Assembly: GCA_937899855.1 (NCBI GenBank)
Contig: CALCCH010000773.1
Span: 1 to 37,499, forward strand
Direction of reading: 5' to 3'
Source: an uncultured Saprospirales bacterium
GTDB taxonomy: Bacteria; Bacteroidota; Bacteroidia; Chitinophagales; Saprospiraceae
DNA: 37,499 nucleotides
Shown here: positions 1 through 37,499 of the stretch, in pieces
Numbering within the stretch: position 1 is the first letter of the stretch
Layout of the letters: the number at the start of each line of letters is the position of its first letter
Made by a program: the position numbers and the translations under genes
The notes under the pieces: generated by a model
Told to the model about the DNA's origin: nothing
The model's input: the letters and a program-made list of their open reading frames with translations, nothing else
Databases searched by the model: none

Positions 1-145
1 GCGGAAGTACGCACCGAGCACCGATCTTCCCCGCATCATCAACGGCCTGGGAATAGCCATTATTTCGACTTCCAAAGGTGTGATGACCGACAAGCAGGCC
101 CGCACGCAGAAAGTCGGTGGCGAAGTGATTTGCTACGTTTATTAA
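1..145 (+). CDS. rpsH: 30S ribosomal protein S8, C-terminal end (partial)
   Basis: Only the last 47 codons are present; the gene starts before the window. The reading frame begins at base 2 and ends with TAA at 143-145. The visible tail contains the S8 signature [16 protein letters not shown] and ends GGEVICYVY, the normal S8 C-terminus. S8 binds the central domain of 16S rRNA during assembly of the small subunit. It sits 19 bases before rplF, as in the standard spc operon. The call is secure despite truncation by the window edge. Confidence 0.95.
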
Positions 146-164
146 TCTCAAAATTGTAAAGAAA

Positions 165-719
165 ATGTCTAGGATAGGAAAAGCACCCATTCCCGTTCCC
201 GCTGGCGTAGAGGTAAAGGTCAACGATGCCAATTTGGTGACGGTCAAAGGGCCTAAGGGAGAATTGATGCAGCAGGTTGATCCCGATATTACGATCGAGG
301 TCGCCGGTGCGGAAGTCCTGGTGAAGCGTCCGACGGACCAGAAGCGCCACCGCTCGATGCACGGGCTGTACCGCTCGCTGGTCGCCAATATGGTGGAAGG
401 CGTTTCGCAGGGTTACAAGAAGGAGCTGGAATTGGTGGGGGTTGGTTACCGTGCCGAAAACTCCGGTCAGTTGCTGACCATGACCTTAGGTTTTTCCCAC
501 CCCGTGATGTTTTACATCCCCGACGAAGTGAAGTTGGAGACCGAGATGAAAAAGGGGCAAAACCCCCTCGTTCGCTTGGAGAGCTTTGACAAGCAGCTGA
601 TCGGACAGGTGGCGGCCAAAATCCGCTCTTTCCGTAAGCCAGAACCCTACAAAGGAAAGGGTATTCGCTTTAAGGGTGAAGAAATCCGTCGGAAGGCAGG
701 TAAGACGGCCGCCAAGTAA
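165..719 (+). CDS. rplF: 50S ribosomal protein L6
   Basis: The protein is 184 aa, a normal length for L6. It begins MSRIGKAPIPVPAGVEV, and the family signature PEPYKGKGIRFKGEEIRRKAG is close to the C-terminus. L6 lies near the GTPase-associated region of the large subunit, at the base of the L7/L12 stalk. The gene is in the spc operon between rpsH and rplR. The 73-base gap to rplR is unusual in holding a short tandem repeat, described separately. Confidence 0.97.
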   Translation: MSRIGKAPIPVPAGVEVKVNDANLVTVKGPKGELMQQVDPDITIEVAGAEVLVKRPTDQKRHRSMHGLYRSLVANMVEGVSQGYKKELELVGVGYRAENSGQLLTMTLGFSHPVMFYIPDEVKLETEMKKGQNPLVRLESFDKQLIGQVAAKIRSFRKPEPYKGKGIRFKGEEIRRKAGKTAAK

Positions 720-731
720 TCGGAGGTCGCT

Positions 732-760
732 GGCATTGACCGGCATTGACCGGCATTGAA
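732..760 (+). repeat. short tandem repeat, unit GGCATTGACC
   Basis: The 10-base unit GGCATTGACC occurs at 732-741 and 742-751, with a partial third copy (GGCATTGAA) at 752-760. It lies in the gap between rplF and rplR. No hairpin or promoter motif is apparent, so it is probably a slippage product without function. Confidence 0.7.
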
Positions 761-792
761 TCAATTGTAAAATCGAAAGAATCATTTAGAAG

Positions 793-1146
793 ATGAGACG
801 CACTAAAGCTGAGCAGAGAAAACGGATTCACCTCCGTATCCGCAAGTCCATCAAAGGGACGGCTGAACGGCCTCGTTTGTCGGTTTTCCGCAGCAATAAG
901 GAAATCTACGGCCAGATCATTGACGACCTCAAGGGCGTGACCCTAGCCGCTGCTTCCTCGCTCGACAGCGAATTTGTCCGGGAAGGCAGTAAAGTATCCC
1001 AGGCCAAAGCCGTCGGTCAGTTGCTGGCCAAGCGCGCCAAAGCCCAAAACATCGAAACCTGCCTCTTTGACCGGGGTGGATATTTGTATCACGGAAGAGT
1101 AAAAGCACTGGCTGATGGCGCTCGCGAGGGTGGCCTTTCCTTCTAA
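793..1146 (+). CDS. rplR: 50S ribosomal protein L18
   Basis: The protein is 117 aa, typical for L18. It has the basic N-terminus [19 protein letters not shown], the [19 protein letters not shown] segment, and the C-terminal block [21 protein letters not shown]18 binds 5S rRNA and helps place it on the large subunit. It follows rplF and is 14 bases from rpsE in the usual spc order. The start is chosen from the conserved N-terminus. Confidence 0.97.
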
Positions 1147-1160
1147 AATCAATTAGCATT

Positions 1161-1679
1161 ATGGCAAAGAGGACTCCAAACAGAATCAAACCGGCCGATA
1201 CGGAGCTGAAAGAAAAGCTGGTCAACCTCACCCGGGTAGCTAAGGTCACCAAAGGGGGTAGACCCTGTAGATATGCCGCCATCGTGGTAGTAGGTAATGG
1301 CAAAGGTACCGTTGGTCACGGCCTGGGTAAGGCCCGCGACGTGCAAGAAGCGATTGCTAAGGCCGTCGACGATGCAAAAAAGAACCTGGTCAAATTCCCC
1401 TTGCACAATGGAACCATCCCCCACGAGCAAAAAGGCAAGTACGGCGCTGGTAAGGTGCTCATCAAGCCCGCCTCCGAGGGTACTGGTGTAATCGCTGGAG
1501 GTGCCATGCGGGCCGTTCTGGAAATCGCGGGCGTACAAAACGTACTGGCCAAGACCCAGGGTTCGCCCAATCCCCACAACGTGGTCAAGGCCACGGTGGA
1601 TGCCCTCTCCAAATTGAGAAGTCCCATGGTTATTGCCAAGCAGCGCAATATTACGATGGATAAATTGTTTAATGGATAA
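1161..1679 (+). CDS. rpsE: 30S ribosomal protein S5
   Basis: The protein is 172 aa, as expected for S5. It contains the double-stranded RNA-binding core with [19 protein letters not shown], then the C-terminal S5 fold with [19 protein letters not shown] and [13 protein letters not shown]5 contributes to decoding accuracy and to assembly of the body of the small subunit. It is preceded by rplR and followed by rpmD after 58 bases. Confidence 0.97.
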
Positions 1680-1737
1680 TGAGCCATTATCTCGTCGGGT
1701 CAATTCCGGCACGGTACTGGCACAAATGCTAACCAAG

Positions 1738-1920
1738 ATGGGTCAAGTAAAAGTTACGCAAGTCAAAAGCGCCATCGACCGCTCCAAGCGCCAAAAGGAT
1801 ACCCTCAAAGCGCTGGGCCTCCGCAAGATGCACCAAACGGTGACGCACAACGCAACGCCCCAGATTCTGGGCATGATCAAAAAGGTGAATCACCTCATCG
1901 AGGTGGAACATTTAGCCTAA
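1738..1920 (+). CDS. rpmD: 50S ribosomal protein L30
   Basis: The predicted protein is 60 aa, matching the short bacterial L30. It begins [19 protein letters not shown] and carries the typical [14 protein letters not shown] segment. An in-frame ATG at 1726 would add four residues (MLTK), and a still longer open frame would overlap the end of rpsE. The 1738 start is preferred because it gives the standard family N-terminus. L30 is a surface protein of the large subunit. It lies 44 bases before rplO. Confidence 0.9.
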
Positions 1921-1964
1921 TCATTCGTAAAAAAACTTATTCCACTTTTTAAAGGGTCATTATA

Positions 1965-2411
1965 ATGGAATTACATAGCCTAAAGCCTGCCAAAGGCGCG
2001 GTAAAACAAGGAAAGAGAATTGCAAGAGGACAAGGATCGGGACGTGGTGGTACCAGTACCCGGGGTCACAAAGGGGCAAAATCGCGTTCGGGTTACAGCC
2101 GCAAGCGCAACTTTGAAGGAGGGCAGATGCCGCTCCAGATGCGTTTGCCCAAGCGGGGATTCAAAAATCCCAATCGCGTGGCTTTCGTACCCATTAACCT
2201 GGCCCGTTTGCAAGCCATTCACGAAAAATACCAGGTAGATACCATTGATCTGGATACCCTGGTTGCCCAGGGCATCGTGAAGAAAACCGATAAAGTGAAG
2301 ATCTTAGGATTAGGAGAATTGAAGACCAAGTTAAGCGTGACTGCCCACGCCTGCTCGGCGACGGCGAAAGCCGCCATCGAGGCGCAGGGGGGGACCGTAA
2401 ATATCGTTTAA
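1965..2411 (+). CDS. rplO: 50S ribosomal protein L15
   Basis: The protein is 148 aa, normal for L15. It has the glycine/arginine-rich N-terminal tail with GQGSGRGGTSTRGHKGAKSR, then FEGGQMPLQMRLPKRGF. The globular C-terminal domain contains VKILGLGELKTKLSVTAHA. L15 is a late-assembly protein that binds 23S rRNA. Nine bases separate it from secY, the classical rplO-secY arrangement. Confidence 0.97.
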   Translation: MELHSLKPAKGAVKQGKRIARGQGSGRGGTSTRGHKGAKSRSGYSRKRNFEGGQMPLQMRLPKRGFKNPNRVAFVPINLARLQAIHEKYQVDTIDLDTLVAQGIVKKTDKVKILGLGELKTKLSVTAHACSATAKAAIEAQGGTVNIV

Positions 2412-2420
2412 AGCAAACCG

Positions 2421-3785
2421 ATGAAAAAGTTTATTACTACCTTACAGAATATCTGGAAGATCAAGGAATTGAGAAACCGGATACTTTTCACCTTGGGACT
2501 GTTGCTAATTTACCGCATCGGTTCCTTTGTCGTTCTACCGGGAGTGATGCCCTCGGCCCTGGAAAACGCCAATAGCGAGGGCGCTAGCGACATCCTAGGG
2601 CTCATCAACGTTTTCACCGGTGGTGCCTTCAACAATGCCTCGGTCTTCGCACTGGGGATCATGCCCTATATCACCGCCTCCATCATCGTCCAGCTACTGG
2701 GCTTTGCCGTACCCTATTTCCAGCGGCTCCAGCAGCGAGAAGGAGAGTCGGGGCGTAAAAAACTCAGTCAAATCACCCGTCTGCTGACCCTGGCCATCAC
2801 ACTGGTTCAGGGAGGCGGTTACCTCGCTTATATCAAAAGCCAGGGCGCCGTATCGCCCATCATGCCCGATAGCGTTTTCTGGCTGGCCAATATCATCATC
2901 TTGTCCATGGGGACCATCTTCGCCATGTGGCTGGGAGAGCGGATCACCGATCGCGGGGTCGGCAACGGTATTTCCTTGCTCATCACCATCGGAATCATCG
3001 CCACCCTGCCCAGTGCCTTGATATTTGAATTCCAGGCCCAATTGCAGGGCGGACGTCTGTTGGTCTTCCTGCTCGAAATGGCCATCCTTTTCGTCGTCGT
3101 GATGGCTACCATTATGGTGGTTCAGGCGGTTCGTCGGATTCCCATCCAGTTTGCCAAGCGAATGGTAGGGCGGGGCGCTTCGAACATCCCCACCGCTGGT
3201 GCCCGCGATTACATTCCCGTCAAAGTGAATGCCTCGGGAGTAATGCCCATCATTTTTGCTCAGGCGCTGATGTTCTTACCCGCCACGGTTGCTCAATTTA
3301 CCACGAGCAATGGCCAGCCTTCGACCAATAGCTTCTTGATGGCCCTCAACGATTTTACCTCCGGGCCGTACAACGTGATTTACTTCATCCTGGTGGTCGT
3401 ATTTACCTACATTTACACGGCCCTGCTGGTAAATCCCCAGCAGTACTCGGAATACCTGAAGCGTCAGAACGCCTTTATCCCCGGGATCAAGCCCGGCAAG
3501 AAAACGGCGGATTTTATTGACACCATCACCACTCGCATCACCCTACCCGGTTCGGTCTTCCTGGGGATCATCGCGATCCTGCCCGCCTTTGCCAGTCGCT
3601 TTGGCGTCAACACGGCCTTCGCCATGTTCTTTGGGGGAACGTCGCTGCTGATTCTGGTAGCGGTAGTACTGGATACCCTCCAGCAGATCGAAAGCCACCT
3701 GATCATGCGCAAGTACGACGGCTTGGTCAAATCGGGTCGACTCAAGGGCCGCAGTGGCGTCCAAGGTATCGGTGCCTCGATGTAA
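2421..3785 (+). CDS. secY: Sec translocon channel subunit SecY
   Basis: The protein is 454 aa with about ten hydrophobic segments. SecY forms the protein-conducting channel of the inner membrane and works with SecE and SecA. Recognisable elements are the N-terminal WKIKELRNRILFTLGLLLIY, the plug/second segment region LGIMPYITASIIVQLL, and the cytoplasmic loop RRIPIQFAKRMVG. The C-terminal loop has QQIESHLIMRKYDGL. All type IX secretion substrates in this window would first cross the inner membrane through this channel. Confidence 0.97.
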   Translation: MKKFITTLQNIWKIKELRNRILFTLGLLLIYRIGSFVVLPGVMPSALENANSEGASDILGLINVFTGGAFNNASVFALGIMPYITASIIVQLLGFAVPYFQRLQQREGESGRKKLSQITRLLTLAITLVQGGGYLAYIKSQGAVSPIMPDSVFWLANIIILSMGTIFAMWLGERITDRGVGNGISLLITIGIIATLPSALIFEFQAQLQGGRLLVFLLEMAILFVVVMATIMVVQAVRRIPIQFAKRMVGRGASNIPTAGARDYIPVKVNASGVMPIIFAQALMFLPATVAQFTTSNGQPSTNSFLMALNDFTSGPYNVIYFILVVVFTYIYTALLVNPQQYSEYLKRQNAFIPGIKPGKKTADFIDTITTRITLPGSVFLGIIAILPAFASRFGVNTAFAMFFGGTSLLILVAVVLDTLQQIESHLIMRKYDGLVKSGRLKGRSGVQGIGASM

Positions 3786-3885
3786 AGAAAGCCTCTTCGG
3801 AGAGCGTGAGGAAAACCTTTGCGACACTTTTTAGTTACTCTATTGATAGTGTTTTGATTAAAAAAGTTAAACCTCACATTTTCTG

Positions 3886-4713
3886 ATGATTTTCTATAAG
3901 ACAGCGGATGAAATCGAACAGATCAGAGAAAGTTGCCTGATCGTGTGTAAGGCACTGGCCCACGTGGCCAGTCGGATTCGACCGGGAATGACCGGCGAAC
4001 AGATCGATCGGGAGGCAGAAGCATTGATTCGAGACCACGGTGCCGATCCTGGATTCAAGGGCTACCGAGGTTTTCCCGCCACCCTGTGTATTTCCGTCAA
4101 CGAAGGCGTGGTACACGGCATTCCCAGCAAAACCGAATTCCGCGACGGTGACGTCGTATCCGTGGATTGCGGTTCCTTCAAGAATGGCTTTTACGGAGAT
4201 TCTGCCTTCACCTTTGCCCTGGGCGAGGTGAGTGACGAAGTCATGCAGCTTCTACGCGTTACCAATACGGCGCTCTACAAAGGCATCGCCAATGCCATCG
4301 TGGGCAAGCGTTTGGGAGACATCGGTTTTGCCGTACAGGAATACTGCGAACGCCAGCACAAGTACGGCGTCGTTCGGGAGTTGGTGGGGCACGGCATCGG
4401 TCGCAACCTACACGAAGCCCCCGAAGTTCCCAACTATGGAAAGCGAGGCCGGGGTCCGATGCTCAAGGAAGGCCTGGTCATTGCCATTGAGCCGATGATC
4501 AACCTGGGGCGGAAGGAAGTAAGACAAGCCTCGGATGGTTGGACCATCATCACCAAAGACAAACAGCCCTCGGCTCACTTTGAGCACTCGGTAGCGGTAA
4601 AAAAGGGCAATGCCGATATTTTATCCAATCACGAACCCATCGAAGCGGCCTTACAAAGCAACCCCGAGGTCCACGAAGTCGGAGTGATTGCCACCGAAAG
4701 CCTAGAGATTTAG
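3886..4713 (+). CDS. map: Methionine aminopeptidase, type I
   Basis: The protein is 275 aa. It removes the initiator methionine from nascent proteins. The pita-bread fold metal ligands are visible: Asp in VSVDCGSFKNGFYGD (two Asp), His in GHGIGRNLHEAPEVPNYG, Glu in IAIEPMINLG and Glu in HFEHSVAVKKG. There is no type II insertion. The gene follows secY after 100 bases and precedes infA, as in many bacteria but without adk between. The C-terminal 35 residues or so extend past the core. Confidence 0.95.
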   Translation: MIFYKTADEIEQIRESCLIVCKALAHVASRIRPGMTGEQIDREAEALIRDHGADPGFKGYRGFPATLCISVNEGVVHGIPSKTEFRDGDVVSVDCGSFKNGFYGDSAFTFALGEVSDEVMQLLRVTNTALYKGIANAIVGKRLGDIGFAVQEYCERQHKYGVVRELVGHGIGRNLHEAPEVPNYGKRGRGPMLKEGLVIAIEPMINLGRKEVRQASDGWTIITKDKQPSAHFEHSVAVKKGNADILSNHEPIEAALQSNPEVHEVGVIATESLEI

Positions 4714-4765
4714 GGACGGGTTTGATTTTTTGCCTCGGAAACGACTGAAAATCAACAATTTTGTG

Positions 4766-4773
4766 TATCTTTG
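4766..4773 (+). promoter_or_regulatory. -7 promoter element (TATCTTTG) upstream of infA
   Basis: TATCTTTG matches the Bacteroidota primary-sigma -7 consensus TAnnTTTG exactly. It lies 18 bases before the infA ATG, so a transcript from it would have a leader of roughly 10 bases. No convincing TTG-type -33 box was found. This suggests a secondary promoter inside the ribosomal operon for infA and the genes downstream of it. Confidence 0.55.
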
Positions 4774-4791
4774 CACACCGAAATTCGAAGT

Positions 4792-5010
4792 ATGGCCAAA
4801 CAGGACTTAATTAAACAGGATGGTATCATTGAGGAAGCATTGTCGAACGCAATGTTTCGCGTACGTTTGGAGAACGACCACGAAATAGTGGCGACCATCT
4901 CCGGCAAAATGCGCATGAACTACATCCGAATCCTGCCGGGAGACAAAGTGGCAGTGGAAATGTCGCCTTACGATTTATCGCGCGGTCGGATTACCTACCG
5001 CTATAAATAA
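4792..5010 (+). CDS. infA: Translation initiation factor IF-1
   Basis: The protein is 72 aa, exactly the usual IF-1 length, with an S1/OB fold. It starts [17 protein letters not shown] and contains [18 protein letters not shown] and a C-terminal [15 protein letters not shown]-1 occupies the ribosomal A site during initiation. A longer in-frame reading from TTG at 4771 exists but would overlap the promoter element and adds non-conserved residues, so the ATG at 4792 is chosen. Confidence 0.97.
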
Positions 5011-5063
5011 AAATAGCCGGCTCGTGGGGGGAATCCCCGCAGGCTGCACTAAATTTTAGAATT

Positions 5064-5180
5064 ATGAAAGTAAGAGCATCAATCAAAAAGCGTTCGGCCG
5101 ATTGCAAGATCGTACGTCGCAAAGGAAAACTCTACATCATTAATAAGAAAAACCCACGGTTCAAGCAACGCCAAGGGTAA
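5064..5180 (+). CDS. rpmJ: 50S ribosomal protein L36
   Basis: This 38-aa protein runs from ATG at 5064 to TAA at 5178-5180. It starts [19 protein letters not shown] and ends NPRFKQRQG, the classic L36 ends. The four zinc ligands of canonical L36 (three Cys and one His) are reduced to a single Cys at position 14, so it is the zinc-independent form. L36 is the smallest large-subunit protein and stabilises 23S rRNA. It sits between infA and rpsM in the standard order. Confidence 0.95.
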
Positions 5181-5210
5181 TTGTAATAAAACCACAAATA
5201 ACAGTATACA

Positions 5211-5588
5211 ATGGCTCGTATTGCAGGCGTAGACTTACCAAGAAATAAAAGAGGCGTGATCGGCCTGACCTACATTTATGGTATCGGTCACTCTTTGGCT
5301 AGCGAGATTCTGGAGAAAATTGGCCTTGACGAAAACACCAAAGTGGTCGACTGGACGGATGATAACGTACGGGAACTTTCCCGAGTCATTCAGGACGAGT
5401 ACAAGGTAGAAGGTCAACTGCGCTCCGAGGTGCAAACCAACATCAAGCGTTTGATGGACATTGGTTGCTACCGGGGCTTGCGTCATCGTAGGGGTTTGCC
5501 CTTGCGTGGGCAACGGACTCAAACCAACGCGCGTACCCGCAAAGGAAAGCGGAAGACCGTCGCCAATAAGAAGAAAGCTACTAAGTAA
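5211..5588 (+). CDS. rpsM: 30S ribosomal protein S13
   Basis: The protein is 125 aa. It starts [19 protein letters not shown], has the helix-two-turn-helix region [14 protein letters not shown], and ends in the basic tail [20 protein letters not shown] followed by Lys/Arg-rich residues. S13 sits in the head of the small subunit, contacts the P-site tRNA and forms bridges to the large subunit. It begins the alpha-operon part of the cluster, 25 bases before rpsK. Confidence 0.97.
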
Positions 5589-5613
5589 TTGAATTTAAAA
5601 TAGACGTTTCGTC

Positions 5614-6000
5614 ATGGCAAAAGGAAAAAAAGTCAAAAAGAGAAAAGTCAAAGTGGAGCCGGAAGGTTTCGCGCACATTCGGGCTTCTTTCAACAATATC
5701 ATCATTTCACTAACCAACAAGCAGGGCCAGGTTATTTCTTGGGCTTCGGCTGGTAAAGCGGGATTCCGCGGTTCGAAGAAGAATACGCCCTACGCCGCTC
5801 AAATTGCGGCCAGTGATGCCGCTCGGACGGCCTACGAAGCGGGAATGCGCACTGCCATCGTTTACGTCAAAGGTCCCGGCTCCGGTCGGGAAGCAGCTAT
5901 CCGTGCCATCGACGTGGCGGGTATCAAGGTTACCCGGATCAAGGACATGACTCCGATTCCGCACAATGGTTGCCGTCCTCCCAAGCGTCGTCGCGTCTAA
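5614..6000 (+). CDS. rpsK: 30S ribosomal protein S11
   Basis: The protein is 128 aa. The N-terminus is very basic ([18 protein letters not shown]). The core shows [38 protein letters not shown], and the C-terminal signature [19 protein letters not shown]11 forms part of the mRNA exit-side platform of the 30S subunit. It lies between rpsM and rpsD. Confidence 0.97.
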
Positions 6001-6050
6001 AGGGCCAGTGAAATCGCGTTTGCAAAAACATTTTAAACAGTCAAGTAATA

Positions 6051-6662
6051 ATGGCAAGATATACCGGACCAACGTCGAAGAAAGCCAGAGCCTTTGGAGA
6101 AGCGATCTACGGATTCGACAAAGCCTTCGAGCGTAAGAAATACCGCCCCGGACAGCACGGTAATAGCCGTCGGAGAAGACAAAATTCCGACTACGCCCTC
6201 CAGTTGATGGAGAAGCAAAAGGCCAAGTACACCTACGGCGTGTTGGAGCGTCAGTTCCGCAACACCTTTGAGCGGGCTACCCGCAGCAAGGGCGTAACGG
6301 GGGAGAAGCTACTCCAATTCTTGGAAGCTCGCCTCGACAATACCGTATTCCGCCTGGGAATCGCTCCCACGCGCCGCGCCGCGCGGCAGTTGGTATCGCA
6401 CAAGCACATTCTGGTCAATGGCGTATTGACCAATGTTCCCTCGGCGCAGATTCGCCCCGGCGACGTGATTAGCGTTCGCGCCCGGTCCCGTCACCTGAAC
6501 GTGATCCAGGAAAGCGTCGGCGCCAAGTCGGACGTCCGCAAGTTCGGCTGGTTGGAATGGAACCCCGAAAAAATGCAAGGCATCTTTATGGCCTATCCCG
6601 AACGAGAGCAAATACCCGAGAAGATTAACGAGCAGCTAATCGTTGAATTGTACTCGAAGTAA
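6051..6662 (+). CDS. rpsD: 30S ribosomal protein S4
   Basis: The protein is 203 aa, the normal length. It starts [19 protein letters not shown]. The S4 RNA-binding domain is seen as [20 protein letters not shown] then [21 protein letters not shown]4 nucleates assembly of the 16S rRNA 5' domain. In other bacteria it can repress its own operon; no operator was identified here. A strong hairpin follows immediately, which may separate it transcriptionally from rpoA. Confidence 0.97.
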
Positions 6663-6677
6663 AAATACGATCATTCT

Positions 6678-6717
6678 GCTTTGACCATGGCTCCCCGAGT
6701 CATGGTCAAAGCTTTTT
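6678..6717 (+). terminator. Hairpin plus T-run between rpsD and rpoA
   Basis: GCTTTGACCATG (6678-6689) pairs perfectly with CATGGTCAAAGC (6701-6712) around an 11-base loop, followed by TTTTT. This is a canonical intrinsic terminator. Because rpoA and rplQ follow on the same strand, it may act as a partial terminator that lowers rpoA expression relative to the ribosomal proteins, or rpoA may have its own promoter in 6718-6763. Confidence 0.8.
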
Positions 6718-6763
6718 GACTGTTCTTCCATTTTACCCCTTTATTTAAAGAACTTCTCAACTT

Positions 6764-7762
6764 ATGAGCATTTTAAACTTTCAGAAGCCCAACAAAATCA
6801 TCCTGCAAAAAGCAACTGATTTTGAAGGTATCTTCGAATTTAAACCACTCGAACCCGGTTTTGGCCAAACCGTTGGCAACTCTCTCCGTCGCGTACTCTT
6901 GTCGTCGTTGGAGGGCTTCGCCATCTCTGCGGTCCGGATCGCCGGCGTCGAGCACGAGTTTTCCACCATCCGTGGCGTTGTAGAAGATGTGGTAGATATT
7001 GTACTGAATTTAAAGCAAGTTAGATTGAAGCAACTCATCGCCGATGAGGACGTTTCGACCGAGAAGATTTACCTGACGATTAACGGAAAAGAACAGTTTA
7101 CCGCGGGAGATATCGAGGAGCACACCAACGTATTCAAGGTGATGAACCCCGACCTTCCCATTTGCTCGATGGAGCCCTTCGTAAACCTCGAAATGGAGCT
7201 GACCATCACCAAAGGCCGGGGCTACGTACCTGCCGACGAAAACCTACCCAAGGATGCCCCCATCGGGGTTATTCCCATCGACGCCATTTACACGCCGATC
7301 AAGAACGTTTCCTACCAGATTTCCAATACGCGTTTGGGCCAACGTACCGATTACGAAAAACTAACCATCGAAGTCAAAACAGACGGTACGATTCACCCCG
7401 AAGATGCCATCAAAGAAGCCTCGCGCATCCTGATCCAGCACCTCATGCTGATCACCGATGAAAACATCACCTTCGAAGATGCCGGTGGCCGCGAAGACAA
7501 CATCGTGGACGAGCACATCCTCCACATGCGCAAGCTGCTCAAGACCTCGCTGGAAGACCTCGACCTGTCGGTACGGGCTTACAACTGTCTGAAAGCTGCC
7601 AAGATCAATACCCTGGCCGAGTTGGTGCGCTACGATACGCACGAACTGCTGAAGTTCCGCAACTTCGGTAAAAAGTCCCTGGTAGAGATCGAGGAACTCT
7701 TGCAGGAAAAAGGTTTGACCTTCGGCATGGACCTGTCGAAGTACAAACTGGACGAGGAATAA
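6764..7762 (+). CDS. rpoA: DNA-directed RNA polymerase subunit alpha
   Basis: The protein is 332 aa, the typical length. The N-terminal assembly domain contains [19 protein letters not shown], the alpha-dimer signature. The C-terminal domain (about residues 260-330) has [19 protein letters not shown] and [16 protein letters not shown], which binds UP elements and activators. Alpha scaffolds the beta and beta' subunits. The gene follows rpsD after a terminator-like hairpin and precedes rplQ by 111 bases. Confidence 0.97.
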
Positions 7763-7873
7763 TCATTTTTTCCAGCAATAACCGACTAGCGGCTCCGTCG
7801 CGAAAGGTGTTGCGAAGTTATTCGGGAGTGGGCCCTGCCCACACTTACCCGAGATTAAAAAACCAAACCAAAG

Positions 7874-8413
7874 ATGAGACACGGTAAGAAATTCAACCAT
7901 CTCGGAAGACAGCAAGGCCACCGTCGTGCCCTGCTCAAGAACCTTTCCATTGCCTTGATTACGCACAAGCGGATCACCACGACCCTGGCCAAAGCCAAAG
8001 CCCTGCGTCGCCACGTCGAACCGCTGATTACCAAGGCCAAGGACAATACCACTCACTCCCGTCGGGTAGTTTTTAGCTACCTCCAGAGTAAGACCGCCGT
8101 CAAGGAACTTTTCGGTCCCGTCGTAGCCAAGGTAGGCGATCGCCCCGGTGGATACGTACGGATCATCAAGACCGGCTTTCGCAAAAGTGATGGTGCCGAG
8201 ATGGCGATGATCGAGCTGGTGGATTTCAACGAACTGCTGCTCAGTGCCAAGGCCTCGGGCGAAAGCCAGAGCAAGTCGGGCCGCAAGCGCCGTACTCGTC
8301 GGGGAAGAAGATCCGGTGGTGCCGAGAACGCGGCCGCTGCGACCAGCGCCGTGGAGGAGAGCCAAGTGGAAGAAAGCGATGCTGCCGATGCGGCAGCGGG
8401 CGAGGAAGAATAG
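7874..8413 (+). CDS. rplQ: 50S ribosomal protein L17 with C-terminal extension
   Basis: The first 120 residues or so are standard L17: [20 protein letters not shown], then [24 protein letters not shown] and a conserved C-terminal strand region. The protein continues to 179 aa with a low-complexity tail. That tail has a basic patch ([15 protein letters not shown]) and then an Ala/Glu/Asp-rich acidic end. Extensions of this kind are known in Bacteroidota L17 but their role is not established. It is the last gene of the ribosomal cluster and is followed by a strong terminator. Confidence 0.96.
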
Positions 8414-8436
8414 ACAACGACTTTCCTTTTCCCAAC

Positions 8437-8473
8437 AAAGGGCCATTCCGGTACGTATCGGAATGGCCCTTTT
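8437..8473 (+). terminator. Intrinsic terminator after rplQ
   Basis: A perfect 14-bp stem, AAAGGGCCATTCCG (8437-8450) with CGGAATGGCCCTTT (8459-8472), encloses an 8-base loop (GTACGTAT) and runs into T residues. It lies 24 bases after the rplQ stop and marks the end of the ribosomal protein/rpoA transcript. Confidence 0.88.
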
Positions 8474-8539
8474 GCATGGGCGGGCCAGCTGGCAAATCAA
8501 CCGTCAGGTGGTCACGCGTGGGCTGGGGAGGGCACGTAA

Positions 8540-8744
8540 GGCTAGAAGCCATCTCAAAATGTTTTTGCCGGCGAGGGAGTGGTCATTTGTGCTCCTACGA
8601 GGCGCCAAAACGGAGCATAGCTCCCGATTCCTATCGGGACGACGCTTTTGGCAACGAAGTAGGGGCGAGAATGCCCCTGTCGTAGCCCAAATCGACGAAG
8701 GAGATTCACGCCAGTAAAGTATATTTTTGAGATGGCTTCTAGCC
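8540..8744. mobile_element. MITE-like element with 20-bp perfect terminal inverted repeats
   Basis: GGCTAGAAGCCATCTCAAAA at 8540-8559 is the exact reverse complement of 8725-8744. The arms continue to match imperfectly inward. Nested inside are GCCAAAA (8604-8610) with TTTTGGC (8646-8652), TCCCGAT-TCCT-ATCGGGA (8622-8639) and AGGGGC-GAGAAT-GCCCCT (8661-8678). The whole 205 bp therefore resembles one long imperfect palindrome. There is no open frame of credible length and no transposase in the window. No clear target-site duplication was found. It is best described as a non-autonomous transposon-derived repeat; a structured RNA is the alternative. Confidence 0.65.
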
Positions 8745-9007
8745 AAAACGTCAATCGTCAAGTCGGGATCTACTTGGCGGCTGTTGGACTGCATCGCGTG
8801 CGGATGTCTGGGAAGGGGCTCCATTGGTTCTAAGGAGAATTGCGGAGGGGAGCGCGAAATACCGAGGGGGAGAGACGTATCAGGCCCCTGGTAATGCCAA
8901 GCTTTCCCTCAAATTCTCGCCCAAAATTTCGTTTCCCCTCCCCGATGTACTATCTTTGCATTCCGATACGCGTTCTCTCTTCCAAACCTTGCAAACCAAG
9001 TGCTTTT
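8745..9007. other. Gene-free region upstream of carA
   Basis: Together with 8474-8539 this completes a stretch of about 590 bases without a gene between rplQ and carA. Open frames here are short, differ in all frames and show no recognisable domain. The only feature recognised between the MITE-like element and the carA start is the promoter element at 8951-8958. Confidence 0.6.
8951..8958 (+). promoter_or_regulatory. -7 promoter element (TATCTTTG) upstream of carA
   Basis: TATCTTTG matches the Bacteroidota TAnnTTTG -7 consensus exactly and is the same 8-mer as upstream of infA. It lies 50 bases before the carA ATG, predicting a leader of about 40 bases. It also argues against an alternative upstream carA start at 8840, which would place the promoter inside the coding region. 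Confidence 0.6.
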
Positions 9008-11471
<2,464 letters not shown>

Positions 11472-11506
11472 TGGAAAGATTAATCCACAATTCAACGGAT
11501 TCGCAT

Positions 11507-11514
11507 TATATTTG
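11507..11514 (+). promoter_or_regulatory. -7 promoter element (TATATTTG) upstream of divIC
   Basis: TATATTTG matches the TAnnTTTG consensus exactly. It lies between the eno stop and the divIC-like gene, 48 bases before its ATG. This suggests that divIC and sucD can be transcribed independently of eno. No clear -33 TTG box is present at the expected distance. Confidence 0.55.
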
Positions 11515-11562
11515 CTTGTGATTTGTTGAAATCTGCAAGTACCGTCACCAAGTGATAAAATT

Positions 11563-11874
11563 ATGGCCGTAAGATCAAATCCCCTGCAGCCCCTGCTCGA
11601 CCGCATTCCCACTCCGATGCGAAACGTTTACTTTCTGTCGCTGGTGCTGTTTTTTGCGTACATGGTCTTTATCGACAAACACGATTTCCTCACCCAGTGG
11701 CGCTTGCAGCAAACGCTCAACAAATTGGAACGCGACAAGGTCTACTACGAGGATCAAATCGAATCCATTCAAAAGGACCGCCGCGACATCAACAATGACA
11801 AGGAAAAGTTTGCGCGCGAGCACTACTACCTCAATCGCTCCGGCGAGGATGTTTTTATCATCGAACAACAATAA
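11563..11874 (+). CDS. DivIC/FtsB-family septum formation initiator
   Basis: The protein is 103 aa. It has a short cytoplasmic N-terminus, one membrane segment (about residues 21-37, NVYFLSLVLFFAYMVFI), then a coiled coil with LNKLERDKVYYEDQIESIQK. The conserved end is FAREHYYLNRSGEDVFII, where family members carry a similar 'ARE-Y---GE-V' block. FtsB/DivIC proteins bridge early and late divisome components at the septum. The position directly after eno is the usual location of ftsB/divIC in many bacteria, which supports the call. Which of the two names applies cannot be decided here. Confidence 0.88.
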   Translation: MAVRSNPLQPLLDRIPTPMRNVYFLSLVLFFAYMVFIDKHDFLTQWRLQQTLNKLERDKVYYEDQIESIQKDRRDINNDKEKFAREHYYLNRSGEDVFIIEQQ

Positions 11875-11904
11875 AACCATTTCACCAAAATAGAAGAAGC
11901 GCTT

Positions 11905-12792
11905 ATGTCAGTTTTAGTCAATAAAGATTCTAAAATTATCGTCCAAGGATTTACGGGTAAGGAAGGTACCTTCCACGCGACCCAAATGATCGAGTACGGT
12001 ACCAACGTCGTCGGTGGCGTGACCCCCGGTAAAGGCGGCCAAAGCCACCTCGACCGACCGGTGTTCAATACGGTAGAAGCGGCCGTCCGGGAAGCGGGTG
12101 CCGATACCTCCATCATCTTCGTTCCCCCAGCCTTCGCTGCGGACGCCATTATGGAAGCGGCCGAAGCGGGCATCAAAGTCATCATCTGCATCACCGAGGG
12201 CATCCCCGTACAGGACATGGTGAAAGTAAAGGCCTACCTCCGCGACAAGGCCTGCCGCCTGGTAGGGCCCAACTGCCCCGGCGTAATCACCCCTGGAGAG
12301 GCCAAGGTGGGCATCATGCCCGGTTTTATTCATAACCCCGGCCGAGTCGGCATCGTATCGCGCTCGGGAACCCTGACCTACGAGGCCGTCGACCAAGTCA
12401 CCAAAGCGGGACTGGGCCAGTCGACCTGTATCGGAATCGGGGGTGATCCCATCGTCGGTACTACGACCCTCGAAGCGGTGCGCCTCCTGATGGAAGATCC
12501 CAATACGGATGGCATCATCATGATCGGTGAGATTGGCGGCAGCATGGAAGCCGATGCCGCGCACTGGGTAAAGGAAAATGGTACCAAGCCCGTGGTGGGT
12601 TTTATCGCGGGTCAGACGGCGCCGAAGGGGCGTACGATGGGCCACGCGGGCGCCATCATCGGTGGGGAAAACGATACGGCCGAAGCCAAAATGAAAATTA
12701 TGGCGGCATGCGGTATTCACGTGGTCAATTCCCCCGCTGAGATCGGGGTGACGATGGCCAAGGCGCTGGAAGCCCAGCAAGTGGCCAACTAA
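11905..12792 (+). CDS. sucD: Succinyl-CoA synthetase (ADP-forming) alpha subunit
   Basis: The protein is 295 aa, standard length. It catalyses the interconversion of succinyl-CoA and succinate with formation of ATP in the TCA cycle, together with SucC. The CoA-binding domain begins [20 protein letters not shown]. The phospho-histidine is His247 in [13 protein letters not shown], followed by END and the conserved AEAKMKIM segment. [14 protein letters not shown] is also typical. It starts 30 bases after the divIC-like gene. sucC is not adjacent, which is common in Bacteroidota. Confidence 0.97.
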
Positions 12793-12821
12793 GCCCAGGC
12801 CTCATTTACTCCTACGCTACT

Positions 12822-12856
12822 CAAAGCGGCATTATCGACTCGATAGTGCCGCTTTG
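12822..12856. terminator. Bidirectional terminator hairpin between sucD and the CHAT gene
   Basis: CAAAGCGGCATTATCGA (12822-12838) pairs with TCGATAGTGCCGCTTTG (12840-12856) with one G-T wobble. It follows sucD on the plus strand. On the minus strand it contains the last codons and stop of the convergent TPR-CHAT gene. There is no long T-run, so it may act mainly as an RNA-stabilising hairpin for both convergent messages. Confidence 0.6.
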
Positions 12857-15738
12857 TTGTTCCAGCCCAGCAAAGCAAGCGCCGTGAGGATCAGCCCCAG
12901 CGCTATCCAGGGGTACCAGGGATGTACAGGGCCTTGGTCCAGGGGCTGCCCCTCCCCGAAAAAGACAAAACCCGCCCAGAAGTAGGGATGGCGGTGTTCG
13001 AGATCGCTTTGGAGTAGGTAGGCCGTCTTGGCCTGGCGAATCGCCTCGTCTTTGCGTTTGCCCATTTGGAGGTGGCGGTAAAAATGTTGTAAAAGCTGCT
13101 GGGTAGAACAATCGTCGACCGCCCACACCGTCATCAAAACGCTAGGGCAACCCGCCACCGCAAAACCCCGCGCCAAACTCAGTACCCCTTCCCCCCGCGC
13201 CAGTCGCCCCGAGCCCGTATTGCAAGCACTCAGTACCGCCAGCTCAGCGCGGACTTGCAATTGATTCAATTCCAGGTTGGACAGGAAGTCATCACTGAAG
13301 AAAATTTTATTGAGTTCGCCCTCGCGCTCGCTCTGGCAAGCGTGGGTGGCCAGGTGGAGGATTTGGTAGTCGGCCGCGCGGTCTTCGAAGGCGGCCCGAG
13401 TGGCTTGGGGACCCAGCAGGACGTCGCCCGCCAGCAGGCTTTGGATGCCCTCGACCTCCAATTCGCTACAGGCCAGATTGTACAGCTGGGCCCCGGCGCA
13501 GGAGCGGTCGGCGGCGATGGGCCCACTAAAGCTGGGCGCCATGCCCAGGAAGACTCGGTCGGCGGAGGAAGGGGGGGCTTGGTACTGCGTCCACCAATCG
13601 GCGGAGTAGGCGTAGCTGATGCGGTAGTCGTGAAAGAGGTAAGCATTGTGGCCAAAGGCGTAATCGTCCTCCGCCTTGGAGGGAGCGCGGAGGAGGAGGT
13701 CGAAGGGCAGTTGGTGGAGCCATTCGTCGGGTACGATGCGCAGGCCCTGGACGGTGGTGGGGATTTCCCGGAGGAGGGGGGCGACGAGTTGTTGGTGCAG
13801 GTGGTAGGCCACCCGATGAAAGCTGGATATTTGTGTTTGGAAGGTTCGGCTGTCCGGCGGGTTTTCCACGATTTGGCGCAGGCTATGTACCGCTTCGCGC
13901 AGCTCGGCCACGGGTACGATGCGTTCCCAGTGCAGGTCGGTGGGGGAGAGGACAAAGGCGAAGAGTTGCCGCTCGCCGACGAAGTATTCGAGGAGGGCAG
14001 CATTTTCCCGGCGCAGTTTTTCGCGGAGCTGGGGCCAATCGCCGGCTTGATGTTGGTACTTGTGGCTAGCGTAGCGGGGGTAATGCTGCTCCAAATGCGC
14101 GAGGATTTTTTGGTAGGCTTGTTGTTTTTCGAAGAGCTGCCGTTTCCACAGCTTGATTTTGTCCGGGTCGCCCCCATCCTTTTGGCTGCCTTCTTCGGCG
14201 ATGGCCCGGCGGTAGAAGTTGAGGTCGGAGCGGAGGGCGCTTTCGTTTTGGAGCAGCGAATCGGGAATGCCGGCGATGCTCCGGGCGGTATTGGCGCGGA
14301 TGGCATCTTGTAGGAGGCGGGCCTTGTTTTGTTCGGCGAGGAAGAAGGCGGCGCGGAGTAGGTTTTCGTCGCGGTCGTTTTGGTAGGCCGTCCAGTAGCA
14401 TTCGAGGGCTTCTTCGTAGATGGCGGCGGCGGTGGCGGCGAGGTATTGCTGGGAGCCTTCTTCGCGGTAGCTGTGGCGGATGGTGGGCAGGAGTTGGGCG
14501 ATGGCTTGGTAGTCGGCAAGGGCCGCCCGGAGTGCTTCGACGCTTTGGTGCTGATGAAAAGTCGCCCGGTGGGCTTGGGCCCGAGCGCGAAATATTTTGA
14601 CGGCCAGTAGTTCGGACAGGAAAACGGTGGCATTAGAGTCTGGCGATGGCGCGTCGGTCGGTACGGACATGGCCACTAATGCGGTGGAGTACTGGGTGAT
14701 GGCTAAGGCGGGATCACCGCGTTTCGCGGCGAGCTGTCCGAGCTTGTAATGGCTTCTGGCGATTTGCGGATGGCTGACGAAGTCCGTCAAGCCCTCCAGG
14801 GTCAATTGGTGGCCCCGCTCGTAATGGGCTTGGGCGGCCTCCAGCTTGTTTTGCCCGCTGTCGACCGCTCCGAGTAGGAAATAACTTTCTGCTTTTCGAT
14901 AGCGCTCCGTTTCGCTTTGTAGCGCCATGGCGCTTTGGAGGTAGGGCAGGGCCCCTTGGTACTGCTCTTGTTTGATTTTGATCTCCGCGATTTTGTGGTA
15001 GACCTCAATCTTGCGGTGATTGCTCACGCGAAGGTCCGGTTGTTGTTCCAAAATCAGATTGGCTTTTTCGAAGTGGATCAGGGCTTGATCCACTTTCTCT
15101 TGCAGGGCGTAGCACTGTCCGATGACGGTATAAGTGGTAGCGAGGGTAACCTCATTGACCTCAGGTTCCGCTTGGCGGTACTCCAGCGATTGCTCCAGGT
15201 GGTTGATGGCTCGTTGGTAGTCTCCCAGGTCTTGGTAAAATCGAGCGATGTTGTAGAGGGTATTGGCAATACGTTGGGCGGCGGCTTCTTGCTCGATGGC
15301 GATGGTGAGCGATCGTTCGAGCGTTTTGATGGCCGCGCCGGTAGCTCCTTTCTTGCTTTGCAGTACTCCCCGAATCATGAGGGCATTGGCGTAAGGACTG
15401 CTGTTGGTACCCAGGTGTACTTCCGCACCATTAATGGCTCGTTGGTTGTGAAAGAGGGCTTCCTCATAATTTCCTTGGTAGTAGTAAGCGCCCGAAATGC
15501 CGGAGAGCATATCGACGTAGCGATCCCAGTGCTGGGCCGCTTGAAAGTATTCGGCCGCGCGAGCGGTGTAAAGAATACAACTGTCGATATTGCGTTCAAA
15601 AAGTTCTTCGGATGCTTCGTACAGTGCTTCTCCCCGTTGGATCAATACGGCTGGGTCCAGTTGTGAATCCGGTTGAGCAGCGGTGGGGAAAATCCCCAAG
15701 CCGAGGAGGATAGTCAGAAGATAGGTGGGGATTCTCAT
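12832..15738 (-). CDS. Tetratricopeptide-repeat protein with C-terminal CHAT (caspase-like) domain
   Basis: The start at 15738 gives 968 aa beginning MRIPTYLLTILLGLGIFPTAAQ, a clear Sec signal peptide; an earlier in-frame start at 15789 would bury this. Residues 30-450 or so are many TPR motifs (for example QYQGALPYLQSAMAL). A helical linker follows, then a CHAT domain at about 650-930 with the caspase-type dyad His799 (LHLATHAC) and Cys839 (VLSACNTGSG). Near the C-terminus, ALGLILTALALLGW is a membrane anchor. The protease-like part should therefore face the periplasm. CHAT domains are predicted or proven cysteine peptidases. The substrate is unknown. A sigma factor and a membrane TPR protein lie nearby. 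Confidence 0.9.
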   Translation of the reverse strand: MRIPTYLLTILLGLGIFPTAAQPDSQLDPAVLIQRGEALYEASEELFERNIDSCILYTARAAEYFQAAQHWDRYVDMLSGISGAYYYQGNYEEALFHNQRAINGAEVHLGTNSSPYANALMIRGVLQSKKGATGAAIKTLERSLTIAIEQEAAAQRIANTLYNIARFYQDLGDYQRAINHLEQSLEYRQAEPEVNEVTLATTYTVIGQCYALQEKVDQALIHFEKANLILEQQPDLRVSNHRKIEVYHKIAEIKIKQEQYQGALPYLQSAMALQSETERYRKAESYFLLGAVDSGQNKLEAAQAHYERGHQLTLEGLTDFVSHPQIARSHYKLGQLAAKRGDPALAITQYSTALVAMSVPTDAPSPDSNATVFLSELLAVKIFRARAQAHRATFHQHQSVEALRAALADYQAIAQLLPTIRHSYREEGSQQYLAATAAAIYEEALECYWTAYQNDRDENLLRAAFFLAEQNKARLLQDAIRANTARSIAGIPDSLLQNESALRSDLNFYRRAIAEEGSQKDGGDPDKIKLWKRQLFEKQQAYQKILAHLEQHYPRYASHKYQHQAGDWPQLREKLRRENAALLEYFVGERQLFAFVLSPTDLHWERIVPVAELREAVHSLRQIVENPPDSRTFQTQISSFHRVAYHLHQQLVAPLLREIPTTVQGLRIVPDEWLHQLPFDLLLRAPSKAEDDYAFGHNAYLFHDYRISYAYSADWWTQYQAPPSSADRVFLGMAPSFSGPIAADRSCAGAQLYNLACSELEVEGIQSLLAGDVLLGPQATRAAFEDRAADYQILHLATHACQSEREGELNKIFFSDDFLSNLELNQLQVRAELAVLSACNTGSGRLARGEGVLSLARGFAVAGCPSVLMTVWAVDDCSTQQLLQHFYRHLQMGKRKDEAIRQAKTAYLLQSDLEHRHPYFWAGFVFFGEGQPLDQGPVHPWYPWIALGLILTALALLGWNNKAALSSR

Positions 15739-15753
15739 TGCACTAAAGTAACA

Positions 15754-15791
15754 AATTGCGCCGTCAAAGGGATAGCCTTGACGGCGCAATT
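15754..15791 (-). terminator. Terminator hairpin between the T9SS protein gene and the CHAT gene
   Basis: AATTGCGCCGTCAA (15754-15767) and TTGACGGCGCAATT (15778-15791) form a perfect 14-bp stem with a 10-base loop. Reading on the minus strand it follows the stop of the secreted protein gene at 15826 and is followed by TTTGTTACTTT. It probably ends that transcript. It lies 15 bases before the CHAT gene start, so the CHAT promoter must overlap or read through it. Confidence 0.75.
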
Positions 15792-15825
15792 CAAAGAAAT
15801 CGAGCTGGCTACTGATGTAGGATGA

Positions 15826-16764
15826 TTACAGTTTGAGCAGCTTGTGGACTTCCGTCGTCGAACCAGCTCGAAGGCTCAAAAGATACATGCCCGAACGCAG
15901 GTGAGCAGTGGGTAGGATAAATTGTTCGTCCGTATCGCGCGCCAAACGCTCCTCCCAAATCAGTTTGCCCTCGACGCTTAGTAACCGCAAAGTGAGTGGG
16001 GTCGCCCCGCTTTGGACAAAGACGGCCAGCTCTTCCTCAAAGGGATTACTCGCCCAGCTGTTAAAGGACTCTGTCGCGTGGCTGACCGCCGCGCTACGGC
16101 TACTGCCACTGCCTCCTCCATTGGTCAATCCACTACCCTCCAGTTGGCAACAGAACTGAAAGGTCTCCTGGGGATCATCGTGGGGTTCGTAGTCAATGCC
16201 GATGTCCACCTGGCAGGGTACCTGGAACAACCTGTTGATACAGGCCTGAGTGACGTAACCGCTATTGATGTAATCGACCAAATCTCCCTTGGCATTGTAA
16301 GTGACCAAGCGGTAACAAAGGTCAATGGTACTGATGAAAATGCCGTTATCGACGCAGTAAGCGCTCAGGTCTAACTCCACGTCCAAGGTCTTGAGGTAAT
16401 TGTGCGGCCGGGAGCAGCACTCGCGGTCTGGGTCACTGCCGACGAAGTCATCGGGATCGAAATTGACCGGATCAACACTGAGCAAGCCGTTGTCAAAGCC
16501 CAGGTTACAGTCGTAAATGGCGAGGTAAATACTGGGGCAGAACCCGGGGAGCTCGTAAACGCCTACGGTGACACTGTTGGTATAAGTGCTGGTAGCGGCA
16601 TCCGGTAAGCCGGTTTCATCGCAGTTGGTGGTGAACGGGCTCAGTTCAACCAACGGGGAAATGTGACATATTTCGCTTTCTCCACCCCCTTCCTGCGCCT
16701 CCGCGCGCGTAAAGGGCAAAGCCACCAAAGCCATCAGGGTACACAAAAACGTGAACGCTTTCAT
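15826..16764 (-). CDS. Secreted protein with type IX sorting domain, function unknown
   Basis: With the start at 16764 the protein is 312 aa and begins with the signal peptide MKAFTFLCTLMALVALPFTRAEA; a start ten codons earlier is possible but less likely. The middle region is Cys-rich (for example DPDRECCSRPHNYLKTLDVEL) with no family I recognise. The last 75 residues or so, from SNPFEEELAVFV to GMYLLSLRAGSTTEVHKLL, form a type IX secretion C-terminal domain. It should be exported to the cell surface. It is divergent from the sigma factor gene, sharing a 206-base intergenic region. Confidence 0.82.
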   Translation of the reverse strand: MKAFTFLCTLMALVALPFTRAEAQEGGGESEICHISPLVELSPFTTNCDETGLPDAATSTYTNSVTVGVYELPGFCPSIYLAIYDCNLGFDNGLLSVDPVNFDPDDFVGSDPDRECCSRPHNYLKTLDVELDLSAYCVDNGIFISTIDLCYRLVTYNAKGDLVDYINSGYVTQACINRLFQVPCQVDIGIDYEPHDDPQETFQFCCQLEGSGLTNGGGSGSSRSAAVSHATESFNSWASNPFEEELAVFVQSGATPLTLRLLSVEGKLIWEERLARDTDEQFILPTAHLRSGMYLLSLRAGSTTEVHKLLKL

Positions 16765-16970
16765 AAGTTTAAATTTTAAAGTGAATAAATCCAATTACGT
16801 ACCGTCATGCCAAGAAAGTCAAAAAAGGTAACCGCACAAAACGAAAAAATGGAATTTTTTTGCGTGGGTGATCACTTTGAGCGGCGGCGTATTGTAAGCT
16901 CCCTTTTCCACAACTCCCCAAATTTTATTACCTTTTCCGCGCCAAATGCATTGTAGGAATAGACCGCCAT

Positions 16971-17567
16971 ATGAACAGAAAGCACCCGGACGAATGGATT
17001 GTGGCCAAATTGCGCGCCCGGGCCGATCGCGACAACGACGAGGCCCTGCGCTACCTCTACGGCCGAATGTTCGAACAAGTCCAACGTTACGTCCTCCAAA
17101 ACAGTGGGAGCCGTCCCGATGCGGACGACATCTTCCAGGAGGGCTTGGTGATCCTGTTCAAGCTGATCCGCCAGGATAAATTCCCCGCGGGCTACAACGT
17201 CGAGGCCTACCTCCACTCGATCTGTCGCAACCTGTGGCTCAAATACCTCCGCAAGTACCGCCGAGAAGTGGAATTGCCCGACAGCGCTAACGACTTGCCC
17301 GTGCCCGATGCCGGTATCGCTCAATTTCTCGATGAAGACCAACGCGCTGCGGTCGACGAATTGTTTAGTCAGTTGGGCCCCGACTGCCAAAAGGTGTTGA
17401 ATTATTTTTACTACGACCGCCGCCCGATGAAAGAAATTTTCCAACTCATGGGCTACGCCAGTGAGCAGGTGGCCAAAAATAAAAAGTCCACCTGTATGAA
17501 ACGCCTCCTGGCCCTGGTGGCCGAACACCGAGAACGCTACCTACACTTATTCACCAAAGACGGCTAG
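16971..17567 (+). CDS. ECF-type RNA polymerase sigma factor
   Basis: The protein is 198 aa. Region 2 is visible at about residues 20-90: LRYLYGRMFEQVQRYVL, DADDIFQEGLVILFKLI and AYLHSICRNLWLKYLRK. Region 4 is at about 130-190: LFSQLGPDCQKVLNYFYY and a helix-turn-helix near LMGYASEQVAKNKKSTCMKRL. It would redirect RNA polymerase to a specific regulon. The next gene starts four bases after its stop, so they are translationally coupled. That partner has an anti-sigma-like N-terminus and a membrane segment. A weak -7-like TACCTTTT lies at 16929-16936. Confidence 0.88.
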   Translation: MNRKHPDEWIVAKLRARADRDNDEALRYLYGRMFEQVQRYVLQNSGSRPDADDIFQEGLVILFKLIRQDKFPAGYNVEAYLHSICRNLWLKYLRKYRREVELPDSANDLPVPDAGIAQFLDEDQRAAVDELFSQLGPDCQKVLNYFYYDRRPMKEIFQLMGYASEQVAKNKKSTCMKRLLALVAEHRERYLHLFTKDG

Positions 17568-17571
17568 ACTG

Positions 17572-18345
17572 ATGAATCAACCCGATCCGCAAACCCAGAT
17601 TGATAACTATCTCATGAATCGACTCTCTCCCGAACAACGTCAGCAATTCGAACGTCAAATGGCATCCGACTCCGAATTGGCCGATGCCGTAGCCCTACAA
17701 AAGTTGAGCCTGGACCTTCTCGAAGCCCAAAATGATACCGTCCTCCGCGATGCCGTCCGCCGCGCCCAAGCCCAGGGCGGTTCCGGTGGGAACGCCAACA
17801 ACGGTGGCCCCCGCAACTACGGCCCCTGGCTTATCGGATTCCTCCTCCTAGCCCTCCTCGGTACCCTGGGCTACTATTTTTCGCAAAGCCAAAGCCCCGT
17901 CCAAACCACCCCGCCCGATGCCGAACAGCTCTTCGCCGAGTACTTCAAGGCCTATCCCCTCAACTTCGCCAGCCGCGAGATCAACGGCGGCGACCAAGCC
18001 CTGGTCCGCGCCAACCAATTCTACCGCGCCCAACAATACGCCGAAGCCATCCCCCAATTCCAGAAATCCCTCGCCACCGACGACAAGCCCAAGGTGCGAC
18101 TCGCCCTCGCCCTCAGCCTACTCGCCAACGGACAAGGCGACCTGGCCATCGACCAATTCCAAAAAATCATCGCCACCAAGGACTTCCTCTATCTGGAACC
18201 CGCCTCCTGGTACCGTTCCCTGGCCTATCTCCAACAAGGGGATTTTCGATCCACCCGGTTGAGCCTCCAAAGCATCCGTTCCAATTCCCAGTTTTACCAA
18301 CAAGCGCAAGCCCTCCGCGCCGCGCTACCCGTCCCGGAGAAATAA
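17572..18345 (+). CDS. Membrane anti-sigma-like protein with periplasmic TPR domain
   Basis: The protein is 257 aa. The N-terminal 75 residues (QIDNYLMNRLSPEQRQQFER, then SDSELADAVALQ) resemble the cytoplasmic part of transmembrane anti-sigma factors, without the CxxC zinc motif. A Gly/Asn-rich stretch precedes one membrane segment, WLIGFLLLALLGTLGYYF (about 84-101). The C-terminal part (about 115-255) has TPR-like helices such as ALVRANQFYRAQQYAEAIPQF and LALSLLANGQGDLAIDQF. Topology places the TPRs in the periplasm. Tight coupling to the sigma gene suggests it controls that sigma factor; this is inferred. Confidence 0.75.
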   Translation: MNQPDPQTQIDNYLMNRLSPEQRQQFERQMASDSELADAVALQKLSLDLLEAQNDTVLRDAVRRAQAQGGSGGNANNGGPRNYGPWLIGFLLLALLGTLGYYFSQSQSPVQTTPPDAEQLFAEYFKAYPLNFASREINGGDQALVRANQFYRAQQYAEAIPQFQKSLATDDKPKVRLALALSLLANGQGDLAIDQFQKIIATKDFLYLEPASWYRSLAYLQQGDFRSTRLSLQSIRSNSQFYQQAQALRAALPVPEK

Positions 18346-18452
18346 GAGCCGGATCGTCGATTTCGCGAGAAAATTACCGCTTGGGGTTACCTGCTGCACC
18401 TCAAAGGGAATGAAGACTTGTAGACCCCGTTCAAAACAAGTCCACTCGCGAT

Positions 18453-20819
18453 ATGAAAACCTTCCTCTTTAGCCTGCTCCTCGGTCTGAGCTTCAACACG
18501 GTTTGGGCCCAGCAAAACACTCCAAGCCTCCTCCCTCCTGCGATAGAGCCCTGCTGGTCCGTACCCGCGGATGCTCGCTTGCGCCAACGCCACCCCGAAC
18601 TGGGCGGGGTAGCGGATTTCGAACGTTGGTTGGCCAAGCGTCAGGTGGCGCTGGAGGAGGGAACCGCAAGGAGCGCGGCCTGTCAGGGCCTTCCCCAAAT
18701 TGGCCTCGTTTTTCACATCCTCCACGCGGGGGAGGCACCGGGCACTGGAGCCAACCTTTCCGCCGCTCAGATTCAGGCCCAATTGGACCGGGTCAATACC
18801 GCCATTGCGGGGGTCATGGAGTTCTGTCTGGCGGGAGTGCAGGAGGACGGGGACGCCATTCCAGAGTTGGGCATCAATCGGATCAATTGGACGACTCAGG
18901 GTTGGCCCAGTGACATCCTCGATATTTGCCAAGACCTCGACCTCACCGGTATGATCGACCTCAGTGTGCTCGACTCCATCATCAAACCCGCCACCCAGTG
19001 GGACCCCGAGCGCTTTCTCAACGTCTGGGTCATTCCGCTGGTCTGTACCGCCGAGGTCGTGGTAATGGGCCTGGGCCAGTTTCCCATCGCCTCTGGCCTA
19101 CCCGGTCTCGACGACAACGAGGCGCCTGGTGCCGCTAGCGATGGCATCGTCTTGCTGACCAACACCGTCGGTAGTGCCGATACTCCCAATCCCTATCCCC
19201 ACCCCAACCCGATCGTACAAGACCATCATGAGGGGGGCATCATGGTACACGAATTGGGGCATTTCTTTGGCCTACGTCACCTCTGGGGCGATGGCCCGGC
19301 GGTGGAGGGTTGCGATCATGCCGACTATTGTGAGGATACGCCCAATGCCCAGATCTTTTACTACAGTTGTGCGAGGCCCGCTTATTCCTGCGGCTCCTTC
19401 GACGCGCTCCACAATTACATGGGCTACACCCGCGATCGCTGTCGAAATAGCCTGACGCCCTGTCAAGTACTGCGGATGCAAACGGTTCTGGCCAATAGCC
19501 CCCGTCGGCGAAGCCTCTGTGGCAACGGAAGTTGCTGTGTCGAAACGGTGACCCTGCGTTTTGCGATCGAAGACCTCAACGGGATTCCGCGGAGGGACTT
19601 CTGCGAGGGCGATCCGGTGCTGATCGACGGTCGGGCCAGCCTCGCCGAAATGGATTACCGCGTGGAGGTTTACCGTCGCCCTTTGGCTGGGGGAGACGCC
19701 TACCAACTGGTGTACGATTTTGGTTGGATCGCTACGCCCTTGCCCGATCCGATCAACTTGGGGGATTGGTTAATGGCGGTGGGGCTAGCGATGAAAGGGG
19801 GCGAGGAATATCGGGTCCGGCTTTCTACCAACGCTACTTGTGGTACCATCACCAGGACCAAGCGCTTCCGTTATCACCCCAACAATCAAAATATTGTCCT
19901 TCGTACCCTAGATGCCACCGGGGAGCCCCGGAGTTCTTTCTGTCCCAATGAGGAGGTTTGGGTGGAACTGTTAGAAAACGAAGACCTCACCAGCCATCGG
20001 TACCGGGTCCTGCGCCGTTTGCCAGGCGGTAGTCAGTACGCGCCCTACCACAGTGGGAGCATCAGTAGTGGTCCGCCGAGCCCACTTCCCCTTACGGCTT
20101 GGTTGGCAGCGGTGGGACTGGCCCTGGAAGCCCCCTACGAATACGCAGTCGAGCTCGACGCTTGGGGGGATTGTTTTGGCTACGCACTGGGGAGTAGCAC
20201 CATTCAGGTCAACGACTGTTTGCCCACCTGCGCTCCTCCCGAGAACCTGCGCTGTGAAAGGGGAGAAAACGATCCGCGATTGGTTTGGAACCCGGTCAGT
20301 CAAGCGACGGCTTATGCGTTGCACCTTCGTCTTTACGACCCGGCTTGTACCTGTGGGGTGGGAGCTATGGAGGACCGTTTCCCCGTCGTAACGACTTCGC
20401 ATTACTCCCTGCCTCCCGATTTGGCCCAGGCTTGTTTTAGCTGGCGGGTAAAGACGGTTTGTGGGGTTTTGGAGGCGCCGGTGTATACAGCACTCGGGTG
20501 CTATTCTCCCGAGGCGCAATGTAACTCATGGGGGCGGGCCAGTAGCGCTCTTGATCGCTTGGTCAAGCGGGATTTGGTGGTGTATCCCAATCCCAGTAGG
20601 GGGAGCTTCCGAGTCGAGTGGCCGGGAGGGGAGGATTACCAATTGCGGGTCCTGGATTTTAGGGGGCACCTGGTGTATGCCACGCGTGGTGAGGCCATCG
20701 GTACTGGATTGCTACGCAATGGGCTGGAATTGGAAGTCGATTGGGCGAATGGTTTGTATCTCCTGCAAGTAAAGAGTGCCACCCAGACCTACGAGCAAAA
20801 AATAATGCTGGTGAGATAA
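18453..20819 (+). CDS. Secreted M43-family (pappalysin-like) metalloprotease with type IX sorting domain
   Basis: The protein is 788 aa with signal peptide MKTFLFSLLLGLSFNTVWAQ. The zinc motif HELGHFFGLRH is at residues 266-276 and the Met-turn NYMGY is near 322-325, as in M43 metzincins. Two related modules of about 105 residues follow (about 361-470 and 477-590), sharing an F-C pair, a YRV--YRR block and a W-L-A-VGLA block. A fibronectin-III-like segment comes next (about 595-695). The sorting domain (about 708-788) starts VVYPNPSRGSFRVEW. It is likely displayed on the surface or released, and processed by PorU. It lies 107 bases after the anti-sigma-like gene on the same strand. Confidence 0.9.
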   Translation: MKTFLFSLLLGLSFNTVWAQQNTPSLLPPAIEPCWSVPADARLRQRHPELGGVADFERWLAKRQVALEEGTARSAACQGLPQIGLVFHILHAGEAPGTGANLSAAQIQAQLDRVNTAIAGVMEFCLAGVQEDGDAIPELGINRINWTTQGWPSDILDICQDLDLTGMIDLSVLDSIIKPATQWDPERFLNVWVIPLVCTAEVVVMGLGQFPIASGLPGLDDNEAPGAASDGIVLLTNTVGSADTPNPYPHPNPIVQDHHEGGIMVHELGHFFGLRHLWGDGPAVEGCDHADYCEDTPNAQIFYYSCARPAYSCGSFDALHNYMGYTRDRCRNSLTPCQVLRMQTVLANSPRRRSLCGNGSCCVETVTLRFAIEDLNGIPRRDFCEGDPVLIDGRASLAEMDYRVEVYRRPLAGGDAYQLVYDFGWIATPLPDPINLGDWLMAVGLAMKGGEEYRVRLSTNATCGTITRTKRFRYHPNNQNIVLRTLDATGEPRSSFCPNEEVWVELLENEDLTSHRYRVLRRLPGGSQYAPYHSGSISSGPPSPLPLTAWLAAVGLALEAPYEYAVELDAWGDCFGYALGSSTIQVNDCLPTCAPPENLRCERGENDPRLVWNPVSQATAYALHLRLYDPACTCGVGAMEDRFPVVTTSHYSLPPDLAQACFSWRVKTVCGVLEAPVYTALGCYSPEAQCNSWGRASSALDRLVKRDLVVYPNPSRGSFRVEWPGGEDYQLRVLDFRGHLVYATRGEAIGTGLLRNGLELEVDWANGLYLLQVKSATQTYEQKIMLVR

Positions 20820-20892
20820 AACTGCTTTGGCCAAGTCCGACCGGGTTTGCCCCGGTGGGCACAGCTGCTATTAAATTGCCAAAGCTTTGGTG

Positions 20893-20921
20893 GGGACTGT
20901 CCTGGTGGCAGTCCCTTTTTT
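20893..20921 (+). terminator. Intrinsic terminator after the M43 protease gene
   Basis: GGGACTG (20893-20899) pairs with CAGTCCC (20909-20915) around a 9-base loop and is followed by TTTTTT. It lies 74 bases after the protease stop codon and probably ends that transcript. Confidence 0.85.
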
Positions 20922-21050
20922 ACAGCATTCATTCAGCGGAGATCCGACGGTCCCAAAAAGGCCAGCTCACCGCTTGCTAATGGGCGGCTTGGCAAGGCTC
21001 GTACCCCCCAAGGCGTAAAAAAACGAAGCAGGCGATTACTTTTCAAGGCT

Positions 21051-21216
21051 CCAAACGAATGATACAGTGTTGACCTTTTTCTCCCACTGACACTCTTGGA
21101 AGATGGTGATCGTCCACCAATGGATGCACTGCGCGCCACCGCGACGCGTACGGTCCGTACAGTGAATAATATCCAATGTCATTCGGAGACCAGCCTCGTG
21201 TTGGCCTCCGTTTTTT
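21051..21216 (+). ncRNA. Possible structured RNA with its own terminator (hypothetical)
   Basis: No gene is seen on the plus strand from 20820 to 21984. Within this stretch CGAATGA (21056-21062) can close with TCATTCG (21179-21185). Internal hairpins are possible at TGGTG-ATCGTC-CACCA, at CACTG (21127-21131) with CAGTG (21160-21164), at CGCG-CCAC-CGCG, and at the near-palindrome GTACGGTCCGTAC. The segment ends in a hairpin plus T-run at 21184-21216. A weak -7-like TACTTTTC lies at 21037-21044. No known RNA family is recognised, and chance pairing cannot be excluded. Confidence 0.3.
21184..21216 (+). terminator. Orphan plus-strand terminator-like hairpin
   Basis: CGGAG-A-CCA (21184-21192) pairs with TGG-C-CTCCG (21202-21210) with one mismatch, followed by TTTTTT (21211-21216). 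No plus-strand gene precedes it within about 360 bases, and the protease terminator is already at 20893. Either it ends a small RNA or it is a backup terminator. Confidence 0.6.
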
Positions 21217-21243
21217 GGTCGTCCCCAGTGTAGTGGGACCACG

Positions 21244-21819
21244 CTAAAAGATGGAGAGGAGAATAAAAATACCGATAACGACTAGGAGCAGTACGATGTA
21301 CAGGGTAAAATTGGGATTGCTGCGGTAGGTGTTGAACAAATACTCGACCGCGTCGCGCCATTCGAGGTTGCGGGCGATGTTTTCCCGGGCCATCACGAAG
21401 TATTTTCGATTGCCCTTGCGCCGCTGATCACCGTGTTTTTTGAGGATAAAAAAGTCGCGGTTCAAAAAAGCCAAGTCGTAGAGCTCGCTCTGGGCGACCG
21501 AATTGTTGACCAGTTTGTCGAGGATAAAACCATTGGTGTCGTTGAGGGCTTCCCAGCGGCCCCGGAAGAGAATATCGCCATCGATACAGAAGAGGTATTC
21601 GTTGCCCTCCCGAAACAAGTGGAGCAGCGCCTCGTGGCTGTGGTCACTGTCTTTGACTTCCAGCCAGCGGATGCGGTAGTATCCTTTTTCCTCAAATTCG
21701 TAAATGTCCTCACTCCAGGGGCGGACCAACGGTAGGATCCGATCCAGGTAATCGTCGAGGTTGTCGGCGGGGGGAAGTTCCAGACTAAAGGAGCGAGAAA
21801 ATTTATCTAATAAAGCCAT
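21244..21819 (-). CDS. Hypothetical tail-anchored protein
   Basis: The protein is 191 aa and starts with ATG at 21819 (MALLDKFSRSFSLELPPADN). It has no signal peptide. Residues 1-165 are soluble and mixed in charge, with aromatic and acidic segments such as WSEDIYEFEEKGYYRIRWLEV and EYLFCIDGDILFRGRWEAL. The C-terminus is a single hydrophobic helix, FTLYIVLLLVVIGIFILLSIF, so it is probably inserted post-translationally with the bulk in the cytoplasm. I do not recognise a family. It is divergent from the TIR gene, sharing a 165-base region, which may indicate linked regulation. Confidence 0.75.
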   Translation of the reverse strand: MALLDKFSRSFSLELPPADNLDDYLDRILPLVRPWSEDIYEFEEKGYYRIRWLEVKDSDHSHEALLHLFREGNEYLFCIDGDILFRGRWEALNDTNGFILDKLVNNSVAQSELYDLAFLNRDFFILKKHGDQRRKGNRKYFVMARENIARNLEWRDAVEYLFNTYRSNPNFTLYIVLLLVVIGIFILLSIF

Positions 21820-21918
21820 TGGCGCTTTTCTTCCACTGGTAACCCAACAAATTTAGCGGACTTAGCGGATAAAGTACATTTTTTACCGGGCTATTTTGCC
21901 CGGTGGCGCTGTTAATAT

Positions 21919-21951
21919 TTTGGAATAATGCTTAATTTAATCGCAAATTTG
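21919..21951 (+). promoter_or_regulatory. Possible promoter of the TIR gene
   Basis: TTTG (21919-21922) and CAAATTTG (21944-21951) are separated by 21 bases, close to the -33/-7 spacing of Bacteroidota promoters. The -7 box differs from TAnnTTTG at one position. The predicted start would be about 25 bases before the ATG at 21985. Confidence 0.4.
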
Positions 21952-21984
21952 TAGGCCGCGGAACCCGCCGTCGATCCACCTAGC

Positions 21985-24135
21985 ATGATTAACACGCCCG
22001 AGCACATCAATATCTTTATCGCCTATACCTCCACCGACCGGAGCTTCCTCGAGGAATTGAAGGTTCACCTCAGCGTGCTGGAGCGGCTGGGGCTAGTTGA
22101 TAAGGTATGGTACAACGGTCTGGTCGAAGTCGGCAGCGACTGGGAGGCAACGGTCCATGACGCCCTCCACCGATCCGATATCATCCTCCTACTGGTCAGT
22201 GCGGACTTTATCGCCTCCGACTTCTGCTACCACCAAGAGATGAAGCAGGCCGTCCGGCTACACGAGGAAGGCCGGGTTCGGACCATCCCCATCATCGTTC
22301 GCCCCTGTCTGTGGGAACGGGCCCCCTTTGCCGAGCTGGAGGTCCTTCCCCGCAATGGGCTTCCGATCTCCAGTAGCGACTGGGCCCACGCCGACGAGCC
22401 CTACGTCCAAATTACCCGCACCATCGAAGACATTATCCTGGATCTCAAGCAGGAGGACCGGCCCCCGGACCAGCAGAAACGCCACCTGGAGTTTCAACGT
22501 AGCCAGGAGGAAGCCGAGCATTATTTTGCGGCGGGCAAATGGCTGGAAGCCCAAGCCAAGTACCAGCAAGCCCTCCATTTTGCCCAAAGCGAAAGCGCCG
22601 TGGAGGTTGCCGCTGTCGAGCGGCGTCTGGAGCGCTGCCGCAACGAGATCTACTTCCAGCGCCACCTCGCCCGCGGTGAACAGGCCTACCGCGAGGAGCG
22701 CTTTCTCGACGCCCGCTCCGCCCTGGCCCAGGCCCTGGTCTTCAAACCCGAAGATTCCGAAGCTGCCGTACTCAAAGCGGCTACCGAGGCCGCCCTGGCC
22801 GCCGTGGCGCCGGTACGGGAGGAACCCAAGGAGGATTCCCAAGCTCCCCGATTTTTACAACTCAAAATTTTTGGGATCGAGGTATTTAAGCTGGTCATCG
22901 CCATGAGTACGGTGGGCCTGCTGCTCACCCCCCTGTTGTTGCTCCAGAAGGGCGGCACCGGCCCGGTGGCCTCGCTGGAGCAAGGCGGCATCGTATACCG
23001 CAATGCCGATCAGGAGGTGGTACTGCGGACGGATTATCTCGCCGGGCGGAACTTCTCTGAGGGCTTGGCGCCCGTACAGAATGCGGCGGGTAAATGGGGC
23101 TACATCGACGAGGCGAATGAGGTACAAATCGAATTCGACTACGATGGGGCCTGGCCCCACTCCCCACAGGAGGATCTGGCCTACGTTGCCCGGGATGGGC
23201 AGTGTGGTTTTATCGATCGGTCGGGAGAGGTACGGATTCCCCTGACCTACCTGGATGCGGCCTCCTTTAGTGAGGGCTTGGCGATGGTAAAAAAGGCGGA
23301 GGGCGACTTTGCCTTTATCGACGCGCGGGGGCGGGAGCTCATCAGCGGACTCGACAGCGTAATCACCCCGCGTTTTGAGCAGGGGGAGGCCATCGTGGTG
23401 CGGGACGGGCGGCAGCTGACCATCGACCAGCGGGGACGCTGCGTGGAAAATTGTCCGGAAGAGCGGGAGTGGAACGAGCGGCGGCGGAAAAGACGGGAGG
23501 AGGAATTGCTCCGGGCGAGTGGGAAAGTGGGGGAGACCCAGGAATGCGAACGCGCCCTGATGAAGTGGGATGAGGTCGAGCGTTTGAGTACGGAGGGAAA
23601 GACGCAAAAAGAGGTGGCCCAAAGACGGACCCGTCTACAAAAGGAACGGGACGACCAGCACCGCAACCAGTTTGATTCGCTTCGGCACGTGGCGGATGAA
23701 TCCTTTGCCGAGGGTGATTTTGCCAGTGCCCTGGAGGGCTACCGCGCTGCTGACCAGCTGCCTTATTCGGGCAAGCAGGTCCTGCGCAGACGCCTCCAAC
23801 TGAGCCAGCGCGCCCTTCGTGAGGAAGCGACCCCATCCGCAACCAGTATTTATGGGTTCCCGCATCCCGATGGCGGATGGGGCATCAAGAACGCCGCCCA
23901 CGAGGTCCTGTTGCCTCCCCAGTTTGATTCCGTCGGCGTCTTTTCCAATGGCTACCTGGCCATCCAAAAAGAGGGACAATGGGGCTTTATCAATGAAAAA
24001 GGAGAGGTGACCATCAAGCCTTTTTACGATGCAGTCGTGCGGGGATTCTCGCCCGAGGGCTTTGCCTTGGTCAAAAAAGGAGCGCGTACCCTACGGCTCA
24101 ATCGGCACGGCCGGACCGCGAAAGTCCGTCATTGA
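21985..24135 (+). CDS. TIR-domain protein with TPRs, a membrane segment and WG repeats
   Basis: The protein is 716 aa. Residues 5-150 are a TIR domain: INIFIAYTSTDRSFLEELKVH, SDIILLLVSADFIASDFC, and Glu85 in CYHQEMKQAV at the position of the catalytic Glu of TIR NADases. Residues 165-280 hold TPR-like helices (AEHYFAAGKWLEAQAKYQQAL). A hydrophobic helix follows (about 298-320, VIAMSTVGLLLTPLLLL). Then WG-type beta repeats (KWGYIDEANEVQIEFDY, GFIDRSGEVRIPLTY), a charged helical stretch, and a final WG repeat (QWGFINEKGEVTIKPFYDAV). The TIR part should be cytoplasmic and the WG part periplasmic. It could be a ligand-sensing signalling or NAD-consuming protein; activity is not shown. Confidence 0.85.
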   Translation: MINTPEHINIFIAYTSTDRSFLEELKVHLSVLERLGLVDKVWYNGLVEVGSDWEATVHDALHRSDIILLLVSADFIASDFCYHQEMKQAVRLHEEGRVRTIPIIVRPCLWERAPFAELEVLPRNGLPISSSDWAHADEPYVQITRTIEDIILDLKQEDRPPDQQKRHLEFQRSQEEAEHYFAAGKWLEAQAKYQQALHFAQSESAVEVAAVERRLERCRNEIYFQRHLARGEQAYREERFLDARSALAQALVFKPEDSEAAVLKAATEAALAAVAPVREEPKEDSQAPRFLQLKIFGIEVFKLVIAMSTVGLLLTPLLLLQKGGTGPVASLEQGGIVYRNADQEVVLRTDYLAGRNFSEGLAPVQNAAGKWGYIDEANEVQIEFDYDGAWPHSPQEDLAYVARDGQCGFIDRSGEVRIPLTYLDAASFSEGLAMVKKAEGDFAFIDARGRELISGLDSVITPRFEQGEAIVVRDGRQLTIDQRGRCVENCPEEREWNERRRKRREEELLRASGKVGETQECERALMKWDEVERLSTEGKTQKEVAQRRTRLQKERDDQHRNQFDSLRHVADESFAEGDFASALEGYRAADQLPYSGKQVLRRRLQLSQRALREEATPSATSIYGFPHPDGGWGIKNAAHEVLLPPQFDSVGVFSNGYLAIQKEGQWGFINEKGEVTIKPFYDAVVRGFSPEGFALVKKGARTLRLNRHGRTAKVRH

Positions 24136-24166
24136 CCCGACCCGATGGAGTAGGAAGTGGTAGCGG

Positions 24167-24664
24167 TTAGTGACTGACTTTTTTAGCGGGTTTTTTCTTC
24201 TTCCACTCGCTGCGCTTTTTAAAAAATTTGGGGTGTACTACCAACAAGCCAAAAGATTCGCTGCCGTCCTTTTCCTGGGTAGCGTGGTGAGCACCGTGCG
24301 CCCGTAGAATGGCCCGAGAATAGGTCGAATCCAGCTGTTTGAACCAGTTGAAGCGGCGGTGGATGTACACGTCGTGGATCAAAAAGTAGAAGAGTCCGTA
24401 GATGGAGCAACCCACCCCGATAAAAAACACCCAAAAGTGGGCGGTCGAGGATCCTACGATGTAGCAAAAGGCGGAAGGAACGGCGAATACGAGGAAAAAG
24501 AGGTCATTTTTTTCAAAAAAGCCCTCCTTGAGGTGGGGTTGGTGGTGATCTTCGTGCCAGTCCCACAAAAAACCGTGCATCACGTACTTGTGCGTAAACC
24601 AAGCCGCAAACTCCATTCCGACTACCGCAGCGAGCGTGACGAAAATATATAGCAAGATATCCAT
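24167..24664 (-). CDS. crtZ: Beta-carotene hydroxylase (CrtZ type)
   Basis: The protein is 165 aa with four hydrophobic segments. It has the di-iron histidine motifs of the fatty-acid/carotene hydroxylase family: HKYVMH, HEDHH, HDVYIHRR and HGAHH. CrtZ adds the 3-hydroxyl to beta-ionone rings, giving zeaxanthin or myxol/saproxanthin-type products. The Lys-rich C-terminus (KKRSEWKKKKPAKK) is a lineage extension. It is the last gene of a three-gene carotenoid operon, 18 bases after the cruF-like gene, and convergent with the TIR gene. Confidence 0.92.
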   Translation of the reverse strand: MDILLYIFVTLAAVVGMEFAAWFTHKYVMHGFLWDWHEDHHQPHLKEGFFEKNDLFFLVFAVPSAFCYIVGSSTAHFWVFFIGVGCSIYGLFYFLIHDVYIHRRFNWFKQLDSTYSRAILRAHGAHHATQEKDGSESFGLLVVHPKFFKKRSEWKKKKPAKKVSH

Positions 24665-24682
24665 GTATACAGTCTAGTCTTT

Positions 24683-25336
24683 TTAAGCAATAATTTGGCC
24701 TAGGGCCCAGAAAAATAAGAATTGCATAATTAACAGGCAATAGGCCACTTTGTTTTTTATCCAACCTTGTAAATAGTGGAAGACGGCGAGGAGTATCCAG
24801 GAGATGACAAACCAGGCCAGATAGTTCTGGAGGGGCACTTCCGGGGCCGTCCAGGTCCACATGTCGTAGAAAATGGCGACGGGTTCGATAAAGTAATCGA
24901 GGAGTACCATGACCGAAGCGCTGATGGCGGCCCGCAGCGGCCAGGACCACTGGGGGAGGAGGGCATTGACCGTACAGCCGATGCAGTAGGTCAGCAGGGC
25001 CCAGTTGATGCCGATCATGGGGGGCGTGCCCAGAATTTTCCAGCCCAGGACTGGCCCGTAGGCGTATTCGCCAAAAATCAGTCCCGTATTGATCCCGATG
25101 ATTTCTACGCCAAAGCCTACCGCAAAGCTCAACAACAGGACGCCCCAGGTCGCGGCGGACCACTGGGGATGATTCCACAGTACGACGCCGATGGACACCA
25201 GGAGGTTGAGGGGGGTGAGGAGGATAAAATCGGGGAAATGGCCCGATCCGATGATGAGCACCCCGGACAGGTAAAACGCCAGCAAGAGCAAGATGGAATA
25301 GGATTCCTGTCGATTGAGATCAAGCGTCACGGGCAA
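24683..25336 (-). CDS. cruF: Carotenoid 1',2'-hydratase-like membrane protein (CruF family)
   Basis: The protein is about 217 aa with six or seven membrane segments. It matches the 'carotenoid biosynthesis protein' family: conserved GFGVEIIGINTGLIFGEYAYG, GTPPMIGINWALLTY and the Asp/Glu segment LLDYFIEPVAI. CruF enzymes hydrate the open psi end of gamma-carotene-type substrates in myxol and saproxanthin synthesis. The start is uncertain: no ATG is available, so TTG at 25336 is used, and GTG at 25330 is equally possible. The gap to crtD is 9 bases. The reaction is inferred from family and neighbours. Confidence 0.78.
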   Translation of the reverse strand: MPVTLDLNRQESYSILLLLAFYLSGVLIIGSGHFPDFILLTPLNLLVSIGVVLWNHPQWSAATWGVLLLSFAVGFGVEIIGINTGLIFGEYAYGPVLGWKILGTPPMIGINWALLTYCIGCTVNALLPQWSWPLRAAISASVMVLLDYFIEPVAIFYDMWTWTAPEVPLQNYLAWFVISWILLAVFHYLQGWIKNKVAYCLLIMQFLFFWALGQIIA

Positions 25337-25345
25337 TGGTTTTTA

Positions 25346-26821
25346 TCAAAGGTTTTCGTGGATCAGTTCGTCGACGATTTTGGCCGACAAGAGGCAGAGG
25401 GGTATCCCACCACCGGGGTGTACACTCCCGCCACAAAAATACAAATGTTGAATGTTGCGCTTAAAATTGGCGTGGCGTAAAAAGGCGGCCATCCGTTTGT
25501 TCGAACTCGTGCCGTAGAGTGCTCCCAAATGCGAAGAGGTCTTGCGTTCGATGCTCCGTGGATCGAGGATTTCTTCACAAGCAATCAAGGGTCGGATATC
25601 GCGGTGGAGGATGCGGCTCACCTTGGCGATCACCTGCCGCCGCGTCCGATCGATTAGCGCATCCCAATCCTGACCCGAATGGTGGGGGACGTTGACCATG
25701 GTAAACCAGTTTTCGCAGCCCGGGGGGGCATCTTCGGCTTCGTACTTTTGGGTGATGTCTATGTAGATGGTCTGATCCTCGCTGACGCTGCCCCGTTCGA
25801 GGTGGGCAAATTCGTCGCGGTAGTCGTTGCTAAAGAAGATGTTGTGTAGGCCCAGTTGTTCAAACTGCTGCTCGATGCCCCAGTAAAAGATCAGCGCGGA
25901 GGTCGACTTGGGCTGGCGGAGCGTCCGTTCGGGCGGTGCCTGGTCGGCCAGCAGCTTTTTGTAGGTAAAAAAGACGTCCATATTGCTGATCACCCGGTCG
26001 AAGGCGTGGCGCTGCTCCCCAATTTCTAGGCCGACGGCCCGTTTGTTTTCCACCAGAATGCGGTCTACCGGGTGCTCGAAGTGGAAGCGTACCCCCCGGC
26101 GCTGCGCCAGCTCGAAGATGCTCTGGGTGATGGCGTGCATCCCGCCTTTGGGCAGGTAGGCGCCGACTTTGTGCTCGAAGTAGGGGATGATGTTGAGCAG
26201 GCCCGGTACTTTGTAGGGGTTGGAGCCATTGTAGGTGGCGAAGCGGTTGAAAAGCTGGACCAATTTGGGGTGTTGGAGTTGTTTTTCGTTCACCGCGTTC
26301 ATGCTCGTAAACAGGTCGAGCGTGGGGATGCGGATCATGGCGCGGAGCGCTTCCCAATTGGTCCAGGTACTCAGGCGGTGGAGGGATTTGTTGAGAAAAA
26401 TCTTGCCCGACAGGTCGTGTTTGCGTTCGCTCTCGGCGAGGGCTGCCTCGACCTTGGCCGCCGGCACGCCCAGTTGGGCTTCCACTTCCTGGGCAAATTC
26501 CGCAATGCCCGCGTGGGCCAGCAGTTTGGTTCCATCTTCCCAGAAATAGTGACAGACGATGGGCAGACGGCGGTACTGAAAGTGTTGTTCGGGCGCCTCG
26601 CCCGCCAGGCGGAAGAGTTCGTCGACGTAGGCGGGCATGGTGAAGAGGGAAGGACCCGCATCAAAGCGGTAGCCCTTTAGTTCGAAGGCCGACAACTTAC
26701 CCCCCGGGTAGGCATTGGCCTCAAAGACGTCCACCTCGTGTCCCCGACTGGCCAGCCGCACCGCCGTAGCCAGGCCCGCAATGCCTGCCCCAACGATTCC
26801 GATACGTTCTTTTTTGATCAA
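25346..26821 (-). CDS. crtD: CrtD/CrtI-type carotenoid desaturase, probably 1-hydroxycarotenoid 3,4-desaturase
   Basis: The protein is 491 aa. The N-terminal dinucleotide-binding motif is IGIVGAGIAGLATAVRLASRG, followed by GYRFDAGPSLFTMP. The C-terminal FAD signature is LYFCGGSVHPGGGIPLCLLSA. These define the phytoene-desaturase family. The block ALIFYWGIEQQFEQLGLHNI and co-location with cruF and crtZ favour CrtD over CrtI. CrtD would introduce the 3',4' double bond after CruF hydration. The start is TTG at 26821, because no ATG lies upstream and the Rossmann motif begins right after it. It is the first gene of the operon. Confidence 0.82.
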   Translation of the reverse strand: MIKKERIGIVGAGIAGLATAVRLASRGHEVDVFEANAYPGGKLSAFELKGYRFDAGPSLFTMPAYVDELFRLAGEAPEQHFQYRRLPIVCHYFWEDGTKLLAHAGIAEFAQEVEAQLGVPAAKVEAALAESERKHDLSGKIFLNKSLHRLSTWTNWEALRAMIRIPTLDLFTSMNAVNEKQLQHPKLVQLFNRFATYNGSNPYKVPGLLNIIPYFEHKVGAYLPKGGMHAITQSIFELAQRRGVRFHFEHPVDRILVENKRAVGLEIGEQRHAFDRVISNMDVFFTYKKLLADQAPPERTLRQPKSTSALIFYWGIEQQFEQLGLHNIFFSNDYRDEFAHLERGSVSEDQTIYIDITQKYEAEDAPPGCENWFTMVNVPHHSGQDWDALIDRTRRQVIAKVSRILHRDIRPLIACEEILDPRSIERKTSSHLGALYGTSSNKRMAAFLRHANFKRNIQHLYFCGGSVHPGGGIPLCLLSAKIVDELIHENL

Positions 26822-26978
26822 GGTCTCAACTTTTTAATTTTTTAGGACGATTTCTCCATTCCCTTGCGAAAGACAACAGCCCAAAGCAATTTTGGTTGGA
26901 TCATTTGGGCCAGAAGGCCCCCCGAAAGGCTAAAAAGTTTTGGAGTCGGCGATGGGGGAAAAGTCGATCGGGGAGACG

Positions 26979-29900
26979 CTAGACCTCCTCCAATTCCTTC
27001 ATCTCCACCAGCGGCAACTCGACGTAGAAGTCGGTACCGACGTTGACTTCGGTGTCGAAGCGAATTTTGCCGTCTACCGATTCGATGATGTTTTTGGAAA
27101 TGGCCAGCCCGAGTCCCGTGCCCGAATTCTTGGTGGTAAAATTGGGGACAAAGACCTTGTCGCGCTTGTCCTTGGGGATGCCCGTGCCATTGTCCGCTAC
27201 CTTCACCGTGGCGTAATCGTCCTGGAGGTATAGCGAGACCTTGATGATGCCGTGGCGATCGTCGGGGATGGCTTGGATGGCGTTTTTGATGAGGTTGTTG
27301 AACACCCGCATGAGGTGATTCTTATCGGCGTACACAAAGTACTGCTTGGGCGGCAGTACCAGTTGCATGTCCATGTCCTCCCGCTCCTTGCTAAAGAGGT
27401 GGAATACCGAGTCGATGAGTTGGTTGAGGTCAATTTGTTGGTTCTCGGCCCGGGGCATCTTGGCGAAGTTGGAAAATTCGGAGGCGATTTGCGCCAAATT
27501 GTCGATCTGCTCGATCAAGGTGCTGGACACCCGTTTGAGCAGGGGCTCGATGTCGTCGGGGTTGGAGCGGTAGGCGTGTTGGAGGTACTGAATGCTGAGC
27601 TTCATGGGCGTCAGCGGATTCTTGATTTCGTGGGCCACTTGCTTGGCCATCTCTCGCCAGGCACTTTCCCGTTCCGACTGGGCCAGTTTGTCCGCGCTTT
27701 CGTCCAGCTGGCGGATCATTTTATTGTATTCCTTGATGAGGGCGCCCAGTTCGTCCCGACTCTTCCACTCCAGGGGTTCGTTGGAACCGCCCAAGCGCAG
27801 TTGCTTGAGCTTTTCCCCGATTTTGGCCAGGGGACGGGTAATCGAATTGGCCACCATGATGGCGATACCCCCGGCGATGAGGAGGAGAAAGACGTAGACG
27901 TTGAGCAGGGTACTCATAAACACCGTGATGTCGCTACGCAGTTGGCGTTGTTTGGAGTAGTAGGGCAGTCCGAGGTAGGCGATGGTTTGGTTCTGATAAC
28001 TTAGCGGAACGTAGGAGGCTTTGTAAATGAGGTCCCCCACTTTTTCCTGTTCCTGGATAAACTCCGAGAGTTTTTGCTTGGCCAGCGCCTGGTAGGCCAG
28101 CGAAGGCATCCAGGGCGCGAGGAGGCCCTTGTTGAAAATATCCCCTTCCGAAGAATTGATGAGTCGGCCGTTCAGGTCGTAGAGGTTGACGTCGATGCGG
28201 TGAATTTCGGAAATGGGAACGACCATCTGCCGAAGGTCCAGCGTCGAATCCGGCCCCGCTTTGAGCAGCTCGATTTCGTGTTTGGCATCGGTCAGCACCG
28301 ACCGCGTCTTCCGCTCCAGCCGGGACTCGTGGTACTCCTCGGAAGAATTGCGGAAAAACCACACCGTCACAAAGCCGATGATGACGAAGGAGGCCACAAT
28401 CAGCGAGATCACCGAAAGCTGGATGCGGTTTTTGAGCGAGGGCTTGCTCGAAATCGAAAAGCTAAGGGTATTGGGGAGAATGGGGAAAATGGTGTTGAAC
28501 AGCGCAAAGCTCAGCACCAGGCTGATCAGCATTCCAAAGATGTAGGAAAACAGCGAAATCGCCTTCAAAAAGGTCTCCTTGTCCCGCCCCAATAGTACGA
28601 CGATGCCGTTCTTGCCCTGGTAAATCAAGTCCGACCGGTTTTCGTGAACCAACTCTCGACTCTTGCCCACCGGCGGCAAATCCGGGATCGTCAGCAGTGG
28701 CCCGTAGACCTTGCCCTCCGAATCGATGCGCTGCTGATCCTTGTAGATCGCGTACTCGTACTTTTTCAACTCCACCAAGTTCTTGTATTGCTTATCCACC
28801 AGCAATTCGGTGTACACCTTGGAAGGCTCCCGCCGCTGGCGGAAAAACTCGAGGTAGAGCGAGATGGGTTTGTCCTTGACCCCCACCGGAATCGCCAACT
28901 CGATGAGGTAGTTGTTCTGCCGACCATTGTCCGACCAAAAGCGCAAACCAGACTCCTGCTTGATCATGCTGGATTCTCCCAATTTTTGCGAAATCGACTG
29001 GAAAGACTCCCGCTGGTTCTTGATGGCCGCCTGTTGGTACTTGTTGAAGGCGCTGACGGTGTAGTCGTAATTGTAGAACAGGTAATTGTCGTGCGTGTAA
29101 TACTTATCGATCTGGCGTTTGATCTTTTCCTCATCCACGCGAAAGGGAAAGGGCTTGGCAAACTCACCACGGATAAAATTATCGTCCTTGATCCTGTTCT
29201 GCAACTGGATAAAGGCACTTTCGGCCACCTGATCGCGCAGGTTGGCCAATTCCTTGGCGTAGCTCAGCCGGACGGTACGGTCGCGGTAAGCATTGTACTT
29301 GAACAAGAGGATCGCCGGAAAAGCGGAAAGGATGACCAACCAAATCACCAACCAAGTAAAGGTGATGACCTTGCTGTCGATAAACAGGTCAAAGATCTGG
29401 ATAAAGATAAAAGCGATGAGTAGGATGTAGGTCGCCGGTAGGAGCAGATCGAACAAGAGCAGTAGGGGAATCGATCCCAGCAGGGCCAATCCCAATGCCG
29501 TCAGCCGGCGGTGCCAATCGAGCCCGATGCTGACGATGGTACTCATCATTCGGTGGCTAAACAGGTACAGGGCCATCAGCAGGAGGATCACACCGACGAT
29601 GGCGATCAGGCTGTAGCGATCGAGGTTGAAGACGTTGTCGAAATCAAAGGAAATCGTGGTGTGAAAAACCAGCGTCTTGAATACATTGGTGATGAGGAGG
29701 ATCCCGACGAGGATGGCCAAATAGTTGATACTGGTGAGCCAAAACTTCGTCTTGTCCGTGAGGTGGTTGTAAGACCGGACTTTGAACTCCCGGTAGAAAA
29801 ACATCATCACCCACAGGAGCAAGATGATATTGACCAGTAAATCCCCTAGCGAGCTACTCAGGTTGGTGTCAAAATTTTTGGCGAATAAGGGGAGGATACT

Positions 29901-30722
29901 GAAATATCCACTAAAGTCAAACAGGACGGTGAGTAGGCGCAGGCCAAAGAGACTGGTGATCAAAAAGGCAGCACCCCGGAGGGGATTGTTTTGGTCGACC
30001 AGTCGACGCGCGATGGCGTTGAAAAAGACGATCAGGACGGCGAAAGCCAGGAGGAAGATGCCCAGCAGCCACTGGAGGCTCACCACATCGGTCAGTTCTC
30101 CCTGGGATCGGAGAAAGGCCAGGTCCTGTCCCAATCGGGTCCGGATGGGGAAATCGCTGCTCTCCAAATCGATTTGAATCTGCTTGGGGATATTGGCCGT
30201 GGCGGCGAACTTATGCGCCAGGTACTTGCTGTCGAGTTCGTACTCGTACTTGACGGGAATGAGCCCCACCACCGTGTAGGGCCCGATTTCGGGATCGATG
30301 AATTTCTGGCGAATCATCTCGTAATGGCCACTCCGGAGTTCGATCAGGGTTTGCTCCCGGTTGGGACTGGCCCCCCGGATTTCTTCGGCGTAGGGGAGGG
30401 CAAAATTGTTGCTCCAGAATACGAGAGAGTCCCGCTGGTAGATCGAGATGGTCGAGGGGGCTTGCGAGAGATCCTCCAAGTAGTGAAAGTCGGCTTCGAT
30501 TTGGGTAAAGGGAATGCCGTGCTGCGGACTGAGCTGCCGCTTGATAAAGGCCTTGTTTTCGAGAAAGTCGATGATTTTCTTCTCCTCCTGGTGCAGGTGC
30601 TCCTCAATCTGGTGGGCATAGGTCTTGAGCTTATTGCTGCGCGAGGTATACCAGCCAAAGCTAAAAGCGATGAGGAACAACACAATCGCCAGTCCGAGAA
30701 TATAGTAAAGACGTTTCGTCAT
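26979..30722 (-). CDS. Large NtrY-like membrane sensor histidine kinase
   Basis: The protein is 1247 aa, far longer than a typical kinase. It starts with a membrane helix and an extracytoplasmic region, then a block of about seven membrane helices (about 215-480). A second extracytoplasmic domain, a membrane segment, a third sensor region and another membrane segment precede HAMP (from ITRPLAKIGEKLKQLRLG). The kinase core has the phospho-acceptor His1031 in VAHEIKNPLTPMKLS, the N box NNLIKNAIQAIP, and ATP motifs VADNGTGIP and TGLGLAISKNI. It is related to NtrY-type nitrogen or envelope sensors. No response regulator is adjacent; the partner must be elsewhere. Confidence 0.92.
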   Translation of the reverse strand: MTKRLYYILGLAIVLFLIAFSFGWYTSRSNKLKTYAHQIEEHLHQEEKKIIDFLENKAFIKRQLSPQHGIPFTQIEADFHYLEDLSQAPSTISIYQRDSLVFWSNNFALPYAEEIRGASPNREQTLIELRSGHYEMIRQKFIDPEIGPYTVVGLIPVKYEYELDSKYLAHKFAATANIPKQIQIDLESSDFPIRTRLGQDLAFLRSQGELTDVVSLQWLLGIFLLAFAVLIVFFNAIARRLVDQNNPLRGAAFLITSLFGLRLLTVLFDFSGYFSILPLFAKNFDTNLSSSLGDLLVNIILLLWVMMFFYREFKVRSYNHLTDKTKFWLTSINYLAILVGILLITNVFKTLVFHTTISFDFDNVFNLDRYSLIAIVGVILLLMALYLFSHRMMSTIVSIGLDWHRRLTALGLALLGSIPLLLLFDLLLPATYILLIAFIFIQIFDLFIDSKVITFTWLVIWLVILSAFPAILLFKYNAYRDRTVRLSYAKELANLRDQVAESAFIQLQNRIKDDNFIRGEFAKPFPFRVDEEKIKRQIDKYYTHDNYLFYNYDYTVSAFNKYQQAAIKNQRESFQSISQKLGESSMIKQESGLRFWSDNGRQNNYLIELAIPVGVKDKPISLYLEFFRQRREPSKVYTELLVDKQYKNLVELKKYEYAIYKDQQRIDSEGKVYGPLLTIPDLPPVGKSRELVHENRSDLIYQGKNGIVVLLGRDKETFLKAISLFSYIFGMLISLVLSFALFNTIFPILPNTLSFSISSKPSLKNRIQLSVISLIVASFVIIGFVTVWFFRNSSEEYHESRLERKTRSVLTDAKHEIELLKAGPDSTLDLRQMVVPISEIHRIDVNLYDLNGRLINSSEGDIFNKGLLAPWMPSLAYQALAKQKLSEFIQEQEKVGDLIYKASYVPLSYQNQTIAYLGLPYYSKQRQLRSDITVFMSTLLNVYVFLLLIAGGIAIMVANSITRPLAKIGEKLKQLRLGGSNEPLEWKSRDELGALIKEYNKMIRQLDESADKLAQSERESAWREMAKQVAHEIKNPLTPMKLSIQYLQHAYRSNPDDIEPLLKRVSSTLIEQIDNLAQIASEFSNFAKMPRAENQQIDLNQLIDSVFHLFSKEREDMDMQLVLPPKQYFVYADKNHLMRVFNNLIKNAIQAIPDDRHGIIKVSLYLQDDYATVKVADNGTGIPKDKRDKVFVPNFTTKNSGTGLGLAISKNIIESVDGKIRFDTEVNVGTDFYVELPLVEMKELEEV

Positions 30723-30803
30723 ACGGAAATACTACTGAAAATTTGGGGCCAATCCATTCCCCATCGGCTTTTACGGTAAAAACCCAGTGGGGTTCACCCA
30801 CCT

Positions 30804-30811
30804 CAAATATT
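30804..30811 (-). promoter_or_regulatory. Possible -7 element of the histidine kinase gene
   Basis: On the minus strand the sequence reads AATATTTG, one mismatch from TAnnTTTG, 82 bases upstream of the kinase ATG. The surrounding region is A/T-rich compared with the rest of the window. No certain -33 box was identified. Confidence 0.35.
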
Positions 30812-30940
30812 ATCGCAAATTTTAATCCAATTAGTTGAATTTATCCAGTTTATGACGCTTTTTTTCACCAAATCTTCCTTCCCAGCGGCTACCACCCTCA
30901 AAAAGCCCCCCATTTCCCTGCTTTTTGTAGCCCATTGCCC

Positions 30941-30948
30941 TACCTTTG
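30941..30948 (+). promoter_or_regulatory. -7 promoter element (TACCTTTG) of rnpB
   Basis: TACCTTTG matches the TAnnTTTG consensus exactly. It ends about 10 bases before the predicted 5' end of RNase P RNA, the spacing expected between a -7 box and the transcription start. A TTTTTG stretch lies at 30922-30927, closer than usual for a -33 box. Confidence 0.65.
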
Positions 30949-30957
30949 AACCGAAAA

Positions 30958-31404
30958 AGCACTGCAAACTGCTCTATCGCGGCTCCGATACGTATCGGAG
31001 GTGAGGAAAGTCCGGACAACGTAGAGTACCATACCATCTAACGGATGGGCTCCGGGGGCTGACTACCGTCCGCCATCCGGAGACAGCTAGTGTCGCAGAA
31101 AATAACCGCCCCGTCCCACTGGCTCGCCGGTGGGAAATACCGGGGTAAGGGTGAAAACGTGCGGTAAGAGCGCACGACCTGACGGGGCAACCCGTCGGGT
31201 GGATAAACCTTATGGGTTGAAATGCCACGTACATCTCGATTCCCCAGGAGCTGGGTTACTCGCCCAGTTGGCCTTTGGTCAGTCGGGAGGGGTAGGCAGA
31301 TGGACCCCGATTAACCCCGATCGCAATCGGGACGGGGCTAGATAAATGATAGAGGTCCCGAACCCGGTTCGGGATTACAGAATCCGGCTTACAGGTTTGC
31401 GGTG
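30958..31404 (+). ncRNA. rnpB: RNase P RNA, bacterial type A
   Basis: This is the catalytic RNA that trims the 5' leader of precursor tRNAs. Universal blocks are visible: GAGGAAAGTCCGGAC after the first hairpin, CGCAGAAAATAACCGCC (about 31094-31110), GGTAAGGGTGAAAACGTGCG, GATAAATGATAGAGG and ACAGAATCCGGCTTACAG near the 3' end. The P1 helix forms between CACTGCAAAC (30960-30969) and GTTTGCGGTG (31395-31404), and a T-run follows at 31405-31410. Three perfect or near-perfect short palindromes sit in its peripheral helices (30983-31000, 31316-31331, 31356-31374). The 5' end is set from P1 and the promoter and may be off by a few bases. Confidence 0.93.
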
Positions 31405-31410
31405 TTTTTT
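31405..31410 (+). terminator. T-run ending rnpB
   Basis: TTTTTT directly follows the 3' strand of helix P1 of RNase P RNA. P1 plus the T-run can serve as an intrinsic terminator. It lies 17 bases before the ATG of the following secreted-protein gene, so that gene either reads through or has a start site very near. Confidence 0.55.
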
Positions 31411-31427
31411 CTCTTAATCTTCCACTC

Positions 31428-32654
31428 ATGCTACAGCGTATCCTACTCCTGGTCGGCCTCGTCGGGACCACCCCCAGCCCCGCCTCCGCCCAAGCTGGCT
31501 GTACCGACCCCCAGGCCGAAAATTACGAGCCCACCGCCACCCAAAACGACGGCTCCTGCACCTACCCCCTCACCAACTACCAAGCCGCGCGACGGGCCAA
31601 CCTCCCCGCCGACCTCGAAGAGTGCTCCGGCCTCCTCTGGCTCGATGGTCAGCTCTGGGGGCACAACGACAGCGGCAATCCCGCCATCCTCTACCAGCTG
31701 GACACCCTCGACGCCAGCATCCGGCGCCGCGTCGTACTGGCCAATGCGAACTACGTCGATTGGGAAGACCTTAGCGCCAACCAGGATTTCGTATTCATAG
31801 GCGACTTTGGCAACAACGACGGCAGCCGGCGCGACCTACGGATTTACCGCTTCCCTCGCACCGACCTGGCCCTCGATACCATCCGCGAGTTGGATACCAT
31901 CGCCTTCTCCTACGGCGACCAAAGCGATTTTGAACCCGCCAACCTCAATACGCCCTACGATTGCGAAGCCTTTTTCGCCACCGCCGACAGCCTCCACCTC
32001 TTTTCCAAGGATTGGGTTCGGCAAATTACCCGCCACTACGTGCTCCCCAACCAAACTGGCGTCCACGTGGCCCAGTTGCGCGATTCCCTCGACGTTCGCA
32101 CCCTCGTCACCGCCGCCGACCGCGCCCCGGATGGGACCATCGCCCTGCTCGGCTACGAAGGCCTGGAGGGGGTACTCTGGTTGTTGTTTGACTACCCCGC
32201 CGGGCAGCCCTTCGCCGGACACAAACGGCGCATCGAATTGGGTAGTTTGTTGGAACTGGGGCAGGCCGAGGCCCTCGTTTTTCGGGAGGCCGGAGTGGGA
32301 TTTTTGGCCTCCGAGCGGCTCTTTGGCTTTCCCATTGGCCCCCAGCTTTTTTCCTTCCGCAGCGCGCAGTGGACCCGGGCTGCGCTCAATCCGCTGTCTT
32401 CCCCCGCCCCGGAGCTTTTCGATCCTCAGGTGTACCCCAACCCCGTCGGTGGCAATCACTTCCGGCTTCGCCAGATCCGTCCCGAGCGGGCGCTAGACCT
32501 CGCTTTGTACGATCAGTGGGGGCGTAGGCTGTGGCGAGCGGAGCAGCGGTCGGCGGAGGTGTCGCTGGCGGGAATCGAATGGCGGCCCGGTCAGTACTGG
32601 CTGAGGGTACGGCAGGGTAGGCTGGAAAAGTGGATCAGTGTTGGGCGCTTTTGA
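31428..32654 (+). CDS. Secreted protein with type IX sorting domain, function unknown
   Basis: The protein is 408 aa. A signal peptide (MLQRILLLVGLVGTTPSPASAQ) is followed by a short Cys motif with AGCTDPQAENYEPTATQNDG and SC, a module seen repeatedly in marine Bacteroidota surface proteins. The middle 250 residues are probably a beta-propeller-like region, with repeated strand patterns such as SGLLWLDGQLWGHNDSGNPA and DFVFIGDFGNNDGSRRDLRIY. I do not recognise a catalytic family. The last 80 residues (from VYPNPVGGNHFRL to QYWLRVRQGRLEKWISV) form a type IX sorting domain. The gene starts 24 bases after the RNase P RNA. Confidence 0.85.
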   Translation: MLQRILLLVGLVGTTPSPASAQAGCTDPQAENYEPTATQNDGSCTYPLTNYQAARRANLPADLEECSGLLWLDGQLWGHNDSGNPAILYQLDTLDASIRRRVVLANANYVDWEDLSANQDFVFIGDFGNNDGSRRDLRIYRFPRTDLALDTIRELDTIAFSYGDQSDFEPANLNTPYDCEAFFATADSLHLFSKDWVRQITRHYVLPNQTGVHVAQLRDSLDVRTLVTAADRAPDGTIALLGYEGLEGVLWLLFDYPAGQPFAGHKRRIELGSLLELGQAEALVFREAGVGFLASERLFGFPIGPQLFSFRSAQWTRAALNPLSSPAPELFDPQVYPNPVGGNHFRLRQIRPERALDLALYDQWGRRLWRAEQRSAEVSLAGIEWRPGQYWLRVRQGRLEKWISVGRF

Positions 32655-32668
32655 GCCCAACACTGATC
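32633..32668. terminator. Bidirectional hairpin between the secreted-protein gene and porV
   Basis: GATCAGTGTTGGGC (32633-32646) pairs perfectly with GCCCAACACTGATC (32655-32668), a 14-bp stem with an 8-base loop. The stop codon of the plus-strand gene lies in the loop. porV ends 28 bases beyond on the opposite strand. It probably acts as a shared terminator for the two convergent genes, although T-runs are short. Confidence 0.7.
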
Positions 32669-32696
32669 GGAGCAAAACAAAATGGAAAGGAAATAT

Positions 32697-33878
32697 TTAG
32701 GGAGCTTCGGAAAAGGCGCCGAAGTCGAAGAGCAAACTAAAGCGCAGCGTATTGTCGAGGGGATTACGCTGGTTGGTGGTGGGGACGAGGTAGGAGAAAT
32801 TCAAGCCAAAAATATTGTACTTGAGTCCCAGACCCACGGTAAAGAACTTGCGATTGCCCTTGGTTTTGTCTTCGGTGTAGTAGCCCGCCCGTACGGCGAA
32901 CTGCTTGTCGTACCAGTATTCCACCCCAAAGGAGTACATCAATTCGCGCAATTCTTCGGAAAATCCGCCGGGGGCATCGCCAAAGGAGCTGATGACGCCC
33001 GAGAACATGGACTTTTCGCGCCAGTCGACGTCGGGATTGGGGGTGGGGACGAGTAGCTTGTTGAGGTCAAAAGCGAAGGTGATGCTGTTGAACTCATCAA
33101 AGTTCAGTTCCCAAGCTGCTCCCAGGCCAAGGTTGGCGGGGAGGAAATCGCGGTTGACCGAGCGGGTGTAAGAAATTTTGGTGCCCAGGTTGGTGATGGC
33201 CGCGGCGAGCGTCAGATTCGACGGGCTACCGGTGGCGTTGAGTTGGGTGCGGTAAGTGACCGAGAGGTCCGCTGCACCCGCCACTCCGGGAACGATTTCG
33301 ACGTTGTTGACGGTTTGGTTGCTCGCCAGGTTGGAATAGATAAACTTGGGATTGATGGCCACGGAGAAGTTGGGCGTCAGCTGACGGGCGTAGCCAAAGG
33401 TAATCTCAAATTCGTTGGGACGCCCCGTTCCGATGGGCATGCCGTTGTTGTCCGTAAAGTTGATATTTCCCAGCGAAAAATAGCGCAGCCCGAAGACCAA
33501 GGTTTCTAGCTCGCTGATGCGTTTGTAACCACTGAGATAGGCCAGGTAGACGTCCTGCAGGCCCAGGGCACGCAACCAGGGCGTATAGGTAGCCGATAGG
33601 CCCAAATCCTCTTCCGCAAAGGCGAGTTTGGAGGCGTTGAAATGGACGGAGTTGGCATCGGGTGAAATGGCCAGGCCCACATCTCCCATTGCCCCGGAGC
33701 GAGCATCGGGAACGATTCTCAAAAAGGGAACCGCCGTTTGGATAGAGTTGACGCAATCATCCGTCGATTGCCCTCCAGCTCCACCGGTAGTTGCACAGAA
33801 AAAAGTCTGAGCTGAGGCGGGGACGGCCAGGAGGATTGCCATGACTCCGAGGGTTAGGGAACAAAGTAATTGTTTCAT
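32697..33878 (-). CDS. porV: Type IX secretion outer-membrane shuttle protein PorV (LptO)
   Basis: The protein is 393 aa with signal peptide MKQLLCSLTLGVMAILLAVPASAQ. It is a FadL-like outer-membrane beta-barrel. The N-terminal hallmark is PFLRIVPDARSGAMGDVGLA, then NASKLAFAEEDLGLSATYTPWL. It ends in a barrel closing strand (RFSLLFDFGAF). PorV collects substrates from the SprA translocon and carries them to the PorU sortase complex. It lies downstream of porU on the same strand, the arrangement known in Flavobacterium. A clear -7 element lies upstream, so it can be expressed separately from porU. Confidence 0.95.
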   Translation of the reverse strand: MKQLLCSLTLGVMAILLAVPASAQTFFCATTGGAGGQSTDDCVNSIQTAVPFLRIVPDARSGAMGDVGLAISPDANSVHFNASKLAFAEEDLGLSATYTPWLRALGLQDVYLAYLSGYKRISELETLVFGLRYFSLGNINFTDNNGMPIGTGRPNEFEITFGYARQLTPNFSVAINPKFIYSNLASNQTVNNVEIVPGVAGAADLSVTYRTQLNATGSPSNLTLAAAITNLGTKISYTRSVNRDFLPANLGLGAAWELNFDEFNSITFAFDLNKLLVPTPNPDVDWREKSMFSGVISSFGDAPGGFSEELRELMYSFGVEYWYDKQFAVRAGYYTEDKTKGNRKFFTVGLGLKYNIFGLNFSYLVPTTNQRNPLDNTLRFSLLFDFGAFSEAP

Positions 33879-33907
33879 GGTACTGAGTATAGTTTCGAAT
33901 ATATGTG

Positions 33908-33915
33908 CAAATATA
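33908..33915 (-). promoter_or_regulatory. -7 promoter element (TATATTTG) of porV
   Basis: On the minus strand the sequence reads TATATTTG, an exact match to TAnnTTTG and identical to the element upstream of the divIC-like gene. It lies 30 bases before the porV ATG, predicting a leader of about 20 bases. This allows porV expression independent of the interrupted porU. Confidence 0.6.
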
Positions 33916-34147
33916 GTTTTGTATGAATACTCCAGTCTATCGGTAAAGAATTAGTCGCTTCATAAATCCACTATCTATACTTCCAAATCGTTAAATTTAT
34001 TTTAAAATCGCCCCTTTTCAATACTACTTTTTTGCGGACTTTGTTTGGTCCCGTCTTTTCCTCCATTTTCTATCGTCAACAGGGTACTGGGCCGCGTCGG
34101 AGCACGGAAATTCAAACGTCAGCACTACAAATTGGAAAGTGTATTGA

Positions 34148-34190
34148 CCGCTTCCCGAGCGCGCGCAGTGGCGACTGGCTCGGGAAGTGG
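34148..34190. terminator. Inverted repeat downstream of porU (possible terminator)
   Basis: CCGCTTCCCGAGC (34148-34160) pairs with GCTCGGGAAGTGG (34178-34190), 13 bp with one wobble, around a 17-base GC-rich loop. It lies 59 bases past the porU stop on the minus strand. There is no T-run after it, so termination is uncertain. The 370-base porU-porV gap otherwise holds only the porV promoter. Confidence 0.45.
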
Positions 34191-34248
34191 AATGGCGATA
34201 ACTAGGCTACCTTCAAAACTTGTTCCAAAGCGGAAGGGCCCCGGCGGG

Positions 34249-35601
34249 CTAGCGCAAAATGACCAGGCGTTCGAAGTCGCTTTCGGCTTTCAAATCCGAA
34301 TCCAAGAGCTCGGGCGCCCGGAGCTTGACGCGGTATACGTAGACCCCCTTGGCCAGTTGGTCGCCAAAGTCGTCGGTGCCGTCCCAGTGGACGTCCGTCA
34401 CGCGGTTGCCCTGGGCAAAGGAGCGCTGGACGATGGTTTTGACCAAACGCCCCGAAACGGTGAAAATCTGGACCTGAACCTCCAAATCCAAGCCACTCAG
34501 GTTGTGCTCAAATTGGAAATTGGTGCTGGTGGTAAAGGGGTTGGGATAATTGAGGACGTGATCCAAAGCGACGTCTTCGGTATTGGCCACGACGAATTCC
34601 GTACTGCCCGTGGAAAAGTTATTGGCTACGTCCCAGGCGGTCACTTCCACCTGGTGCCGTCCTTCGGCCAGGTCAAAAATGGGGAAGCGGACCCGCCCTT
34701 TGGTAAAATCATCCTGCTCGGCTTCGTAAAAATCGTTGAGGATGTAAGGCGCTTGCGTATTGCCATCGAGGATGGCGGTGAGGTCGTGTCCGACACTCGT
34801 TCCGGCGACGTTGATCCCATTGTCATCCGACAAGCGAACGAAAAGGGCCGGATTGTCATTGGTCAGACCGCCCGAGACGAAGTTTTCATCGTTGATGAAC
34901 ACCTCCACCAGGGGCCCCGCCCCATCGCTAACCGGATTTTCCGCACTGCCCCCCACGATCAAATCCTCAAAGTATCCGCGCGCATCGGTCTCCTGGCCGT
35001 CCTCGGCGTAGTAGCTGATCCGTCCCTGACCAAAGTCGTAGTCGATGTCCTGCGGTACCACGAAAGTAAATTCAAACGCTCCGTTGCGGACCGTAGCGGC
35101 CCCCTTGAAGATGATGCTCTTTTGTACGCGAAACTCCACCGGACTACTCGATTCGTCCTGGCCCAGGGTCGATACGACCGTCTCTTTGTCGTAAACGGTA
35201 GGAAAGATGCGACCGTTGAACTGCTCCAGTACGTTGCCGTTGTCATCGGTCACCAAACCGCGAACGGTCACCTTCTCCAGCGCTCCAATCGTGTCCTGTG
35301 GGTTGCCTTCGACGGCCACTCCATTGATGTGGGTAGTGGCTACGCGGTACCGGGGTAAGGCCAGCTTCATGCTGGGATCTCCCAAAAGGGTAAATTTCAA
35401 GGTATTGTCGGCACTGGCTTGGGCATTGTCCTTGGCGATGCGCAGAATCTCACCGATCGTCCGGCTGGGGCTGTCGAGGGCACCCCCTTTGAGAAGGAAG
35501 TCGAAAACGCTATCCGTCAGCCGTTTGTTTTGTTGGGCGAATACCGCCCGTACGCTGCTAAACAGTGCAATGGCCCCTCCGTCGGGGCAGATGATGGCCA
35601 A
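34249..35601 (-). CDS. porU: PorU, C-terminal part after an in-frame stop codon
   Basis: This frame continues directly, with no frameshift, from the preceding catalytic part. It opens with LAIICPDGGAIALFSSVRAVF, the conserved gingipain-fold segment that follows the catalytic Cys in PorU. It then has GDPSMKLALPRYRV and beta-sandwich domains. It ends in a type IX C-terminal domain (LNYPNPFTTSTNFQFEHNLSG onward, closing ERLVILR). The codon before it is TAA (35602-35604). It could be translated alone only by re-initiation at the adjacent TTG. It is most likely part of a broken or miscalled porU rather than a separate gene. Confidence 0.85.
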   Translation of the reverse strand: MAIICPDGGAIALFSSVRAVFAQQNKRLTDSVFDFLLKGGALDSPSRTIGEILRIAKDNAQASADNTLKFTLLGDPSMKLALPRYRVATTHINGVAVEGNPQDTIGALEKVTVRGLVTDDNGNVLEQFNGRIFPTVYDKETVVSTLGQDESSSPVEFRVQKSIIFKGAATVRNGAFEFTFVVPQDIDYDFGQGRISYYAEDGQETDARGYFEDLIVGGSAENPVSDGAGPLVEVFINDENFVSGGLTNDNPALFVRLSDDNGINVAGTSVGHDLTAILDGNTQAPYILNDFYEAEQDDFTKGRVRFPIFDLAEGRHQVEVTAWDVANNFSTGSTEFVVANTEDVALDHVLNYPNPFTTSTNFQFEHNLSGLDLEVQVQIFTVSGRLVKTIVQRSFAQGNRVTDVHWDGTDDFGDQLAKGVYVYRVKLRAPELLDSDLKAESDFERLVILR

Positions 35602-37499
35602 TTACCCGGCCGTGAACCCATCCGGTTCGTCGAAGCCAGCGAAGGAGCAAGTGGCGGTGATGAACAGGGGAAGACGATCGTAATTTTCCCAACTCGAGAT
35701 GTCGCTCTGCCGCAGCACCCGCTCCTGCGCCCAGCCACTGGAGCCCCCGTGTCCCAAGTAGTTGATCGCCAGCGTACCCCGAAACATATCGCGGTTGAGG
35801 CTTTCCTGGGCTTGGGGAATCCGCGCACCACCGGGCGTTGATTCCTGGAAAAAAGCATCGAGGTAAATCTTGGATTGGTTGAAATCGGGTTCTTCATCAT
35901 CCAGCACCTCGGCGGTAGAATCGGTATCTCGGAGGTGGATATTGTTGTCCTCGTCATCCGCGACGAAGATGAGGCGGTTGCGCCAGTCGCCCAGGCAATC
36001 GGAATTGGTGTCGTAGTGGATGATTTTGTTGACCAAGCCCTGGGCCTCCGTAGCCGATCGGGCGGGCAGGCGCCCCACGGCGATGTCGCGGCCCCGGCCG
36101 AGCGGGTCGCCTTCGTCCTCATCGAGGTAGCTGTAGTAGTCGTCGGTGGGGTAGGCCGAGAGGGCGTTGAGGGAGTAGAGCGTTTCGAAGGTGGGGACGA
36201 AATTGCCCCCGGCGCCGTACTTGTTTTTGTAGTCAAAGGAGGCATCACCAAAGAGGAGCATATAGTGAAAATCGCTGTTGCGCAGGTAGAGCATCCGGGC
36301 AAAGTCGCGGATGGCGGTGGGGTCGATTCCTCCCGAGGAAAACTCGTTGTAGATATCGCCGATGGCGACGGTGGCGATGTCCAGATTGCTGTGCGTCCGT
36401 CGGTGTTGGGCCAGCTGTTCGGCCTGGCTGGCGAAGTTGGGATGGTAAATGATGACCATGTCCACGTTGTCGATGCTGTGGATGTTTTGGTTGGCGATTT
36501 TGCCCACGCGCTCGGGGCTGGGGAAGCTGTTGCTCCGGCGGAAGGCGACAAATTCGCGAATCACTTCGTTGGTCGTCACGCCAAAGCGAAGGAGGTCGTT
36601 GGTGCGATCGAAGGACTGCACCAGTGGATTTTGTCCATTGGTGATGTCCCAGATTTCGACTTCGGCATCGACGTTACTCAGCTCAAAGGTGGAGCTGGCG
36701 TAGTCCAGGGTCTGGGCATCGCGGAAGGCCAGGGGTTCGCTGACCATGTTGAGCTTGCGCCGGGCATTGAGCTGGATGTAATCCAGCCACCCCCGGTTGG
36801 TCCCATCCCCCACGGCGGGGTAGTTGACGAGGATATTGATGCCATCGCCATTGGAGGTAAAATTGCCATCGATGCTGCCACTGTTGGCAAAATCGCTATC
36901 GACTTTATCGAGGGGCGACTGGCGGATGGAATTGCTTTCGAAGGTTTGGTTGCTATTGGCCGTCACGGTAAAGCGGGTCTGGAGGTTGTGGCGACCGATC
37001 AGGACGGTGGTGACGTTGACGGGGCTGTTGGTATCGAGGAAGGGGAAGTTAAAGTCGTAACTGCGCTGGCGTTCTTGGCTGAATAGGTCCCCGTACCAGG
37101 AGCGGCCACTGCCCTGGGCGCCCGACATTTCGAAAAGCAGGTTGATGAATTCGTCTTCCAGACGGCGGTAGTCGTTGAAGCTGGTGGTGGTGTATTCCGT
37201 ATTGGGCAGGGAGGCTTGGGTGCCCACGCGTTTGCCATTGCCGGCGCTGATTTTGAGGAAATAGTACTTTTTGTCGTCAAAAACGTTGGTTTCCCGATCA
37301 AAGCGCGCGTTTGAACTTTTGTAATCCCACCGGTGGGGTCCTTGGGCGTAAAAGAGGATGTAGTCGCCCTCATTAAAGCGGCCATCGTTTTCTCCCACCA
37401 CGAGGATGGCATTTTCTTCGAGGTCGTCGTGGCGTGCGACGGCATTGGCGAGGGGAAGGGGCCCGCCACTGTTGCCGAGGATTTTGAGGGTACGTGGAT
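35602..37499 (-). CDS. porU: Type IX secretion sortase PorU, catalytic part (5' partial, premature stop)
   Basis: PorU is a C25 (gingipain-like) cysteine peptidase that removes the C-terminal sorting domain of type IX substrates and attaches them to lipopolysaccharide. The frame is open to the window edge, so the signal peptide and N-terminus are missing. The catalytic His is in NYLGHGGSSGWAQE (codon 35749-35751) and the catalytic Cys in FITATCSFAGFDEPDGF (codon 35647-35649). FTAG is then followed by TAA at 35602-35604, where relatives usually have Glu (AGE). One change, GAA to TAA, would explain it. The rest of the protein follows in the same frame. Confidence 0.9.
   Translation of the reverse strand, partial: PRTLKILGNSGGPLPLANAVARHDDLEENAILVVGENDGRFNEGDYILFYAQGPHRWDYKSSNARFDRETNVFDDKKYYFLKISAGNGKRVGTQASLPNTEYTTTSFNDYRRLEDEFINLLFEMSGAQGSGRSWYGDLFSQERQRSYDFNFPFLDTNSPVNVTTVLIGRHNLQTRFTVTANSNQTFESNSIRQSPLDKVDSDFANSGSIDGNFTSNGDGINILVNYPAVGDGTNRGWLDYIQLNARRKLNMVSEPLAFRDAQTLDYASSTFELSNVDAEVEIWDITNGQNPLVQSFDRTNDLLRFGVTTNEVIREFVAFRRSNSFPSPERVGKIANQNIHSIDNVDMVIIYHPNFASQAEQLAQHRRTHSNLDIATVAIGDIYNEFSSGGIDPTAIRDFARMLYLRNSDFHYMLLFGDASFDYKNKYGAGGNFVPTFETLYSLNALSAYPTDDYYSYLDEDEGDPLGRGRDIAVGRLPARSATEAQGLVNKIIHYDTNSDCLGDWRNRLIFVADDEDNNIHLRDTDSTAEVLDDEEPDFNQSKIYLDAFFQESTPGGARIPQAQESLNRDMFRGTLAINYLGHGGSSGWAQERVLRQSDISSWENYDRLPLFITATCSFAGFDEPDGFTAG

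Follow-up and report, generated by a model that had tools for sequence, protein, structure and literature searches.

The interrupted porU frame

Does an in-frame stop codon in the sortase gene porU of an uncultured Saprospirales bacterium mark a gene lost, a codon read in some other way, or a base misread in the draft genome? The window, the whole stretch of DNA that was analyzed, is 37,499 bases long and comprises the complete contig C773 of a draft assembly (G000; 807 contigs, 6.77 Mb, 91% complete). On its minus strand, porU occupies positions 34249-37497 and, upon translation, is open throughout save for a single TAA. Because the window is the entire contig, the gene runs off the contig end and lacks its 5' end. 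The features relevant to this question are listed below.

32697-33878, minus strand: porV, intact, the outer-membrane partner that anchors PorU (NF033710, 457.8 bits)
34249-35601, minus strand: downstream PorU piece, 450 aa (NF033707, 530.9 bits; PF01364, 43.8 bits; FlgD_ig, 37.4 bits)
35602-35604, minus strand: in-frame TAA, at a column that holds Glu in 105/107 and Val in 2/107 relatives
35605-37497, minus strand: upstream PorU piece, 631 aa, 5'-open (NF033707, 678.7 bits; PF01364, 272 bits)

An earlier reading made from the letters alone (hereafter, the sequence-only reading) had placed a stop within porU closely after the active site, with a TTG directly following it and porV nearby, and all of these observations hold. 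Both pieces lie in the same frame; numbered along the joined frame, the catalytic Cys is residue 617 and the stop 632, so that 14 codons separate them, and TTG lies directly 3' of the TAA. The upstream piece covers NF033707 positions 37-654 and carries the catalytic Cys along with the greater part of the C25 peptidase domain. The downstream piece covers positions 658-1094 and supplies the remainder of the C25 domain, a conserved Arg, and, at its end, FlgD_ig and Por_Secre_tail. Each piece alone exceeds the curated NF033707 cut-off of 420 bits, and the joined frame, with the stop read through, reaches 1229 bits. The NF033707, PF01364, FlgD_ig, and Por_Secre_tail matches confirm that the two halves together constitute a PorU core with its C-terminal domains.

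The best-studied point of comparison is PorU of Porphyromonas gingivalis (PG0026), a cell-surface sortase responsible for CTD cleavage and A-LPS attachment (PMC8545088). Cleavage depends on its Cys690, and 32 residues further on lies a conserved Arg; a conserved Arg at about this distance from the Cys has been proposed to participate in sortase chemistry (PMC4560394). The present protein shares the C25 peptidase domain and conserved catalytic Cys of the NF033707 family, the C-terminal FlgD-like and sorting-tail domains, and the adjoining porV. It also shares the downstream Arg, here residue 650 of the joined frame (in SSVR), 33 residues after the Cys rather than 32 and downstream of the TAA. 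It differs in the missing 5' end at the contig boundary and in the one TAA that replaces a near-invariant Glu.

Conservation of the site in relatives

The sequence-only reading had expected Glu at the stop position, such that one G-to-T change (GAA to TAA) would be enough. Alignment with 107 other PorU proteins agrees, given the Glu frequency listed above, and the column looked no different in an earlier alignment of 29 relatives. The catalytic Cys is invariant (107/107). A comparison with related genomes, which had been proposed as a check, found porU free of stops in all 57 relatives whose PorU scores above the family cut-off. The scan of close-relative contigs covered genomes other than the present one, with identities of at most 57%; in the only same-genus genome searched (G001), porU is represented by just its first ~220 positions.

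The remainder of the gene was inspected for further damage or relaxed conservation, as expected of a pseudogene, and none was found. Among 111 PorU columns that are at least 93% conserved in relatives, the window differs at two, namely the stop itself and a mild T-to-S substitution. With only these columns altered, porU is therefore without sign of decay.

In-frame stops across the draft genome

The background frequency of such stops was assessed by local tblastn of relatives' proteins against ~0.82 Mb of G000. Twelve stops, including that of porU, fell inside alignments totaling 54,770 aligned codons, and the in-frame stop rate in conserved genes is ~1.9 (about 2) per 10,000 aligned codons. 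Some of the tallied stops, such as those on C232, have weak homologs and could mark genuine pseudogenes or the real ends of genes. Family searches also show single in-frame TAGs in conserved Plug (C296), ABC_tran (C196), and AMP-binding (C135 and C699) domains of G000, and none of these domains has an in-frame stop in the relative G017. An ACR_tran match on C154 also has a TAG, at its very end, which may be the natural stop. Two relatives scanned likewise, G017 and G001 (29,055 codons together), had no stops inside genes; the few stops in their alignments sit at alignment gaps or upstream extensions. At the G000 rate, 5.6 would have been expected (Poisson P = 0.004). At the G000 rate, a gene as long as porU would carry a false stop with a probability of ~19%, and the porU stop is therefore unremarkable, though not one that the rate requires.

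A coding-potential scan that returned 29 candidates in G000 and 0 in relatives was dropped, since its threshold was uncalibrated across genomes and several candidates were ordinary neighboring genes. Two further loci were observed in passing. On C232, a histidine kinase-like frame has three in-frame stops (1990, 2215, and 2365, plus strand), which may be a genuine pseudogene or else several errors grouped together. On C49, an ACR_tran-like transporter changes frame at about 4217-4303 (plus strand), where identity to a G017 protein falls from 71.7% to 50%, a possible frameshift.

Stops in essential genes

Real mutations should spare essential genes. The dnaE gene encodes the replicative DNA polymerase, without which a cell cannot live. 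Using E. coli essential proteins as queries against G000, we retrieved 3 stops per 17,385 codons, two in dnaE and one in secA. This rate does not differ from that of other genes (about 11 per 54,770 codons; Fisher P = 1). Searches of G000 recovered a single main DnaE and a single SecA.

The two dnaE stops are TAGs in the catalytic core (C374, positions 1267 and 1312, plus strand). The translated segment reads GPGRGSEEG*AEAYCIGITYVDPI*YDLL (asterisks, stops), where 28/28 aligned relatives have GSAAGS. Within this cluster, two alanines have become Glu and one serine a stop, a neighboring valine and asparagine are altered too, and one more invariant site is altered beyond the cluster. None of the 39 other genomes of the family has a stop in this dnaE segment. 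As dnaE has not been spared, its stops are not real mutations, and the TAG pair with its adjoining missense changes is the clearest sign of sequence error in the draft. The secA stop is a single in-frame TAG near the N-terminus, about 20 codons in (C451, minus strand); one base change would not turn a codon for the residue that E. coli has there into this stop.

Kind of base change

Where it can be deduced, the residue lost to a stop is Glu, Ser, Lys, Tyr, or Leu, in every case one transversion from the stop, with 0 transitions. Frameshift candidates in G000 number just three, so the errors would be mainly substitutions. By eye, and without statistics, the false base tends to precede GG (dnaE, C296, and C699). 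Oxidative G-to-T damage or a mutY mutator was dropped as the sole cause, since A-to-T and T-to-A changes also occur, for instance in dnaE. A decaying genome was likewise rejected, given that essential genes are affected no less often than others and frameshifts are few. The sequence-only reading had considered genome-wide recoding of TAA unlikely, and this stands: TAA, TAG, and TGA all terminate long frames in G000 and the replaced residues vary from site to site, leading us to reject codon reassignment as well.

Weighing the explanations

Mutation, sequence error, and readthrough or re-initiation had all been put forward for the porU stop. The genome-wide test favors error, retains mutation at low weight, and disfavors readthrough, recoding, and re-initiation. 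We consider it probable (~0.87) that the porU TAA is a miscalled base in the assembly and that the organism has one ordinary, intact porU. On the coding strand, a T would have been called in place of the true G, converting GAA to TAA and giving porU a false stop. Error is favored because the same draft has similar single-base stops even in indispensable genes, and we infer that the porU site belongs to this class. Several points count against the assignment: the porU stop stands alone, without adjoining missense changes such as those in dnaE; the stop rate gives a gene of this length only a modest probability of a false stop; some of the tallied stops may be genuine; and the secA stop does not fit a one-base change. 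The overall pattern resembles the false stops of draft metagenomes, in which substitution-type stops turn up across conserved genes without sparing the essential ones, frameshifts are few, and relatives are free of such stops; nothing about it is specific to porU. We thus judge the break in the frame to reflect an assembly error and not a property of porU. A lone in-frame stop in this assembly, even in a well-conserved gene, should not be taken as a sign that the gene has been lost, recoded, or read through, and the other interrupted genes of the assembly deserve equal caution.

An unlikely alternative is a recent, real nonsense mutation: porU would have been inactivated in this strain or in part of the population, and T9SS cargo would be neither cleaved nor anchored. 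A single G-to-T change would suffice, and the otherwise undamaged porU is what a very recent event would leave. PorU is also no core housekeeping protein, as P. gingivalis porU mutants are viable, albeit secretion-defective (PMC4560394). Set against this, essential genes of the draft carry false stops at an equal rate, so the porU stop itself says little; porV, sprA (split over two contigs), and CTD proteins have been kept; and no further loss of porU was found among relatives with a recognizable PorU. Because the conserved Arg lies beyond the stop, a truly truncated PorU would be expected to be inactive. It is quite improbable that the stop is real and that the T9SS sortase was recently lost while its cargo proteins and remaining machinery were kept. 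If true, the organism would offer a naturally occurring example of a T9SS that lacks its sortase.

Full-length PorU through programmed or suppressor readthrough, or through a reassigned stop codon, is very improbable. The fully conserved frame that continues beyond the TAA and the interruption of further G000 genes in frame are what such decoding would produce. The variety of replaced residues and the use of all three stop codons to end long frames speak against it, as do the missense changes at invariant dnaE residues beside the stops. Moreover, no stop anticodon was found among the few tRNA genes in the 60 sampled loci, a sample outside which most tRNAs lie. Least credible, and close to negligible, is translation restart at the TTG, with two fragments assembling as a split PorU: the TTG does adjoin the TAA, but the break falls inside the C25 domain, relatives have no split porU, and a C-terminal piece lacking a signal peptide would stay in the cytoplasm, whereas PorU acts on the cell surface (PMC8545088).

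Related genes in the draft genome

G000 has no second porU, for which the sequence-only reading had suggested a search. The nearest relatives are an intact PorU2-like gene on C84 (an open frame), the sole intact homolog, and a weak C-terminal match on C632; rescue by a second porU was rejected on this basis. Of three type IX substrates proposed for the window, two were recovered as proteins with type A sorting tails (18453-20819 and 31428-32654), and no third emerged from the proteins scanned. Elsewhere in the window, a 716-aa protein (21985-24135, plus strand) weakly resembles TIR-like FxsC at its N-terminus (23.6 bits, short of the cut-off of 130). AMP-binding matches are more numerous in G000 (41) than in G017 (10), and a 7065-aa open frame on C368 contains several such domains and is probably a nonribosomal peptide synthetase.
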